From Desulfolutivibrio sulfoxidireducens (GTDB taxonomy: Bacteria; Desulfobacterota; Desulfovibrionia; Desulfovibrionales; Desulfovibrionaceae), in assembly GCF_013376475.1 (NCBI RefSeq), contig NZ_CP045508.1, positions 434,001-498,000 of the forward strand: a stretch of 64,000 bases of DNA, in the 5' to 3' direction. Below, one piece after another: positions 1 through 64,000 of the stretch (position 1 is its first letter; the number at the start of each line of letters is the position of its first letter). A program made the translations under genes and the position numbers. The notes beneath the pieces are model-generated. The model saw only the letters and a list, made by a program, of their open reading frames with translations. It ran no database searches and was not told the DNA's origin.

Positions 1-1
1 G

Positions 2-829
2 GAGTCCGCTGGTCCGGGGAACGCGCCGTCCGCCGGCGTCGCGCCCGTCGGGACGCCCGGGGCCGAACCGCCGCCGGCCATGTGTCCCGGACAGGCGGCC
101 CCGGCCGTAAGGTCCCCGGAGGTCCGGGCCATGTTCGAGCGGGCCGGATTCCTGGACCGCTCCGGGCTGTCGGAACTGGCCGAACTGGATCTGGCCTGGC
201 TTGCGGCCGCGCATCCGGACGACGCGGAACTGGCCCTGTCGCACATCCGGCTGGCCACGCGGCTTTTCCGCCTGGGACCGGCCACGGCCACGGCCAGACG
301 GAGCTTTGGGGACTGCCTGTCGCGCGGCGATCCGGCCCGTTTCGGCCCCCTGGCCGAGGCCTTGTATCCGAGGCGGCATGTGGCGGCCATCCGGGCGGCC
401 CTGGCCGGATCGGACGTTTCCGAGAACCTGATTCTGGGGCTTATCCGCCAGGAGAGCTTTTTCAACGAGAAGGCCCGGTCGTCGGCCGGTGCCGTGGGGC
501 TGATGCAGCTTCTGCCGCAGACGGCGGCGAACATGGCGGCGCGGATCGGGCTGAAGCCCTTTGCGGCGACGATGCTCACGGACCCGGCGGTGAACATCCG
601 GCTGGGGGTGGAATACTACAAGACGCGCCACGCCCAGTACGGCGACGCGGCCCATACGCTGTGCAGCTACAATGCCGGGGCCGGCAAGCTGGCGGTGTGG
701 CTGCGGGGGATCGGGGGCCTGGAACAGGACCTGTTCGTGGAGCTTATCCCCTACGAGGAGACCCGGGACTACGTGCGCAAGGTCCTGACCAACGCCATGT
801 TCTACGAGGCGCTGGCGGCGGGGAGGTGA
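2..829 (+). CDS. Lytic murein transglycosylase, SLT domain (5' end outside window)
   Basis: The reading frame is open to the left edge, so the protein starts upstream and only its C-terminal 275 residues are visible. They carry a soluble lytic transglycosylase (goose-lysozyme-like) domain: the catalytic glutamate lies in IRQESFF, followed by GAVGLMQLLPQTA and the late motif CSYNAGAGKLAVW. Such enzymes cleave the MurNAc-GlcNAc bond of peptidoglycan in the periplasm and release anhydro-muropeptides. The part before the domain is helical and alanine-rich, as in the superhelical arm of Slt70-type enzymes. An internal ATG at 80 exists, but nothing marks it as the true start. Family assignment is secure; the exact subfamily is not. 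Confidence 0.85.
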   Translation, partial: ESAGPGNAPSAGVAPVGTPGAEPPPAMCPGQAAPAVRSPEVRAMFERAGFLDRSGLSELAELDLAWLAAAHPDDAELALSHIRLATRLFRLGPATATARRSFGDCLSRGDPARFGPLAEALYPRRHVAAIRAALAGSDVSENLILGLIRQESFFNEKARSSAGAVGLMQLLPQTAANMAARIGLKPFAATMLTDPAVNIRLGVEYYKTRHAQYGDAAHTLCSYNAGAGKLAVWLRGIGGLEQDLFVELIPYEETRDYVRKVLTNAMFYEALAAGR

Positions 830-863
830 GGTGGATCGGGATGCGCGTGAGGCGTAGGCGGGC

Positions 864-1037
864 TTATTCGTCAGCCCCGAAAATGGCGTCCACATCCCGC
901 CCTGTAAGGCGTTTCCGGCCTTCCCGCATGAGTTCTTCCGGGTCCCAGGGCGTGGCCTGGCCACTTGCGATCCCGTCGCGAATATCCCGGCGCAACCGAT
1001 CGAGGCACGGTGCGCTCAGGTGGTCTTGCGTGTCCAT
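864..1037 (-). CDS. ParD-like type II antitoxin, orphan
   Basis: A 57-residue protein. Its core, RRDIRDGIASGQATPWDPEE, is typical of ParD-family antitoxins, which bind DNA as ribbon-helix-helix dimers and neutralise RelE/ParE-type toxins with the C-terminal part. The ATG at 1037 is preceded by GGGAGG at a good distance, which decides the start. The gene lies 47 nt downstream of the 5'-nucleotidase gene on the same strand and may share its transcript. A toxin reading frame would be expected directly downstream, but only the convergent transglycosylase end is there. It is therefore either a solitary antitoxin or a remnant. Confidence 0.6.
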   Translation of the reverse strand: MDTQDHLSAPCLDRLRRDIRDGIASGQATPWDPEELMREGRKRLTGRDVDAIFGADE

Positions 1038-1084
1038 GCCGGAGTGCCTCCCGCTTTTCCGCCGCACCCGTGTGGCGTCCGTGC

Positions 1085-2755
1085 CTATTCCCCCGGCCCC
1101 TTCCGCTCGATCCTCCCGTCCAGCGCCACCGTGAGCGGCGAGTGCGTCCCGAGATATCCGGCCACGATCTCGTCCATGGTCCGGCCGTCGAACTGGACGT
1201 TTTTCGTCCGGTCCTTGAACGCCCCATACCCGTCCCCGCCGCGCAAAAGATAGTCGCTTATGGCCACGCGATAGGTCGAGGCCGGGTCCACCGGCGTAAA
1301 CTTCCCATCCTCGCCGCGCATCTCGGCCGAAAGCACGCGCGTGCCGGCCTCCCGGGCCGGGTCGAAGGCGAAACGCAGCCCCGCCACCTGCGGAAACCGG
1401 CCCGTGCCCGAGGCCTGGGGATCGCTGGCCAGGCTCACGCCGTGTTCCAGGGCGGCCAAGAGGTCCGCGCCCATGATCTCGCACACGGCCAGGGTGTTGC
1501 CAAAGGGAAACGCGGTCAACAGGTCCCCCATGGTCACCTCGCCGGCGGCCAGCCCGGCCCGGATCGAGCCGCCGTTTAGGATGGCGGCCTGGGTCCCGTA
1601 GCGCGAGGCCGCATCCAGCATGGCGTCGGCCGCCAGATCCCCGATAAGGCATTCCCCGCCCCGGCAGTCGGCCCGGGACAGGCCCAGGTCCGTCTCCAGC
1701 CGGCCCGCCGCGACGGCCCGGAAAGGCCCCAGGCGCTCTTCGTAGGAGGCCACAAGGGCGGCCATCTCCGGGGCTTCCGCGACGCTCGCGTCCATGGGCT
1801 GGGCGTCGCCCGAGGCCTCGACCATCCGGCCCTTTGCGTCGAAGCGCAGCGTAAGCCGGCCCAGGTATTTGCCCCAACAGCCCACCGTGACCACGCAGGC
1901 CGTATCCCCGCCCGGGCCGGAGATGCGCAAGGGATAGGGTCCCACGGCGTTTTTGGCGTCGGTATTGGACAAAAGCAGGTGGCTGTGGCCCCCGACGATG
2001 ACGTCCAGGCCCGGGATCGTGGCCGCCAGGGCCTTGTCCCGCTCGAACCCGGCATGGCTTAAGGCCACCACGATGTTCACCCCGGACCGGGAAAGCTCCT
2101 CCACGGCCCGTCGCAGGGGCGCGTCGGCGGCCGAAAAACGCACGTTCGGCCCGGGGTTGGAAAGCATGGCCGTGTCCTCGTTGGCCACGCCCACCACGCC
2201 CACCGCGCGGCCATTCACGTCAAGGACCGCATACGGCGCGATCAGCCCGGCCAGTTCCGGTTCGGCCGTGGCGTCCATGTTGCAGGCCACCACCGGGAAG
2301 TCCACGCCGTTTATGAAGCGGCCCAACACGGCCGCCCCGTCGTCGAATTCGTGGTTGCCCGGGGCCATGGCCTGGTAGCCCAGGAGGTTGACGACCTCGC
2401 GGATGACCTCGTCCTTGAAGCGGGAATAGGCCAGGGAACCCTGGAACCAGTCCCCGGCGTCCAGGAACAGGGCGTTTTCATTCCCGGCCCGTCCGGCCGC
2501 GACCGCCGTGGCCAGCCGGGCCGCGCCGCCCTGGCATGTGCCGGCGGCCTTTTTCTCCGCCGTGCATTCCTGGCCGTAGGCGTCGAAGCTTTGGATGTGG
2601 GCGTGCACGTCGTTGGTGTGCAGGATGGTCAGGGGGAAGTCCGTGTCCCCGGCCCACAGGGGGGCTCGGGAGAAAAGGGAGAGCGACAGGACGACAAGGG
2701 TGAGGACGGGGAACATACGCCGCGAGGCCCGGTGCGCGGCGGGCGTCAAGGTCAT
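1085..2755 (-). CDS. Secreted 5'-nucleotidase / 2',3'-cyclic phosphodiesterase (UshA family)
   Basis: A 556-residue periplasmic metallophosphoesterase. The N-terminus has a signal peptide (hydrophobic stretch VLTLVVLSLSLFSRAPLWA). The calcineurin-like domain follows with TILHTNDVHAH, a DAGDWFQGS block, GNHEFD and GGHSH, all ligands of the di-metal centre. The second half is the 5'-nucleotidase C-terminal substrate domain (NGGSIRAG, FPFGNTL, DYLLRGGDGY). Family members dephosphorylate nucleotides outside the cytoplasm so that nucleosides can be salvaged. The ATG at 2755 is chosen over an upstream ATG because AAGGAG sits just before it and the signal peptide begins there. Confidence 0.9.
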   Translation of the reverse strand: MTLTPAAHRASRRMFPVLTLVVLSLSLFSRAPLWAGDTDFPLTILHTNDVHAHIQSFDAYGQECTAEKKAAGTCQGGAARLATAVAAGRAGNENALFLDAGDWFQGSLAYSRFKDEVIREVVNLLGYQAMAPGNHEFDDGAAVLGRFINGVDFPVVACNMDATAEPELAGLIAPYAVLDVNGRAVGVVGVANEDTAMLSNPGPNVRFSAADAPLRRAVEELSRSGVNIVVALSHAGFERDKALAATIPGLDVIVGGHSHLLLSNTDAKNAVGPYPLRISGPGGDTACVVTVGCWGKYLGRLTLRFDAKGRMVEASGDAQPMDASVAEAPEMAALVASYEERLGPFRAVAAGRLETDLGLSRADCRGGECLIGDLAADAMLDAASRYGTQAAILNGGSIRAGLAAGEVTMGDLLTAFPFGNTLAVCEIMGADLLAALEHGVSLASDPQASGTGRFPQVAGLRFAFDPAREAGTRVLSAEMRGEDGKFTPVDPASTYRVAISDYLLRGGDGYGAFKDRTKNVQFDGRTMDEIVAGYLGTHSPLTVALDGRIERKGPGE

Positions 2756-2987
2756 GGCGGACTCCTTTTTCGGGCGAAAGAGCCGGCATGCGGCCCGAGG
2801 CATCCGTATATCCCCAAATCGATCGGTCGAACAGACCCGGAAAGGAAGGATCGGGGGAAGGTTACGTCGGAAGCGATGGGGGCCGCGGCGGTGCGTCCGC
2901 GAAGGACAGGAAGATGTTCTTCGAAAAAAACTTCACGGTACGGTATGCTCACCGAAATGTATCGGGAGCGACAGTGCGGACGCGAGG

Positions 2988-3173
2988 CTAGGCCAGCGGC
3001 AGCCGCACCCGCACACAGGCCACCTCGTCGCGGCGGACCAGCACCTCCTGGTCTCCGGGCGAGCCGTCCTTTTTCACCTTGCGGCACACCAGGACCCGGC
3101 GCCCGCACACGGCCACGACCAACTCGCCCTTGTGGCGTCGCGAGGAAATGCGGTCTCCGGCCCTGATGTCCAT
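2988..3173 (-). CDS. Small conserved-type hypothetical protein (61 aa)
   Basis: The short frame begins MDIRAGDRISSRRHKGELVV and is rich in valine, arginine and lysine with alternating beta-type residues, resembling a small SH3-like or barrel protein. I do not recognise a family. The frame stays open upstream to 3269, but that part crosses the A-run and stem of a terminator, so the ATG at 3173 is the more plausible start, although no strong ribosome-binding site precedes it. It lies just past the terminator of the upstream HD-domain gene and would need its own promoter or read-through. Confidence 0.45.
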   Translation of the reverse strand: MDIRAGDRISSRRHKGELVVAVCGRRVLVCRKVKKDGSPGDQEVLVRRDEVACVRVRLPLA

Positions 3174-3220
3174 GTCCGTCCGATGGGGAAGTTTTGGCCC
3201 ACGGGCCGGCCGCGAGATAT

Positions 3221-3252
3221 AAAAAAAGGCCGGGGACTTGTCACCCCGGCCT
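3221..3252 (-). terminator. Intrinsic terminator after the Tat-HD gene
   Basis: Nine-base-pair perfect stem (AGGCCGGGG at 3227-3235 with its complement at 3244-3252). Read on the minus strand it is followed by a run of seven T. It lies 24 nt after the stop codon of the HD-domain gene. Confidence 0.8.
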
Positions 3253-3275
3253 GGACGTTTTCGGCGCAAAAAAGA

Positions 3276-4412
3276 TCAGGCCGGCTTGATCAGTTCTTCC
3301 GTGAGGGCCGTAAGGCCGGCCTTGCCCTGAAGGGCATAGGCCTCGTACAGGCGCATGATGGTCGCCTGGGAAAAGACGTAGTTGCGAAGCGTATTGAAGG
3401 GCCTACCTTTGAGGTCGGCCTCGCCCATGCCGTAACGCTCCCGGGCGATCTCGGACAGGACCGGAATGCTCCACTTGGCCGCCGGCACGGACAGCACCCA
3501 GTCGTGGTCCCCCAGGTGGCACACGAAGCCCTCCATGCGCCGGGGCTCGGGCAGGGTCTCGCCGCCCGTGGCCAGAAGCCCCTTCTCCACCGGATCGACC
3601 CCGGCCACGATGGCCGCGGCCTTGATCCAGCCCACCACCTCGGCCTCGTCCTTCGCCGACCCGGGGTGGTTGTGGGCGCAGGCCTGGGCCACGATCATGG
3701 GCCCGGGCAGGCCGCGCACGATGGATTCGGCCACGCTTAAGGGATGGTGCTCGCCGGTGCCGGCCAGGGGCTTTTCCGGGCGCGACTCGCCGTTCTCCCC
3801 CCAGGCGAACACCCAGGGTTTGTGCAGGTCGTGGAGCAGTTGCGAGGCGATCACCGCATCGCGGTTAAGGTCGAAGCCGTAGACGTCGCGGTAGGTGTCG
3901 AAGATGGAAAGGGAGATCCGCATGTTGCAGGCCGTGTGGGTGGCCAGGCCGCCGGGGTAGGAATGGTGGCTCTGGTAGCCGCTGCCCGGGGCGCTGCGAA
4001 AGGGCTGGGGGGCCGTGTCCGGGCCGGTCGTGAGGGCCGGCAGAAACGTCTCGGGCGTGGCGTCCTTGAGATAGCCCTTGGCCGAAAGTTCCTCGCACAC
4101 GGCGGCCCTGTTTTTGGCGTCGGCCAGCCGGGCGGCCAGGGTGGGCGCGGGGTTGTCCAGGATGGCCAGGACCACGCTGCGGACCTTGGGGTCGGCGATG
4201 GTTGCGGCCACCTCGCGCAGGTATTTCCAGGAGGCCTGGACCTTTGGCGAGGCGTCGGCCATCTGGACCGGGGTCATGGCCAGACAGTCGGACAGGGTTT
4301 TCTGGGCCGGGGCGGCCTTGGCCAGGACCGGGAAGACGGCCTGGGCGGCCAGGACCGCGCCGAAGGCCGCGCCGAGTTCCAGGAACTGGCGGCGGTCGAA
4401 ATGTCTCTCCAT
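3276..4412 (-). CDS. Tat-exported HD-domain hydrolase
   Basis: A 378-residue protein with an N-terminal twin-arginine-type signal (DRRQFLELGAAFGAVLAAQ, then AKA-A), implying export in folded form to the periplasm. The body has an HD phosphohydrolase pattern: HHSYPGGLATHT, then SQLLHDLHKPW with the His-Asp doublet, then CAHNHPG, which together can bind one or two metals. HD enzymes usually cleave phosphoester bonds of nucleotides; the substrate here is unknown, and an HD domain behind a Tat signal is uncommon. The start at 4412 is preceded by GGAGG and places the RR motif correctly. It is followed by its own terminator, so it is probably monocistronic. Confidence 0.7.
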   Translation of the reverse strand: MERHFDRRQFLELGAAFGAVLAAQAVFPVLAKAAPAQKTLSDCLAMTPVQMADASPKVQASWKYLREVAATIADPKVRSVVLAILDNPAPTLAARLADAKNRAAVCEELSAKGYLKDATPETFLPALTTGPDTAPQPFRSAPGSGYQSHHSYPGGLATHTACNMRISLSIFDTYRDVYGFDLNRDAVIASQLLHDLHKPWVFAWGENGESRPEKPLAGTGEHHPLSVAESIVRGLPGPMIVAQACAHNHPGSAKDEAEVVGWIKAAAIVAGVDPVEKGLLATGGETLPEPRRMEGFVCHLGDHDWVLSVPAAKWSIPVLSEIARERYGMGEADLKGRPFNTLRNYVFSQATIMRLYEAYALQGKAGLTALTEELIKPA

Positions 4413-4554
4413 GGGTGCATCCTCCGGGGTGGGGTGTGGGTCGGGAGGACTGCACCACGCCAAGGTGACCGATCGGCGGGGACGGGATGTCAATTCCGCG
4501 ACATAACGCGGTCCGGCGGTCGGGGCGTGAAAGACCCGGATGCGGCCGGGCGGA

Positions 4555-5373
4555 TCAGCAGCCCAGGCTGACCAGATGCACGTCCGGCAGGGGTCGGCCC
4601 AAAAAAAGCTCCCCGATGCCGCGCAGCCGGTCCGGGGCGTCGGTGACGAAAAAGGCGTGGGCCGGCCGGGCCTCGCCCGGTGCGGTCAGAAGTCCGGTCT
4701 CGGCCAGGACCCGGGCCGCGTCGGCGGCCACGGCCGTGGCCGAGTCCACCAGGGTCACGCCGGGCCCGGCCACGTCCTGCAACAGGGGGCGCAAAAGCGG
4801 ATAATGGGTGCAGCCCAGAATGAGCGTGTCCGGATTTTCGGCCAGGACCGGGGCCAGGTATTCCCGGGCGATCAGCCGGGTGGCCGGATGATTCAGAAAG
4901 CCCTCCTCGGCCAGGGGCACGAACAGGGGGCAGGCCCGGGACACGGTCAGGGCCGCATCCCCGCCGCGCCGGGCGATGGCCGCCGGATAGGCCCCGCTGT
5001 GCACGGTGGAGGGCGTGGCGATGATCCCGATGCGGCCGGTGCGGGTGGCGGCCAGGGCGCTTTTGGCCCCGGCGTCGATGACCTCCAGGACCGGCACGGG
5101 CGAAAGCGCGGTGATGGCGGGCAGGGCCACGGCGGCCATGGTGTTGCAGGCCACGATCAGGAGCTTGACGTCTTTTTCGAGCAAAAAGCGCACGATCTCC
5201 GAGGCGTAGCGGGAGATGGTCCCGGGGGACTTGACGCCGTAGGGCACCCGGGCCGTGTCCCCGAAATAGACGATGCGCTCGTGCGGTAAAAGCTCCATGA
5301 CCGCGCGGGTCACGGTCAGCCCGCCCACGCCGGAGTCGAAGATGCCGATGGGGTGTTGTGTCTCGTTTCCCAC
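4555..5373 (-). CDS. murI: Glutamate racemase
   Basis: A 272-residue cytoplasmic enzyme that converts L-glutamate to D-glutamate for peptidoglycan precursors. The family landmarks are present in order: PIGIFDSGVGGLTV, YFGDTARVPYG, the first catalytic cysteine in VACNTMAA, and the second in LGCTHYPLL. The best start is a GTG at 5373, which puts the conserved IGIFDSGVGG about ten residues in, as is usual; the ribosome-binding site is weak. It is downstream of the large hybrid kinase on the same strand, 137 nt away. Confidence 0.95.
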   Translation of the reverse strand: MGNETQHPIGIFDSGVGGLTVTRAVMELLPHERIVYFGDTARVPYGVKSPGTISRYASEIVRFLLEKDVKLLIVACNTMAAVALPAITALSPVPVLEVIDAGAKSALAATRTGRIGIIATPSTVHSGAYPAAIARRGGDAALTVSRACPLFVPLAEEGFLNHPATRLIAREYLAPVLAENPDTLILGCTHYPLLRPLLQDVAGPGVTLVDSATAVAADAARVLAETGLLTAPGEARPAHAFFVTDAPDRLRGIGELFLGRPLPDVHLVSLGC

Positions 5374-5510
5374 GAAAAGCCAGCCTTGCGACGTGAATTC
5401 CCGATGCCGCGTCCCGGGATTGCGGGTGGCGGCATCGGGTGGGCACACGGATACGCCAAGGTCCGGCCGGAGGCAACGGCCGGTGCGGCCCATCCGTTCA
5501 CGGCGCGGGG

Positions 5511-8500
5511 TTACTGGCGGATGTCGTCGGCGGTCGGGAGGATGGCCCGCTCGATGGCCTGTTTGAGTTCGAACATGTCCACGGGCTTGGCGATATAGTC
5601 GCTCAGCCCGGTGTCCAGAAACGCCTCCCGGTCCCCGGGCATGGCGTGGGCGGTCATGGCGATGATGGGGATGGCTGCCTTTTCCCGAAACGCCTCGTCG
5701 CCCCGGATGATTTTGGTTGCGGCCAGGCCGCCCATGACCGGCATCTGGATGTCCATGAGGATCAGGTCGAAATCCCCGCTTTGCAGGGCCTCGAGGGCCT
5801 GTTGCCCGTTTTCCGCGCAGGCGTGCTCGTAGCCCAGTTTGGACAGGAACCTCCCGGCCGTGAGCTGGCTCACCGGATCGTCCTCGACCACCAGGATGCG
5901 TCCGACACGGCGCGGGGCCTGGCCCGGGGACCAGGCCAGGATCTCCACGGGGGCCTCGTCGGACGCGGTTGTCCCGCGTTCGGGCAGGGTGACCCGAACC
6001 CGGGTTCCCCGGCCCTGCTCGCTGCACAGAAATACCGTCCCGCCCATGAGATCCACCAGCCTGCCCACGATGCTCAGTCCCAGGCCCGATCCGCCGTATT
6101 TTCGGGTGAAGGAGCCGTCGGCCTGGGTGAAGATCTCGAACATGCGGGCCTGCTTGTCCCCAGGGATGCCGATGCCCGTGTCCGAGACCTCGAAGCACAG
6201 CCCGCGCGCGGCCGGGCCGTCCGTTTTGGGCGGGGCGGAGACCGAAAGGCGCACGGCCCCGGCCTCGGTGTATTTGATGGCGTTGGCCACCAGATTGTAG
6301 AGCACCTGACGGATGCGCCCGGCGTCGCCGTGAAAGGACGCGGGCGTGTCCGGGGCCACGGCGTAGGCCAGGGCCAGGCCCTTTTTTTCCGCCTCGGGGG
6401 CGAACGCGCCCATGACCGGCCGGACGACCGCGTCCAGTTCAAAGCCGGCGTCGGCCAGGGACATGTGCCCGGCCTCGATCTGGGAGATATCCAGGATGTC
6501 GGCCAGGATGCGCAAAAGGCCCCGACCGGAGGTCAGGGCCGTGGCCACGTACTGCTCCTGTTCCGCATCGAGGGAGGTGGTCCGGACCAGTTGGAGCATG
6601 CCCAGCACGCCGTTTAGCGGAGTGCGGATCTCATGGCTCATGGTGGCCAGAAATTCGCTCTTGGCCCGGTTGGCGGCCTCGGCGGCCTCCTTGGCCGTCA
6701 CAAGCTGGGCCTCGGCCAGTTTGCGGGCCGTGATGTCCAGGCCGTAGACGTTGACGTAGCCGCTTTCCGGGATGGGGGTCGCGGTCATGGCCAGAATCCT
6801 GTTCCCCATCGCGGCCTCGAAGCCGCGCTGCTTCCCGGTGGCCAGGGCCATGGCCACGGCTTCCTGGAAGGGCGCGGGGAAGGGCCGTCCCCGGGCGCCG
6901 CCGAAATGGGCCAGAAACGCCGCGCTGGCCGCGTTGGCGTGCAGCAGGGTCATGTCCTTGGCCACGCGAAGGACCGGATTGGGATTTTCCCCGGGGAACC
7001 TGGCCAGGCTCTCGATCTCCGCGTAGGCCCGCTTGCGTTCGCTGATGTCCCTGGCGAACACCAGGAGGTTTTGCCGGCCGCTCATGAAAAAGGGCACGGC
7101 CGAGGCCTCGACGTGGGCCGTGTCGCCCCCCCGTCGGGAGAGGCGGAATTCCTCCTGGGATGGCCCGGCGTCCTCGGGCGTTTCACCCGTGTCGTCATCC
7201 TGCCGGGCGAGCCATTCCCGGAATCGGTCCCGGTCCTCGGGGGAAACCAGATCCAGGACGGGCGGGCCGTCCGCGTGGGTCGGGGACACGCCGAAAAGCG
7301 TCTCGGCCGCCGCGTTGGCGTAGATCAGTCGTCCGTCCTCCAGGATGAAGACGGCGTCCGGGTCGTTCTCCACCAGCACCCGGAAGCGTTCCTGGGTCTC
7401 CCGAAGGGCCGCCTCGGTCTCCTTGCGGCGGTCGATGTCCTCGGCCACAGCGATGAAATAGTCCGGCCGGCCCTTCGCGTCCCGGACCAGCGAGGTCGTG
7501 AGGGTGACCCAGATCGGATGGCCGTCGCTGCGCAGGTAGCGTTTTTCCATGGAGTAGGTGTCGATCTCTCCGGCCAGCATCCGGGCCATGTATCCCAGGT
7601 CGGCCTCCAGGTCGTCGGGGTGGGTGACCCGCTGGAAGTCCAGTTGTCGCAGTTCCTCCGCGGAAAAGCCCAGCATGGCGCACAGCTTGCGGTTGACCCG
7701 CAGCCAGCGGCCGTCCGGGGCCACATGGGCGATGCCCACGGCGGCCTGCTCGAAGGTGGCCGTAAAGCGGGCCTCAACCTTTTGCTTATCGGCCTCGGCG
7801 CGCCGGCGTTCCTTGAGCAACGCCCGAACCTTGGCGAAAAGCTCGTCCTCGGAGAAGGGTTTGGTCATGAAATCCTGGACCAGATCCGGCAAAAGCCGGG
7901 TCCGCAGGGCCTCGTCGGCCTTGGCCGTGAGCATGATCACCGGCGTGTCCCGGGTCTCCGGGCGGGTGCGCAGTTCCCGGACCATTTCCTCGCCGTCCAT
8001 GCCGGGCATCATGACGTCGCTGAGGATCAGCCCGGGACGCAGCGACAAGGCGGCCGCCAGTCCTTCGCGGCCGCCTGGGGCCGTGGCCGTGCGGAATTCG
8101 CGGCCGAGGGACCCGGCCAGAAAGGCGAGCATGTCCGGATTGTCCTCGACGATGAGCACCAGAGGGGCGTCCTCGGGCTGATCCGGGGAACAGGCGGGCC
8201 GTTCGGCAACGGGAGCGCCCAGGCCCTCGATAAGCCCCGGGTCCGTCTCGGCGTCCTCGGGCTGGTCCGAGATCACCGCGCCCTCCGGCGCGGCCAGGGG
8301 CAGGGCCACGGTGAACCGCGCCCCGCCCCCGGGCGTTTCGTCCAGTTGCACCGTGCCGCCGTGCAGGGACGCGAACTCCTTGACGATGGCCAGCCCCAGG
8401 CCCGTGCCGCCGTGTCGTCGTCGGGAACTGTCGTCGGCCTGCCGAAAACGTTCGAAGACGGTCTCGCGCATGTCCGGCGGCACGCCCGGGCCGTTGTCCG

Positions 8501-9401
8501 CGACCTCACACACGATCTGTCGGTCCCGCTCCTTCAGGCGCACGTCGATGCGGCCTTTGTCCGGGGTGAATTTGAAGGCGTTGGACAGGAGATTTTGCAG
8601 GATGCGCCGGTATTTCTCCGCGTCGACCTGGGCGAAGAGGGTTTCGGGGGCGTCAACGGCGAAGCGGATGCGCCGGTCCCTGGCCAGGAGTTCGAACAGG
8701 GACGCCGTCAGCCGGACCAGGTGGGCGACGTCCGCCCGGGAGTAGCGCATGGCCATGCGCCCGGCGTCGAGTTTGGCCACGTCGAGCAGGTCGCAGACCT
8801 GACGGTGCAGGATCCTGGCGTTGCGGGCCGCGAGCTCCAGGCCGGGGCGCTGGGCCGGGTCAAGCCCCGGGTCCTTGAGAAGCGCGTCCAGCGGACCGAG
8901 GATCAGGGTCAGGGGCGTGCGCAGTTCGTGGCTGATATTGGCGAAAAAGCGGGTCTTGAGCTCATCGATCTCGCGGGTTTTTTCGTAGAGCCGGGTGATG
9001 TCCGCGTTGGCCGATTGGAGTTTCTCGTTGGCCTCCCGGGCGGCCTCCAGGGCCTGGGCGGCAATCCGGTTGGCCTTGCGCAGCCGGCCGTGGGACAGGC
9101 TGAAAAGTACGCCCATTCCGAGAAACACGGCGATGGACAGAAGGCTCATGGGGTTGTGGACCAGGGAGGCGAAATCCGCCTTCATGAAAACGACGGCCAC
9201 CATGGCGGCCGAGAGGATCGTTGAGATCAGGCCGCCGGGGAGGCCTCCCACCCAGGAACTGAAAAAGACCGCCGGGAAAAAGAGGAACCAGACGTAGGGG
9301 GCGATGGCCTGCCAGAACGTCCATTGCAGGGCCAGGGCGGCGAAGGGGATGGCCACGGCCGCAAGCAGTCGCCGGGGTCCGACGGAAAGGGCTGTCTTCA
9401 T
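5511..9401 (-). CDS. Hybrid sensor histidine kinase with two kinase cores and two receivers
   Basis: A 1296-residue membrane sensor. Residues 1-105 form about four transmembrane helices of the DUF4118/KdpD type. After a coiled coil come a first kinase core (phospho-acceptor His near 158 in [10 protein letters not shown], then an ATPase with [12 protein letters not shown] and [10 protein letters not shown]), a receiver at about 415-530 ([13 protein letters not shown]), three PAS domains at about 540-870, a second kinase core ([34 protein letters not shown]), and a terminal receiver ([13 protein letters not shown]) at about 1170-1290. There is no Hpt or DNA-binding output, so phosphate must leave through another protein. 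The signal is unknown. An inverted repeat lies in its leader at 9428-9460. It is probably monocistronic or read into murI. Confidence 0.9.
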
Positions 9402-9427
9402 GGGCGCGTCCGTGTTGCGGCCTGGGT

Positions 9428-9460
9428 TCGTCCAAAGGGCGCTCCTCGTCCTTTGGACGA
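9428..9460. promoter_or_regulatory. Inverted repeat in the leader of the hybrid kinase
   Basis: Perfect 11-bp arms (TCGTCCAAAGG and its complement) separated by 11 nt, 27 nt upstream of the hybrid kinase ATG. It could be a regulator's operator or an RNA hairpin in the 5' leader. There is no T-run on the minus strand, so it is not a simple terminator. Confidence 0.45.
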
Positions 9461-9536
9461 GGGAAATTTGTGCATGTCATATAAAATCACAAAGCGTGGG
9501 GTGTGTCGAGGGGCAATGGGTCGGCGTAGGGAGGGG

Positions 9537-10196
9537 TCAATCGAAAAAGGGGCGGGCCGAGGTCAGGATGGCCGCGTCGGTGAAATCGGCCGTGACGGTG
9601 ATGGTGAGCGAGGCCACGCGCCGCATGGCCGCAAGAAACGGCGCGGCATCCGGTCCGAATTTCAGGAGCAGGCGGTCCTGGATCTCGGCGCACAGGTAGT
9701 GGACGCAACGCGGGGATTTGAAAAGGCGCAGGGTGCATCCGTCCTCGGCCAGACAGTCGCAGTGGTGGGAGGTGATCGTGCGCCCGTGGCGGAGCTCGTA
9801 GGCGGTCTCCTGGCGCTGCAGGCCGTCGATGACGTGCGAGAGCTGCATGGCGGCCGGAGAGGGGCTCGAGACCATGAGGTCGGACAGGGACAGGATCGTG
9901 AAATGGTTGGCGTTGCAGCAGCCCACGGGGGGCCTCTGGCAGTCGTCGCGGCAGATGTCCCGGGTGGTGGCGGCCTGGATGACGTCGAGCTGTCGGACGT
10001 AGAGGGAATAGGCGATGACCCGGCGGCGCATGTCCTCGGAAAGCCCGGTGAGATGGCCGCTGAGGCGGGTGACGTGGTGGACGAGGTCGTGCTCGGACAA
10101 AAAAGGATGGGCGTGTTCCCGCAGGGCCGCAAGGTCGCGGTCGGCGGCGCCAAGGCGGTTCTGGGAAAGGTCGCCCAGCCAGGCCTCAGGGGCCAT
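9537..10196 (-). CDS. Cysteine-rich protein of unknown function
   Basis: A 219-residue soluble protein I do not recognise. Its middle contains clusters of metal-ligand-like residues: CRDDCQRPPVGCCNANH, then SHHCDCLAEDGC and PRCVHYLC. This suggests bound metal or disulfides. There is no signal peptide or membrane helix. The ATG at 10196 is chosen because the sequence upstream, although open to 10382, is low-complexity; the ribosome-binding site is weak, so the true N-terminus is uncertain. It lies 135 nt upstream of the hybrid kinase on the same strand and could be expressed with it. Confidence 0.5.
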   Translation of the reverse strand: MAPEAWLGDLSQNRLGAADRDLAALREHAHPFLSEHDLVHHVTRLSGHLTGLSEDMRRRVIAYSLYVRQLDVIQAATTRDICRDDCQRPPVGCCNANHFTILSLSDLMVSSPSPAAMQLSHVIDGLQRQETAYELRHGRTITSHHCDCLAEDGCTLRLFKSPRCVHYLCAEIQDRLLLKFGPDAAPFLAAMRRVASLTITVTADFTDAAILTSARPFFD

Positions 10197-10448
10197 GACG
10201 CCCCGCGACAACACCGCGCGGGGCGCTGACTGTCCGTGTATGGGGGGGCCGGACGAGGCGGGGGGCCGCAAAGACCGTGCGCATCGTGTTTGTCCTTGAA
10301 AAAGGGACCAGGGACCGGTCCCGGGGTACGCGGCGGAAAGCGCCGGTTGGCCCGCCGGGATGCGAGGGCGTTCTTCACGCACAGCCTACGGGCAAAGGGT
10401 CACGGTGCAAAGCGAAAAACGCGGCCCGCCCCTGTGACGCGGCGCGGA

Positions 10449-10778
10449 TCACCCGAAGGTGCAGACGTATTCGGCGATGCCCGAGTCCACGGCGATCTCA
10501 AAGGACGAGTCGCCGGGCACGAAAAATGTGGTCCCGGCCGGATAGGCGGTGAACGCGTCCTGGCCGGCCGGCTTCACCCGGCAGGCCCCGGCGGTCACGT
10601 CCATGCGCTCGGGAGCGCCGGTGGTGAACGTGTAGGTCCCGGGGAAGATGAGTCCCAGGGTGATCTTTTGCCCGGCCGCGTCCACCAGGGTGTGGCTTAC
10701 GACCTTGCCCCCGAAATAGATGTTGGCCTTGCAGGTGGCCGTGACGTTTGAAAATGCGGCGGGGACGTCCTGGGACAT
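10449..10778 (-). CDS. ppnP: Pyrimidine/purine nucleoside phosphorylase
   Basis: A 109-residue single cupin domain of the PpnP (DUF1255, formerly YaiE) family. The pattern NVTATCKANIYFGGKVVSHT, then LIFPGTYTF, APERMDV and the closing PAGTTFFVPGDSSFEI matches the family closely. These proteins phosphorolyse a range of nucleosides to the free base and ribose-1-phosphate. It has its own start with a good ribosome-binding site (GGAGGTTTCCC upstream of the ATG). It stands between glgB and the cysteine-rich protein and is not obviously linked to either. Confidence 0.85.
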   Translation of the reverse strand: MSQDVPAAFSNVTATCKANIYFGGKVVSHTLVDAAGQKITLGLIFPGTYTFTTGAPERMDVTAGACRVKPAGQDAFTAYPAGTTFFVPGDSSFEIAVDSGIAEYVCTFG

Positions 10779-10847
10779 GGGAAACCTCCGGGGGAAGGGG
10801 CGGGCCGAGGGCCGCGCCCGGTTGTCGTGACCGCCGTGGCGGACGCG

Positions 10848-12782
10848 CTATCGCCAGCCCTGGGGCTTGAGAAACACGGCCGACAGGGGCGGCAGGGTCA
10901 GTTCCAGGCTGTAGGGCCGGTCGTGGCAGGACGAATCCCTGGCCGCCACGGCCCCGGCGTTGCCCAGGCCCGAGCCGCCGTAGATGTCGGCGTCGCTGTT
11001 TAACAGTTCGGTCCACACCCCGCCCATGGGAACCCCCACCCGGTAGCCGGGCCGGGGCACGGGGGTGAAGTTGCAGGCCACAAGGACCACGTCGTCCGGG
11101 GTCTTGCCCCGGCGCAGGAAGGTGAGCACGCTGGCCTCGGCGTCGTTGCAGTCGATCCATTCGAAGCCGCCGGGGTAGAAATCCCGGGCGTGCAGGGCGG
11201 CCTCCCGGCGGTACAGGGCGTTTATGTCCCGGACCCAGGCCATGATCCCCTGGTGGTGGTGGTATTTCAGAAGCGGCCACTCGCATTCGGCGTCGTGGTT
11301 CCATTCGCCGCGCTGGGCGAACTCGCCGCCCATGAACAGGAGCTTCTTCCCGGGATGGGCGAACAAAAGGCCGTAGAGCAGGCGCAGGTTGGCGAATTTT
11401 TGCCAGTCGTCGCCGGGCATCTTGGCCAGGAGCGAGCCCTTGCCGTAGACCACCTCGTCGTGGGACAGGGGCAGGATGAAGTTCTCGGTGAAGGCGTACC
11501 AGATGCCGAACGTCAGTTCCCCGTGGTGGAACTTGCGGTGGATGGGGTCGCGGGAGAAATACCGCAACGTGTCGTGCATCCAGCCCATGTTCCATTTCAT
11601 GCCGAACCCCAGGCCCCCGATGTACGGCGGCCTTGAGACCATGGGCCAGGCCGTGGACTCCTCGGCCATGGTCTGGATGTCCGGAAACCTTGTATAGGCG
11701 GCCTCGTTGAGCTTCTGGAAAAAGACGATGTTGTCCAGGTTTTCCCGGCCGCCGTGGACGTTGGGGATCCATTCCCCGTCCTTACGGGAATAGTCGAGGT
11801 AGAGCATGGAGGCCACGGCATCCACCCGCAGGCCGTCGATGTGGTATTTCGAGAGCCAGAACATGGCGCTGGAGATCAAAAAGGCCCGGACCTCGTAGCG
11901 GCCGGTGTTGAAGATGTAGCAGTTCCAGTCTGGGTGGTAGCCCCGCCTGGGGTCGGCATGCTCGAAGAGGTGGGTGCCGTCGAAATAGGACAGGCCGTGG
12001 CCGTCGGTGGGAAAGTGCGAGGGCACCCAGTCCAGGATGACCCCGATGCCGGCCTGATGCAGGCGGTCGATCAGGGCCATGAACTGCTGCGGCGTGCCGT
12101 AGCGGCTGGTGGGGGCGAAATAGCCCAGGGTCTGGTAGCCCCAGGAGCCGAAAAAGGGGTGCTCCATGACCGGCAAAAATTCCACGTGGGTGAAGCCGCA
12201 CTCCGTGACGTGCGCAACCAGACGGTCGGCCATCTCCAGGTAGGACAGGGACCGGTAGCGGTCGTTCTCCATGATCCGGGCGAAGGACCCCAGATGCACC
12301 TCGTAGATGGACATGGGCGCGTCAAGGGCGTTTTTCGCGGCCCGGGAGGCCATCCAGTCCCGGTCCCCCCAGTCGTAGTCCAGGCCCCAGACGATGGAGG
12401 CGGTCTTGGGCGAGGTCTCCCAGAAACGGGCGAAGGGATCGCCCTTGTCCGCCCGGTAGCCCTCGAACCGGGAGGCGATGTGGTACTTGTAGAGGGTCCC
12501 TGGCCCGATGTCCGGCAAAAATCCCTCCCATATCCCGGAGGAGTCCGGACGCGCCCGAAGGGGGTGGGTGTCCGGGTCCCAGCCGTTGAAATCCCCGACC
12601 ACGGACACGGATTCGGCATTGGGGGCCCACACGGCGAACAGGGTCCCGGACTGGCCGTCCACGGTCATGGGGTGGGACCCGAGCTTGTCGGCGAGGTCGA
12701 AATGGTTGCCTTCCTTGAACAGGTAGACGTCGTGGTCGGTCAAAAGGCTTGGGCCGTATCTCGGTTCATGGGGACGCCGCAT
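10848..12782 (-). CDS. glgB: 1,4-alpha-glucan branching enzyme
   Basis: A 644-residue cytoplasmic GH13 enzyme that forms alpha-1,6 branches in glycogen. A short N-terminal stretch leads into the carbohydrate-binding module (FAVWAPNAESVSVVGDFNGW). The TIM barrel carries the catalytic triad: nucleophile Asp in GLRVDAVASMLYLDY, acid Glu in TMAEESTAWP and Asp in LPLSHDEVVYGK, with WVPSHFPTD upstream. The ATG at 12782 has AAGGAG at the right distance; the open frame further upstream is unrelated in composition. It is a short-form branching enzyme without a second N-terminal module. No other glycogen gene is in the window. Confidence 0.95.
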   Translation of the reverse strand: MRRPHEPRYGPSLLTDHDVYLFKEGNHFDLADKLGSHPMTVDGQSGTLFAVWAPNAESVSVVGDFNGWDPDTHPLRARPDSSGIWEGFLPDIGPGTLYKYHIASRFEGYRADKGDPFARFWETSPKTASIVWGLDYDWGDRDWMASRAAKNALDAPMSIYEVHLGSFARIMENDRYRSLSYLEMADRLVAHVTECGFTHVEFLPVMEHPFFGSWGYQTLGYFAPTSRYGTPQQFMALIDRLHQAGIGVILDWVPSHFPTDGHGLSYFDGTHLFEHADPRRGYHPDWNCYIFNTGRYEVRAFLISSAMFWLSKYHIDGLRVDAVASMLYLDYSRKDGEWIPNVHGGRENLDNIVFFQKLNEAAYTRFPDIQTMAEESTAWPMVSRPPYIGGLGFGMKWNMGWMHDTLRYFSRDPIHRKFHHGELTFGIWYAFTENFILPLSHDEVVYGKGSLLAKMPGDDWQKFANLRLLYGLLFAHPGKKLLFMGGEFAQRGEWNHDAECEWPLLKYHHHQGIMAWVRDINALYRREAALHARDFYPGGFEWIDCNDAEASVLTFLRRGKTPDDVVLVACNFTPVPRPGYRVGVPMGGVWTELLNSDADIYGGSGLGNAGAVAARDSSCHDRPYSLELTLPPLSAVFLKPQGWR

Positions 12783-12894
12783 GGCGTGGCTCCTTGGGGG
12801 GATCGGGATGAGGGGCGGGCGCGGCGCGTCCGCCCGGGCGCACACTAGACGAAGTGCCCCGTGGAGGCAAACGGGAGGAATCGCCCTGATTTTT

Positions 12895-13770
12895 TTATGG
12901 ATATTCGAGCACAAGTCCCGATCCGACCTCCAGGACCGGCACGAAGCGGGACAGGACGATCTTGGCGGCAAGATCCGTGCAGTGGCAGGGATGTATGGCC
13001 GGCGTGCCGATTTCGGCCAGGAAGCGGCCCGTGGCCGCAAGGCGGGCCGGGGAGGCGTCAAGCAGGTGCAGGCCGCCCACGATGTCCGCGACGCGCGTCT
13101 CGCCGCAGACCTCCCGGGCGTGGGCCACGATGTTGCAGATGCCGGCGTGGGAACAGCCGGTGACGATCACCAGCCCGTCCGGGCCGTGGTGGGCCAGGGC
13201 CGTGTCGTCGGCCAGGGTGTCGGGAATGGCCGCCTCCGGGCCGCGTCCCGAGCCTGTCAGGTCGTGGCCTTTGCGGCACAGGGGATCGCCGGGCATGGGG
13301 CCGGACTCGAAGTCGAAGCGGCGGGGAATCTCTCCTAAAAAGACCAGGCGTTCGGTCAGGCGCACCGGGTTTTTCGTCAGCCGCATCTCGAAGAAATCGG
13401 CCAGCACGGCCGGGGAGAGGTGGCAGCCGATGGCCGGGACCGGGCCGAAAAAACGGCGTAAAAAGACGTCGGGGTGGGCCGTGAACAGGGGCCGGGCCGG
13501 GGACCGGCCCTCGCAGGCGTCCTCGGCGAGGCGCCGCAGCAGGTGCTCCAGACCCCAGACGTGGTCCAGGTGTCCGTGGGAGGCCACCACATGGTCAAGA
13601 TCGGAGAGATCGATGCGCAGCTTTTCGGCGTTTCGCAAAAAAACGTCCGAATATCCGGCGTCAAAGAGAATCCGGGACCCTGCGTCCTCGATGAGAAAGG
13701 ACAGGCCCGGTTCGCCCAGGAAATAGTGGTCGATGAGCGTGGCGTTGTCGACAAGAACGGTCAGTTTCAT
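12895..13770 (-). CDS. MBL-fold metallo-hydrolase (dihydropteroate-synthase-associated type)
   Basis: A 291-residue cytoplasmic metallo-beta-lactamase-fold protein. The metal-binding signature is SHGHLDHVWGLEH, with further ligands in VTGCSHAGICN and IHPCHCTD. This spacing and the start MKLTVLVDNATLIDHYF match the archaeal/bacterial group annotated as 7,8-dihydropterin-6-yl-methyl-4-(beta-D-ribofuranosyl)aminobenzene-5'-phosphate synthase-like; the true substrate of most members is unknown. The ATG at 13770 begins the conserved N-terminus; only a G-rich stretch precedes it. It follows the zinc-ribbon and XRE-PAS genes on the same strand. Confidence 0.8.
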   Translation of the reverse strand: MKLTVLVDNATLIDHYFLGEPGLSFLIEDAGSRILFDAGYSDVFLRNAEKLRIDLSDLDHVVASHGHLDHVWGLEHLLRRLAEDACEGRSPARPLFTAHPDVFLRRFFGPVPAIGCHLSPAVLADFFEMRLTKNPVRLTERLVFLGEIPRRFDFESGPMPGDPLCRKGHDLTGSGRGPEAAIPDTLADDTALAHHGPDGLVIVTGCSHAGICNIVAHAREVCGETRVADIVGGLHLLDASPARLAATGRFLAEIGTPAIHPCHCTDLAAKIVLSRFVPVLEVGSGLVLEYP

Positions 13771-13852
13771 GGCGGCCCCCGCTTGCGCGTGTATCCCGGC
13801 CGGGGCGCGGGGGCAACCTCGGGGGGCTTTCCGGGGCCGGCCGGGCAACGGC

Positions 13853-14053
13853 TTAATCGCCCGGGCCGATGCGTCCGACCGTCAGGGCGTCGCGGTGCTT
13901 CATGGCCGCGCAACGCGGGCAAGAGGTGAAATCGTTCACCGACAGGGCCAGGCCGCGGTTTTCGCAAAAAAGGAGTTGGCAGACCGGACAGCGGAACACC
14001 TCCGTGCCCTGCCGTGTGCAGCCGCGGGATTCGCACATGGGGAAAAACATCAT
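13853..14053 (-). CDS. Small zinc-ribbon-like protein (66 aa)
   Basis: A 66-residue protein with four cysteine clusters (MCESRGC, FRCPVCQ, LFCENRG and SCPRCAAMKH) that would hold one or two zinc ions. It may act as a small DNA-, RNA- or protein-binding module; I do not recognise a named family. Two in-frame starts exist. The one at 14053 has AAAGGA eight bases upstream and is preferred over the ATG at 14098, which overlaps the end of the XRE-PAS gene. It probably shares a transcript with that regulator. Confidence 0.55.
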   Translation of the reverse strand: MMFFPMCESRGCTRQGTEVFRCPVCQLLFCENRGLALSVNDFTSCPRCAAMKHRDALTVGRIGPGD

Positions 14054-14090
14054 CGGAAGTCCTTTGCTCTCGTAGTCAGGGGTGTCCGCT

Positions 14091-14705
14091 TCATTCATCC
14101 TGTACGGCCCCGGGCATGGTCCTGGCCAAAAAAACCAGCCGGGCCGGTTCGTTTCGCTCGTCGCGCAAAAGGGTCAGCGACGCCAGGACCGGGACGCGTC
14201 CGCCGTCCCGGCGCGAAAGGCTGGTCCTGGCGTTGCGCAGGTCGGTCCCCCGGCGGCACAGGGACAGGATCTCGCTGACGTACGGCAGACATTCCTCCGG
14301 GATCAGGGAGCGCATGGGCCGTCCCAAAAGGTCCTTCGCGGACCAGCCGAATTCTCGTTCGGCCACGGTGTTCGCGTCCACGATCACCTCGTCGGTATTG
14401 GAAATAAATATAGGATCGACGCATGAAAGAAAGGCAAGCGATCTATAGCCCAGGGTCTCCTCGTCCGCCTGGCTCGTGGCCAGGTCGTTGAGGGAGAAAA
14501 AAAGGGAGGCGGGGGATACGGAAAAATGCCGTGAGAGTTTTTCGATGACGAAGAAAGACGGGGAGGCCAGCCCTCGTTCGATTTTGGACAGGTAGTCGAG
14601 GGAAATGCCGATGCGTTCGGAGAGGACGGCCTGAGTCAGATCGCGGGACTGGCGCAGATGACGCAACCTCCGCCCGAATACACCCTTGAGGGCTTGTGTA
14701 TTCAT
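14091..14705 (-). CDS. XRE-family regulator with C-terminal PAS domain
   Basis: A 204-residue cytoplasmic transcriptional regulator. Residues 5-65 form a helix-turn-helix of the Cro/C1 type (LRQSRDLTQAVLSERIGIS, DYLSKIERGLASPS). The second half is a PAS domain (FLSCVDPIFISNTDEVIVDA, EREFGWSAKDLLGRPMRSL, LTLLRDERNEPARLVFLAR), so DNA binding is probably tuned by a small ligand or redox state. The start at 14705 gives the usual short arm before the HTH; no clear Shine-Dalgarno is seen. It lies between the tRNA-thiolation-like gene and the zinc-ribbon gene on the same strand. Its targets are unknown. Confidence 0.8.
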   Translation of the reverse strand: MNTQALKGVFGRRLRHLRQSRDLTQAVLSERIGISLDYLSKIERGLASPSFFVIEKLSRHFSVSPASLFFSLNDLATSQADEETLGYRSLAFLSCVDPIFISNTDEVIVDANTVAEREFGWSAKDLLGRPMRSLIPEECLPYVSEILSLCRRGTDLRNARTSLSRRDGGRVPVLASLTLLRDERNEPARLVFLARTMPGAVQDE

Positions 14706-14787
14706 GTCGGGGATGTAGAATAACCGTGAGAAATTGGCAACGGATTGTGAGTACGGGTTGGTGATGGCTATATACTGTTTGATATGT

Positions 14788-15891
14788 TCAGCCTGCCTCG
14801 TTGTTTCCCTCACGCGACACAGCCCCGTTGCTTCCGCGCCGCGACCCGAACAGGGCGGCCTTGCCTGTGGCGGCCTCGTCCCAGGTCGGCTCGCGCCAGC
14901 CACGGGGCGTGTGCCTGGAGGGGATCACAAGGATCGGGCTTTGGGCCGCGCCGCCGACGGAGACGGCCGTTTCCCGGCCGGCCTCCCGGGCTCTGGGGGA
15001 GAAGGAGGCCACGAAGGCGGCCGCGTCACGCACGGCGTCCTGGTCCCAGTTCGCGCCAGGAAGCCGTCTGGCCAGGGCCAGGGGACCGGGGTGGTCGCGG
15101 ACCTTAAGGACCAGGTCGTCCGCCGCGATGGCCGCCTCCAGGCGGGCGTTGTCGGACTGGTTGCGGCCCACGGTCAGCCACAGGTCGCCGGCCCAGTACT
15201 GGCGGCCGATGTTGGCCAGCTCGAAATCGGCGGCGACGGGTTCGGGCTTGTGCAAAAAGACCGGAAAGTACCGCCTGGCCGATTCCAGTTCCGTGAGCAT
15301 GCAGCCCCCGGCCGGGGTGGGGATCTCGGGAAGGTTCATGCCGCTGGCCAGTTCGAGCTGTTCCTTGCGGCCCCGGCCGCTCATGGCGTGCAGGCGGGTC
15401 CGATCCACCAGGCCGTCTTGCTCCATGGGCGTTTCCGGCAGGCGCTTGGCGCAAAGCGGTCGCAGGAGCACGTCGCGCGCCCCGGAGTCGCGGCGGATGA
15501 CGTTGAGCGCATCCAGGCGCTGGGACATGGGCCGCTGGCCCACCACCTCGCCCGTGGCCACAAACCGGGCCCCGTATTCCGGCAAAAGGGCCATGGCCCG
15601 TTCGATCATAAATATTTTGCAGTCGATGCAGGGATTCAGGAACTTGCCCAGTCCGTGGGGCGGCCTGTGGGCCAGCAGGCGTACGATGTCCTCGCCCACG
15701 TCCACGGCCAGGATGTCCAGGCCGAAGGTCTCGCGCCAGTGGATCAGGCGTCCGGGCTTGCCGAAAAAGGGGCTGACGAAATGCAGGCACAACACGTCAA
15801 GGCCCTGGTCCATGAGCGTGCGCGCGGCCAGGACGCTGTCCAGGCCGCCGGAAAAAAGGGAAAGCGCGTCGTAGCGTCTCATATCCGGCAA
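14788..15891 (-). CDS. PP-loop tRNA-thiolation-like protein with NFACT-R-like C-terminus
   Basis: A 367-residue protein. The N-terminus has the ATP-pyrophosphatase PP-loop LFSGGLDSVLAART, and the CIDCK pair and PLCAKRLPET region resemble MnmA/ThiI-like tRNA sulfurtransferases that adenylate a uridine before sulfur insertion. The C-terminal third (SARRYFPVFLHKP, NIGRQYWAGDLWLTVGRNQ) resembles the NFACT-R/DUF814 RNA-binding module. Proteins of this architecture are usually annotated as tRNA 2-thiouridine-forming enzymes, but it is shorter than and distinct from MnmA and its exact product is not established. The start at 15891 (or ATG three codons on) puts the PP-loop at residue 12. Confidence 0.7.
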   Translation of the reverse strand: MPDMRRYDALSLFSGGLDSVLAARTLMDQGLDVLCLHFVSPFFGKPGRLIHWRETFGLDILAVDVGEDIVRLLAHRPPHGLGKFLNPCIDCKIFMIERAMALLPEYGARFVATGEVVGQRPMSQRLDALNVIRRDSGARDVLLRPLCAKRLPETPMEQDGLVDRTRLHAMSGRGRKEQLELASGMNLPEIPTPAGGCMLTELESARRYFPVFLHKPEPVAADFELANIGRQYWAGDLWLTVGRNQSDNARLEAAIAADDLVLKVRDHPGPLALARRLPGANWDQDAVRDAAAFVASFSPRAREAGRETAVSVGGAAQSPILVIPSRHTPRGWREPTWDEAATGKAALFGSRRGSNGAVSREGNNEAG

Positions 15892-16226
15892 GCCTAAGGC
15901 CTGGCCGGAAACCTGGCAAGGGGCCGATCAGGGAATGGGGCCGGTCCGGGGATGGGCCGAGAGTGCCCGGATATGCGGCTTGCCTGGTGCGGGCGAGGGT
16001 GGTAAAAGGGTTTCTCCAGAATCAGCCTTGCAATTTCATGATGGTGAATGCCATGCCGCACTGTGCCCCCGCCGCGAAAAAAGGATTCCGGACCACCCGT
16101 GAAAACGGCGTTTGGTCCGGAATATGTGGATGCATGGGGTCGGGGATGCGCGGCGCTTCTCCCGCGGGCGCAAAGGGGCGTCGGGAGGTTTTGGGGCGAA
16201 CGGCGTGGAGGCTTTTTTTTTGCGTT
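15892..16226. other. Divergent intergenic region with one strong hairpin
   Basis: 335 nt between the divergent thiolation-like gene and the SBP-CheA-like kinase. No convincing coding sequence is visible; the kinase frame is open through it but its residues are low-complexity, and the start at 16227 is better. It contains the hairpin at 16085-16123 and presumably the promoters of both flanking genes, of which I could not identify consensus copies. Confidence 0.5.
16085..16123 (-). terminator. Hairpin with T-run in the leader of the thiolation-like gene
   Basis: Perfect 11-bp inverted repeat ATTCCGGACCA / TGGTCCGGAAT with a 17-nt loop. On the minus strand it is followed by CCTTTTTTCGC, as in an intrinsic terminator. 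It lies about 190 nt upstream of a minus-strand gene, so it could be an attenuator, the end of a small RNA, or a block to antisense transcription. Confidence 0.45.
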
Positions 16227-19200
16227 ATGCGTCCGTTGCGGTTTTTTCTTCGGCGTACCGCGCGTTGCCGCGTCCTGGCCGCGGCCGCGCTGTGTCTTTT
16301 CCCGCTGCCCTTCGGCATCGAGGCGGCGGCCCAGGGCGCCCTGCCCCCGCTTGACCTGACCGACGCGGAAAAGGCCTTCATCGAGGCCCACCCGGTCGTG
16401 ACCTTCAGCGACTCCGTCTGGGAACCCCTGGCCATGGTGGAAAACGGGACCTACCAGGGCATTTTCCACGATTTCTACCGGATCGTGTCGGCCATGACCG
16501 GATTGGCCTTCAAGTTCGCGCCCCAGGGGGACTCGCGCGACTTCCAGGACGTTCTGACGGCCCTTCGCGAAAAGCGCATCGACATGATCGACGGCACGGG
16601 CAAGACCGCCGACCGGGGAAAATACGCCCTTTTTGCCGGGCCGTTTCTGCGTTTTCCCATGGCCATCGTATCCCGGGACGACGTCATGGCCGGATCGCTC
16701 TTCGAGCTTCATGGCAAGCGGGTGGCCGTGGCCAGCGGGTCCACGGCCTACGAATACGCCCGGGAGAACCATCCCGACCTGGACCTGGTGGTGGTGGAGG
16801 ACCCCGCGGCGGCGCTTTTCGCCGTGGCCGCCGGCCAGGCCCAGGCCATGCTGGACAACCTGGCCGTGGTCTCCCACGGCATCCGCAAGGCCGGATTGAC
16901 CAATCTCAAGGTCTCGGGCCTGACTGAGGAGAGCTTCGACATCTATGCCCTGGTGCGCCCGGACATGCCCGAATTGGCCTCCATCCTGGACAAGGCGTTA
17001 AAGGCCATCCCGGTGTGGGACAAGGCCGGCATCATGGCCAAGTGGCTGCCGCTGTATTCCTCGGGGCGGGCAGCGGCCCGGGCCGAGTCCGAAACCCCGG
17101 GCGGCGGCATCGCGGGCACGGCCGCCGGCGGCGGGGACGCCGGCCGGAAGGTGGCCCTCAATCGACGGGAGCGTGAATTCTTGTCCAGCAAGGGCGCGCT
17201 ACGGTTTTGCGTGGACCCGGACTGGCCGCCGGTGGAGCGCATCGACGAGACCGGCGGCCACGAGGGCATGGTCGCCGACGTGATGGGGCTTTTGTCCGCC
17301 CGCCTGGACGTGGAATTTCGTCTGGCCCCCACCTCCTCCTGGACAAAGACCCTGGAGGCGGCGGAAAAAGGCGGCTGCGACTTCATCGCCGCGGCCGTGG
17401 ACATGCCCGAGCGCCGAGGTTTCCTGGAGTTCACCAGCCCCTACCTGCGCCTGCCCCTGGTGGTGGCCACCCGCGCCGACCATCCCTTCGTGGACGGTCC
17501 CAAGGCCCTGGCCGGGGACCGTGTCGGCGTGGTCAAGGGCCATGCCACGGCGGGCATCCTGCGCGGCAGGTATCCGAGCCTGGACGTGACGGATGTGCAA
17601 AGCGAGTCCGACGGGCTGTCCCAGGTCGCCGCCGGGCGCCTCGACGCCTTCGTGGACGTGTTGCCGGCCATGGCCTACATCATCGGGAAGGAGCGCCTGA
17701 CCGGGCTCAAGATCGCCGGCCGCCTGGAGGACTATCTGGATCTGTCCGTGGCCGTGCCGGCGGGAAAACCCGAGGTCCTGTCCATTTTTCAAAAAGGGGT
17801 AAGCTCCCTTACGGCCGACGAACTGGACGCGATCTTCAAGAAATGGGTGGCCGTGAAGTTCGAGCACGGCTTCGACTATACCCTGGTATGGCGGGTGGCC
17901 GGGGCCGCCCTGCTGATCATTGTGGTCGTCGCCTGGTGGAACCGCAAGCTCACCCGGCTCAACCGGGCCATCCGCCTGGCCCACGGGGAACTGGCCGCGC
18001 TTCTGGACAACTCCGGCCAGGGCTTTTTGTCCTTCGGCCCGGACGGAGTGGTCCGGGGCCGGGCGAGCCGGGAATGCCGGGACATCTTCGGCCGCGATCC
18101 GGCCGGCCAGTCCATCCAGACCCTGCTGTATCCCGATGACCCGGCGGCGGCGTCGGATTTTTTCAAGAATATCGGGCGCATCCTGGCCGAACCCGACGAG
18201 TTCCGGCGTTCGCTGTATCTCTCGCTCATGCCCGGGTCCGTTTCCCTCGGGGACCGCGTCCTTGTGGTCGAATACCGGGTCCTAAGCCCCATACGGCTCA
18301 TGCTGATCCTGACCGACGTCACGGACGCGCGGCGGCTGGAGAGCGAGGTGGAGAAGGAGCGCCGCCGGCTGGCCAGCGTGGTGGCCGTGGCCAGGGATCC
18401 TCGGGACTTTTCCCAGGTGGTGGACGGTTTTACGGCCTTTCTGGGACAGGCCGGGGCGATGGTCGCGCAGGCCGGCGCGGACCCGGAGGCGGCGTTGCGC
18501 CGCCTGTACCGCCAGGTACACACCTTCAAGGGGCTTTTTTTGCTCTTCGAGTGCCGCCACGTGTCCGAGGCCCTGCACGACATGGAATCGCGCCTTTCGG
18601 CCCTTCAACGGGGAGGCGGGATATCCTCCGCCGCGCTTTGCGGGGTGTTTGCCGGGGATGCGCCCCAAAGGGCCCTTGACGCGGATATCGACGTCTTGCG
18701 CCGGACCTTGGGCGAGGACTTTTTCAAAAGGCGCGACGAGGTGTGCATCGAGGCGGGCATGGCCCGGGAACTCGAGGACATGGCCGGCGAACTCCTGGCC
18801 TGCCTCCCGGAGCCGGCCCGGCGCGTGAGCGGACTGCTCGAACGGGTCCGGACGCTGCGCCACGTGGACCTCAAAACCATGCTGACCGTTGCCCTGGGGA
18901 CCGCCGCCGGTCTGGCCGACCGTCTGGGAAAAAAGGTGATCGTGCATCCCGTGTCCGGTCCTGTCGTGCCCGTGGACCCGGACCGCTTCGGTCCCCTGGC
19001 CCGGCGCATGGTGCATCTGGTGCGCAACGCCGTGGCCCACGGCATCGAGACGCCCGAGGTCCGCCAGGCCGCGGGCAAGCCCGAGGCCGGAACCGTGGCC
19101 GTGTCTGTGGACGTGGCGGGCGGAAACGTGGCCATCGCCGTACGCGACGACGGGGCCGGGATCGATACGGCGGCCATCAGGGAGCGGGCGGCCGGCCTGG

Positions 19201-19448
19201 GTCTTGCCGGCGGGAAAAAGCTCGCGGCCATGGACGACGGCCAGATCGTCCGGCTGGTTGTGGCCCAGGGCCTGACCACCTCCAGTCAGGCCGCCGAGGC
19301 CTCGGGGCGCGGCGTGGGGCTGGCCGCCGTTTTGGAGGAGGCGCAACGCCTTGGAGGGGAGCTTAGCATTGAAAACCGGCCCGGACAGGGGACGACCTTC
19401 ACCGTCCGCGTGCCGCTGAGCAACGATCATCTCAAGGAGCAGCCATGA
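16227..19448 (+). CDS. Membrane CheA-like histidine kinase with two periplasmic solute-binding domains
   Basis: A 1073-residue protein. After a signal sequence (about 1-35) come two SBP_bac_3-type solute-binding domains, about 45-270 and 310-545. The second starts ALRFCVDPDWPPVERIDE, as in amino-acid receptors. One transmembrane helix lies near 553-572 (GAALLIIVVVAWW), then a PAS-like segment at 588-690. An Hpt/P1-like region follows with phospho-acceptor His in YRQVHTFKGLFLLFE near 765, then a CheA-type ATPase (VHLVRNAVAHGIETPEVR near 930, DDGAGID, GRGVGLAAV). It ends without the CheW-like P5 domain. It should autophosphorylate on the Hpt His in response to periplasmic ligand and pass phosphate to the CheY-like protein two genes on. 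The ATG at 16227 is chosen for the signal peptide; GGAGG lies about 14 nt upstream. Confidence 0.85.
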   Translation: MRPLRFFLRRTARCRVLAAAALCLFPLPFGIEAAAQGALPPLDLTDAEKAFIEAHPVVTFSDSVWEPLAMVENGTYQGIFHDFYRIVSAMTGLAFKFAPQGDSRDFQDVLTALREKRIDMIDGTGKTADRGKYALFAGPFLRFPMAIVSRDDVMAGSLFELHGKRVAVASGSTAYEYARENHPDLDLVVVEDPAAALFAVAAGQAQAMLDNLAVVSHGIRKAGLTNLKVSGLTEESFDIYALVRPDMPELASILDKALKAIPVWDKAGIMAKWLPLYSSGRAAARAESETPGGGIAGTAAGGGDAGRKVALNRREREFLSSKGALRFCVDPDWPPVERIDETGGHEGMVADVMGLLSARLDVEFRLAPTSSWTKTLEAAEKGGCDFIAAAVDMPERRGFLEFTSPYLRLPLVVATRADHPFVDGPKALAGDRVGVVKGHATAGILRGRYPSLDVTDVQSESDGLSQVAAGRLDAFVDVLPAMAYIIGKERLTGLKIAGRLEDYLDLSVAVPAGKPEVLSIFQKGVSSLTADELDAIFKKWVAVKFEHGFDYTLVWRVAGAALLIIVVVAWWNRKLTRLNRAIRLAHGELAALLDNSGQGFLSFGPDGVVRGRASRECRDIFGRDPAGQSIQTLLYPDDPAAASDFFKNIGRILAEPDEFRRSLYLSLMPGSVSLGDRVLVVEYRVLSPIRLMLILTDVTDARRLESEVEKERRRLASVVAVARDPRDFSQVVDGFTAFLGQAGAMVAQAGADPEAALRRLYRQVHTFKGLFLLFECRHVSEALHDMESRLSALQRGGGISSAALCGVFAGDAPQRALDADIDVLRRTLGEDFFKRRDEVCIEAGMARELEDMAGELLACLPEPARRVSGLLERVRTLRHVDLKTMLTVALGTAAGLADRLGKKVIVHPVSGPVVPVDPDRFGPLARRMVHLVRNAVAHGIETPEVRQAAGKPEAGTVAVSVDVAGGNVAIAVRDDGAGIDTAAIRERAAGLGLAGGKKLAAMDDGQIVRLVVAQGLTTSSQAAEASGRGVGLAAVLEEAQRLGGELSIENRPGQGTTFTVRVPLSNDHLKEQP

Positions 19449-19969
19449 GCGCCGCCTCGGTGGACGTCGGCAAATTTCTCCAGGCCCTGCATCGTCGGAC
19501 CGTCAGTTTCCTGCGCGACGAGCTGGGAATCGAGGTGACCCGTCATTCCCAGCACCTCGACGACGTGCAGCGCCTGAACCTCAAGCACCTGACCTCGATC
19601 ATGAGCGCCACGGGCAACTCCAAGCTCTATCTGGCCTACAGCTTCGACGAGGCGCTCATCGTCAAGGCCTTCGAGGCCTATTGCCAGGACCTGGACATCG
19701 GCGATGACGAGCGCGGGGACTATGTGGAGGAGACCGCCGGGGACATCATCAACATCATCGTGGGCAACGCCCTGGCCGACCTCGAGGCCCAGGGCCGGGC
19801 CATCGGCCTGTCCCCGCCCATCGTGATCACCGAGGCCAAAAGCATCCTGCGTCATCGGGGGGCCAAATTCGCCTCGGCCAACCTGGAGACGCCCCACGGC
19901 GGCCTGAACATCCATCTCATCGGCCCGGGCGAGCTCTTCGACGACAAACTCGACTACGTGGAGGCGTAA
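19445..19969 (+). CDS. CheX-like chemotaxis phosphatase
   Basis: A 174-residue protein overlapping the kinase stop by ATGA. The C-terminal two-thirds resemble the CheC/CheX fold: SKLYLAYSFDEALIVKAFE, then YVEETAGDIINIIVGNALAD, then a final IHLIGPGELFDD strand. CheX proteins dephosphorylate CheY-P through an acidic residue and an asparagine in an E-x-x-N helix. Here the corresponding stretch reads GDIIN, with Asp where Glu is usual. Residues 1-45 form an extra N-terminal region. Operon position points to it resetting the CheY-like receiver encoded immediately downstream. Confidence 0.75.
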   Translation: MSAASVDVGKFLQALHRRTVSFLRDELGIEVTRHSQHLDDVQRLNLKHLTSIMSATGNSKLYLAYSFDEALIVKAFEAYCQDLDIGDDERGDYVEETAGDIINIIVGNALADLEAQGRAIGLSPPIVITEAKSILRHRGAKFASANLETPHGGLNIHLIGPGELFDDKLDYVEA

Positions 19970-19972
19970 GCG

Positions 19973-20350
19973 ATGCGGTCCCTGAACATCATGGTCGTGG
20001 ACGACTCCAACCTGACCATCAAAAAGATGGTCAAGATGATCGAGGACCTGGGCCATAAGGTGGTTCACGTGGCCAAGGACGGCCGCCAGGCCGCCGAGGA
20101 CTATCCCCGGATCGGGCCCGATCTGGTGACCATGGACATCACCATGCCGGACATGGACGGCATCGAGGCCACCCGGCGCATCCTGGAGAGGGACCCGAAG
20201 GCGGTCATCGTCATGGTCACCTCCCACGGCCAGGAGCGGATGGTCATGGACGCCATCGAGGCCGGGGCCAAGGGCTACGTGTTAAAGCCCGTCAAGATGG
20301 AGAAGCTGGCCGAGCATCTGGAGGCCGTGGCCGGGAAGTACCTGCCATGA
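19973..20350 (+). CDS. CheY-like single-domain response regulator
   Basis: A 125-residue receiver with all canonical sites: acidic pair in IMVVDDSN, phospho-acceptor Asp in DLVTMDITMPDMDG, Thr/Ser in IVMVTSHG, and the lysine in YVLKPVKM. There is no output domain, so it acts by protein contact or as a phosphate shuttle. It is three nucleotides after the CheX-like gene and overlaps the next kinase by ATGA, making it the likely target of the CheA-like kinase. Confidence 0.9.
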   Translation: MRSLNIMVVDDSNLTIKKMVKMIEDLGHKVVHVAKDGRQAAEDYPRIGPDLVTMDITMPDMDGIEATRRILERDPKAVIVMVTSHGQERMVMDAIEAGAKGYVLKPVKMEKLAEHLEAVAGKYLP

Positions 20351-21504
20351 CCGGGACCATGCTTGAAAGCAGCCTTTTGGAGACGCACTTCGACGTCATC
20401 CCGTTCGGCATCTACGTGGTGGACGTGGCCACCCTGGAGGTGGTCTTCGTCAACCGCCATTTTCGCGACCGGCTCGGCGATCTGGCCGGACGCAAGTGTC
20501 ACGAGGCCATTTACGATTCGCCCCAGCCCTGTCTGTTCTGCAAGATCCGCCATCTCGTGGGCCGAAATGGCCTGCCGAGCGGCAAGACCTACATCTTCGA
20601 GCATTTCAACGACAAGGACGACCGCTGGTACCAGCTTCAGGAAAAGACCATGAGCTGGCCCGACGGCCGGGTGGTCAAGTATTCCATCGCCGTGGACATC
20701 ACCGAACTCAAGGAGGTGCAAAACCGCCTGGCCGAGGCCCACGCCGAACTGGCCATCAAGAACAGGGAACTGGCCCGCCAAAACGAGCTGTTGCAGGAAA
20801 ACGTCCGGCTTCGTGAGCATGTGGACCGCATCGCCCGCCATGACCTGAAGACCCCCCTCAACGCCCTGGTGGGCATCCCGCCGCTTCTGGTCACGGGCTA
20901 CGGCCTCAACGCCGAGGGGGTCAGGCTGGTGCGGCTGATGGAGGAGGCCGGCATCACCATGCTCAACATGATCAACCGGACCTTCGACCTCTACCGCCTG
21001 GAGACCGGCGGCTACTCCCTGGCCCCGGTTCCTGTGAACCTGGTGGACGTGGTCCGCAAGGCCGCCCGGGATGTGACGGCCGACGCGTTTTTCGCCGCGC
21101 GCCCGGTGCGGGTGCTGTTCCGGGGGCGGCCCGCCGTGGAGGGGGACTGCCTGGTGGTGGCCGGCGAGGAACTGCTGTGCTACACCATGTTCTCCAACTT
21201 GGTGAAAAACGCCGTGGAGGCCAGCCCGGACGGCGAGGAGGTCACGGTGTCGCTTGCCGAGGAGGGGGGGGAGGCGGTGGTGGCTGTGGCCAATGCCGGC
21301 GAGGTGCCGGAGGGCATCCGTGATCGCTTTTTCGAGAAGTACGTCACCTCGGGCAAACGCGACGGCACGGGGCTTGGGACCTATTCCGTGATGCTTGCGG
21401 CCAGGGCCCACGGAGGTCGGGTCGAGCTTGACGCCTCGCGGCCCGGACGCACCGTCGTGAAGGTGTTCCTGCCCCTGCCCGAGGCCACGGCGGACGGTTC
21501 ATGA
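20347..21504 (+). CDS. PAS-domain sensor histidine kinase (soluble)
   Basis: A 385-residue cytoplasmic kinase. An N-terminal PAS domain (about 10-125) carries a cysteine pattern, GRKCHEAIYDSPQPCLFCKI, that may bind a cofactor or metal. A coiled coil leads to the H-box ARHDLKTPLNALVG (phospho-acceptor His near 162). The ATPase has FSNLVKNAVEA, a divergent G1 (VAVANAGEVP instead of the usual DNGPG), and GTGLGTYSVMLA. Its PAS is a close paralogue of the one in the next gene. The overlap with the preceding gene suggests translational coupling. A second in-frame ATG four codons on is an alternative start. Confidence 0.85.
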   Translation: MTGTMLESSLLETHFDVIPFGIYVVDVATLEVVFVNRHFRDRLGDLAGRKCHEAIYDSPQPCLFCKIRHLVGRNGLPSGKTYIFEHFNDKDDRWYQLQEKTMSWPDGRVVKYSIAVDITELKEVQNRLAEAHAELAIKNRELARQNELLQENVRLREHVDRIARHDLKTPLNALVGIPPLLVTGYGLNAEGVRLVRLMEEAGITMLNMINRTFDLYRLETGGYSLAPVPVNLVDVVRKAARDVTADAFFAARPVRVLFRGRPAVEGDCLVVAGEELLCYTMFSNLVKNAVEASPDGEEVTVSLAEEGGEAVVAVANAGEVPEGIRDRFFEKYVTSGKRDGTGLGTYSVMLAARAHGGRVELDASRPGRTVVKVFLPLPEATADGS

Positions 21505-22445
21505 GCCCCTTTGGCGGGGAGACGCTCCCGATGATCGAGAGCACCCTTTTTGAGTCCCATTTCGACCTGATCCCCTTCGCCATCTACGCCGTGGACGTGG
21601 CCACCCACGAGATCATCTTCAGCAACAAGCAGTTCAGGGAGCTTTTCGGGGACCACAGGGGCACGTCCTGCCACCGGGCCCTGTACGATCTGGACAGGCC
21701 CTGCGCCTTTTGCCGGATTCCGGATCTTGTCACCCGCGACGGCCAGCCCAACGGCCGGACCCTGGTCTTCGAGCATTTCAACGACGCCGCCGACTGCTGG
21801 TTCCAGCTTCAGGAGCGGGCCATGGCCTGGCCCGACGGGAGGGTGGTCAAGTATTCCATCGCCGTGGACATCTCCGAGCTCAAAAAGACCCAGAACCAAC
21901 TGGCCGAGGCCCATGCCCAACTGGCCCTGAAGAACAAGGACCTGGCCCGCCTGGCCGTCACCGATCCCCTGACCGGGCTGTGCAACCGCCTGCGCCTGGA
22001 CAAGGTGCTGGCGGACGAGGCGGCCCGCCTGGAGCGCCATGGCCGGATTTTCTCGGTGATCATCGCCGATATCGACCACTTCAAGCGCATAAACGACGAG
22101 CACGGCCACGCCGCGGGGGACGCGGCGCTTCGGGACCTGGCCCGGGTTCTGGCCCGGTCGGTGCGGGCCACGGATACGGTGGGGCGGTTCGGGGGGGAGG
22201 AATTCCTGGTGATCTGCCCGGAAACGGATCTGGCCGGGGCCGGGCGGCTGGCCGAGGTCCTGCGTTGCCGCGTGGCCGAGGTGACCCATGCCGCCGGCGG
22301 ACGGCTGACCATGAGTTTCGGGGCGGCCCAGGCCCGGTCCGGTGAGGACCCCTCGAAAGTGGTCGGCCGGGCCGACGCCGCGCTGTACCTGGCCAAGGCC
22401 GAGGGCCGGGATAGGGTGCGCCTGGCGGACGTCCCCGCGGACTGA
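21501..22445 (+). CDS. PAS-GGDEF diguanylate cyclase
   Basis: A 314-residue protein. The PAS domain (about 15-135, with GTSCHRALYDLDRPCAFCRI) is nearly the same as in the preceding kinase. The C-terminal GGDEF domain has DPLTGLCNRLRL, DIDHFKRINDEHGHAAGD and the active-site GRFGGEEFLV, so it should make cyclic di-GMP. An allosteric RxxD site is not obvious. The 21501 ATG gives the same 4-nt overlap seen elsewhere in this operon. An ATG at 21531 with GGGGAG upstream aligns with the paralogue's N-terminus and is a serious alternative. It is the last gene of the operon and a terminator follows 56 nt on. Confidence 0.88.
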   Translation: MSPFGGETLPMIESTLFESHFDLIPFAIYAVDVATHEIIFSNKQFRELFGDHRGTSCHRALYDLDRPCAFCRIPDLVTRDGQPNGRTLVFEHFNDAADCWFQLQERAMAWPDGRVVKYSIAVDISELKKTQNQLAEAHAQLALKNKDLARLAVTDPLTGLCNRLRLDKVLADEAARLERHGRIFSVIIADIDHFKRINDEHGHAAGDAALRDLARVLARSVRATDTVGRFGGEEFLVICPETDLAGAGRLAEVLRCRVAEVTHAAGGRLTMSFGAAQARSGEDPSKVVGRADAALYLAKAEGRDRVRLADVPAD

Positions 22446-22501
22446 GGCGGCCGCCCCTGGTCCCGCCGCCGACCGTGGCCCGGAGTTTCGCCCAAAAAGA
22501 A

Positions 22502-22529
22502 AGGACGGCGGGCATTTGCCTACCGTCCT
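22502..22529. terminator. Bidirectional intrinsic terminator
   Basis: Stem AGGACGG/CCGTCCT with a 14-nt loop, followed on the plus strand by GTTTTTC and on the minus strand by CTTTTTG. It ends the signalling operon on one side and tRNA-Leu on the other. Confidence 0.8.
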
Positions 22530-22539
22530 GTTTTTCTCG

Positions 22540-22626
22540 TGGTGCCGAAGGGGAGACTCGAACTCCCATGGCCTTGCGACCACTAGACCCTGAACCTAGC
22601 GTGTCTACCAATTCCACCACTTCGGC
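22540..22626 (-). tRNA. tRNA-Leu (anticodon CAG)
   Basis: 87 nt including encoded CCA. Acceptor stem GCCGAAG pairs with CTTCGGC; the D-arm has GGAATTGGTAGAC; the anticodon stem CTAGG/TCTAG encloses the loop TTCAGGG, giving anticodon CAG, which reads CTG. A long variable arm is present, as in all leucine tRNAs, and the T-arm has GTTCGAGTC. A promoter lies just upstream and a terminator just downstream. Confidence 0.95.
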
Positions 22627-22637
22627 ACGAGGGAGTG

Positions 22638-22666
22638 TCTATATCCAAAGCCGCCGGGGTTGGCAA
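22638..22666 (-). promoter_or_regulatory. Sigma-70-type promoter of tRNA-Leu
   Basis: On the minus strand TTGCCA and TATAGA are separated by 17 nt. The predicted start point falls a few bases before the mature 5' end of the tRNA. Confidence 0.65.
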
Positions 22667-22760
22667 GCGGGAAATGCGGCTTTTTTCGGCCCGGACACGG
22701 GCGGGGCCACAGCCGTCCGCAGTGCCTCCATCTCCCCGGACGGAAACGGATGCGGCCGGA

Positions 22761-23945
22761 TTATTTCCGGCCCCGGGCCGGTGGGACGGATTTCGTCGTG
22801 GGCGCGGCGGGTTTTGGAGAGGCCTTTTTGGCCGTGGGCTTGCGGGCCGGCGCGGCCGTGGCCGGGGTCTTGCCGGGCGCTTCCGGATGCGTCCGGCGTT
22901 TTTTCGCGCCCGGGGCAGGAGTGTCCGGAACCGCTCCGTCCGGAACCGCCGCGTGCCCGGGACCGGCCGCCCCCAGAGGATGGGCCGCATCATAGGTGCG
23001 CATGATCTGGGTCAGGTCCAGGTGGGTGTAGCGCTGGGTGGTGGCCAGCCGGGAATGGCCTAAAAGCTCCTGCACGGACCTTAAGTCCGCCCCGGCCTGG
23101 AGCAGGTGCGTGGCGAAGCTGTGGCGCAGCATGTGCGGATGAACGCGTTGCGGCAGCCCGGCCCCGGCGGACATGTCGGCAAGTATCCGGGCCGCCTGCC
23201 GCCGGTTGAGCCTGGCCCCGCGCGATCCCAGAAAAAACGCCCGCTCGCCCGGGGCGGGCGAAAAGGCCCCGCGCACGCGAAGATAGGCCAGCAGGCGCTC
23301 CCGGGCCGCCTCGCCCATGGGCGCCAGGCGCTGCTTGCCGCCCTTGCCCAGGACCCGGGCCAGGCCCTGGGACAGATCCACGTCCAAAAGGTCCAGGGTC
23401 ACGGCCTCGCTTATGCGCAGGCCCGCGCCGTAGAGCAGTTCGGCCAGGGCCATGTCCCGAAGCGACCGGGGATCGAGGTCGTCCCCGGCCTCGACCAGGG
23501 CCTTGGCCTGGTCGGCGTTGAGCACGCCGGGATGGCGCTTCTCGCCTTTGGGGTTTTTCACCCCGGCCAGGGGGCTTTTGGGGACCAGCTTTTTGTGCTG
23601 CAAAAAACGGAACAGCCCGCGCAGGCTGGAGAGCTTGCGGCCCATGGAGGCCTTGCCCATGCGCAACCGGTGCAGTTCGGCCAGAAAGCCGCGCACGTGC
23701 TCCCTGGCGATCCGGGCCGGATCGGCCAGGGTCAGCCCCCGGCGGGCGAGGTGCTCCTCGAACTGGGCCACATCCCCGGCATAGGCCGCCACCGTGGCCG
23801 GCGAATAGCCCTTTTGCCCGGCGAGATAGTCCAGGAAGTCCGAAACGGGTCCGGGAAGGCCGGCGGGAGGGGCGGGCTCGGCCGGATCAGCCGTTCGCGC
23901 CCGGTTTGGGCGGCGCTTTTTCCCCGCGTCGTTTGTCCAGGACAT
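22761..23945 (-). CDS. xerC: Tyrosine recombinase XerC with basic C-terminal tail
   Basis: A 394-residue site-specific recombinase. The SAM-like N-terminal domain (VSDFLDYLAGQKGYSPATV) is followed by the catalytic domain with Arg in GAGLRISEAV, Lys in LGKGGKQR, HMLRHSFATHLL, the His of LGHSRLATTQ, and the nucleophile Tyr in RYTH. XerC works with XerD at dif to resolve chromosome dimers. The family is about 300 residues long; here a tail of about 70 residues rich in Lys, Ala and Pro is added. The ATG at 23945 overlaps the end of the upstream GGDEF gene by 59 nt, so a later start is possible. There are no phage or integron genes nearby, so it is a housekeeping recombinase. Confidence 0.85.
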   Translation of the reverse strand: MSWTNDAGKKRRPNRARTADPAEPAPPAGLPGPVSDFLDYLAGQKGYSPATVAAYAGDVAQFEEHLARRGLTLADPARIAREHVRGFLAELHRLRMGKASMGRKLSSLRGLFRFLQHKKLVPKSPLAGVKNPKGEKRHPGVLNADQAKALVEAGDDLDPRSLRDMALAELLYGAGLRISEAVTLDLLDVDLSQGLARVLGKGGKQRLAPMGEAARERLLAYLRVRGAFSPAPGERAFFLGSRGARLNRRQAARILADMSAGAGLPQRVHPHMLRHSFATHLLQAGADLRSVQELLGHSRLATTQRYTHLDLTQIMRTYDAAHPLGAAGPGHAAVPDGAVPDTPAPGAKKRRTHPEAPGKTPATAAPARKPTAKKASPKPAAPTTKSVPPARGRK

Positions 23946-24894
23946 AGCAGCTCTTGGGGTTTTCCTTGGCCTTTTTCTTGAGGGTCATAGCGGTCTGGGA
24001 GGCCTCGCCGTAGTGCGTCAGCCGGCCGTCCAGGTTGAATACCACGGCGATGGAGATGGCCATGAGCGGGAAGGTGCGCATGTTGCCCTCCCGGTCCGTG
24101 GACTGGATGTAGCCGCGCTCGCGGTCCTCGGGATCGTAGAAGCTCGGAACGATGCCGTCGAAGGTGGCCACCAGCCGTTTGCAGGCGGCCTCCACCACCC
24201 CCGGGGGCATGATGAACACGTAATCGTCGCCGCCAACATGGCCCACGAAGGATTTGATCCCCGGGAAACCCCGGATGGTGTTGACGATGACCCGGGCGGT
24301 CATCATGAGCACCTCGTCGCCCCGGGAGAAGCCGTATTTGTCGTTGAACGACTTGAAGTGGTCCAGGTCGGCGTAGGCCAGGGCGAAGTCCTCACGGCGG
24401 TCGATGAGTTCCTGGATGCGGTGGATGATGGAGGTGTTGCCCGGAAGCCTGGTCAGGGGGTTGGCGTCGAAGGACCGCGAGGCCCGGGCCAGGGTCAGAA
24501 ACACCCGGGCCCGGACCTCCGGCGGGGTCAGGGGCCGGACCAGAAAGTCGTCGATCTCGGACGCCAGCCAGTCCAGGTCCGAGTCCAGCCCGCCTTGCCC
24601 CAGGACGTAGATGACCGGCACCTGGCGGTAGACGTTCTCGCTTTTGACCAGGGCCACCACGTCCAGTCCGGGCATGTCCGGCAGGTCGCTGTCCACCACC
24701 AGAAGGTCCGGGGGGTCGTTGAAAAGACGCTCGATGGCCCCCCGGCCCCGGGAAAAATGCGCGATCTCCATCTCGGCGTCGGGCCACAGGCCGCGCATGA
24801 GCTCGGCGAACGCCGCGTCCGGGGTCAGAAGCGTGACCACCTGGCGGCGGGAGAATCCGCGGCCGACCGCGCGCGGGTCCGTATCCGTGGTCAT
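23887..24894 (-). CDS. Receiver-GGDEF protein with variant GGDDY site
   Basis: A 335-residue protein. Residues 18-135 form a receiver-like domain with the Asp in LLVVDSDLPDMPG. Residues 140-320 are a GGDEF domain: NPLTRLPGNTSI, YADLDHFKSFNDKYGFSRGD, and the active-site loop HVGGDDYVFIM, where the usual Glu is Asp and the Phe is Tyr. Such substitutions occur in both active and inactive cyclases, so activity is uncertain. It sits between the HDOD gene (9 nt upstream) and xerC and is probably co-transcribed with them. Confidence 0.82.
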   Translation of the reverse strand: MTTDTDPRAVGRGFSRRQVVTLLTPDAAFAELMRGLWPDAEMEIAHFSRGRGAIERLFNDPPDLLVVDSDLPDMPGLDVVALVKSENVYRQVPVIYVLGQGGLDSDLDWLASEIDDFLVRPLTPPEVRARVFLTLARASRSFDANPLTRLPGNTSIIHRIQELIDRREDFALAYADLDHFKSFNDKYGFSRGDEVLMMTARVIVNTIRGFPGIKSFVGHVGGDDYVFIMPPGVVEAACKRLVATFDGIVPSFYDPEDRERGYIQSTDREGNMRTFPLMAISIAVVFNLDGRLTHYGEASQTAMTLKKKAKENPKSCYVLDKRRGEKAPPKPGANG

Positions 24895-24903
24895 GGCGGG
24901 CTC

Positions 24904-25743
24904 TCAGGCGAAGGTGAGATCGGATATCTCCAGGAACTGCTCGCTTAAGTGATCCAGGATGCGCTCCACGTCCACGGGCTTCAGGCGCAGGCGCTTTAAG
25001 GCCTCGGGCCGCAGGTAGGGCGCGTTGTCGTCCCCGCCGAAGCCGTATTCGAAGACCCGGGTCAGAAAGTCGCCCAGGTGCACGGCGCAGGCCATGTCCG
25101 GATAGAGCTGGGCCAGATGCGGCTTGTGGTGGTAGGCCAGCCCCTCCTTGATGTTCGGCGGCAGCTTCCAGTGGTCGGCCAGCCAGGCGTTGATGCGGTC
25201 GTGGCCGAATCCAAGGACCTCTTTTTCGGCGTCGAGGTAGGGCACGTCCTTTTCCCTGACCGTGCGCTCGATTTCGGCCTTGAGTTCGGGAAGCTGCACC
25301 GTGGCCACCACCTTGCCCAGGTCGTGCAGAAGCCCGGCCACGGAATATTCCTCGGGATCGCGCAGCCCGGCCTGCCGGGCCACGGTGGAGCTGGCCAGGG
25401 CGCAGCCCAGGCTGTGCTCCCACAGGCCGACCATGTTTTCGGTCATGATCTCGAAGACCGAGGTGGAGACGATGATGCCCCGAAGCACGTTGAATCCCAG
25501 AAGCACCAGGGCGTGCTGGATGGAGCTGATGCGCCCGGGAAATCCGTAGATGGGCGAGTTGACCATCTTTAAGACCTTGGCCGAGAGCACCTGGTCCATG
25601 GAGATGAGCTTGGCCACCTCCTCGGTGGAGGAGTCGGCGCGCTCCACGAGTTTGGCCACCTCGTCGAGCACCTTGGGCAGGGTGGGCAGGTCCTTGACCG
25701 CGAGAATGAGCCCCTTGCGTTCCGTGCGCAGATCCTCGGGCAT
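24904..25743 (-). CDS. HDOD-domain signalling protein
   Basis: A 279-residue cytoplasmic protein dominated by an HDOD domain: LPTLPKVLDEVAKLV, the metal-dependent-like VAGLLHDLGKVV, GFGHDRINAWLADHWKLP and AYHHKPH. HDOD proteins are regulators related to HD phosphohydrolases and often neighbour GGDEF or receiver genes, as here. Several HD ligands are present, so it is less degenerate than many. The start at 25743 lies five bases before the end of the preceding small gene's frame, indicating an operon. Confidence 0.85.
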   Translation of the reverse strand: MPEDLRTERKGLILAVKDLPTLPKVLDEVAKLVERADSSTEEVAKLISMDQVLSAKVLKMVNSPIYGFPGRISSIQHALVLLGFNVLRGIIVSTSVFEIMTENMVGLWEHSLGCALASSTVARQAGLRDPEEYSVAGLLHDLGKVVATVQLPELKAEIERTVREKDVPYLDAEKEVLGFGHDRINAWLADHWKLPPNIKEGLAYHHKPHLAQLYPDMACAVHLGDFLTRVFEYGFGGDDNAPYLRPEALKRLRLKPVDVERILDHLSEQFLEISDLTFA

Positions 25744-25747
25744 GGGG

Positions 25748-26107
25748 CTAGCCCTCCGGGGGCGGCGTGGCCGCCGCCCTGGCCGCCGCCAGTCCGGCCG
25801 CCTTGAGCTTGAAGTAGTCGTACAGGAGCCGCCGTATCTGCTCCATCCACTTGTCCCCGGCATGCCGGCGAAACAGATGGTCCAGGCGCTCGGCCCGCTT
25901 CTCGTAGGAGATGTCCCCGGCCGCGCCCTCCAGGTCCACGGGGTTGCCCTCGACCACTACGGCGTCCACGCCCATGGTGTCGAAGCGGTCCAGAAGGGAC
26001 TGGGAAAGTTCCGTGCCCTGGGCGGCCACGGCGATGCCGTCGGCCCGGGACACGGCCTTGGCCAGCACCATCCCGGGCCGGGCCAGGGTCAGGGGGATTT
26101 TCTGCAT
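25748..26107 (-). CDS. Conserved-type protein of unknown function (119 aa)
   Basis: It begins MQKIPLTLARPGMVLAKAVSRADG, then GTELSQSLLDRFDTMGVDAVVVEG. This pattern is seen at the N-terminus of some HD-GYP-like regulators and in proteins next to HDOD genes. The C-terminal half is helical. It overlaps dprA by 19 nt and precedes the HDOD gene by 4 nt, so it probably works with the HDOD protein. No catalytic motif is seen. Confidence 0.65.
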   Translation of the reverse strand: MQKIPLTLARPGMVLAKAVSRADGIAVAAQGTELSQSLLDRFDTMGVDAVVVEGNPVDLEGAAGDISYEKRAERLDHLFRRHAGDKWMEQIRRLLYDYFKLKAAGLAAARAAATPPPEG

Positions 26108-27477
26108 GGGGCGTGCCTCGTATCCTGCTCAAGGCCGTAGTACATTCCCGGCCATTTTCGCACAAGCCCCTTGAGTTCGAGCTGCACGAGTGTCCGGCTG
26201 ACCATCTGGCTGGCCAGGCCAAGTTCCTGGCTCAGGGCGTCCAGGTGACGTTTTTCGCCGTCGTGGAACGCGCCAAGGAGCAGGCGCTCCAGGTCGCTCA
26301 GATCCTCGGGCAAGGGTACAGGCGGCCCCGGGGTCTGCGGCGCGGGAACCACGGCCTCGGCGTTTTCGGGCGGCGCATGCCCGGGCGGCAGGGAGGGGGG
26401 GAGCGGACGACGCGGCCCGGCCGGACGTTCCCGCAGGCCGACGCCGTGCCGGGGATCGGGCGTCGCCGGGGGCGTTTTCCCGGGTTCCCGGCGCACGTAT
26501 TCGGCCAGCCGGGGGGCCAGGGCCTCAAGGATGTCGCCCCCGCCCTGCACCAGAAGCGCGCCCTCCTTGATCAGCCGGTGACAGCCCTCGAAGGTGGGCA
26601 GATGCACGGGACCGGGCAGGGCGAAGACCTCCCGGCCCTGTTCCAGGGCCAGACGGGCGGTGATCAGGCTGCCGCTTCTGGCCGCGGCCTCGATGACCGC
26701 CACCCCGAGCGACAGGCCGCTTATGATCCGGTTGCGGATGGGAAAATTGGCCGGCAGCGGATGGGTCCCCGGCGGGAACTCGGTGACGATCAGTCCCTCC
26801 TCGGCCAGGGCCTTCCATACGTCCAGGTTGGAGTCGGGATAGACCAGGTCGATGCCCGTGCCGAGCACGGCGATGGACCCGCCGACCTCGGACAGCCCGG
26901 CCAGATGGGCCTGGCGGTCGATGCCGTGGGCCAGCCCGGAGACCACCGCCACCCCGGCCCGGGAGAGCTCCCGCCCGAGGCGCATGGCCGCGTCGAAGCC
27001 GTAGCGGGAACACTGCCTGGCCCCCACCAGGGCCACGGCCGGGGACGAAAGCAGGGAGACGTCGCCGGCGACGTAGAGCAGGATGGGCGGATCCGGGATG
27101 TGCCGCAGGACATCGGGGAAGGCCGGGTCGGAGTGGACCACGGCCCGAAGGCCCTTGGCCCCGGCCTTTTCGTATTCGGCCCGGGCCGCCGGGCGATGGC
27201 GGCCCTCCCGGAAGGCTGCGGCGGCCCGGGAGTCGACCAGCCGCAGGCTTGTCCAGTCGGCGGCCCGGGCACAGGCCTCGCGGGCGTTTTCAAAGGCGGA
27301 CAGCAGGCGTTTCCAGGTTTTGGGGCCTATCCCCGGGCAGTGGCGCAGGGCCAGGCAGGCCTGGTACTCGAGGTCCAGGTCTCCGGGGGATGGCCCGTCG
27401 CCAGCCTGGGCGGCCTGTGGGGCTCGGGGGGCTGGCGGGCGCGGACTGTCCATGAGCGGCGAGACCCCGGCGGTCAC
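26089..27477 (-). CDS. dprA: DNA-processing protein DprA
   Basis: A 462-residue protein that loads RecA on incoming single-stranded DNA in transformable bacteria and is widespread elsewhere. A helix-hairpin-helix start (CPGIGPKTWKRLL) leads to the Rossmann-like core with VGARQCSRYG, SGLAHGIDRQAH, LGTGIDLVYP and RNRIISGLS. A proline-rich linker then connects to a C-terminal winged helix (HLDALSQELGLASQMVSRTL). The GTG at 27477 overlaps the upstream stop as GTGA, implying coupling; an ATG at 27453 is the alternative. Length exceeds the usual 290-380 because of the linker. Confidence 0.92.
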   Translation of the reverse strand: MTAGVSPLMDSPRPPAPRAPQAAQAGDGPSPGDLDLEYQACLALRHCPGIGPKTWKRLLSAFENAREACARAADWTSLRLVDSRAAAAFREGRHRPAARAEYEKAGAKGLRAVVHSDPAFPDVLRHIPDPPILLYVAGDVSLLSSPAVALVGARQCSRYGFDAAMRLGRELSRAGVAVVSGLAHGIDRQAHLAGLSEVGGSIAVLGTGIDLVYPDSNLDVWKALAEEGLIVTEFPPGTHPLPANFPIRNRIISGLSLGVAVIEAAARSGSLITARLALEQGREVFALPGPVHLPTFEGCHRLIKEGALLVQGGGDILEALAPRLAEYVRREPGKTPPATPDPRHGVGLRERPAGPRRPLPPSLPPGHAPPENAEAVVPAPQTPGPPVPLPEDLSDLERLLLGAFHDGEKRHLDALSQELGLASQMVSRTLVQLELKGLVRKWPGMYYGLEQDTRHAPCRKSP

Positions 27478-28895
27478 CGGGAAAGTTGCTCGGCCTTGCG
27501 CCTGGCGGCGCCGGCCAACTCCGAGGCGGGATAGTCCTTGGCCAGGGCCTCGTAGGCGGCCTTGGCCTGCGCCGTGTTCCCCAGTTTTTCCTGGGCCATG
27601 CCCAGTTTGTACAGGGAATCTGCGGCCTTGTGGTGGCCCGGAAAGCGTTTGCTGACGTCGGTGAAGCTCTTTGCGGCCTCGGTCACGTCGCCCTGGTTGA
27701 AGTCGCTCTCCCCGATCCAGTAGAGCACGTTGGGTTCGAGCCTGCTTTGCGGGTGGCGGACGAGGAATTCGCTAAACGCGGCCTTGGCCTCGCGGGGCTT
27801 GCCGTTTAGGGCCAGTTTGAGGGCCTTGTTGTAGTCGGCCTCCTCGGCGGCGGAGGATTTGTCCGCATACGGGGAGGCTGTGGCGGCGGGGACAGCGGAA
27901 GACGGCGCGCCAACGGGTTTGGGCTCGGGGCCTGTGGCCTGCGACGCCCTGGCCGACTCGCCGGAGGCGGCCGGCGCGGCGGGCGTCCGGGCCGGGGGCG
28001 AGGGGGCCTGGACGGCTGTGGCCACCGGGCCGGTCTGGGCCTTGGCCTGGGCCGGCGGAGCCGTCGGGGGAAGACCCTGCGGCGTGGGGACCTCGGCCGG
28101 ATACGGCGACAGGACGGCCGGTCCGGTCCCGCGTTCAGGCTGGGTGGTCGCGCCCGATGCCACGCCGTCTCCCGGTCCTGGAAGCTCCCAGGTTTTGGCC
28201 GGGTTCCCGGCGGGCCGGGCCGGGGAAACCGGGGGAGACGCGGCGGCCAGTTCGCCGGCCGGGGAAAGCGGCTCGGACGCGGCTTTTTCGGATGGGGCGC
28301 CGGAAGTTCCGGGGGCCGGCGTCGCGGGAGGCGGCGAGGGGCGAAACGACGCGGCGTCCTGGACCGCCTGGGCCGTCTGGCCGGGGGGGGTGCCTGGAAA
28401 AGGTCGCCCGGGTTCGGCCGGAGGGAACCGCGTGCCCCCCGCTCCGACGGGGGGCTGCCCTGCGCCGGCCGACGCCGGGGTGCCCTTGGGGGGCCTCCCC
28501 GAATCCGTCCGGCCCGCCGGCAAGGTCGATGCGGACCCGGCCCACGGCGGCGGCGTCTCCTGCTCCGTGGCCCCGAGGCCCCCAGGCGCCTTGGACCGGA
28601 CGAGCGAGGTCAATTCGTCAAGTTTGGAGCGCACCTCGGACCAGCTCTGGTCCCCGGCGGCCTGCTTGTCCTCCAGGGCCTTGACCTCGCCCTGAATCTT
28701 GACCAGGGCCGCCTCGATGTTTTGCAGCCGAAAATCCGTGCTGGCCTGCACGATCGGACCCGTGGTCTTGCAGCCCAAAAGGACTGGCACGGCCAACACG
28801 GTGAAAAAAAATGCGCGCCACGCCGCCGCCGCTCGAAAAAACGGCCGCCCCGATGGCAAGACGCCAAAAAGACGAGTCCCGGTCCCTTTTCCCAT
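27474..28895 (-). CDS. CpoB/YbgF-like TPR lipoprotein
   Basis: A 473-residue envelope protein. A long signal region ends in the lipobox VLLGC, giving a lipid-anchored Cys near residue 42. A coiled coil follows (IEAALVKIQGEVKALEDKQ), as in the trimerising helix of CpoB. About 230 residues of Pro/Ala/Gly-rich linker are unusual, and three TPR-like repeats end the protein (DYNKALKLALNGKPREAKAAF, NVLYWIGESDFNQGD, DSLYKLGMAQEKLGNTAQA). CpoB coordinates Tol-Pal with septal peptidoglycan synthesis, though no tol or pal genes are adjacent. It is upstream of dprA and overlaps it by four bases. Confidence 0.8.
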   Translation of the reverse strand: MGKGTGTRLFGVLPSGRPFFRAAAAWRAFFFTVLAVPVLLGCKTTGPIVQASTDFRLQNIEAALVKIQGEVKALEDKQAAGDQSWSEVRSKLDELTSLVRSKAPGGLGATEQETPPPWAGSASTLPAGRTDSGRPPKGTPASAGAGQPPVGAGGTRFPPAEPGRPFPGTPPGQTAQAVQDAASFRPSPPPATPAPGTSGAPSEKAASEPLSPAGELAAASPPVSPARPAGNPAKTWELPGPGDGVASGATTQPERGTGPAVLSPYPAEVPTPQGLPPTAPPAQAKAQTGPVATAVQAPSPPARTPAAPAASGESARASQATGPEPKPVGAPSSAVPAATASPYADKSSAAEEADYNKALKLALNGKPREAKAAFSEFLVRHPQSRLEPNVLYWIGESDFNQGDVTEAAKSFTDVSKRFPGHHKAADSLYKLGMAQEKLGNTAQAKAAYEALAKDYPASELAGAARRKAEQLSR

Positions 28896-29092
28896 ATCTT
28901 CTTGGACGGATAAGCGACATGAAAGGAATTGGCAAGCCGATTGTGCGCGGTTGGCGTGCTCCCTTATCCCGGCGTTTTTCCCGTGACTTTGTTGCGTCTT
29001 GCATGAGCGCCGGATTTAGGGCAAGAAAACCGGCGCAAGGCCGGTGTTCGCGCCATGGCCGACCCCCAAACGATTCAAGGAGAGCGTAGCGC

Positions 29093-30028
29093 ATGCCCCT
29101 GCCCGCCGCGGATGTCGTCTTTTACGTCACGGTGATCCTTGTGGCCCCGCACCTGGCCCTGGCCCTGGCCGCGGCCGGCATGCCCCTGGTCAGCGCCGCG
29201 GGCGGTTTTTTCAGGACGAAACGGATCAAGATCTTCCTGGACAAGTTCGGCCAGCAGACCACCACCTTCGCCCTGCTCGGCGGTGGATACGTCTTTCTGC
29301 TCACCGTCCTTTCGGCCGCGGCCTTGCCCGTCCTGGCCCCGGAATCCGCCACGTTTTTTTTCCACCTGCCCCTGCCGCTTGTGCCCCTGGCCGTGCCCCT
29401 GGTGCTCGGAGCGGCACTCTTTCTGGCCTACCGGGGCCTGTGGCAGCGCATGAAAAACACGAAAAAGGTCCATTCCCTCATCGGCATCGCCTCGGGGCTG
29501 GCCTTCTTTCTGGCCATCTACGCCGCCATCTCCGCCTTTCGCCTCCTGTCCCTGCACGCCCCCATGCCCCTGGATGCGGCGGACTTCCTTTTTCCGCCGC
29601 GTAACGCCTTCTTCTGGCCCATCCTGGTTCAGACCCTGGCCCTGGCCCTGTGTCTGGCCGGAGGCTTCGGCGGCCTGTACCTGGTCATCCGACGCAACAA
29701 GGACGACTTCGGCCGCGACTACTACGATTTCACCCTCAAACTCGCCTCCCGTTGGGCCCTGCTGGCCGGCATCCCGCAACTGGCCGCCCTGGGGCACGTC
29801 TATAACGGCCTGTGGTCCTTCGCCTCGGTCCACGCCGCCTCGGCCTTCCTCTTTTGGGCCATGGTCGCCTCCCTGGCCCTGTGGATCATCTCCCTGGCCC
29901 TGTGGGCCGTCGTCGCCCTGAGCCCCTATGCCCTGCGCCTCAAATGGGCCGTCCTCGCCGCCCCCCTGCTGGCCATCGCCGCCATCGCCTGCCAAAGCGC
30001 CTTTTTCTGGCCCATGTTCCTCGGATAA
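29093..30028 (+). CDS. Integral membrane protein of unknown function (311 aa)
   Basis: Eight or so hydrophobic helices, starting DVVFYVTVILVAPHLALAL, with a basic first cytoplasmic loop (FFRTKRIKIFLDKFG) and another at MKNTKKVHS. I do not recognise a transporter or enzyme signature. The hydropathy is reminiscent of small cytochrome-like or DUF membrane proteins, but conserved histidine pairs for heme are not evident. AAGGAG precedes the ATG. It is a single gene divergent from the CpoB-like gene and ends at the dispersed repeat. Confidence 0.7.
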   Translation: MPLPAADVVFYVTVILVAPHLALALAAAGMPLVSAAGGFFRTKRIKIFLDKFGQQTTTFALLGGGYVFLLTVLSAAALPVLAPESATFFFHLPLPLVPLAVPLVLGAALFLAYRGLWQRMKNTKKVHSLIGIASGLAFFLAIYAAISAFRLLSLHAPMPLDAADFLFPPRNAFFWPILVQTLALALCLAGGFGGLYLVIRRNKDDFGRDYYDFTLKLASRWALLAGIPQLAALGHVYNGLWSFASVHAASAFLFWAMVASLALWIISLALWAVVALSPYALRLKWAVLAAPLLAIAAIACQSAFFWPMFLG

Positions 30029-30035
30029 CGGATAC

Positions 30036-30331
30036 ATCGGGGCTGCCGCCCCGGACCCCGCCCGGGGGGAATCATTCCCCCCGGACCCCTCGACTCCGGG
30101 CGAGCGCCGCGTTTTTCAGCGCAAAGCGCTGAAAAACGCGGCGCTCGCCCGGAAAGTCGTGGCGTACGGAGGCAGGCATGTCCTCCGGCACGGGTGCCAG
30201 GGCCATGAGACGGTGTTTCGCGGCGGGGTTTCCCCGGAACGCGAAGCGTTCCGGGGAAACCCCGCCGCGTGACACGGGTGCAGGGGCTGAGCCCCCTGCA
30301 GGGGGGCGTGGGGGGCGGAGCCCACCACGTC
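30036..30331. repeat. Palindrome-rich dispersed repeat, copy A
   Basis: It fills the convergent gap between the membrane protein and the nitronate monooxygenase. From left: a small palindrome (CGGGGC-TGCC-GCCCCG), a 23-nt palindrome at 30062-30084 centred on AATCATT, a perfect 27-bp stem at 30096-30152 (loop AAA), a conserved block with GTACGGAGGCA and GCATGTCC, a perfect 24-bp stem at 30219-30269 with tip GCGAAGC, an imperfect stem near 30280-30301, and a conserved end with GGGGGGCGTGGGGGGCGG. The same framework recurs at 55446-57138 with different stem sequences. Confidence 0.85.
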
Positions 30332-30332
30332 T

Positions 30333-31400
30333 TTAGGCGTGGAAGGTGGCGTCGTAGTCGTTTATGAGTTCGGCGAAGAGTTCGGCCACGGACACGATGC
30401 CGGTCACCCGCCAGGCGTTTTCGCCGGCAAAGATCAGGCCGTTGTCCATGTTGCCGCGTTTGGCGTTGAGAAGCGCCAGGGTGATGCAGAAGGGGCTCGA
30501 CGTGTATTCGCAGCCGCGCAGGCAGTGGAAGGGACAGGAAAAGGGGCAGCGTTTGCCGTCCTCCACCTTGTCGATGAAGGTGTTGCGGATGACCCGTCCG
30601 GGCAGTCCCACCGGGCTTTTGATGATGTGCATGTCCTCTTTCTTCGCGTCCACATAGGCCTGTTTGAAGGCCGGGGCCGCGTCGCATTCGTGGGTGGCCA
30701 CGAAGCGGGTGCCCATCTGCACGGCCTTGGCCCCCATGTCCAGGTATTTCCGGATGTCCGCGCCGGTGTAGATGCCGCCGGCGGCGATGATCGGAATGGA
30801 CGGATCGAAGGCGGCAACGGCCGTGATGACCTCGGGCACGAGCCGTTCCAGGCGAAAATTCTCATTGGCGATCTGGTCCGGCTTGAAACCCAGATGGCCC
30901 CCGGCCATGGGCCCTTCGACCACGAAGGCGTCGGGCAGGCGGTCGAAGCGGGAACGCCATTTCTTACAGATCACCGTAGCGGCGCGCCCTGAGGAGACGA
31001 TGGGCACGAGTTTGGGAGAGGTCTTGCCGGCCAGGTGGCGAGGCAGGTCCAGGGGCAGGCCCGCGCCGGAAAAGATGATGTCGATCCCTTCCTCGACCGA
31101 GACCTGGACCAGGTCGGCGTAGTTGGTCAGGGCGACCATGATGTTGACGCCCAGGACCCCGGAGGTGCGGCCTCTGGCCTCGCGAATCTCGCGGCGAAGG
31201 GCTCGGGAGTTGGCCGTGATATAGTTGCTCTTGAAGTCCGATTCCTCGCCGCCGATTCCGGCCGCGGAAATCACTCCCACGCCGCCGGCGTCGGCCACGG
31301 CCGAGGCCAGGCCGGCCAGGGAAACGCCGATGCCCATTCCTCCCTGGATGATGGGGATGGGGATGGTCAAATCCCCAATGACAAGCCGAGGCAACGCCAT
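30333..31400 (-). CDS. Nitronate monooxygenase-like FMN protein (NMO/2-nitropropane dioxygenase family)
   Basis: A 355-residue TIM-barrel flavoprotein. Landmarks are IPIIQGGMGIGVSLAGLASAV at the start, VNIMVALTNY, FSGAGLPLDLP, VVEGPMAGGHLG, IPIIAAGGIYTGADI and AVQMGTRFVATHE, which form the FMN phosphate site. The family also includes FabK enoyl-ACP reductases, and in anaerobes the true reaction is often unknown. The C-terminal part holds four evenly spaced cysteines, CPFSCPFHCLRGC. AGGA lies upstream of the ATG at 31400, and a terminator-like hairpin lies in the leader. Confidence 0.85.
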   Translation of the reverse strand: MALPRLVIGDLTIPIPIIQGGMGIGVSLAGLASAVADAGGVGVISAAGIGGEESDFKSNYITANSRALRREIREARGRTSGVLGVNIMVALTNYADLVQVSVEEGIDIIFSGAGLPLDLPRHLAGKTSPKLVPIVSSGRAATVICKKWRSRFDRLPDAFVVEGPMAGGHLGFKPDQIANENFRLERLVPEVITAVAAFDPSIPIIAAGGIYTGADIRKYLDMGAKAVQMGTRFVATHECDAAPAFKQAYVDAKKEDMHIIKSPVGLPGRVIRNTFIDKVEDGKRCPFSCPFHCLRGCEYTSSPFCITLALLNAKRGNMDNGLIFAGENAWRVTGIVSVAELFAELINDYDATFHA

Positions 31401-31427
31401 ATTTTATCCTGATCGATGTTCCGAACC

Positions 31428-31465
31428 AAAAAAACAGGCCCCATCCGCCCATGCCGAAGGCCTGT
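31428..31465 (-). terminator. Terminator-like hairpin in the leader of the nitronate monooxygenase-like gene
   Basis: Stem ACAGGCC/GGCCTGT with an 18-nt loop, followed on the minus strand by seven T. It lies about 28 nt before the ATG of a gene on that strand. This suggests attenuation or the end of a short upstream RNA. Confidence 0.55.
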
Positions 31466-31662
31466 CCGGAAAGAGACCCGGGAAGCGAAGGTGTTGGTGG
31501 GAAATCGCTACGCTGTCAAGCAGGAAATTTTCCGACACGAAAAAAAACTCCCGGGCGTCTTTCCCTTCCTTGAGGTTCGCAAGGCAATCCTCTTTCCTCA
31601 TAGCCCATGGATTCCCGGCCCGCAACGGCCCCGGACATCCGTCCTGTGGCCAAAGACCTTTT

Positions 31663-31691
31663 TTGACAGATGGTTACGGGGCGCGTATGAG
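31663..31691 (+). promoter_or_regulatory. Sigma-70-type promoter of uraA
   Basis: Perfect TTGACA, 17-nt spacer, TATGAG. The predicted start point is about 24 nt before the uraA ATG. Confidence 0.65.
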
Positions 31692-31721
31692 CAGGCAAAT
31701 TTTTGAAAAGGGGGCGGGAGA

Positions 31722-33008
31722 ATGGCCAGAAAGACGATCCAGGTTCAGGAAAAGGTTCCGTTTCTTCAGGGAATACCCTTGAGCTTCCAGCACCTTTTCG
31801 CCATGTTCGGGGCCTCGGTCCTGGTGCCGACGCTTTTTAAGATCGATCCGGCCGTGGTGCTTTTGATGAACGGCATCGGCACCCTCATCTATCTCGTGCT
31901 GTGCAAGGGCCGGGCTCCGGCCTTTCTGGGGTCGAGCTTCGCCTTTTTGTCGCCGGTCTTCGTGGTCCTGGGCGCGAACCAGGGCCTCTGGGGCCAGAAC
32001 TATCCCCTGGCCCTGGGCGGATTCATCGCCTCGGGCCTGATCTTTTTCGCCGTGGCCCTCGTCATCTGGAAATTCGGCCCGGGCTGGATCGATTTCGTCC
32101 TGCCCCCGGCCACCATGGGACCCATCGTGGCGCTTATCGGCCTGGAACTGGCCAGCGTGGCCACGGGCATGGCCGGATTCACTCCGGACGCAAACGGCGC
32201 CTACGACGCCGGCGGGATTTTCGTGGCCATCGTGACGCTTTGCACCGTGGCCTTCGGGTCCCTGCTGTTTCGGGGATTCATGGCCGTCATTCCGGTCCTG
32301 ACCGGCATCATCGTGGGCTACGTGGTGTCCATCCCCCTGGGGCTGGTCCATTTCGATCGTATCGCCGCGGCCCCGATCCTGGCCTTCCCCACGGTCTACA
32401 CCCCCATCTTCGACATAAACGCCATCCTGATCATCATCCCGGCCTCCCTGGTGGTCATCTCCGAGCATATCGGCCACCTGGTGGTCACCGGCAACATCGT
32501 CGGCCGCGACCTGACCCGGGACCCCGGGCTGCACCGCTCGCTCATGGGCGACGGGGTGTCCACTGCGCTGTCGGGATTCTGCGGCTCCGTGCCCACCACC
32601 ACCTACGGCGAGAACATCGGGGTCATGGCCATAACCAGGGTCTATTCCGTGTGGGTCATCGGCGGCGCGGCGGTCATCTCCATCGTCCTGGCCTTCATCG
32701 GCAAGCTCTCGGCCGTGATCCAGTCCATTCCCGGCCCGGTCATGGGCGGCATCTGCATCCTGCTCTTCGGGGTCATCGCCGCCTCGGGCATCCGCATGCT
32801 GGTGGAGGCCAAGGTGGATTATTCCAAACCCATCAACCTGACGCTTACGGCCATCGTGCTCATCGTGGGCATAAGCGGCGTGGCCGTGAAGATCGGCACG
32901 GTGGAACTCAAGGGCATGGCCCTGGCCACGGTGGTGGGCATGGCCCTGTCGCTCGTTTTCCACCTGCTGGAACGTTTTGGCCTGGTCAGCGGCCAGACGG
33001 ACATCTAG
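31722..33008 (+). CDS. uraA: Uracil/xanthine permease (NCS2 family)
   Basis: A 428-residue inner-membrane nucleobase:proton symporter with about 14 helices. NCS2 landmarks are IPLSFQHLFAMFGASVLVPTL near the N-terminus, PAFLGSSFAF, VISEHIGHL in the substrate region, and SGFCGSVPTTTYGENIGVMA. Pairing with the convergent upp gene across a shared terminator fits uracil rather than xanthine as substrate. GGGAG precedes the ATG and a strong promoter lies upstream. Confidence 0.9.
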   Translation: MARKTIQVQEKVPFLQGIPLSFQHLFAMFGASVLVPTLFKIDPAVVLLMNGIGTLIYLVLCKGRAPAFLGSSFAFLSPVFVVLGANQGLWGQNYPLALGGFIASGLIFFAVALVIWKFGPGWIDFVLPPATMGPIVALIGLELASVATGMAGFTPDANGAYDAGGIFVAIVTLCTVAFGSLLFRGFMAVIPVLTGIIVGYVVSIPLGLVHFDRIAAAPILAFPTVYTPIFDINAILIIIPASLVVISEHIGHLVVTGNIVGRDLTRDPGLHRSLMGDGVSTALSGFCGSVPTTTYGENIGVMAITRVYSVWVIGGAAVISIVLAFIGKLSAVIQSIPGPVMGGICILLFGVIAASGIRMLVEAKVDYSKPINLTLTAIVLIVGISGVAVKIGTVELKGMALATVVGMALSLVFHLLERFGLVSGQTDI

Positions 33009-33025
33009 GGCCCATCACCCGGCCC

Positions 33026-33060
33026 AAAAAAAGAGGCGCTCCCGGGCGGGCGCCTCTTTT
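33026..33060. terminator. Bidirectional terminator between uraA and upp
   Basis: Eight-base-pair stem AGAGGCGC/GCGCCTCT flanked by an A-run on the left and a T-run on the right, serving both convergent genes. Confidence 0.85.
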
Positions 33061-33083
33061 GCGTTCGGACTGAAAAACGCGGT

Positions 33084-33710
33084 CTACTTGGTGCCGAAGA
33101 TCTTGTCCCCGGCGTCGCCCAGTCCGGGCAGGATGTAGCCTACCTCGTTTAACCGCTCGTCGATGGAGGCCACATACACGTCCACGTCCGGATGTTCCCG
33201 CTCAAGCCGGGCCAGCCCTTCCGGCGCGGCCACCAGGAAAAGCCCCTTGATCCGTTTGCAGCCGTGCTCTTTAAGCAGCTTCACCGTGGCCAGAAGCGTA
33301 CCGCCCGTGGCCAGCATGGGGTCCAGGATAAGGGCCGTGCGCTTGTGGATCTTTTTCGCCAGCTTGACGTAATAGCTCACGGGTTCGAGCGTCTCCTCGT
33401 TGCGGTACATGCCCACCACGCTGACCTTGGCCCCGGGGATGAGGTCCAAAACCCCGTCGAGCATGCCCAGCCCGGCGCGCAGGATGGGCACCACGGTGAT
33501 TTTCTTGCCGTGGATCTGCTCCACCGTAACCGGACCGGCCCAGCCCTCGATGGTCATCTTTTCGGTCCGGAGGTCCTTGGCCGCCTCGTAGGTCAGAAGC
33601 CGGGCGATCTCGTTGGCCAGGTCGCGAAAGGCCTTGGTGCTGATGTCCTTTTGGCGCAAGAGCCCAAGCTTGTGGCGCACCAGGGGATGGTCGACGACGG
33701 TGACCGGCAT
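33084..33710 (-). CDS. upp: Uracil phosphoribosyltransferase
   Basis: A 208-residue cytoplasmic salvage enzyme making UMP from uracil and PRPP. It has the start [29 protein letters not shown], the PRPP loop [13 protein letters not shown] and the C-terminal uracil site [26 protein letters not shown] precedes the ATG at 33710. It is convergent with uraA and divergent from recA. Confidence 0.97.
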
Positions 33711-33957
33711 GGCCTGACTCCTTGTCCGGGGGGCGGCGCGGGCGACACGCGGTTCCGGAAGCGGAACCCACCCGTGCGAAACCGGGCGAGTCTGGACCAT
33801 CTTGGGCCGTTTGGCAACACGCCCCGGCCGAACCGGCGGGTCGAAGGCGGCGGCCGCCCGAAGCCATGTCCCCTCGCGGCCGTTGCCCCCGGCCGGGCCT
33901 TCTGGTATGGACCGTGGGTTTTCGGCAAACGTTCAAGAAACGCCACGGAGAGCTCGC

Positions 33958-35019
33958 ATGGCCAAAAAGACCGCCAACCCGGACATGATGCGCAGCGATG
34001 CCCTCGCCACCGCCCTGACCACCATCGAACGCAAGTACGGACAGGGCTCGGTCATGCGTCTCGAAGACACGGCCCACGTGAAAATCCCGGTCATTCCCAC
34101 CGGCTCCATCGGATTGGACATGGCCCTGGGCGTGGGCGGCATCCCCCGGGGACGCATCACCGAAATCTTCGGCCCCGAGTCCTCGGGCAAGACCACCCTG
34201 GCCCTGCACATCATCGCCGAGGCCCAGAAGGCGGGCGGCACCGCGGCCTTCATCGACGCCGAACACGCCCTGGACGTCAACTACGCCAAACGCCTGGGGG
34301 TCAAAACCGACGAACTGCTCATCTCCCAGCCCGACTACGGCGAACAGGCCCTGGACATCGCCGACCTCCTGGTGCGCTCGGGAGCCGTGGACGTGGTGGT
34401 CGTGGACTCGGTGGCCGCGCTCATCCCCCAGGCCGAACTCGAGGGCGACATGGGCGACACCCAGGTGGGCGGACAGGCCAGGCTCATGTCCCATGCCATG
34501 CGCAAGCTCACCGGCACCATTCACAAATCCCGCACCTCCGTGGTGTTCATCAACCAGATCCGCATGAAGATCGGCATGACCGGCTACGGCAACCCAGAAA
34601 CCACCTCCGGCGGCAACGCGCTCAAGTTCTACGCCAGCATCCGCCTGGACATCCGGCGCATCCAGACGCTCAAGGACAAGGAAGAGAGTTACGGCAACCG
34701 CTGCCGGGTCAAGGTGGTCAAAAACAAGGTGGCCCCGCCGTTTCGCGAGGCCCAGTTCGACATCCTCTACGGCACCGGCGTCTCCCGCGAGGGCGAACTC
34801 CTGGACATGGGCGTGGAGGCCGGCATCGTGGACAAGTCCGGGGCCTGGTTCGCCTTCGGCGGCGAACGCCTGGGCCAGGGCCGCGAGAACGTGCGGGCCT
34901 TTTTGCAGGAAAACACCGAGATTCGCGAGGCCGTCGAAAAAAAGCTCATGGAACACCTGGGCCTGGCCGAACCCTCGGACGCCCCGGGCAGTCCCGCCGA
35001 GGCCGACGACGGCATGTAG
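33958..35019 (+). CDS. recA: Recombinase RecA
   Basis: A 353-residue DNA-strand-exchange and SOS co-protease ATPase. It has Walker [10 protein letters not shown], Walker [14 protein letters not shown]-binding loop L1/L2 sequence ([34 protein letters not shown]), and an acidic C-terminal tail. The ATG at 33958 begins the typical MAKKTANPD and has GGAG upstream; the frame extends further left but without similarity. No E. coli-type SOS box is visible in the 247-nt gap to upp. Confidence 0.98.
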
Positions 35020-35127
35020 CCCCGGCCCACGCCAAAGGCCCGAGATGTCCCGCGCGGCGTTTTTTCAACCACATGCAAGGTTTTCGGGGAAGCTCCGCTT
35101 CCCCTTCCTTTTCGGAGGCATACGCAC

Positions 35128-37767
35128 ATGATGACGGCCAGCGAGATTCGCGGACGGTTCCTCGACTACTTCGCCAAAAACGGACACCAGCCCGTGTCAA
35201 GCTCCCCCCTGGTGCCCCGCGAGGACCCGTCCCTGCTTTTTACCAACGCCGGCATGGTCCAGTTCAAAAAGGTCTTTCTCGGCCAGGACCAGCGTCCCTA
35301 CAAGCGGGCCGTGACCGCCCAGAAATGCCTGCGCGTGGGCGGCAAGCACAACGACCTGGAAAACGTGGGCCGCACCGCGAGGCACCACACGTTTTTTGAG
35401 ATGCTCGGCAACTTCTCCTTCGGCGACTACTTCAAGGAGCAGGCCATCCGCCTGGCCTGGGAATTCCTGACCGTGGAGCTTGGCCTGGACAAATCCCGGC
35501 TCTACGCCACGGTCTACCGCGACGACGACGAGGCCTTCGGCCTGTGGCAAAAGGTGGCCGGACTGCCGGCCGAGCGCATCTACCGCCTGGGGGAGAAGGA
35601 CAATTTCTGGTCCATGGGCGATACCGGCCCCTGCGGCCCCTGCTCGGAGATCCTGGTAGACCAGGGTGAGCAGATGTCCTGCGGCCCGGACTGCGGCATC
35701 GGCTCCTGCGACTGCGACCGCTACCTCGAGGTCTGGAACCTGGTGTTCATGCAGTACGACCAGATCGAGCCGGGCAAGCGCATCGACCTGCCCCGCCCGA
35801 GCATCGACACGGGCATGGGCCTGGAACGCATCGCCGCCATCTGCCAGGGCGTCTACTCCAACTACGACACCGACCTCTTCCAAAAGATCATCGCCCGGGC
35901 CGCGAAACTGGCCAAGGTCGCCTACCGCGCCGGCGAGGAGACCGACACGGCGCTTCGGGTCATCGCCGACCACTCCCGGGCCGTGGCCTTTCTCATCGCC
36001 GACGGCATCCTGCCCTCCAACGAGGGCCGGGGCTACGTCCTGCGCCGCCTGATCCGCCGGGCACTGCGGTTCGGGAAGCTTCTGGGGCTGTCCGACCCCT
36101 TCCTGTACGAGGTGGCCCTGGCCGTGGTCACCCACATGGGCGAGGCCTATCCGGAACTTTTGGCCAACCGGGACTTCATGACCCGGGTGGTGCGCGAGGA
36201 GGAGGAACGCTTCGCCGCCACCCTGGACAAGGGCCTGGCCATCCTCTCCGAGGAACTGGACGCCCTGGCCGCCCGGGGCGAAACGACCCTCTCGGGCGAG
36301 TCCGCCTTCAAGCTCTACGACACCTACGGATTTCCCCTGGACATCGTCAACGACGTGGCCGGCAAGCGCGGCATAGGCGTGGACGAGCCCGCCTACCGGG
36401 CGTGCATGGACGAGCAGAAGGCCCGGGCCAAGAAGGCCTGGAAGGGCTCGGGCGAGACCGATCCGGCCGTGCTGTTTCTGGAGCTGCTCGAATCCGGGCT
36501 CAAGTCCCGTTTCGTGGGCTACGACGCGCTTTCGGCCCAAAGCCGGGTGGTGGCGCTCATCTCCGTCGCCGGCCGCCCCGTGGAGCGCCTGATCGCCGGC
36601 GAAACCGGCTACGCCGTGTTCGGCGTGACCCCGTTTTATGGCGAATCCGGCGGCCAGGCCGGGGACACCGGCACGGCGGAGACCCTGACCGGATTGGCTG
36701 ACGTCACCACCACCCTCAAGGCCGGGGCCGATCTGACCGCCCACCACGTGACCGTCACCAAGGGCGAACTGCTCCTGGACCAGGAGGCGGACCTGCGCGT
36801 GGATGAGGAAACCCGCCTGGCCACGGCCCGCAACCACACCTGTACCCACCTTCTGCACGCGGCCCTGAAAAAGGTCCTGGGCGCCCACGTCAACCAGGCC
36901 GGGTCCCTGGTCGCACCGGACCGCCTGCGCTTCGACTTCACCCATATCGCCGCCCTGTCGGCCGAGGAGATCGTCCGCGTCGAGGACGAGGTCAACCAGG
37001 CCATCCTGGCGGCCCTGCCCGTCTCCCGCGAGACCATGTCCCAGGAGGCCGCCCGCGCCAAAGGGGCCACGGCCCTTTTTGGCGAGAAGTACGGCGACGA
37101 GGTGCGCGTGGTCACCGTGCCCGGCGTGTCCATGGAACTGTGCGGCGGCACCCACCTTGCCTCCACCGGCCAGGCCGGCAGCTTCCTCGTCCTGTCCGAA
37201 AGCGGCGTGGCCGCCGGGGTGCGGCGCATCGAGGCCGCGACCGGCAAGAACGTCCTGGCCCACACCCGGACCCTGCGCGCCGAATACGAACAGGGCCTGA
37301 AGGCCCTCAAGGCCGCGCCCGGCGAACTGCCCGGCCGCATCAAAAAGCTCTTCGACGACATCAAGGCGCTCACCCGCGAAAAGGAACACCTGGCCGGGAA
37401 ACTGGCCTCGGGACGCGGCCGGGACCTCATGGACGACATCGTGGACATCGCCGGGACCAAGGTGCTCACCGCCCGCCTCGACGGCGCGAACATCAAGGCC
37501 CTGCGCGAGGCCATGGACGACCTGCGCTCCAAATTGCCCTCGGGCGTCGTCTGCCTGGCCGCGGCCCAGGACGACGGCAAGGTGGCGCTCATTCTCTCCG
37601 TGACCAAGGACCTGCACGCCAGATTCACCGCCCCGGCCCTCATCAAAGCCGTGTCCGCGCCCATAAACGGCAGCGGCGGCGGCCGCCCGGACCTGGCCCA
37701 GGCCGGCGGCACCAACCCCGAAGGCATCGACGAGGCCTTCGCCACGCTGAAAAACCGTTTATCGTAG
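35128..37767 (+). CDS. alaS: Alanyl-tRNA synthetase
   Basis: An 879-residue cytoplasmic class II synthetase. The catalytic domain has [29 protein letters not shown] and [15 protein letters not shown]. The editing domain has [11 protein letters not shown] (the HxxxH zinc site) and the later CGGTH. The C-terminal C-Ala domain ends [19 protein letters not shown] precedes the tandem ATGs at 35128 and 35131. The recA-alaS order is frequent in proteobacteria. Confidence 0.98.
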
Positions 37768-37774
37768 GCGGAAT

Positions 37775-37795
37775 GTGGGGGGCGCCGCCCCCCAC
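37775..37795. terminator. Perfect palindrome between alaS and mltA
   Basis: GTGGGGGGC-GCC-GCCCCCCAC, nine-base arms, filling the 28-nt gap between two convergent genes. It has no T-run, so termination would rely on the hairpin alone. Its sequence is like the right-hand end of the dispersed repeat. Confidence 0.45.
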
Positions 37796-38920
37796 TTACC
37801 GAGTCGCCAGGGCCTCACGGGCCACCAGGACGCGGAGAGCGGCCGGGTCTTTCATGTGTCCGGCCTGGAAGGCGGCCCGTTCCCCGGCCCCGCAGAACAG
37901 ATCCACATGATGTCCCTGCATGCAGCCCGTATCCTGGGCCAAAAGCAGTCCGGTGAAACGCTCGGGCGGTCCGCCCTCGGGGAACCCGGGCAGGGGGCCG
38001 TCCACGGCCAGCACGGTCCCGTAGGGCAGGGCGGAGGGGTCGGTGGCCGCGCTGACGTAGGGGGTGAGCACGGTGCCCATGCCGCCGATGGGCCCCTTCT
38101 CGGCCAGCTTGAAAAAGATGTAGCTTGGGTTTTTGGAAAGGACTTCCTGCGTTTTTTCGGGGTGTTCCGTGAAGAAGCGGCGGATGCGCTGCATGCTTTT
38201 CTCTTCCTCGGCGATGTCGCCGCGTTCCACCAGGACCCGGCCCACGGCCACGTACTTGTGGCCGTTCGAGCCGCCGTAGACCACGTTTTTCGTGGAGCCG
38301 TCGGGCAGAAGCAGCCGCCCCGATCCCTGCACCTGGAGAAAGAAGATGTCGATCAGGCTCTTGGCCCAGGCGATCTCGTAGCCCTTGCCGCGAAGGGCCC
38401 CGCCGAAGTCGATGGCCGCCCGGGAGGGCTTTTTGCCCTTGCCGGGGCTTCTATAAATGGGGTGGGGGTAGTCGGGGTGCGGGGCGAGGGAGGCCTCGAT
38501 CCAGGGTTCGTAGTAGCCGGTCAGAAGGGCGTTTTCGTCGGCGGTGATCCAGGTGAAGTGGGCGGCCAAAAGCGTGGGGTCGCGGTCAAGTTCGGGCAAA
38601 AGCGAATCCAGGCGCTCCAGGGTGGTCTTGAGCTGGCCCCAGGTGAGCACGGTATTGCCCACGAGCATGGCCGTGTCGCCCGGGGGCTTCCCGGCCAGAT
38701 GGGTCAGGCAGGCGCGGATGGCCGGGCGCATGGATTCGTAGGCGGCGATGTTCTGGGTGGCCGGGGAGATGCGCTCCTGCCAGGGCCGGCCGTCGGCTGC
38801 CGGCGTGGCCGGGACGGCGGCGACGGCGGGCGTGGCCGGGGCTGGGGCTGTGACGGAAGGGCTCGGCGCGCAGGCCCAAAGGACCGCGAGCAGGCACAGC
38901 CCGGCGGCGAGGTGTTTCAT
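37796..38920 (-). CDS. mltA: Membrane-bound lytic murein transglycosylase A
   Basis: A 374-residue lipoprotein-like enzyme. The signal AGLCLLAVLWAC ends in a lipobox-type Cys near residue 17, followed by a Pro/Ala linker. The MltA domain has LLTGYYEPWIEAS, YRSPG, DIFFLQVQGSGRLLLPDG and the 3D domain VDGPLPGF with the catalytic-Asp context QDTGCMQGHHVDLFCGAG. It cleaves peptidoglycan glycan strands at the inner face of the outer membrane. The ATG at 38920 is set by the signal peptide. Confidence 0.92.
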   Translation of the reverse strand: MKHLAAGLCLLAVLWACAPSPSVTAPAPATPAVAAVPATPAADGRPWQERISPATQNIAAYESMRPAIRACLTHLAGKPPGDTAMLVGNTVLTWGQLKTTLERLDSLLPELDRDPTLLAAHFTWITADENALLTGYYEPWIEASLAPHPDYPHPIYRSPGKGKKPSRAAIDFGGALRGKGYEIAWAKSLIDIFFLQVQGSGRLLLPDGSTKNVVYGGSNGHKYVAVGRVLVERGDIAEEEKSMQRIRRFFTEHPEKTQEVLSKNPSYIFFKLAEKGPIGGMGTVLTPYVSAATDPSALPYGTVLAVDGPLPGFPEGGPPERFTGLLLAQDTGCMQGHHVDLFCGAGERAAFQAGHMKDPAALRVLVAREALATR

Positions 38921-38987
38921 GGGGACCCCCGATTTTTCAGGGAGCCTAGCCGGCGGGATGGGGAAAGGCAATCGCGGCGGCGAAGGA

Positions 38988-41900
38988 TCAGGCCATCTCG
39001 CGCAGCAGGGCCGGCACCTGGTCCTCGGGCACGGGCCTGGCGAACAGGTAGCCCTGGCAGAATTCGCAGCCGAGCCGGGCAAGCAGCTCCTTTTGATGCG
39101 GATGCTCCACGCCCTCGGCCACTACCCGCATGCCCAGGTTGTGGGCCAGGTTGACGATGGTCGTGACGATCTCCAGGTGTTGCGGTCCCTGGTCCATCAT
39201 GCGCACGAATCCCAGGTCGATCTTGAGGATGTCCACGGGCAACCGGCCGAGATAGCTCATGCTGGAATAGCCCGTGCCGAAATCGTCCATGGACAGGCCC
39301 ACGCCCAGGGCCGTGATGTCGTTTAAGACGGCCATGGTCGATCCGCCGGACTGCATGATGGCGGTTTCGGTGATCTCCAGGCGCAGCCGGTCGGGCGGGA
39401 GGCCGCTTTTTTCCAGGGCGTCGCGGATGGAAACCAGGATGTCCGTACGCAACAGGTCCATGGCCGACACGTTCACCGCCGCATACAGGTCCCCGGCCTC
39501 GGGCAGGCGGGCGCGCCAGCCGGCCAGGGCGCGGCAGGCCAGGGCCAGGGCGTGTCGGGTGATCTCCCCGATCTTCCCGGTATCCTCGGCGATGGGAATG
39601 AATTCGGCCGGCGACACCAGGCCGCGTTCGGGATGCCGCCAGCGCAGAAGCGCCTCCAGACCGCGCACCCGATCTTTTTCATCCGGACCGCCCAGTTCCA
39701 CGATGGGCTGGAAGGCCAGGAAGAACTCCCCGTGGCGCAGGGCGTGGTCCATGTCCCGTTCCAGGGTCATGCGGGTGACGACGTGATGAAGCAGGCGGTC
39801 GGTGAAGACCTTGAAGCGGTTGCGGCCTTTGGACTTGGCCCAGTGCATGGCGATGTCGGCGTTGCGGATGACCTCCTGGGCGTCGGCGCGGTTGCCGGCC
39901 CACAGTTCGGCCCCGATGCTGGCCGTGACCCGGATGGTCCGGCCCTCCCGGACGATGGGTTCGGCGATGGCCTCCCGGATGCGTTTGATGGCCTTGACCG
40001 GGATGCGCCCGGACTCGAGTTCCTCCAGGACCACGAAAAATTCGTCGCCGCCGAACCGGGCCACCGTGTCCGTCTCCCGGACGCACTGCCGTATCCGGGC
40101 CCCGATCTGGATGAGCACCTCGTCGCCGAACAGGTGCCCCAGGCTGTCGTTTATGATCTTGAACCGGTCGAGGTCGATAAAAAGAACCGCAAACCGGGCA
40201 TCCGGCTGCCGCTTGGACCGGGCCACGGCCCGCTCGATGCGATCCAGGCACAGGGTCCTGTTGGCCAGTCCGGTCAGGGCGTCGTGCAGGGCCATGTGCC
40301 GCAGGCGGCCTTCCATCTCCTTGCGCTCGGTGATGTCGGCGTGGGTGCCGACCACCCGCAGGGCCTGGCCTTGGCCGTCGCGCTCGACCACCTTGCTTTT
40401 GGACAAGATCCAGCGCCAGCCGCCGTCGCGGGTGCGCATCCGGAATTCCGATTCGTAGCTTTGCATGCCGCTTTGCAGGTATTCGGCCTCCCTGGCCCGG
40501 GCCATTTCCCGGTCGTCGGGGTGCATGAGGGACAGCCAGGTGTCGTAGCGCGGGGGGAAGGCGTCGGGATCGTGGCCAAGCAGGCGAAAATATCCGGGGC
40601 TGTAATACACGTGGCCGGTTTCCACGTTCCAGTCCCACAGGCCCTCGTTGGCCGCGTCCAGGGCCAGCTTCAGGCGTCTCTCCGAGTCCTCCAGGGCCAG
40701 TTCGACCTCGCGCCGGGCGGTCACGTCGCGGCCCACCCCGACGATGGCCACGACCCGGCCCGAGGCGTCCAGGACCCCCCGGTCCGACCAGGCCAGCCAG
40801 CGCCAGCCCCGGGCGGTCATGGCCCGTTGCTCCATGTAGGCGGTGTGGGGCGGGTAATGCAGGGTCCGCATGGCCGACAGGGTGGCTTCGCGGTCGTCCT
40901 CGTGCACCAGGGGCAAAAAGACCTGTCCGAGGAGATCCTGCTCCTTTTTGCCGAACAGGTCGCAATAGCTGGGGCTGACGAACAGGAAGCGGCCCTTGGC
41001 GTCCACCTTGACCACCAGATCGTTCTGGTGGGTGACCAAAAGCCGGTACTTTTCCTCGCTCTCCCGTAGCGCCCGCTCGGCATCGCGCAGGGAGCGCACC
41101 GTGCGGCCGAGTTCCTCCACGTGGTCCTTGGCCTCCTCGTAGAGGGTGGCGTTTTGCAGGCCGGTGAAAAGCACGGCCGCCAGGGATTCGAGGAACGGTC
41201 CGTGGGCCTTGAAATCCCGGGGGGGTTTGGAGCCGATGGCGATGACCCCGCGCACCTCGCCGAAAAGGCGCAGGGGCAGCACGGCCATCGAGCGGATGCC
41301 GGCCAGCCGGCATTCGTCCCTGGCGCACAGGGGGTCGGAAGCGATGTCCCGGGAATACAGGGCCGCGCCGTGCGTGGCCGTCAGGCCGCACAGACACTGG
41401 CCGGTCACGTGATCGGCGAAGGCCTGTGCGTCCAGTTCCGCGCCGGGCGGGCCTTGTTCCGCCAGGATCAGCCTCTCGCCCTTCTTGACGAAAAAAAGGA
41501 CCAGATCGGGACCAAGGGCCGCGCACACCGAGTCCACGATGCTTCGCGTGGCCGTCCGCACGGAAAACGCGGCCGCGGAGCGGTAGCTGACCTCGTTTAA
41601 GATGGTCAATTCGTCCAGGCGCTGGTTCAGCTCGTCGCGCATGCGGGTGCGCTGGGTGACGTCGCGGGCCATGAGCACGGCATAGGGGCGGTCCTTGACC
41701 GTCTGCCCGGACAGGGAGAGCTCGAAGACGCCGCCCTCGCCGGAGATCATTTCGGCGATGTGCAGGTCCGCGGGGGTCTGGCCGTTCTCCAGGCCGGCGG
41801 CCCTCTCCAGCATGGGAAAAAAGACCAGGGCGCTTTCCCCCACAAGCCCGTCCCGGGAAGTTCCGAGCAGGCGGCAGGCGGCGGCGTTGGCCTCCAGGAT

Positions 41901-42089
41901 GACCAGCCGTTCCCAGGTCATGAGCAGGATGGCGTCCGGGGCCTGGTCTAAAAGGACGTTGAACAGCTCGATGTCGGTCAGCCGCTTTTTGAGCTCTGGA
42001 TAGAAGCTTTTCCGGGAAGATTTGGCGCCAAGGCCGATGAGCTCGTCGCGCAGGGAAAGGGACGAGTCGCACTCAGAGCGCTTGTTCAT
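38988..42089 (-). CDS. PAS-GAF-PAS-PAS-GGDEF-EAL cyclic-di-GMP protein
   Basis: A 1033-residue cytoplasmic protein. A PAS domain at about 40-150 is followed by a GAF domain (about 165-330, with SIVDSVCAALGPDLVLFFV), two further PAS domains (about 340-600), GGDEF with an intact RFGGDEFFV and DLDRFKIINDSLGH, and EAL with RGLEALLRWRHPERG, EITETAIM, MDDFGTGYSS and VAEGVEHPHQ. Both output motifs are intact, so it could both make and degrade cyclic di-GMP or use the GGDEF site for GTP control. It overlaps the alcohol dehydrogenase gene by 17 nt, indicating co-transcription. Confidence 0.92.
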   Translation of the reverse strand: MNKRSECDSSLSLRDELIGLGAKSSRKSFYPELKKRLTDIELFNVLLDQAPDAILLMTWERLVILEANAAACRLLGTSRDGLVGESALVFFPMLERAAGLENGQTPADLHIAEMISGEGGVFELSLSGQTVKDRPYAVLMARDVTQRTRMRDELNQRLDELTILNEVSYRSAAAFSVRTATRSIVDSVCAALGPDLVLFFVKKGERLILAEQGPPGAELDAQAFADHVTGQCLCGLTATHGAALYSRDIASDPLCARDECRLAGIRSMAVLPLRLFGEVRGVIAIGSKPPRDFKAHGPFLESLAAVLFTGLQNATLYEEAKDHVEELGRTVRSLRDAERALRESEEKYRLLVTHQNDLVVKVDAKGRFLFVSPSYCDLFGKKEQDLLGQVFLPLVHEDDREATLSAMRTLHYPPHTAYMEQRAMTARGWRWLAWSDRGVLDASGRVVAIVGVGRDVTARREVELALEDSERRLKLALDAANEGLWDWNVETGHVYYSPGYFRLLGHDPDAFPPRYDTWLSLMHPDDREMARAREAEYLQSGMQSYESEFRMRTRDGGWRWILSKSKVVERDGQGQALRVVGTHADITERKEMEGRLRHMALHDALTGLANRTLCLDRIERAVARSKRQPDARFAVLFIDLDRFKIINDSLGHLFGDEVLIQIGARIRQCVRETDTVARFGGDEFFVVLEELESGRIPVKAIKRIREAIAEPIVREGRTIRVTASIGAELWAGNRADAQEVIRNADIAMHWAKSKGRNRFKVFTDRLLHHVVTRMTLERDMDHALRHGEFFLAFQPIVELGGPDEKDRVRGLEALLRWRHPERGLVSPAEFIPIAEDTGKIGEITRHALALACRALAGWRARLPEAGDLYAAVNVSAMDLLRTDILVSIRDALEKSGLPPDRLRLEITETAIMQSGGSTMAVLNDITALGVGLSMDDFGTGYSSMSYLGRLPVDILKIDLGFVRMMDQGPQHLEIVTTIVNLAHNLGMRVVAEGVEHPHQKELLARLGCEFCQGYLFARPVPEDQVPALLREMA

Positions 42090-43242
42090 AAATGGCCGTG
42101 ATGTCCTCGACGGCAAGAGGCCTGGGGTTTGTAGCCATACAGGGGTCGGCGGCGGCGGCCCGGGCCAGATCGGCCAGATGCGCCCGGGTGACGCCGAGTT
42201 CGCCCAGGCTCACCACCGCGCCCAGGCGTTTTTTGAAGGCGGTCATGGCCGCCACCACCAGTTCCCGACCCAGGCTCCCGCCGACGTCCTCGGGGATGGC
42301 CGCGCCCATGGCCCTGCCGATGGCCTGGTACCGTTTCGGGGCGGCCGGATAGTTCGCCGCCGCCACATGGTCCATCAAAATGGCGTTGCACAGGCCGTGG
42401 GGCAGGTCCAAAAGACCGCCCAGGGCGTGGGCCATGGCATGCACCGCGCCCAGGATGGCGTTGGAAAAGGCCAGTCCGGCGTACATGCTGCCAAGCATCA
42501 TGTTTTCGCGGGCCAGTGGATCGTTCGGATGATCCCGGGCCTTCTCCAGGTTGGCGGCCACCAGGCGCACGGCCTCGATGGCCAGGTGGTCGGTCAGGGG
42601 CTGGTGCACGCTGGAGACGTAGGCCTCCATGGCGTGGGTCAGGGCGTCCAGCCCGGTATTGACGGTCAGGGAGGGACTCATGGTCGTGGTCAGGACCGGA
42701 TCGACCAGGGCCACGTCCGGGACCAGGGCCTTGGAGACGATGGCGATCTTGACCTCCCGGACGGTGTCCAGGATGATGGCGAACTGGGAGACGTCGGCGG
42801 AACTTCCGGACGTGGTGGGCACGCACACCAGGGGCGGGCTTGGGGCGTCGACCTTGTCCACGCCCTCGAACGCGAGCACGTGGCGGCCCGTCCCGGCCAC
42901 CAGGCCGATGCCCTTGGCGCAGTCCATGGGGCTGCCGCCGCCCACGGCCACGATGCCGTCGCAGCCCTTTTCGCGAAAGACGTCCGCCCCCAGCATGACC
43001 TCGACGTCGCGGGGGTTCGGGCTCACCCGGTCGAACAGCACGGTCTCGATTCCGGTTCGGGACAGGCTTTCGAGGACCAGACGAGTCCAACCGGCGGCGA
43101 TCACGCCGGGGTCGCTGACCACCAACGCCCGCTCCATGCCCAGATTCCCGGCGAACCGGCCGGCCCGGTCCGAACATCCCGGGCCGAAAACGATCTCCGG
43201 GGCCACGAATTTCCATTCCCGCGTAGGCATGTTTCCCGGCAT
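42073..43242 (-). CDS. Iron-containing alcohol dehydrogenase
   Basis: A 389-residue group III NAD(P)-dependent dehydrogenase. It has VAVGGGSPMDCAKGIGLVAG for the cofactor, VPTTSGSSADVSQFAII, and metal ligands in DALTHAMEAYVSS and HAMAHALGGLLDLPHGLCNA. Substrates in this family are short-chain alcohols or aldehydes. The ATG at 43242 has AAGGA upstream; a start at 43278 would add twelve residues. It leads into the cyclic-di-GMP gene and is divergent from the MATE gene, with a small inverted repeat between. Confidence 0.9.
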   Translation of the reverse strand: MPGNMPTREWKFVAPEIVFGPGCSDRAGRFAGNLGMERALVVSDPGVIAAGWTRLVLESLSRTGIETVLFDRVSPNPRDVEVMLGADVFREKGCDGIVAVGGGSPMDCAKGIGLVAGTGRHVLAFEGVDKVDAPSPPLVCVPTTSGSSADVSQFAIILDTVREVKIAIVSKALVPDVALVDPVLTTTMSPSLTVNTGLDALTHAMEAYVSSVHQPLTDHLAIEAVRLVAANLEKARDHPNDPLARENMMLGSMYAGLAFSNAILGAVHAMAHALGGLLDLPHGLCNAILMDHVAAANYPAAPKRYQAIGRAMGAAIPEDVGGSLGRELVVAAMTAFKKRLGAVVSLGELGVTRAHLADLARAAAADPCMATNPRPLAVEDITAIYEQAL

Positions 43243-43308
43243 CGAGGCTGGTCCTTGAAAATCGCACGATTGACGCATGGCGTTTCGGCCTTCACGTCTT
43301 ATACTGAC

Positions 43309-43322
43309 TATCCTCAAGGATA
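43309..43322. promoter_or_regulatory. Operator-like inverted repeat
   Basis: TATCC-TCAA-GGATA in the gap between the divergent alcohol dehydrogenase and MATE genes, within a larger CTTAT...ATAAG frame. Candidate regulator site for either gene; no regulator can be named. Confidence 0.3.
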
Positions 43323-43425
43323 AGGAACATCAAGGGCGTTGTCGGAGGCGGCCGGGGTTCCCGCGTGAGCCCGCCTTGACCGCGAGCCCCGGCTTCCGTA
43401 AGGGCTCTTGCCTGGATCACACACC

Positions 43426-44841
43426 ATGCGCGATTTTCCCCAAAAAGGACCCGGCGCCGCGGCCTCGGGCTTCGGATACATCTGGCGTCTGGCCTGGCCC
43501 CAGGTCCTGACCATGTTCCTGTATTTCCTGATCGGCCTGGCCGACGTGTACGTGGCCGGCCGTCTGGGCCGCGAGGTCCAGGCCTCCATGGGCATGCTCA
43601 CCCAGGCCATGTTTTTCTTCATGGTCCTGGCCACGGCCGTGGCCAACGGGACCGTGGCCGCCGTGAGCCAGTCCCTGGGGGCCGGCCGGCCGGCCCGGGC
43701 CAGGCGCTATGTGGGACTTTCCCTGCTCGCCGGGGGGAGCGTGTCCGTGATCATCCTGGGCCTGGGGCTGGCCGGGCGGGATGTGTTCGTGACGCTTCTT
43801 CGCGTGCCCGAGGCCATGCTCGAGCCCTTCGGCTACATCCTGGACGTGTTCCTGCTCCTTTTGCCCATCCAGTACCTGTTTATCATCTCCAACGCCGTGT
43901 TTCGGGCCAAAAAGCAGGTCATGGCCCCCCTTGTCGGCTGGGGCTTGGCCGCGGCGGTCAACTGCGCCGGGGATTTCGGCCTGGGGCTCGGGTTGTGGGG
44001 CCTGCCGGAGATGGGCTACAAGGGGCTGGCCATAAGCACCTTCGCCTCGATTTCCCTGGGCCTGGCCTTCAACCTGACCCTGCTTCGGCGCGAGGGCTTC
44101 GTTTCCCGTGCGGCCATTCCGCCCTGGCGCTGGATACGCCGGGGGTTTCCGTACCTTTTCCGGGTGGCCTGGCCCTCGGGGCTGATGCAGATCGTATGGC
44201 ACTCGGGATACCTGGTGCTCTACGGCATCACCGCCTCGCTTCCGACGGGCAGCGTGGAGGCCCTGGCCGGGATGGCCGCCGGGGTGCGCATCGAATCCAT
44301 CCTGTTTCTGCCGCCCATGGCCTTCAACTTCACGGCCGGCATCCTCGTGGGGCACTATCTGGGGGCGGGCATGCCCGGGGAGGCCAAGCGCACCGGCTAC
44401 CGGGTGGCCGCCATGGGAACGGCCGCGGCCGTGGTCTGCGGCGCGGTCTTGTGGCCTTTTCTGGACCAGGCCGCCGGACTGCTCACCCAGGACGAGGCGG
44501 TCCGGCTCCAGGCCATGTCGTATCTGCGCTACAACATCCTGGCCGTCCCCTTCACGGTCTGCGGGCTCATCCTCATCGGGGCCCTGGCCGGGGCCGGGGC
44601 CACCCTCTACAACATGGCCGTGACCGGCCCGTGCATCTGGCTGGTGCGCCTGCCCCTGGCCCTGTGGCTGGGGCATGTGGTCCTTGGCCGGGCCGAGGGG
44701 GTATGGATGGCCATGCTGGCCTCCCAGGCCGTGCAGGCCACGGTCATGCTTTACGTCTATCAGTTCAGGGACTGGCGGCGCTTCGGCATGTCCCGGACGC
44801 GGCCCCAGTCCGCCGAGGCCGCCAAACCGACGGTTTTGTGA
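43426..44841 (+). CDS. MATE-family efflux transporter
   Basis: A 471-residue inner-membrane exporter with twelve helices in two pseudo-symmetric halves. Typical segments are WRLAWPQVLTMFLYFLIGLADVYVAGRLG and the matching RVAWPSGLMQIVWHSGYLVLYG in the second half, plus AVSQSLGAGRPARARRYV and FTAGILVGHYLGAG. These antiporters expel cationic drugs or metabolites using sodium or protons. The ATG at 43426 is preferred to a TTG six codons upstream. A DUF2156 gene follows on the same strand. Confidence 0.9.
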   Translation: MRDFPQKGPGAAASGFGYIWRLAWPQVLTMFLYFLIGLADVYVAGRLGREVQASMGMLTQAMFFFMVLATAVANGTVAAVSQSLGAGRPARARRYVGLSLLAGGSVSVIILGLGLAGRDVFVTLLRVPEAMLEPFGYILDVFLLLLPIQYLFIISNAVFRAKKQVMAPLVGWGLAAAVNCAGDFGLGLGLWGLPEMGYKGLAISTFASISLGLAFNLTLLRREGFVSRAAIPPWRWIRRGFPYLFRVAWPSGLMQIVWHSGYLVLYGITASLPTGSVEALAGMAAGVRIESILFLPPMAFNFTAGILVGHYLGAGMPGEAKRTGYRVAAMGTAAAVVCGAVLWPFLDQAAGLLTQDEAVRLQAMSYLRYNILAVPFTVCGLILIGALAGAGATLYNMAVTGPCIWLVRLPLALWLGHVVLGRAEGVWMAMLASQAVQATVMLYVYQFRDWRRFGMSRTRPQSAEAAKPTVL

Positions 44842-44915
44842 AACACGCGGGCCCGACGCGGACATGTGGCCGCGCCGGGCTGGGAATGCCGCATTACAGA
44901 GAGGGATCACCCGCC

Positions 44916-45800
44916 ATGATGTCATTTGCACCCGTCTCCCTGGGGGGGCGGGAGGAGTACCTGGAACGGTGGGCGAAATGCCCGGTGAAGACCTCGGACT
45001 ACAGCTTCGGCAACATCTGGGGCTGGGCCGAGGAATACGGACTGGAGTGGGGTTTCAGCGCCACCCACGTGTGGATCCGCCAGACGCGGCCCCGGGTGGT
45101 GAACTGGGCCCCGATCGGGCCGTGGCGCACCCCGGACTGGGCCGCATGCCCGGTCCTGGCCGGGGGCATGGAACTGACCCGGGTTCCCGAGGAACTGGCC
45201 GAACTGTGGACGACGGCCATGCCCGGCCGGGTGGAGGCGGTGGAGGTCCGCGAGCACTTCGACTACGTCTATTCCGTGCCCGAACTGACGGCGCTTCGGG
45301 GCAACCGTTTCCACAAGAAAAAAAATCTGCTCAACCAGTTTTTGAAAACCTATCGGCATGATTTTTCCGACCTGACCCCGGACTGCGTGGAGGCCACCCT
45401 GGACATGCAGCGCCAGTGGTACACCTGGCGCGACAGCGAGGACCCGGGAACCCTTCTGGCCGAAAACCGGGCCATAACCCGCGTGCTGCAGAACTGGGAC
45501 CGGCTGGGCGGCGGGCTCTTCGGCGGGGTATTGCGGGTGGAGGGCGAGGTGGCGGCCTACACCGTGGCCGAGGCCCTGTCGGACGAGATGCTGGTCATCC
45601 ACTTCGAGAAGGGCCGTCCGGAGTTCAAGGGCGTGTACCAGGCCGTCAACCAGATGTTTCTGGCCCGGTATGGCCAGGGTTTCGCCCTGGTCAATCGGGA
45701 GCAGGACCTTGGGGACGAGGGTCTCAGAAAGGCCAAGATGTCCTACAATCCGGTGCGCTTCTTGAAGAAGTTCGCGGTCACGGTCCACCCCCGGGAGTGA
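44916..45800 (+). CDS. DUF2156 (phosphatidylglycerol lysyltransferase C-terminal-like) protein
   Basis: A 294-residue cytoplasmic protein of the GNAT-like DUF2156 family, recognised from KTSDYSFGNIWGWAEEYGLEW, RGNRFHKKKNLLNQFLKTY, EGEVAAYTVAEALSDEMLVIHFEKG and the closing LVNREQDLGDEGLRKAKMSYNP. Related domains transfer aminoacyl groups to lipids, but free-standing members are uncharacterised and lack the membrane half of MprF. The tandem ATG at 44916 has GAGGGA upstream. It follows the MATE gene by 74 nt. Confidence 0.82.
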   Translation: MMSFAPVSLGGREEYLERWAKCPVKTSDYSFGNIWGWAEEYGLEWGFSATHVWIRQTRPRVVNWAPIGPWRTPDWAACPVLAGGMELTRVPEELAELWTTAMPGRVEAVEVREHFDYVYSVPELTALRGNRFHKKKNLLNQFLKTYRHDFSDLTPDCVEATLDMQRQWYTWRDSEDPGTLLAENRAITRVLQNWDRLGGGLFGGVLRVEGEVAAYTVAEALSDEMLVIHFEKGRPEFKGVYQAVNQMFLARYGQGFALVNREQDLGDEGLRKAKMSYNPVRFLKKFAVTVHPRE

Positions 45801-45822
45801 TCCGGGCCGTTTTGCCGGGGCG

Positions 45823-48666
45823 TCAGATCCGATCTTCCTGGAGCACCACGGCCGGGGGCAGGTCCACGATGAACACGCTTCCCCCGCCGGGGCGCGGCTC
45901 GACCCGGATACGGCCGCCGTACCGGGTGACCACGCCCCGGCAGATGGACAGGCCAAGCCCGGTTCCGGCGGGCTTGTCGCGCGCGTCGCCCGATCGGTTT
46001 TGCTGGTAGAACTTCTCGAAGACCCTCTCCCGGTCCTCCTCGGGCACCCCCGGCCCGTTGTCCGAGACCGAGATGCGTATGCCGCCGTCCGGCATGGCCC
46101 ATGCCCGGAGCACGATCTCCCCTTCCCTCGAGAACTTGACGGCGTTGTGCACCAGGTTGGTCACCACCTGCTGCATCCGGTCCCTGTCGGCCCAGAGGTG
46201 GGGGAGGTCCACGGGAATATCCATGCGCAGCGCAAGCTCCGGTTTGCGGGCCAGATCGCCCCGCACGGACAGTCTCGCCTCCAGGGCCAGATCCTGGAGG
46301 TCGAGGGGGGCGTCGCGCCAGGCCATGCGCCCGTCCTCGATGCTGGTCAGGTCCAGCACGTCGTCGATGAGCTGGGTCAGGCGTTCGGCCTCGACCCTGA
46401 TGATGTCCAGGTTGCGGACCGCCCGTTCGGCCTTGGGCTGGGCCGATGGATCAAAGCGGGTCAGGGGCATGAAGGTCTTTCTGAAATCCCGGACCAAAAG
46501 CCGCACGAACCCGAGGATCGAGGTCAGGGGGGTGCGCAGTTCATGGGAGACCGAGGACAGAAAGGCGGATTTCAGACGGTCCAGTTCGCACAGCCTGGCG
46601 TTGGCCCGGGTCAACTCCTCGGCCTTTGTGGCCAGGTCCCTGGTGCGTTGTTCCACCCGGACCTCGAGCTGGCGGGAATAGTCGCGCATGAGCCGTTCGC
46701 GCTCCCGGTGGAAGTCGATGCGGGCCACGAGTTCGGCGGGGCTCAGGCGCAATTCGGCCAGGACCCGGCCGTAGGCCTCGGAAAGCTCGCGGCGCTCGGC
46801 GGGAGAAAAGACGCTGTCCACGCTGAGGGCCTGGTCGGCGGTCCCCGATCCCACGGCCCCGGCCAGGTCGGCCTCCACCCCCTGGCGCAGTTCGGCCAAC
46901 TCCAGCACCGTGATGCGCCCCTGGTCGTCCGGACGCAGCATGGCCGCGCGCCGTCCCACCATGGCCGCGGCGGCGTCGCCCGGGAAATAGACGGACAAGA
47001 GATCCGTGAGAATCCGGGCCTTGGACTTAAGCGGGATGGTTTTTTCCAGCCACGCGCCAAAGGGAACGGATGTGCCGCCGCCCTCGGAGACGAAGGTTTC
47101 GGCGGTGCGGCGTTCCGCGTCCGCCTGGCGGAAAAAGAAGGTCGCGGCCAGAAAACATCCCATATTGGCGGTCAGGGACCAGAACACGGCGTGCGTCACC
47201 CGGTCCAGATCCCCAAGCCCGAACAGGGCCTCGGGACGAAGCCAGGACAGGCCCAGGGGGCCGTGGGCCAGGATGTCCCCGGGCAGGCCGCCGGCGCGGA
47301 CAAGGGCCGGGAGAAGCATGGTGTACAGCCAGACGGCGAATCCGCCGCCGATGCCCAGAAGGGCTCCCGCCTTTCCGGCCCCCCGCCAGAAAAGGCCCAG
47401 AAGCGTGGCCGGCGCGAACTGGAGAACGGCGGCAAAGGCGATCATGCCCATGTCGGCCAGCATGAAGGCCTCCCCGGCCCAGCTCTCGAACCAGGCGGCC
47501 AGGGCGATGATGCACACCGCGGCCGCCCGGCGGACCCCGAGGAGCCTGCGGCGGACGAAGCGCAGGGGGGAAAGGCTGTCGGCCAGGGGCAGCAGCAGAT
47601 GGTTGACGGCCATGGTGGCCAGGGTCACCGTGGCCACCATGATCATCCCGGCCGACGCGGAAAAACCGCCCAGAAAGACCAGAAGGGCCAGCCAGGGACG
47701 ATCGTGCAGCATGGGCAGGCGCAGCACGTAGGTGTCGGCCTCGGTCCGGGGCAGGCCCTCGATCATGCCCTGCAGGGCGATGGGCAAAACGAACAGGGTG
47801 ATCCCGAAAAGATAGAGGGGGAAAACCCACATGGCCGTGCGCACGTGGCCCTCTCCCGGGCTTTCCACCACAGCGGCGTGGAACTGGCGGGGCAGAAACA
47901 CCACGGCCGAGGCGGACAGGATCAGAAAGCTGGTCCAGCGCAGGTACCCCTGGGCGCCCTCGGGAAGGGGCGGCGGCATGGCCCCGGCCTGGGCGGCCCG
48001 GGAGAAGAGTTCCGTGAAGCCTCCGCCCAGGGAGAAGGTCACGAACAGCCCCACGGCCGAGAGGGCCAAAAGTTTTACGGCCGATTCGGCGGCCACCACG
48101 GCCATCATGCCCGGATGGCGTTCGGTGGGATCGAGGCGGCGCATGCCGAAGACGATGGTGAAAAGGATCATGACCAGGGCCACGGCCGGTCCCAGGAGGG
48201 AATCCACGACGCCGAAGGCCCCCCCGGCCACGATGGCGAAGGTGGCGATGACGGATTTGAGCTGCAGGGCCAGATACGGGGCGACGCCGAGCATGGCTAC
48301 GACCGAGGCCAGGCCGGCCACGGACGGGGACTTGCCGTATCTGGCCCCCAAAAAGTCGGCGATGCTGGTGATGTGCAGGGTGTTTTTGAGGCGGATCATG
48401 CGGGGCAAAAGAAAGGGCCAGCACACGGCGGCCAGGGTCGGACCGAGGGAGACGGGAACGAACAGCAGGCCCAGGTTGGCGGCCAGCCCGACGTTGCCGT
48501 AGAAGGTCCATGAGGTGCAGTACACGCCAAGCGTCAGGGAATAGACCAGAGGGCTTTGGGCCAGGCGCAGGCCCAGGGGGGTCTTTTTTTCCACCCACAG
48601 GGCCAGAAGGAAAAGGGCCAGGATATAGACGGAAAGGGCGAGGCCCGCCGTTGTCGCACCGAACAT
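45823..48666 (-). CDS. Sodium-solute-symporter-fused sensor histidine kinase
   Basis: A 947-residue membrane kinase of the CbrA type. Residues 1 to about 540 form 13 helices of an SSF permease (LGLRLAQSPLVYSLTLGVYCTSWT..., ADFLGARYGKSPSVAGLASV, FSASAGMIMVATVTL). A cytoplasmic linker with a coiled coil leads to the HisKA domain with phospho-acceptor His near 707 ([13 protein letters not shown]) and an ATPase with NLVHNAVKFSRE, SDNGPGVPEED and GTGLGLSICRG. In characterised relatives transport or substrate binding adjusts kinase output. The partner receiver may be the lone one encoded divergently at 49127. A tiny membrane-protein gene ends two bases before it. Confidence 0.92.
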   Translation of the reverse strand: MFGATTAGLALSVYILALFLLALWVEKKTPLGLRLAQSPLVYSLTLGVYCTSWTFYGNVGLAANLGLLFVPVSLGPTLAAVCWPFLLPRMIRLKNTLHITSIADFLGARYGKSPSVAGLASVVAMLGVAPYLALQLKSVIATFAIVAGGAFGVVDSLLGPAVALVMILFTIVFGMRRLDPTERHPGMMAVVAAESAVKLLALSAVGLFVTFSLGGGFTELFSRAAQAGAMPPPLPEGAQGYLRWTSFLILSASAVVFLPRQFHAAVVESPGEGHVRTAMWVFPLYLFGITLFVLPIALQGMIEGLPRTEADTYVLRLPMLHDRPWLALLVFLGGFSASAGMIMVATVTLATMAVNHLLLPLADSLSPLRFVRRRLLGVRRAAAVCIIALAAWFESWAGEAFMLADMGMIAFAAVLQFAPATLLGLFWRGAGKAGALLGIGGGFAVWLYTMLLPALVRAGGLPGDILAHGPLGLSWLRPEALFGLGDLDRVTHAVFWSLTANMGCFLAATFFFRQADAERRTAETFVSEGGGTSVPFGAWLEKTIPLKSKARILTDLLSVYFPGDAAAAMVGRRAAMLRPDDQGRITVLELAELRQGVEADLAGAVGSGTADQALSVDSVFSPAERRELSEAYGRVLAELRLSPAELVARIDFHRERERLMRDYSRQLEVRVEQRTRDLATKAEELTRANARLCELDRLKSAFLSSVSHELRTPLTSILGFVRLLVRDFRKTFMPLTRFDPSAQPKAERAVRNLDIIRVEAERLTQLIDDVLDLTSIEDGRMAWRDAPLDLQDLALEARLSVRGDLARKPELALRMDIPVDLPHLWADRDRMQQVVTNLVHNAVKFSREGEIVLRAWAMPDGGIRISVSDNGPGVPEEDRERVFEKFYQQNRSGDARDKPAGTGLGLSICRGVVTRYGGRIRVEPRPGGGSVFIVDLPPAVVLQEDRI

Positions 48667-48668
48667 GG

Positions 48669-48902
48669 TCAGCCGGGTTCCCCGTTTTCCCGGCGGTGCG
48701 GTTCATGTTCCGATCCGGGCAAAAAAGCGCGGGAGAGCAAAAAGAGCCCGGCCAGGAGCACGCCCCAGGCAATGGCCAGGTATCCGGCGGCTGGCCACAG
48801 GCCGGCCTCGACGGCCACGGCGAGCAAGGGCCAGTTGCAGAGCAATCCCCCTACGCCGAAAAGAAAAACGGCGAAGGCGAGGCGCTGCGAAGCAGTTTTC
48901 AT
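48669..48902 (-). CDS. Small two-helix membrane protein upstream of the symporter kinase
   Basis: A 77-residue protein with two hydrophobic helices (LAFAVFLFGVGGLLCNWPLL, GYLAIAWGVLLAGLFLLS) and a charged cytoplasmic tail. The ATG at 48902 has GGAG five bases upstream. It is two bases from the symporter-kinase gene, so the two are translated together. Small companion subunits of this shape accompany many SSF permeases and may stabilise them. No named family is recognised. Confidence 0.65.
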   Translation of the reverse strand: MKTASQRLAFAVFLFGVGGLLCNWPLLAVAVEAGLWPAAGYLAIAWGVLLAGLFLLSRAFLPGSEHEPHRRENGEPG

Positions 48903-49026
48903 GTTTTCTCCGGTTGCGGGGGCCATGTCCGGCCCCGGCCGCTTGGCGGATGATGGAACGGACCTTGTATATCCTTTATACGCGTTTTGAATCCGGAATC
49001 AATGGGGAGGTCCAAAAGGCCTGGGG

Positions 49027-49054
49027 TTGCAATTCGCTTGCAAGCGGATATGAT
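49027..49054 (+). promoter_or_regulatory. Sigma-70-type promoter of the lone receiver gene
   Basis: TTGCAA, 16-nt spacer, TATGAT, in a locally AT-richer stretch. The predicted start point is near 49061, which supports the receiver ATG at 49127 rather than 49058. Confidence 0.5.
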
Positions 49055-49126
49055 GGCATGTCGTACTGGAAATGCACAGAATGCGCGGCCATTCATTGCG
49101 CTGAAACGACGGTGACGGTTGCATAC

Positions 49127-49501
49127 ATGGACAAAACAACGCGTATCCTGGTGGTTGACGATTCCAAGGTCATGCGCGGGATCATCCGCAAAATGCTTGC
49201 CGCCCTCCCCGGGGTAGGCGTGGTGGAGGCCCGCGACGGCAAGGAGGCCTGGGAGTTGCTGCGGACCCAGGCCGTGGACGTGATTCTGTCCGACTGGAAC
49301 ATGCCCCGCATGCGCGGCATCGAACTGTTGCGCCTGGTACGGGCCGACCCCGGTCTGTCGAAGGTGCCCTTTCTCATGGTCACGGCCGAGGCCCAGGACG
49401 TGAATCACGGCGAGGCCGACGCCGCCGGTGTGTCGTCGTACCTGACCAAGCCGTTTACCTCCGAGACCCTGCGGGCCGCTTTGGCCCCCTTCCTCCCCTG
49501 A
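49127..49501 (+). CDS. CheY-like single-domain response regulator
   Basis: A 124-residue receiver with RILVVDDSKVMRGIIRKML, phospho-acceptor Asp in VILSDWNMPRMRG, Thr in FLMVTAEA and Lys in LTKPFTSE. The sequence is closest to CheY-type stand-alone receivers. An in-frame ATG at 49058 would add a Cys-containing 23-residue arm, but the promoter position argues against it. It is divergent from the symporter-kinase pair and could serve it. Confidence 0.88.
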   Translation: MDKTTRILVVDDSKVMRGIIRKMLAALPGVGVVEARDGKEAWELLRTQAVDVILSDWNMPRMRGIELLRLVRADPGLSKVPFLMVTAEAQDVNHGEADAAGVSSYLTKPFTSETLRAALAPFLP

Positions 49502-49647
49502 TTCCCTTTCCGGTCAGTCCGTTTTTCTCATGATCCGGCCGGGGGCGACGCCTCTTTTCCGGACGCTTTCCGCCGGCGCGACGCGTTGGCCAGACCCAGG
49601 CCGGCCTCCCCGGCGGCCCCCCTCCCGGCCCGGCATGGCCCTCGGCG

Positions 49648-49881
49648 CTATTTCCCGGGCTTACCCGCCGTGCGTTCCTCGCCCGTCAGGTGGTTCATGG
49701 AAAAACCGCCCTGGTAGATGACCCCGGTGGTGGTATCCACCACGTATTCCAGTTCGCCGGTGGAGATGTAGGCGTAGCGTCCGATGTCCTTTTTTTGTTC
49801 GTAGATGCGCAGGAAAGCCGCCAGTCCGGCGATCAGGGTGATTTTCCATACAATGTCCACGAGGGTTTTGATCTTGTCCAT
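49648..49881 (-). CDS. Small membrane-anchored protein of unknown function (77 aa)
   Basis: It begins MDKIKTLVDIVWKITLIAGLA, a single N-terminal membrane anchor, followed by a hydrophilic domain (YAYISTGELEYVVDTTTGVIY). I do not recognise a family. AAGGAG upstream of the ATG supports translation. It stands alone between the lone receiver and the ribbon-helix-helix-like gene. Confidence 0.6.
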   Translation of the reverse strand: MDKIKTLVDIVWKITLIAGLAAFLRIYEQKKDIGRYAYISTGELEYVVDTTTGVIYQGGFSMNHLTGEERTAGKPGK

Positions 49882-50018
49882 GACGGGTCTCCTTGGGGGG
49901 CGGTGTTAGAGCGGCCCGGGGACGCGGTCAAGAGGTATCCGGGGACGATTTCGGGGCGGGCTGGAGCACGGGGCGGTCCGGGAAACGGCACAAGGGCGGC
50001 CATGGCCCGGGAATGTTC

Positions 50019-50065
50019 TTGACTTGGTACATGTACAGACATAATAGTCGTACAGAAATTGTACG
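50019..50065 (+). promoter_or_regulatory. Promoter with multiple GTACA half-sites
   Basis: TTGACT at 50019-50024 with CATAAT or TAATAG 15-17 nt on. Overlapping the spacer is the perfect palindrome GTACATGTAC (50027-50036). Just downstream is CGTACA-N5-TGTACG (50049-50065). The four GTACA/TGTAC half-sites straddle the -10 region, as expected for a dimeric repressor, plausibly the product of the next gene. Confidence 0.55.
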
Positions 50066-50081
50066 CGGACAGGAGGTGGAT

Positions 50082-50471
50082 ATGTCTGTATTCAAGCATG
50101 ATAAGGAAGTGAAGCGCATGATTTTCAATGTGGATTCAGATATTGCCGACCGCATTGATCTTCTTCGCGACGAGGCAAAAAACTACGGAAAACGGCTTGA
50201 TGTGGACACGGCTGTGAACAAGGGCCTGGAGAAGTTCCTCAAGAAGGCCGAAAAAAAGCTGGAGGAGATGCGCCACGAGGCCAAGGCCAAAAAGCGCCTC
50301 CAGCCCGCCGACCTCGTTCCGCGCCCAGGCGACCCGCCGGCCCTGCCCGGAGAGAAGGCCCTGGCCGAAAGAACGCCCAATGACCCCGCCGTCCCCACCC
50401 CCGGCCAGATCGCGGCCAAGGTCAAGGAAAACCCCATCCTCGGCGACCCCGCCACACCGGCGAAAAAATAA
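50082..50471 (+). CDS. Probable ribbon-helix-helix-type regulator with low-complexity tail
   Basis: A 129-residue protein. The first 60 residues, KRMIFNVDSDIADRIDLLRD and the helix YGKRLDVDTAVNKGLEKFLKK, resemble a short strand plus two helices as in MetJ/Arc DNA-binding proteins. The rest is a charged coiled coil and a Pro/Ala-rich tail ending KENPILGDPATPAKK. AGGAGGT precedes the ATG. The palindromic promoter directly upstream would suit self-repression. It is read with the amphi-Trp gene 28 nt on. The family is not certain. Confidence 0.55.
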   Translation: MSVFKHDKEVKRMIFNVDSDIADRIDLLRDEAKNYGKRLDVDTAVNKGLEKFLKKAEKKLEEMRHEAKAKKRLQPADLVPRPGDPPALPGEKALAERTPNDPAVPTPGQIAAKVKENPILGDPATPAKK

Positions 50472-50499
50472 CCCCAGCCACCACGCAAGGAGAACGATC

Positions 50500-50910
50500 A
50501 TGGGAAAGCACGGCATAAGCCTCAAGGGAACGGTTGATTTCGCGGGCGCCAGCGCCCTTCTGGCCGATCTGGTCAAAAGCTTCGGCGAAAAGACCGTGTG
50601 TCTGCAAAAAGGCGACGAATTCTGCACCTTGAAACCCGGCGAGGCCATCAGCTTCGAGATCGAGGCCGAGCTCAAAAAAAACCGCCAGAAGTTGGTCATC
50701 GAGCTGTCCTGGCTGGAAGAGGCCCCGGCCCAGGCGGCCCAGGACATCAAGATCACCTCGGTGGAGCCCGAACCCCTGCCCGAACCCGAACTCCCGGCCG
50801 CCGTCGAGGCTGTCCCCGAGGCCGTCGCCGAGGCCGCGCCGTGCCTGACGGTGCCCGAGGCCGCCAAAAAGGACGACGAGGCCGCCTCCGGCAAGAAATC
50901 CAAGAAATAA
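50500..50910 (+). CDS. Amphi-Trp domain protein
   Basis: A 136-residue protein. Residues 1-75 match the amphi-Trp domain (GISLKGTVDFAGASALLADL, then KGDEFCTLKPGEAISFEIEAE, then LVIELSWLEE), a small amphipathic beta-sheet module of unknown role common in anaerobes and archaea. The tail is Pro/Glu/Ala-rich and ends in a lysine cluster. AAGGAG lies upstream of the ATG. It is co-transcribed with the regulator-like gene before it. Confidence 0.75.
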   Translation: MGKHGISLKGTVDFAGASALLADLVKSFGEKTVCLQKGDEFCTLKPGEAISFEIEAELKKNRQKLVIELSWLEEAPAQAAQDIKITSVEPEPLPEPELPAAVEAVPEAVAEAAPCLTVPEAAKKDDEAASGKKSKK

Positions 50911-50923
50911 TCCGTTCTTTAGC

Positions 50924-50966
50924 CCCTCCCCGGACCGCCGCGCCGCGCCGGTTCGTCCGGGGAGGG
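50924..50966. terminator. Strong hairpin between convergent genes
   Basis: Perfect 12-bp stem CCCTCCCCGGAC/GTCCGGGGAGGG with a 19-nt loop, between the amphi-Trp gene and the AAA+ regulator. No T-run is present, so it is a probable but non-canonical terminator. Confidence 0.45.
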
Positions 50967-50971
50967 CACGA

Positions 50972-52552
50972 TCAGCCGCCGGCCGGTCGGCCAAGCCCGT
51001 GCCGTTTCACGCGCCAGGCAAGCTGGCGCGGGGTCAGGCCAAGTTCCCGGGCGGCCCTGGCCTTGACCCAGCCGTGCCGCGACAGGGCCTCGATCATCCT
51101 GGCCCGTTCCATGTCCCACAAGGTGTCCGGCACACCCGGCGCATCCCGGCGGCTGTCCGCGCCGGACGGAACGTCCGTCATTTCTCCCACCACGCCACTC
51201 CCCGGCCCCAGGGAAAAGACCCGGGACGGCAGGTCCCCCACGTCGAGGCGCTCCCCCGACCGCGACAACAGCGCCTCGGACACCAGGGTCTCGACCTCGG
51301 CGTCGTTTCCCGGCCAGGAATAGGCCGCCAGGGCCTTCACCGCCCGGGGCGCCAGCGACGGCCGCGTCCCGGACCGTCCGCCCAAAAGGGCCACGGCCCG
51401 TTGCAAAAGGACCGGGACGTCCCCGGGGCGCTCGCGCAGGGCGGGCAGGCGGATCACCCGAAGCGGACCGCCGTCCCCCCCCACGGCGGGCAACACGGGC
51501 GCCAGGGCCGGGACCTCCCGGACGAGATCCTCCGGCGGCAGGGTGGACCCCAGGATCAGGCGCGCTTTGGAGTGGCGGGTCGCCGCCGACCCGAGGCGCG
51601 AGAACCGGCCGTCGGCGGCCAGCCGGACCAGCCGGTCCGGGAGGTCCGGACACGCGAGGGCATCCGAATGTCCCGGCGCGACTCCCCGGGCGGCCAACAT
51701 CGCCATGTCCGCCAGGTACACGCAGCCCCCGGCCGCGTCCTCCACCGCTCCCGGCCGGGAAAACCCGTTCCCGGCCACCCCGAAGATCGCCGCCGGGTCG
51801 CGGAGGCTGGCCGCCGTAAACGGTTTCGCGGCCCGGGGCGACACCTCGTGGATGAGCCGGGCCAGCCGGGCCTTGCCCGTGCCCGCCTCGCCCCACAACA
51901 GGACCGGACCGTTTTCCCTGGCAGCCTGCTCCGCCAGGGTCCGCAGGCCCGCAAGACCGGGGCATCCCCGGGGGCCGAACATCTCGTCGAACCCGGCCGA
52001 CACCCTGCCCCGAAGCGAGACCGTCTCGGCGGCGTATCCGGCCCGCTCGGCGGCCAGAACACCCCCCATCTCCACGGCCCTGGCCAGAAGGACCGCCGCC
52101 CCGGGCATAGCCGCAACGCCCGCGGCGGCATCGATCTCGGCCACAAGCGCCCCCCGGACCTTGCCTATAGGCTCGAAATCCTCGGCGGGCAGGGCCGCCA
52201 CGGCCACGCTCGGCCCCGGCGGGCCGCCAAGCCAGATCTGTGCCCCGGCCGGGGCCGCCGCCCACGCCGTCCGGAACCGGGGAGGTCCCGGCCGCAGGAA
52301 CTCCCGCAGTCCCTCGCCGCGCCCCGGCCAGGAGCCGGCCTCGGGCACGACGGCCCGAATCCTGGGCGTCTCGTCCCCGGGTTCGAGAAGGACCACGGCG
52401 GCCCGGGCGGCCCCGCTCCCGCGCGCGAACACCTCGAGCATCCCGGTCAAAAGGCCGTCCAAGGCCGGCCCCGGAGGTACATCCGGCGGCGTCGGACGCA
52501 GGATGAGGGCCATTTCGGTCATAAGCCGCACGGACAAAGGGGAATCGTTCAT
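50972..52552 (-). CDS. NifA-like regulator with degenerate sigma-54 activator domain
   Basis: A 526-residue protein in the order GAF-like sensor (about 5-180), AAA+ domain (about 195-410) and Fis-type helix-turn-helix (HGWVKARAARELGLTPRQLAW, very like NifA). The AAA+ part keeps Walker A (GEAGTGKARLARLIH) but lacks the GAFTGA loop. In its place AIFGVAGNGFSRPGAVEDA runs straight to GGCVYLADM, where the usual GGTLFLDEI Walker B has lost its Asp-Glu pair. It therefore probably binds DNA but is unlikely to remodel sigma-54 polymerase. The ATG at 52552 is preferred; one four codons upstream is possible. It is divergent from the P-type ATPase gene, which it might regulate. Confidence 0.8.
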   Translation of the reverse strand: MNDSPLSVRLMTEMALILRPTPPDVPPGPALDGLLTGMLEVFARGSGAARAAVVLLEPGDETPRIRAVVPEAGSWPGRGEGLREFLRPGPPRFRTAWAAAPAGAQIWLGGPPGPSVAVAALPAEDFEPIGKVRGALVAEIDAAAGVAAMPGAAVLLARAVEMGGVLAAERAGYAAETVSLRGRVSAGFDEMFGPRGCPGLAGLRTLAEQAARENGPVLLWGEAGTGKARLARLIHEVSPRAAKPFTAASLRDPAAIFGVAGNGFSRPGAVEDAAGGCVYLADMAMLAARGVAPGHSDALACPDLPDRLVRLAADGRFSRLGSAATRHSKARLILGSTLPPEDLVREVPALAPVLPAVGGDGGPLRVIRLPALRERPGDVPVLLQRAVALLGGRSGTRPSLAPRAVKALAAYSWPGNDAEVETLVSEALLSRSGERLDVGDLPSRVFSLGPGSGVVGEMTDVPSGADSRRDAPGVPDTLWDMERARMIEALSRHGWVKARAARELGLTPRQLAWRVKRHGLGRPAGG

Positions 52553-52733
52553 GGCCTGCGGCATATCACGATCCGGGCCCGCTTTCACCGGGTCGTCAGC
52601 CTCACCTCGCGCCAGGACGGGGCGGTTTTCCTCCCCCTGTCTTTCGGGTATGCTGCGGCCCCTGGCGACGTCGTTTTTCCCCAGCTTCCCGCGACGCCCG
52701 CGCGTCCGCCACCCGAACCACGGAGTTCTGGCC

Positions 52734-55445
52734 ATGGATCACGATTGGCATGCCCTGTCCCCGGGGGACGTCCTCGAAAAATTCGGAACCGATCCCGCGC
52801 TCGGGCTCGACCCGGCAGAGGCCGCCAGCCGCCTTGAAAAACACGGTCCGAACGAACTGGTCCGCGAGGAGGGCGTAAGCCCCTGGGCCCTATTTTTCGG
52901 GCAGTTCACAAACATCCTCATCGCCATCCTCGTGGCGGCCATCATCCTCTCGGCCCTGGTCGGCGAGGTGGTGGACGCCGTGATTATCGGGGTCATCGTG
53001 GTCTTTTGCGCGGTGCTCGGGTTCGTCCAGGAATACCGGGCGGAAAAGGCCCTGGCCGCGCTTCGGAAAATGCTCGCCCCGACCAGCACGGTTTTTCGCG
53101 GCGGCCGGGAGGAGCGCATCGATTCGCGGGAGATCGTGCCCGGCGACCTGCTGGTGCTTGAGGCCGGGGACAAGATCGCGGCCGACGCCCGGGTGGTTCG
53201 GGCCCATGCCCTGCGCTGCGACGAGGCCCCCCTGACCGGCGAGTCCGTGCCCGTGGGCAAATCCACCGAGGCCCTGGCCCCCGGCCTGGGCACGGCGGAC
53301 CGCAAAAACATGGTCTTCACCGGCACCACCGTGACCTATGGCCGGGGTCGGGCCGTGGTCACGGCCACGGCCATGGACACGGCCTTCGGCCGCATCGCCA
53401 GGGACGTGGCCGCCGTGAAAACGGAGAAAACGCCCCTGGAAAGGCGCACCGAGGAGATCGGCAAGTGGCTGGGCATCGTGGCCGTGGCCATCTGCGCCCT
53501 TGTCGCGGGCATCAGCATCTGGCGCGAATACGGGATCGGAGTGGTTGACCTCAAGTTCATCGTCACGGTGACCATGTTCGCCGTGGCCCTGGCCGTGGCC
53601 GCCGTGCCCGAGGCCCTGGCGGCCATCGTCACCGGAGCCCTGGCCATCGGCATGCGCGAGATGGCCAAGAAAAACGCCCTGGTGCGCAAGATGCCGGCCG
53701 TGGAGACCCTGGGCTGCACCACGGTCATCTGCACGGACAAGACCGGCACCCTGACCCGGGGCGAGATGACCGTGCGCCGCATCGTCCTTCCCGGCGGCGA
53801 CGTGGCCCTCACCGGCGGCGGCTACGCCCCGGCCGGCGAACTGCGCGGACCGGCCGGGACCATCGCCCCCGGGAAGCTCCCCCCGGACCTGGAGGCCTTT
53901 TTGCGCGCCGCCCTTTTGTGCAATGACGCCTCCCTGGCCGAGATCGAGGGCAAATGGTCCATCCGGGGCGATCCCACCGAGGCCGCCCTGGTGGTGGCCG
54001 CGGCCAAGGCCGGGCTCTCCCCGGACGGGATTCGTCGCGCCAGCCCCCGCGCCGACGAGCTGCCCTTTTCCTCCGAGCGAAAGCGCATGACCACCCTCCA
54101 CGCCCTGCCCGGCGGCGGCCTGGAGGCCTTCATGAAGGGCGCGCCCGAGGTGGTGCTCGCCCGCTGCTCGCGCATCCTCGAAGGCGACGTCGCCCGGGAA
54201 CTCACCGCCGCCGATCGGGCGGCCATCCTGGCCAAAAACGCCGAACTGGCCGCGCAGGCCCTGCGCGTGCTGGGGCTGGCCGCGACCACCCTGGCCCACG
54301 GCGCGCCGGCCGACGAGGACGCCGTTGAGCGGGACATGGTCTTTCTGGGCCTGGCCGGCATGATGGACCCGCCGCGCCCCGAGGCCGCCCAGGCCGTGGC
54401 CGTGTGCCGCAAGGTGGGCATCCGTCCGGTCATGATCACCGGGGACCATGCCCTCACGGCCACGGCCGTGGCCCGGGAGATCGGCATCTGGCACGAGGGG
54501 GATGCGGTCATGACCGGCGAGGAGCTTGCCGCCCTGTCCGAGTCCGAATTCGCCGCCCGGGTGGCCTCGGTCTCGGTCTACGCCCGGGTCTCGCCCACGG
54601 ACAAGCTGACCATCGTCAAGGCCTGGAAGGCCCGGGGCGAGGTGGTGGCCATGACCGGGGACGGGGTCAACGACGCCCCGGCCCTCAAACACGCGGACAT
54701 CGGCGTGGCCATGGGCATCTCCGGCACCGAGGTGGCCAAGGAGGCCGCGGACATGGTGCTCACCGACGACAACTTCGCCACCATCGTCACCGCCATCGAG
54801 CAGGGTCGCTGGATATATGACAACATCAAGAAATATCTGGCCTTCCTCATCCAGTGCAACCTCACCGAGGTGGCGGTCATCGGCGGGGTGGTGCTGGCCC
54901 TGGGCCCCGAATACCTGCCCCTTCTGCCCGCGGCCATCCTCTACATCAACCTGGCCACGGACGGACTCCCGGCCCTGGCCCTGGGCGTGGCCCCGCCGGA
55001 CCCGGACATCATGGAACGCCCGCCCCGCGATCCCAGGGAAAGCGTCTTCTCCAAAGATGTGGTGGCCTTTATCCTGCGCGCCCTGGTCATCGAGATTCCC
55101 TTCTTTTTTCTCCTTTTCTTCCATGATCTTGGCGACATCACCCACGCCCGCACGGAGATATTCTTCCTGTTCATCATCGTGGAAGTGGTCATCGCCCTCA
55201 ACTGCCGTTCCCTGCGCTACAGCATCTTCGCCGCGCCGCCCCACAAATGGCTGCTTGCGGCCGTCGCCTGGGAACTCGTCCTGATCGTCGCGCTCATGCA
55301 ATTCGCCACGGTCCGCGAGGCCTTCGGCATCACCATGCCGTCTTTCTCCGACCTGACCGTCATCTGCCTCTTCAGCGCCCTGATCTTCGCGGTCATGGAA
55401 CTGACCAAGTACCTGCTGCGCCGCAACGGCCAAAAGACACGATGA
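52734..55445 (+). CDS. Calcium-type P-type cation ATPase (P2 family)
   Basis: A 903-residue inner-membrane pump with the standard order: cation-ATPase N-domain (HALSPGDVLEKFGTD), actuator domain with LTGESVPVGK (TGES), helix 4 with AAVPEALAAIVT, phosphorylation site CTDKTGTLTRGE, nucleotide domain with MKGAPEVVL, hinge MTGDGVNDAPALK, and helix 6 with NLATDGLPALALG. These are SERCA/PMCA-like features, and NxxTD in helix 6 suits calcium. PEAL replaces the usual PEGLP in helix 4, so ion choice could differ. GGAG lies upstream of the ATG. It is followed immediately by dispersed repeat copy B. Confidence 0.92.
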   Translation: MDHDWHALSPGDVLEKFGTDPALGLDPAEAASRLEKHGPNELVREEGVSPWALFFGQFTNILIAILVAAIILSALVGEVVDAVIIGVIVVFCAVLGFVQEYRAEKALAALRKMLAPTSTVFRGGREERIDSREIVPGDLLVLEAGDKIAADARVVRAHALRCDEAPLTGESVPVGKSTEALAPGLGTADRKNMVFTGTTVTYGRGRAVVTATAMDTAFGRIARDVAAVKTEKTPLERRTEEIGKWLGIVAVAICALVAGISIWREYGIGVVDLKFIVTVTMFAVALAVAAVPEALAAIVTGALAIGMREMAKKNALVRKMPAVETLGCTTVICTDKTGTLTRGEMTVRRIVLPGGDVALTGGGYAPAGELRGPAGTIAPGKLPPDLEAFLRAALLCNDASLAEIEGKWSIRGDPTEAALVVAAAKAGLSPDGIRRASPRADELPFSSERKRMTTLHALPGGGLEAFMKGAPEVVLARCSRILEGDVARELTAADRAAILAKNAELAAQALRVLGLAATTLAHGAPADEDAVERDMVFLGLAGMMDPPRPEAAQAVAVCRKVGIRPVMITGDHALTATAVAREIGIWHEGDAVMTGEELAALSESEFAARVASVSVYARVSPTDKLTIVKAWKARGEVVAMTGDGVNDAPALKHADIGVAMGISGTEVAKEAADMVLTDDNFATIVTAIEQGRWIYDNIKKYLAFLIQCNLTEVAVIGGVVLALGPEYLPLLPAAILYINLATDGLPALALGVAPPDPDIMERPPRDPRESVFSKDVVAFILRALVIEIPFFFLLFFHDLGDITHARTEIFFLFIIVEVVIALNCRSLRYSIFAAPPHKWLLAAVAWELVLIVALMQFATVREAFGITMPSFSDLTVICLFSALIFAVMELTKYLLRRNGQKTR

Positions 55446-55569
55446 ATCGGGGCTGCCGCCCCGTACCCCGCCCGGGGGGAATCATTCCCTGTATGAACCG
55501 GGTACATAGGTGACAGTTTAGACCGGGAACATGGGTAACAGTTTCCGATAAGGGTATCGGAGGTGTCCG

Positions 55570-56781
55570 ATGCCTTGGAAACAGGTTAATCCCATGGATG
55601 AGCGTGTTCGATTCGTCGTTGAAACGCAACTGGGCATGAAATCGATCCAGCAGCTTTGCCATGACTATGGAATCAGTCGCAAGATAGGCTATAAGTGGTT
55701 AGAAAGGCATGCTAAAGGTGGTTTTGAAGCCTGTATGGATCAAAGTCGAGCGCCCCATTCATGTCCACATAAGACCAGTGACAAGATAGAAGCACGGTTA
55801 ATTGAGTTGCGCAACCTCTATCCAAAGTGGGGTCCGAAAAAGCTTGTTGCGCTTCTTGAAATGGAGATGAAGGAAAGCCACGTCATCTCAGCGAGCACCG
55901 CAGGAGATATATTGTATCGCCATGGCTTGGTAGTTCCCAGAAAAGTAAAAAAACGAAATTAAGGGAAGACGAAAACCCATTTTTTGAGGGAGCCAACATC
56001 TGCCAACGATGTATGGGCTGTGGATTATAAAGGATGGTTCCGGACCAAAGACCATTTCGTCTGCCATCCATTAACCGTGACAGATTTGCATAGCCGATAT
56101 GTCTTGTGGTGCAAGGGGCACAGAAAACAATCGGCCTCTGAAGTAGAAAAAGATTTTGAAACAATCTTCACTACGTATGGAGTGCCACTGGCACTCAGAA
56201 TGGACAATGGTTCCCCGTTTGGCTCAACTGGACCAGGAGGGCTGACATATTTAAGTCTGAGATGGATGCAGATAGGAATTGATATAGAATTCATAACTCC
56301 TGGGAAGCCGCAACAAAACGGAAGCCATGAGCGCATGCATAGAACATTGAAGTTTGAAGCGATCTTGCCACCAGCACGTGATATATATGAACAGCAGTAT
56401 CGTTTTGACGCCTGGAGAGAACGATTTAATACGCTTCGTCCCCATGAATCCTTGCAGCAGAAAACGCCAGAATCGGTATATACCCCATCGCCTCGGCGTT
56501 ATACTGGTAGAAAGGGATTCACATATCCAGGTTACTTTGAGGTCCGGTCCGTTCGAAAAGACGGCATGTTTTTTTGGAAGGGGACACTGCGTTTTGTCGG
56601 CGAGGCATTCGGAAAAGAACAGATCGGCCTGGTCCGTGACCACGAAGATCGATGGCTTGTGTTTGCCGGAGAGATGCTTGTGGGGTGGTTTCATGAATCG
56701 TTGTCGGGAGTTAGGCCCCTGAGCGAATGGGAATCATTTTGTGGCCGAGTTGGGCGGCGGCCTCCGACGGGCTCTTTGTAG
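55570..56781 (+). pseudogene. IS481-family transposase with one in-frame stop
   Basis: A single 404-codon frame broken by TAA at 55960-55962. The first part (130 aa, starting MPWKQVNPMDERVRFVVE) is the helix-turn-helix with SRAPHSCPHKTSDKIEARLI. The second continues in the same frame, GKTKTHFLREPTSANDVWAV, into the DDE integrase core: first Asp in WAVDYKGWF, second in RMDNGSPF, Glu in QNGSHERMHRTLK. All three catalytic residues survive, and the only lesion is the nonsense codon. Unless read through, the element should be immobile by itself. A start at a TTG (55984) for the second half alone would lack DNA binding. Confidence 0.85.
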
Positions 56782-56810
56782 GCCCATTCTCGGCCGCCGC
56801 CCAACTCGGC
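56744..56810. repeat. GC-rich 19-bp perfect stem at the 3' end of the transposase gene
   Basis: GCCGAGTTGGGCGGCGGCC and its exact complement are separated by 29 nt; the transposase stop codon lies in the loop. The composition is unlike the rest of the element. It may terminate transposase transcription or be a separate small insertion. Confidence 0.6.
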
Positions 56811-57138
56811 TTGGCAGCCCCGTTGGCTGGGGGAAAAACAACCGGAGTGTTACCTATGTACCCGGTTTAAAGTGTTACCCATGTTCCCGGTTGCACATCC
56901 CCCCGGAACCCCCCGATTCCGTGACATTTTGCCGGCGCGTCGCGCCGGCAAAATGCCACGGGGATGCGGCGTGTACGGAGGCAAGCATGTCCACCAGGGA
57001 GGGTATCGGGCCATGCGAGACTGGTTTCGCCGTGGGCGGTCGAGCTGGCGCGAAGCGCCGGTCCGACCGCCCACGGCGAGTCAGGGGTGCGGGGGCATGA
57101 TGCCCCCGCCGGGGGGCGTGGGGGGCGGCGCCCACCAC

Positions 57139-57166
57139 TTGACATTTCCGGAGCAGGTCATAAAGT
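57139..57166 (+). promoter_or_regulatory. Promoter of the ArsR-family gene
   Basis: TTGACA, 16-nt spacer, TAAAGT, immediately abutting the right end of dispersed-repeat copy B. The predicted start point is within a few bases of the ATG at 57177, so the message could be nearly leaderless. Confidence 0.45.
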
Positions 57167-57176
57167 ATCCGCGAAT

Positions 57177-57572
57177 ATGCTTAAACAGATTGAGCCAAAA
57201 CAGGGTGGTGGGGCGGACGTGGCCCGGCTGGCCCGCATTTTTCGGGTGCTTTGCGTGGACACGCGGGTGCGTATGGTGGCGCTATTGAGCGGGCGTCCCA
57301 TGTGTGTGGGCGCGTTGGCCAGGAGCCTGGGCATCACGGCGGCGGCGGTGTCGCAGCATTTGCGCGTGCTGCGGGACGCCGGGGCGGTGGTGGCCGACAA
57401 GCGCGGCAATTTCGTGCATTACCGGGCCGACCGGGATGTCCTGGCCGCCTGGGGGCGGGAGATGGCCGGATTTTTCGGGGGGGTGGGAGGCCGTGACCGG
57501 GGAACGGACAGCCCGGTGGATGCGGCGGAGGGCACGGAGTCCGGCGCGGCGGACCGGGAGGGGGAGTTGTGA
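57177..57572 (+). CDS. ArsR-family winged-helix regulator
   Basis: A 131-residue repressor-type protein: LARIFRVLCVDTRVRMVALL, CVGALARSLGITAAAVSQHLRVL (recognition helix) and DKRGNFVHYRADRDV (wing). The classical metal-binding ELCVCDL motif is absent; a single Cys occurs in RPMCVGAL, so the inducer may not be a metal. The C-terminal 30 residues are acidic and probably flexible. It lies 130 nt before an ABC exporter on the same strand and is its likely regulator. Confidence 0.85.
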   Translation: MLKQIEPKQGGGADVARLARIFRVLCVDTRVRMVALLSGRPMCVGALARSLGITAAAVSQHLRVLRDAGAVVADKRGNFVHYRADRDVLAAWGREMAGFFGGVGGRDRGTDSPVDAAEGTESGAADREGEL

Positions 57573-57702
57573 GGGCGTTTTTTTTTGCCTGATTTGTAAG
57601 TGAATGCGCGGAAACTAAAATGCCTGGGATGGCGAGACGCGCCGTCCGGAATTGCCCTGTGATCGAGGGACGAGTCCCGGACGGGAACCGGGGGAGAGGG
57701 GT

Positions 57703-58677
57703 ATGGATTACGATATCGAGGCGGCGGACCTGAAAAAAAGTTTCGGAGATGTGGCGGCTGTGGCCGGGGTGTCGTTCTCCGTGGCCAGGGGCGAGCTTTT
57801 CGGGCTTCTCGGGCCAAACGGCGCGGGCAAAAGCACCACCATCAACATGCTCATCGGCCTGGCCCGGCCGGATGCCGGCCGGGTCCGGGTGGGCGGGGTG
57901 GACTGCTCGAAAAACCCCAAGGCCGCCCAGCACCTGATCGGCGTGGTCCCGGACGACAGCAACCTCTATCCGGAGCTTTCAGGCTTCGACAATCTGTGTT
58001 TTTGCGGGGCGCTCTACGGCATGAAAAAGGCGGACCGCCAGGCCAGGGCCAGGGATCTTTTGGAAGGTTTCGGCCTGTCGCGGGCCGCGGACCGCAAGTT
58101 CGGCGGCTATTCCAAGGGCATGAAGCGCCGACTGACCATCGCCGCCGGGATCATGCACCAGCCCGGAATCCTTTTCCTGGACGAGCCGACCACGGGCATC
58201 GACGTGGAGAGCGCCCGGCACATCCGGTCGCTTCTGGCCGGGCTGCACGGCCAGGGCACGACCATCCTTCTGACCACCCACTACATCGACGAGGCCGAGC
58301 GGCTGTGCGGCCGGGTGGCCTTCCTGGTCAACGGGGAGATCATCCGGGTGGATACGGTGGAGAAGCTTTTGGAGCCGGTGGCCGGACGGCACGTGGTGCG
58401 TCTGGTGTGCGCCGACGCCGTGGCCCGACACATGGACGCCCTGGCCGGGGCCTTCCCGGAATACGGGTTCGAGGTTCTGGACCCGGGGAGCGTGCGTGTG
58501 GAGTCGGGCGCTCCGGTGCGGGTGGGGCCGCTGGTGCGTTTTCTGGAGGATCAGGGGGCCGAGGTCCTGGAGGCCCGGCGGGTGCGGCCCTCGCTTGAGG
58601 ACGTGTTCGTGCGGGTCACCGGCATCGGGGCCGGGGACGTCTCCAGGGAGAAGGAGCGGCGGGGAGGTGGGGCATGA
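57703..58677 (+). CDS. ABC exporter ATP-binding protein
   Basis: A 324-residue ATPase of the ABC-2/DrrA type. It has Walker A GPNGAGKSTT, Q-loop region IGVVPDDSNLYPELSG, signature GGYSKGMKRRLT (in place of LSGGQ), Walker B ILFLDEPTTGID and the switch His in LLTTHYIDEAE. A C-terminal extension of about 90 residues ends in PSLEDVFVRVTG, as in drug and lipid exporters. GGGAGAGGGG precedes the ATG at 57703. It overlaps the permease gene by ATGA. Confidence 0.92.
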   Translation: MDYDIEAADLKKSFGDVAAVAGVSFSVARGELFGLLGPNGAGKSTTINMLIGLARPDAGRVRVGGVDCSKNPKAAQHLIGVVPDDSNLYPELSGFDNLCFCGALYGMKKADRQARARDLLEGFGLSRAADRKFGGYSKGMKRRLTIAAGIMHQPGILFLDEPTTGIDVESARHIRSLLAGLHGQGTTILLTTHYIDEAERLCGRVAFLVNGEIIRVDTVEKLLEPVAGRHVVRLVCADAVARHMDALAGAFPEYGFEVLDPGSVRVESGAPVRVGPLVRFLEDQGAEVLEARRVRPSLEDVFVRVTGIGAGDVSREKERRGGGA

Positions 58678-59423
58678 GGTCGTGGATCGCCTTCTGGGGC
58701 ATCGTGGTCAAGGACATGCGGGCCTATTACCTCAAGCCGCCCAATGTGAGCTGGGGCCTTCTGTTCCCCCTGGTCTGGACGGGCATGTATTTCATCCGCT
58801 CGGGCCTGGGGCTGGAGAGCGTGACCGCCCTGGTACCCGGGGTGGCGGCCATCTCGGTGCTTTTCGGGACCACGTCCATGCTGGCCGTGACCGTGACCTT
58901 CGAAAAGAGGAACCGGTCCTTCGACCGGCTGCTTCTGGCCCCGATTCCCCTGGAGACGCTGATGCTGGCCAAGACCGGCGGGGCGATCTGCTTCGGGGTG
59001 GTCAACGCCTTCGTACCCGTGGCCATGGCCGCGTTTCTGGCCGACCTGTCGGGAATGGCCTGGGGAACGTTTTTCGTGACCGTGTGTTTGGTGTCCGTGT
59101 CCTCGGCGTTCCTGGGGCTTTTTATCGCCGTGGCCGTCAGCGAGGTTTTCGAGGCCCAGACCTTTTCGAATTTCTTCCGGTTCCCGATGCTTTTTTTGTG
59201 CGGACTGTTTTTTCCCGTGGCCAAGCTGCCCGCGCTGGTGCGTCCCCTGTCCTACGCCCTGCCCCTGACCTACGGGGTGGACGCGTTGCGCGGGGCCATG
59301 ACCGGGGTGTCGGGCGTGGCCGCGACCATGCCCATGGCCCTTGACCTGTCGCTTCTGGGGATGTTTTGTGTGGTATTTTTCACCGCCAGCCTGTGGAACG
59401 TGCGTCGCAAGTGGATCGCGTAA
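58674..59423 (+). CDS. ABC-2 type exporter permease
   Basis: A 249-residue inner-membrane protein with six helices, typical of the ABC-2 family: an amphipathic start (WIAFWGIVVKDMRAYYLKPP), the cytoplasmic segment TVTFEKRNRSFDRLLLAPIP, and the late motif LCGLFFPVAKLPALVRPLSYALPLTY. It forms a homodimer with two copies of the ATPase encoded just upstream. The substrate is unknown; drugs, lipids or polysaccharides are typical. Confidence 0.92.
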   Translation: MRSWIAFWGIVVKDMRAYYLKPPNVSWGLLFPLVWTGMYFIRSGLGLESVTALVPGVAAISVLFGTTSMLAVTVTFEKRNRSFDRLLLAPIPLETLMLAKTGGAICFGVVNAFVPVAMAAFLADLSGMAWGTFFVTVCLVSVSSAFLGLFIAVAVSEVFEAQTFSNFFRFPMLFLCGLFFPVAKLPALVRPLSYALPLTYGVDALRGAMTGVSGVAATMPMALDLSLLGMFCVVFFTASLWNVRRKWIA

Positions 59424-59450
59424 ACCCGGGGGGCCGCCTGTCCCGGACGA

Positions 59451-61358
59451 TCAGGCGCAGCGCTTGAAGCCGCCGCCCTGGCCGCCCCGGCCGTCGGTCC
59501 CGTCGTGGCCGGAGCCGTCCCGGCCCTCCTGGCCGATGAGGCCATGGTAGCCCAGAAATTCCGCCAGGCCCTTTTTGCCCATGTAGCGTTCGAGCTGCTT
59601 GCGGTCCGTGCGCAGAAGATCGACCACGATGAGCCCGTCCAGGGAGTCGGAAAACTCGTGGTCCACGTTGAAGGCCAGAAGCTTGCCGCCAAGTTTCAGG
59701 TACTGGCGAAGGAGCACCGGGATGCCCTTCTGGTCGGATTCGATGTCGGCCAAAAGTTCCACCAGGTCGTCGAGGTCCGTGACCAGGGTTCGGGCCGCGT
59801 TTTTGAGCCAGTGCTGTTCCTTGAGCGGGGTGCGCGGCCGGACCAGGCGGGCCAGTTCCGGCAGGGCGTTTTGTTCCTTGAAATAGCGGGCGATGAGCTG
59901 CCTGGAGGCGGTCTTGTATTCGTTGGTGATGCTGACCGGTCCGAACAGGACCTTGTATTTGGGGTTTTTGACCACCAGTTGGGCCAGTCCCTTCCACAGG
60001 AGCAGAAGCGGCGAATAGCTTTTCTGGTACTCCGGGCGCACGAAGGAGCGGCCCATCTCCAGGGCCGGGCCGATGCGTTCCAGGAAGCGGTCCTTGAGCA
60101 CGAACAGGGTGTCGGTATACAGTCCCCGCTGTCCCTTGCGCGAATGAATCTCGTCGGTGCGGCCGATGCGGTAGGCCCCGGCCACCTCGCGGGTGGTTTC
60201 GTTCCACAAAAACAGGTGCAGGTAATACGGGTCGAAGCCGTCCAGGTCGCAGGCCTTGCCCGAGCCTTCGCCCACCTTGCGGAAGGTCAGCTCGCGCAGC
60301 CGGCCGATCTCCCGCAGGGTCAGGGGGATCTCGGCGGCCTCGGCGCAGATGACCGAGAACTCGCCGCTTTTGCACATGAGTCGTTCGGGTGGCAGCTTGG
60401 CGATCTCATCGGCCATGAGTTTGGGGTTGACCGCCGCGATGAGCGCCTCCTGCCTGGCCGGGGCCTTGGGCGGAAAGAGCTTGGCCCGGCGCCTGGGTTT
60501 TGCGGCCCGGGTCCCCAGCAGGTACGAACGCAGGCGCAGGTAGCGGATGACCAGTTCGTCGGCGTCGTCCTCGCCCTCGCACAACTGGTCCAGTTTGGCG
60601 AAGGGGATGGGCGAGCCGATGCGGACCTCGATGGGTTTTTTGCCCTTGTTGAAGAACTCCCGGGGCAAAAGCGCCGTGCGCAACACGGGGTGCATGAGCC
60701 CGAGGAGCTGGAAAAGGCGGCTGTTGGCCCCGTTAAAGAACATGGGAACCACCGTGGCCCCGGTCTTGCGGACGATGCGGGCCACGGAGGCGCTCCAGGC
60801 CGGGTCGGAGATGGACGGGCGGCGGTTTTTGAACTGCAGGTGGGACACCTCTCCGGCCGGGAAGACGCCCATGATGCCGCCCTGGCGCAGGTGGGCCAGA
60901 CATTGCTTGAGGGGGCGGATATTTTTTTTGGCCGAGGCGTCGCTGCCGAAGGGATCCACGAAGATGAAGAATTCCGCGAGCTCGGGAATGCGCTTGAGCA
61001 GAAAATTGGCCATGATCTTCACGTCCGGGCGTACGGAGGACAAAAGCCCGGCCAGAATGAGGCCCTCGATGCCTCCGAAGGGATGGTTGGCGACCACCAC
61101 CACCGGACCGCTGGCCGGGATGCGGGCCAGGTCCTCTTCGCTGACCTGATAGGAGAAGTCGAAGGCCTCCATGATGGCATTGATAAAGGGCCGGCCTGTG
61201 GTTTCCCGAGGGACGGTCGCGTAGCGTTCCTCGATGCTGGCCAGGGACAAAATCCGGCGCAGGGGTGGATAGAGGGCGCACAAGAGCCCGCGAAGGACCG
61301 GATTGACCGTCTCGGGAAGGCGGATCTCAAACAAGGGTTCGCGTTGCGTGTCGGCCAT
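59451..61358 (-). CDS. Two-domain acyltransferase (PlsC-like plus GNAT-like, OlsF architecture)
   Basis: A 635-residue protein. The N-terminal half is a lysophospholipid-acyltransferase-like domain: VVVVANHPFGGIEGLILAG (a variant of the HX4D motif), VDPFGSDASAKKN, GVFPAGEVSH and VPMFFNGANSRLF. The C-terminal half resembles the OlsB/hemolysin GNAT-type N-acyltransferase: EIGRLRELTFRKVGEGSGKACDLDGFD, VAGAYRIGRTDEI, LGRSF-like EMGRSFVRPEYQKSYSPLLLLW. This order is that of OlsF, which makes ornithine lipids alone. A Gly-rich tail ends the protein. AAAGGGGG precedes the ATG at 61358. Ornithine lipid synthesis is inference; other aminolipids are possible. Confidence 0.75.
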   Translation of the reverse strand: MADTQREPLFEIRLPETVNPVLRGLLCALYPPLRRILSLASIEERYATVPRETTGRPFINAIMEAFDFSYQVSEEDLARIPASGPVVVVANHPFGGIEGLILAGLLSSVRPDVKIMANFLLKRIPELAEFFIFVDPFGSDASAKKNIRPLKQCLAHLRQGGIMGVFPAGEVSHLQFKNRRPSISDPAWSASVARIVRKTGATVVPMFFNGANSRLFQLLGLMHPVLRTALLPREFFNKGKKPIEVRIGSPIPFAKLDQLCEGEDDADELVIRYLRLRSYLLGTRAAKPRRRAKLFPPKAPARQEALIAAVNPKLMADEIAKLPPERLMCKSGEFSVICAEAAEIPLTLREIGRLRELTFRKVGEGSGKACDLDGFDPYYLHLFLWNETTREVAGAYRIGRTDEIHSRKGQRGLYTDTLFVLKDRFLERIGPALEMGRSFVRPEYQKSYSPLLLLWKGLAQLVVKNPKYKVLFGPVSITNEYKTASRQLIARYFKEQNALPELARLVRPRTPLKEQHWLKNAARTLVTDLDDLVELLADIESDQKGIPVLLRQYLKLGGKLLAFNVDHEFSDSLDGLIVVDLLRTDRKQLERYMGKKGLAEFLGYHGLIGQEGRDGSGHDGTDGRGGQGGGFKRCA

Positions 61359-61736
61359 GTTTCCCCCTTTTGCGCGCTGGTTGTCGCCGTCATGCGGCGA
61401 TCCGATGATCGCCCGGCGGCATCTCGCGGCACAGTGACGGAGGCATGTTACGGGAGCATGATGTTTCGGTGAATTCGCGGGACCGGGCAACCGGAACGAC
61501 CGAAAGACGCCGTAACGAGTCCGCCCATACCGTGATTTTTATACCAGTTCCGGCGGCAAGGCAAGCAAAGACCGGCGTCCGGGACAAAGAGGCCTTGCCG
61601 CGCCGGTGCGTCCCAGAGTGGCCGTGTCCGGGTCTCGATGACTTGACCGGGACGTCCGGGCGTGTTTTCCAGAAGGCGAAGCCTCTCCTGATATCTGGCC
61701 CTTTCTCGTACACGAAAAAACACGCGGAGTCGCCCG
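61359..61736. other. Divergent intergenic region between acyltransferase and MerR genes
   Basis: 378 nt with no convincing gene. On the minus strand a TATAAA (61538-61543) is a possible -10 for the acyltransferase gene but lacks a good -35 at standard spacing. On the plus strand TTGACC occurs about 80 nt before the MerR start without a clear -10. Nothing else is recognised. Confidence 0.4.
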
Positions 61737-62318
61737 GTGCCGGAAAACCGTCTCTATTCCATCGCGGCCGTGGCCCGTCTGCTGGACGTCCCGGAATCGA
61801 CCCTGCATTACTGGAAAAACCGTTTCCACGCCTTTTTGCCAAGCCTTGGCGAGGGCCGGGGGCGGCGCTTCCGGCCCGAGGCCGTGGAGGTCTTCCGGGA
61901 CATCGCCACGGGGCTAGGCCGGGGGCTGTCCGTGGACGAGGTCAAGGCCGAACTGGCCGAGCGGTTCCCGGTGGCGGTCTCCACCTCGCGGGTGGCGGCC
62001 AAGGCCCGGGGACAGGCCGACCCGGGCGGCCCGGTCGGGACCGGGATCGAGGCGGCGGCGGCGGTGTTCGGCCGGGAAATGGCCCGGGTCCTGGCCGGTT
62101 TTCTGGGCGGCTCCCCGGACCGGGCGGGCGTTTCGCTTCCCGGGATCGACGCGGCCTCCCTGTCGGCCGAGGTCGAGGCATTGCGCGGCAAGAACCAGGC
62201 CCTGGAGGCCAAGCTCGCGACCCTTGAATCCGAGCTTTTGCGTCTGCGCAAGGACGGTCGCGAGCTTGAGAAATACCTGGTGGAGAAGATCAGGGCCGCC
62301 CTGGCGTCCAGGGCCTGA
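61737..62318 (+). CDS. MerR-family regulator
   Basis: A 193-residue protein starting with GTG, GGAG upstream. The N-terminal winged helix, YSIAAVARLLDVPESTLHYWKN and GRGRRFRPEAVEVFRDI, is of the MerR/HTH_17 type. A variable middle is followed by a coiled coil (SLSAEVEALRGKNQALEAKL) for dimerisation. No cysteine cluster for metal sensing is seen. It converges on pyrF three bases from its stop. The target is unknown; the divergent acyltransferase gene is a candidate. Confidence 0.82.
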   Translation: MPENRLYSIAAVARLLDVPESTLHYWKNRFHAFLPSLGEGRGRRFRPEAVEVFRDIATGLGRGLSVDEVKAELAERFPVAVSTSRVAAKARGQADPGGPVGTGIEAAAAVFGREMARVLAGFLGGSPDRAGVSLPGIDAASLSAEVEALRGKNQALEAKLATLESELLRLRKDGRELEKYLVEKIRAALASRA

Positions 62319-62321
62319 GGG

Positions 62322-63089
62322 TCACCATGCGCCCTTGCCCGGGAGGTCCGCCGCCGCTTCGGCCACTTCGATCAACAGGGCCTCGGCCACGGCCGCCGGA
62401 TCGGCGGCCCGGGTGATGGGCCGTCCCACCACCAGATGGTCCGCCCCGGCCCGGATGGCCTCGGCGGCGGTCACCGCCCGGCGCTGGTCGTCCGGGGCGT
62501 GGCCGGCCGGCCGGATGCCCGGGGTGACGATGAGGAAGTCGTTCCCCAGGACGTGGCGCAGCATGGCCGCCTCGCGTCCAGAGCAGACCACCCCGTCCGC
62601 TCCCCGGGAAAGGGCCTCGCGGGCCCGGGAAAGCACCAGATCCGCCACCCAGTCCTCGCCGTACTCCGACCCCGGGACCGATCCGACCGCCTCGCACGGG
62701 GTCGCGAGCCCGGCGGCCTCGGCCGGGCTGTGGCTGGTGAGCACGGTCACGGCCAGAAGCCTGGCCCGGCCCTTGGTCCGGGCCGCGGCCTCGATGACCC
62801 CGGGCACGGCGTGGGCCGTGAAAAGGGCGATGTCGTGGTCGTCAAGGCGGGCCACGGCCCGCTTCACCGTCTCCGGGATGTCGTGGAATTTGAGGTCCAG
62901 CATGACCTTGCGGCCCATGGCCGCCAGCCGGTCCGGCACGTCGAATCCGGCGGCCAGGAAAAGCTCCAGTCCGACCTTGTAGAAATCCACGCGGGGGCCG
63001 AGCCGCTCGGCCAGCTCCAACGCCTGGTCGCCGCTTGGCACATCCAGGGCCACGATGATCCGCTGGGTCGGGGGAATGATTTTTTCCAT
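62322..63089 (-). CDS. pyrF: Orotidine 5'-phosphate decarboxylase
   Basis: A 255-residue TIM-barrel enzyme catalysing the last step of UMP synthesis. The catalytic Lys-Asp pair is in MLDLKFHDIPETV. Other landmarks are IIVALDVPSGDQALELAERL at the start, YKVGLELFLAAG, LTSHSPAEA, VTPGIRP and the phosphate-binding ADHLVVGRPITRAADP. The start at 63089 has a GGAGGCCCC stretch upstream. It is slightly longer than usual because of an insertion near GSVPGSEYGEDW. Confidence 0.96.
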   Translation of the reverse strand: MEKIIPPTQRIIVALDVPSGDQALELAERLGPRVDFYKVGLELFLAAGFDVPDRLAAMGRKVMLDLKFHDIPETVKRAVARLDDHDIALFTAHAVPGVIEAAARTKGRARLLAVTVLTSHSPAEAAGLATPCEAVGSVPGSEYGEDWVADLVLSRAREALSRGADGVVCSGREAAMLRHVLGNDFLIVTPGIRPAGHAPDDQRRAVTAAEAIRAGADHLVVGRPITRAADPAAVAEALLIEVAEAAADLPGKGAW

Positions 63090-63302
63090 GGGGCCTCCAT
63101 ATCAAAACCATAGCCCGGAACGCTGTTCTTGTCATCCCGGGCGGCGTCCCTGGATCGGGATTGGGCAACGGTCATCATGAAATGCCGGGGAAATGCGGAT
63201 ATTTCGTTTCAGGCCCTGGGGCGTTGCCGGCGTCCGGCACGGATCAAACAAAAAGGATGTTCAAATCGAGAGGGTTGGTACGGACGTGAGGAGGGCGGGG
63301 GG

Positions 63303-63319
63303 TTGGCACGTTCCTGGCT
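63303..63319 (+). promoter_or_regulatory. Sigma-54-like -24/-12 element
   Basis: TTGGCACG-TTCC-TGGCT, with GG and GC exactly ten bases apart. It differs from the consensus TTGGCACG-N4-TTGCT by one base. It points toward the secreted-protein gene 200 nt downstream. Confidence 0.4.
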
Positions 63320-63421
63320 TGTCGTGAGACCGAGGGGGTGTGCCGTACGCCTTAGGACGCGGGCGCCGGTGGCGGAGGGGTCGTGGACGAGGCAAGGAAT
63401 GCGCGTCCGGCGGCGGGCGCG

Positions 63422-63450
63422 TTGACAGCACACCACCGCTGACATATTAC
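63422..63450 (+). promoter_or_regulatory. Sigma-70-type promoter of the secreted-protein gene
   Basis: Perfect TTGACA, 17-nt spacer, TATTAC. The predicted start point near 63457 leaves a leader of about 66 nt. Confidence 0.6.
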
Positions 63451-63522
63451 AAATGGGGCCACATCGTGTTTCAAGACGAATCACTTCTCATTCCCACTAG
63501 TGTACGCGACAGGGTGAAACGC

Positions 63523-64000
63523 ATGAAACGCACCGCCCTTTTCGTTTTCACCATTTGGCTTGCGCTTGACCTTGGCGCGGCCCAGGCCTTTTCCTTTTCC
63601 GAGGAGGCGCAACGGGACGCCGCCGCGTCCCAGGCCAAGGCCGCCGCCATGTATGCCAACCTGTCCGCCCCCTGCCGGGAGAGCCTCAAGGGGAAAAAGA
63701 TCGCCGTGCTCATCGCCGAGCGCCACTCCGGGAAGCTCCAGACCGGCGGCGGCCACGGCCTGCTGCATCAGGAATTCAACCGCCAACTCGCCGCCCTGGG
63801 CCTGAACACCGTGTCCCAGGGCCAGATCAACGCCCAGATCGCGGCCGCCGAGATGCACGCCATTTTGAACAACGATCCCGACGCGGCCCTGGCCGCCTCG
63901 GGCCGCCTGGGGGCCTCGTTCTTCTTGAACGGGGTCATCAGCAGTCGTAGTGGGAAAAACATGATGGTCAACGCCAACGAGGTGGCCCTGACCATCCTTT
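63523..64000 (+). CDS. Secreted protein of unknown function (3' end outside window)
   Basis: The first 159 residues are visible. A signal peptide (MKRTALFVFTIWLALDLGAA, cleavage after AQA) is followed by a helix and then KGKKIAVLIAERHSG, HGLLHQEFNRQLAALGLNTV and LGASFFLNGVISSRSGKN. The alternating pattern, a strand, a helix naming an outer element and a second strand, is reminiscent of CsgG/LpoB/FlgT-like periplasmic domains, but I cannot assign a family. AGGGTG precedes the ATG; an in-frame GTG three codons upstream is possible. Confidence 0.7.
   Translation, partial: MKRTALFVFTIWLALDLGAAQAFSFSEEAQRDAAASQAKAAAMYANLSAPCRESLKGKKIAVLIAERHSGKLQTGGGHGLLHQEFNRQLAALGLNTVSQGQINAQIAAAEMHAILNNDPDAALAASGRLGASFFLNGVISSRSGKNMMVNANEVALTIL

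Follow-up and report, generated by a model that had tools for sequence, protein, structure and literature searches.

The window analysed here, a stretch of 64,000 nucleotides from the Desulfolutivibrio sulfoxidireducens genome (NZ_CP045508.1, positions 434,001 to 498,000), carries two copies of a modular palindromic repeat. Copy 1 (30036-30331) occupies the whole gap between two convergent open reading frames (ORFs), which end at 30028 and 30333. Copy 2 (55446-57138) is the same element, about 280 bp long, split by a 1,408-bp IS481-type insertion sequence. That the two are copies of one element, as in the original prediction, is confirmed. The features are as follows (positions in the window).

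30036-30331, + strand: copy 1, whole element
30038-30053, + strand: hairpin A, CGGGGC-TGCC-GCCCCG, conserved 5' block
30062-30084, + strand: hairpin B, CCGGGGGGAAT-C-ATTCCCCCCGG, conserved block, targeted by the IS481-type element
30095-30153, + strand: variable stem 1 of copy 1, 28 bp, perfect, triloop AAA
30164-30183, + strand: block C of copy 1, conserved linker, GTACGGAGGCAGGCATGTCC
30219-30269, + strand: variable stem 2 of copy 1, 24 bp, perfect, triloop GAA
30279-30300, + strand: stem D (third stem) of copy 1, short 3' hairpin, 8 bp, loop of 6
30301-30331, + strand: 3' end block of copy 1, with a G-rich hairpin
55446-55489, + strand: left part of copy 2, hairpin A and part of hairpin B
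55490-56897, + strand: IS481-type insertion sequence, 1,408 bp, inside hairpin B of copy 2, flanked by a 4-bp duplication (TCCC)
56898-57138, + strand: right part of copy 2
56919-56961, + strand: stem 1 of copy 2, 21 bp, 1 mismatch
56973-56992, + strand: block C of copy 2, GTACGGAGGCAAGCATGTCC
57027-57079, + strand: stem 2 of copy 2, 25 bp, 3 mismatches, triloop GAA
57089-57109, + strand: stem D of copy 2, 10 bp

The stem dimensions first proposed needed some revision. At position 1, perfect stems of 27 and 15 bp had been claimed; the stem of copy 1 is indeed perfect but measures 28 bp, and that of copy 2 measures 21 bp with one mismatch. Of the two 24-bp stems claimed at position 2, the one in copy 1 is as described, whereas its counterpart in copy 2 has 25 bp and three mismatches. 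The stems of about 10 bp at position 3 were recovered (8 bp in copy 1 and 10 bp in copy 2). Both window stem-2 apices do read GCGAAGC, but this heptamer was rejected as a motif of the family, since the loops vary and only 4 of the 13 stem-2 copies parsed in two genomes have the loop GAA.

Hairpins were scored as matched pairs minus 4 per mismatch. Six hairpins in the 64-kb window passed the cut-off of 11, five of them within copies 1 and 2, and three first-order Markov controls yielded 1, 0, and 0; the window hairpins are thus not a product of chance. RNA folding of copy 1 gave z-scores of −15.5 and −15.0 for the two strands. Neither window element matched an Rfam family at the gathering score, and the 13 matches of copy 1 under a relaxed threshold were all below gathering. 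Visual inspection of several copies showed an ORF running through block C (ATG after GGAGG), which is not conserved.

Copy number and distribution

We searched for further copies with a hairpin B pattern allowing up to 3 mismatches, which gave 60 matches in the 4,155,851-bp host genome (G000) and none for the reversed control pattern. BLAST of copy 1 against its own genome returned 11 near-full-length matches, copy 1 itself counted. The family therefore far exceeds the two copies seen in the window; a genome with these two alone, which the original prediction had named as evidence against itself, is not what we found. Within the genus, the 5' block was matched 60 times in G000, 48 times in G002, and 22 times in the draft genome G001. 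Hairpin B was matched in 5 of 39 genomes, the host included: the three of the genus, G007 (5 matches), and G018 (1 match), the last two appearing only at 3 mismatches. Most of the evidence below comes from two well-covered genomes, G000 and G002, whose related copies are not independent of each other.

A looser hairpin B pattern hit at least 120 stretches, many of them in records named Desulfovibrio, Desulfovibrionaceae, or Desulfovibrionales, and restriction to the genus was accordingly dropped for hairpin B, given the many Desulfovibrionaceae and Desulfovibrionales records among the matches listed. In most of about 60 places among the matches listed, no long stem follows the looser hairpin B. 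For stem 1, we scored 39 loci, namely 33 of the at least 120 stretches and all 6 from G007 and G018; four outside the genus (L254, L299, L106, and L244) scored E ≤ 2.5e-7 for the stem-1 architecture, with a score that includes the conserved block. One hairpin B match lies in a record named Ruminococcaceae bacterium OttesenSCG-928-D13 (L233, 3319-3346), either by transfer or by contamination. A plasmid or phage origin was set aside, with zero matches in plasmid and phage collections. In the draft G001, many contigs end at the element (e.g., L191-L197); the family apparently disrupts short-read assembly, and copy numbers from drafts may be too low. Among the titles and abstracts of the open-licence papers listed, we found no account of such repeats in Desulfovibrio.

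Pairing is kept while stem sequence varies

The framework of the element (hairpins A and B, block C, and the 3' hairpins) is conserved, and the long stems mostly consist of 21-24 bp arms with a triloop, their geometry being conserved and their sequence far less so. Because RNAalifold, applied to a MAFFT alignment (A1) of 32 copies chosen from 54 eligible ones, puts stems of different length out of register, pairs were counted in Python with stems stacked from the apex. Of 61 G000 copies, 47 gave a parsed stem 1: 1036 of 1060 positions were Watson-Crick, all 47 left arms were different, and the mismatches included 5 GU and 9 AC. Across G000 and G002, 58 of 67 parsed stems had the triloop (the other 9, without a triloop or too short, were dropped), and 912 of their 928 pairs were Watson-Crick, with 6 G-U, 6 A-C, and 4 other mismatches. 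By comparison, 500 shuffles of the same 58 stems gave a mean of 487 Watson-Crick pairs (highest, 520), and a left arm paired with another copy's right arm at only 52%. These values support the expectation that pairing is maintained while bases differ. Stem-1 cells changed on both sides numbered 320 versus a shuffle mean of 75, and the two loop-adjacent pairs were nearly invariant. Stem 2 behaved similarly in 13 copies from the two genomes (298 of 306 pairs Watson-Crick; arm swap, 52%), with 2 G-T and 0 A-C mismatches, too few to judge.

Since G-U is no commoner than A-C, stem-1 pairing is kept for both strands. Between the structured RNA and the DNA hairpins that had been proposed, this disfavors an RNA acting from one strand, for which we found neither a G-U excess nor an orientation preference, and favors pairing at the DNA level or on two strands. 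Loop orientation was partly symmetric (AAA/TTT, 6:4; GTC/GAC, 9:6; TTC/GAA, 9:2), below the expectation for free inversion. Loss of pairing, which the original prediction had named as evidence against itself, does occur in a small part of the family: stem 1 is missing from its usual position in 14 of 61 G000 copies, of which 5 have a stem of at least 12 bp further on (L072, L092 with two, L094, and L096-), and it is degraded in L020. Stem 1 is thus not indispensable, given these 14 copies and 4 of 17 sites shared by G000 and G002 at which the long stem is missing from one or both genomes.

Stem changes come in pairs

We compared 49 equal-length pairs of similar stems, which have copies in common and are therefore not independent, with pairs of unequal length excluded, and found 222 columns changed in both arms versus 25 changed in one. 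Transversions made up 143 of the 222 paired changes (64%). Ten G002 copies, grouped by eye as a subfamily with similar stems, vary at 3 columns of the 56-nt framework. Their stem 1 shows paired changes in 20 cells, 9 of these changes being distinct, and an insertion present in both arms; 3 cells are changed on one side, 2 of them at the outermost pair. Changes can also be block-like: the outer 16 bp of both arms are identical between copy 1 and L015, the inner part is wholly different, and both stems are perfect.

Both flanks matched at 17 sites common to G000 and G002. Hairpin B has 26-29 identical letters of the aligned 29-30 at these sites, and arms of at least 18 bp are present in both genomes at 13 of the 17, with left arms that differ in all 13. 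The shared-site stems L216/L158 and L221/L129 show few paired changes; those of L042/L151 and L043/L155 are widely different, and the G002 copies there carry the subfamily stem. In one more pair, L018/L388, the arms measure 29 bp and 21 bp, neither stem has a mismatch, and hairpin B is also altered in a paired manner between the two genomes.

As in palindromes maintained by template switching, changes thus occur in both arms together, indels included. Quasipalindrome template switching that makes palindromes more perfect is established in Escherichia coli (PMC7202029), and template switching has been proposed for RNA stems (PMC8794818). Because the changes are paired, including a paired insertion, arm-to-arm copying of this kind is probably the best fit to the pattern. 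The likeness extends to arms that become mutual complements, with paired and loop changes (PMC7202029; PMC8794818). The accounts given there differ from ours in that the hot spots are demonstrated with reporters or deduced for RNA genes, whereas here the pattern is seen across the copies and genomes of a repeat family.

Position at gene ends

Gene context was assigned with a simple GC3-based ORF caller, which is crude. With this caller, 78 copies could be placed (43 in G000 and 35 in G002; context was unclear for 6 and 2, respectively). The G000 contexts were ++ 16, -- 17, +- 10, and -+ 0, and those in G002 were ++ 11, -- 12, +- 12, and -+ 0; that is, 33 and 23 copies lay between co-directional genes, 10 and 12 between convergent genes, and none between divergent genes in either genome. 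By contrast, 7 of the 24 gaps of at least 60 bp in the window are divergent (Fisher p = 2e-5 versus 0 of 78 copies), a baseline limited to the crude caller, 24 gaps, and a single window. An earlier, cruder count had 1 of 49 copies in a divergent context. Stop codons on the + strand lie 20-60 nt before hairpin B in 36 of 49 cases, and those on the - strand lie 190-300 nt after the hairpin B start, which is the element's 3' end, in 42 of 51. The remaining stops lie elsewhere, and the stop-to-element distance consequently varies.

The element is not a canonical terminator, in agreement with the original prediction. The 8 nt that follow stem 1 contain no more than 3 T (+ strand) or 2 T (- strand) in any of 67 copies, and no terminator-like site was found within copy 1 (30036-30331); a canonical intrinsic terminator was rejected on these two grounds. 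For 13 genomes, Gupta and Pal (2021, PMC8355165) proposed that hairpin clusters located after stop codons act as terminators that need no U-tract. That class has at least two hairpins shortly after the stop codon, and each copy of our element has several. The family described here differs from those clusters, as presented in that paper, in being repeated, with a conserved framework and both orientations, and in being known from sequence alone. The gene-end position, folding on both strands, and absent U-tract together suggest strand-symmetric 3'-end hairpin clusters, which are probably two-way terminators without a U-tract.

An alternative 3' form (L216, L212, and L218) ends in GCCGCCGGAGGC directly before the ATG of the next gene, and this end could act as its ribosome-binding site.

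Comparison with REP and REPIN

The nearest known systems are the REP, REPIN, and BIME repeats of enterobacteria and pseudomonads, which, as described, are likewise dispersed palindromic intergenic repeats with composite hairpins and are targets of insertion sequences. Like them, our family consists of dispersed extragenic palindromes in high copy (60 in G000, with the placed copies intergenic). It differs in its size of about 300 bp, in two long stems that are nearly free in sequence, in lacking a fixed GTAG tag, and in the absence of a RAYT match from two of the three genomes that host it. None of the 49 G000 and 37 G002 copies had GTAG or its complement near the 5' end. Between −30 and +230 of hairpin B, GTAG occurred in 3 of 49 and 4 of 37 copies and CTAC in 8 of 49 and 3 of 37, i.e., there is no constant tag. 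CGTC, the end tag of another group of REPs, was counted without a composition control; close to the 5' end it occurred in 4 of the 49 G000 copies and 12 of the 37 G002 copies, and at any position in 24 and 30, respectively. The Y1 transposase family PF01797 gave no match in G001 (a draft) and G002, and its sole match in G000 is a gene split over two frames. A RAYT-driven REP was rejected on the absent GTAG tag and the missing PF01797 in G001 and G002; since the GTAG and RAYT features fail, the family is classed among palindromic intergenic repeats and not as a REPIN. G-T pairs are reported to be frequent in GTAG repeats (PMC3733652), whereas G-T is not enriched here. Dispersed hairpins with paired sequence change are also known from the double-hairpin elements of fungal and algal mitochondria and the small dispersed repeats of Nostoc, which differ in host and size.

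Element sites turn over between genomes. Neither hairpin A nor hairpin B adjoins the upstream gene of copy 1 in G001 or G002, although the downstream gene does have one of them in G002, and both are absent from the copy 2 region of G002. Three empty-site checks turned up rearrangement in two cases and another filled site in the third, and among the few sites examined, we found neither a clean empty site nor a target duplication of the element.

Interpretation

We consider it fairly likely that these modular palindromic repeats sit at gene 3' ends as hairpin clusters that stop polymerase or shield RNA ends, and that their arms are kept matched by template switching. Transcription entering the element from the gene on either side would yield RNA that folds, as it emerges, into a very stable hairpin cluster, which may stop RNA polymerase or protect the 3' end with no need for a U-tract. 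During replication, the hairpin would form in single-stranded DNA, and one arm could be synthesized on the other, in the manner of quasipalindrome template switching. Any alteration of either arm would then pass to its partner in a single event, leaving the arms complementary, as the paired changes suggest. A broader and more doubtful proposal, possible in our view, is that the inherited information is geometry and not sequence: rewriting from arm to arm would keep the hairpins perfect as strand-symmetric transcription stops, with sequence drifting fast and function staying.

Ordinary compensatory evolution, in which a mutation breaks a pair in an RNA (or DNA) hairpin acting on both strands and selection fixes a second one, would need no special copying. 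Gene-end position and stability on both strands suit such an RNA role, two-strand selection alone would account for the missing G-U excess, and strong selection purging mismatched intermediates could also yield paired changes by rapid compensation. However, the paired insertion and the block replacements in both arms, the 64% transversions among paired changes, and the 20 paired cells of the G002 subfamily, whose framework barely varies, are hard to obtain by two independent mutations; we therefore regard this explanation as rather unlikely. It is somewhat less likely still that the repeats are functionless DNA palindromes, their arms matched by template switching alone and copies that hit promoters or genes purged by selection. 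DNA-symmetric pairing and free stem sequence fit this idea, and purging could produce the absence from divergent gaps, but hairpin B is nearly identical (26-29 of 29-30 letters) at the 17 shared sites at which stems differ, which suggests constraint. Palindromes without function should also tend to be lost through deletion.

The element had been predicted to be functional or mobile. Its structure and dispersal hold, but mobility fared poorly, with the Y1 family absent from the sister genomes, 17 shared sites, and no clean empty site. In the mobile version, a REPIN-like non-autonomous element would depend on a transposase acting in trans, with DNA hairpins needed for excision. The dispersed copies, the palindromic geometry, the young-looking G002 subfamily, and the sites that differ between genomes are in keeping with this, and REPIN spacers are likewise described as keeping hairpin capacity via compensatory changes (PMC3116915). 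Against it stand the shared sites, the single split PF01797 gene in G000 with no match in G001 or G002 (the Y1 family alone was searched), the missing target duplication and clean empty site (few sites), and the absence of all 78 placed copies from divergent gaps, and we consider it improbable.

Gene-end hairpin clusters with arms rewritten by template switching, if real, would bear on the survival of long perfect stems under random mutation, an open question for which template switching has been proposed (PMC8794818). One bacterium supplies dozens of parallel hairpins, a subfamily with a near-constant framework, and sites shared with a sister genome, and single-event paired change could be counted directly in the family, making it a natural test of hairpin survival. 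The arrangement would also illustrate how gene-end signals can be made independent of orientation and of a U-tract. It carries a warning as well: covariation is usually read as proof that an RNA is functional, yet DNA copying may be its source.

Rearrangement and insertion at the element

Several elements lie at synteny breakpoints. The flanks of L019, L041, and L030 each adjoin two different G002 elements (L137/L143, L135/L140, and L154/L162, respectively), and those of window copy 1, L021, and L024 lie at separate places in the compared genome. Recombination between copies is a possible cause in these six cases, which are given without a baseline.

The insertion sequence in copy 2 (55490-56897) has two ORFs in one frame with a stop between them, encoding IS481 zipper/HTH and integrase-core domains. 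G000 has 7 full or split copies of it (L374, L375, L376, L377, L378, L379, and the window copy) and two fragments. Both junctions lie inside hairpin B in 5 of the 7, and one junction does so in 1 of the 7 (L379). The repeat is an insertion hot spot for this IS481-type element, as REP repeats are for insertion sequences (PMC1525189). A related copy in G002 (L382) likewise lies within hairpin B, and L377 sits in what appears, judged by eye, to be a CRISPR repeat array.
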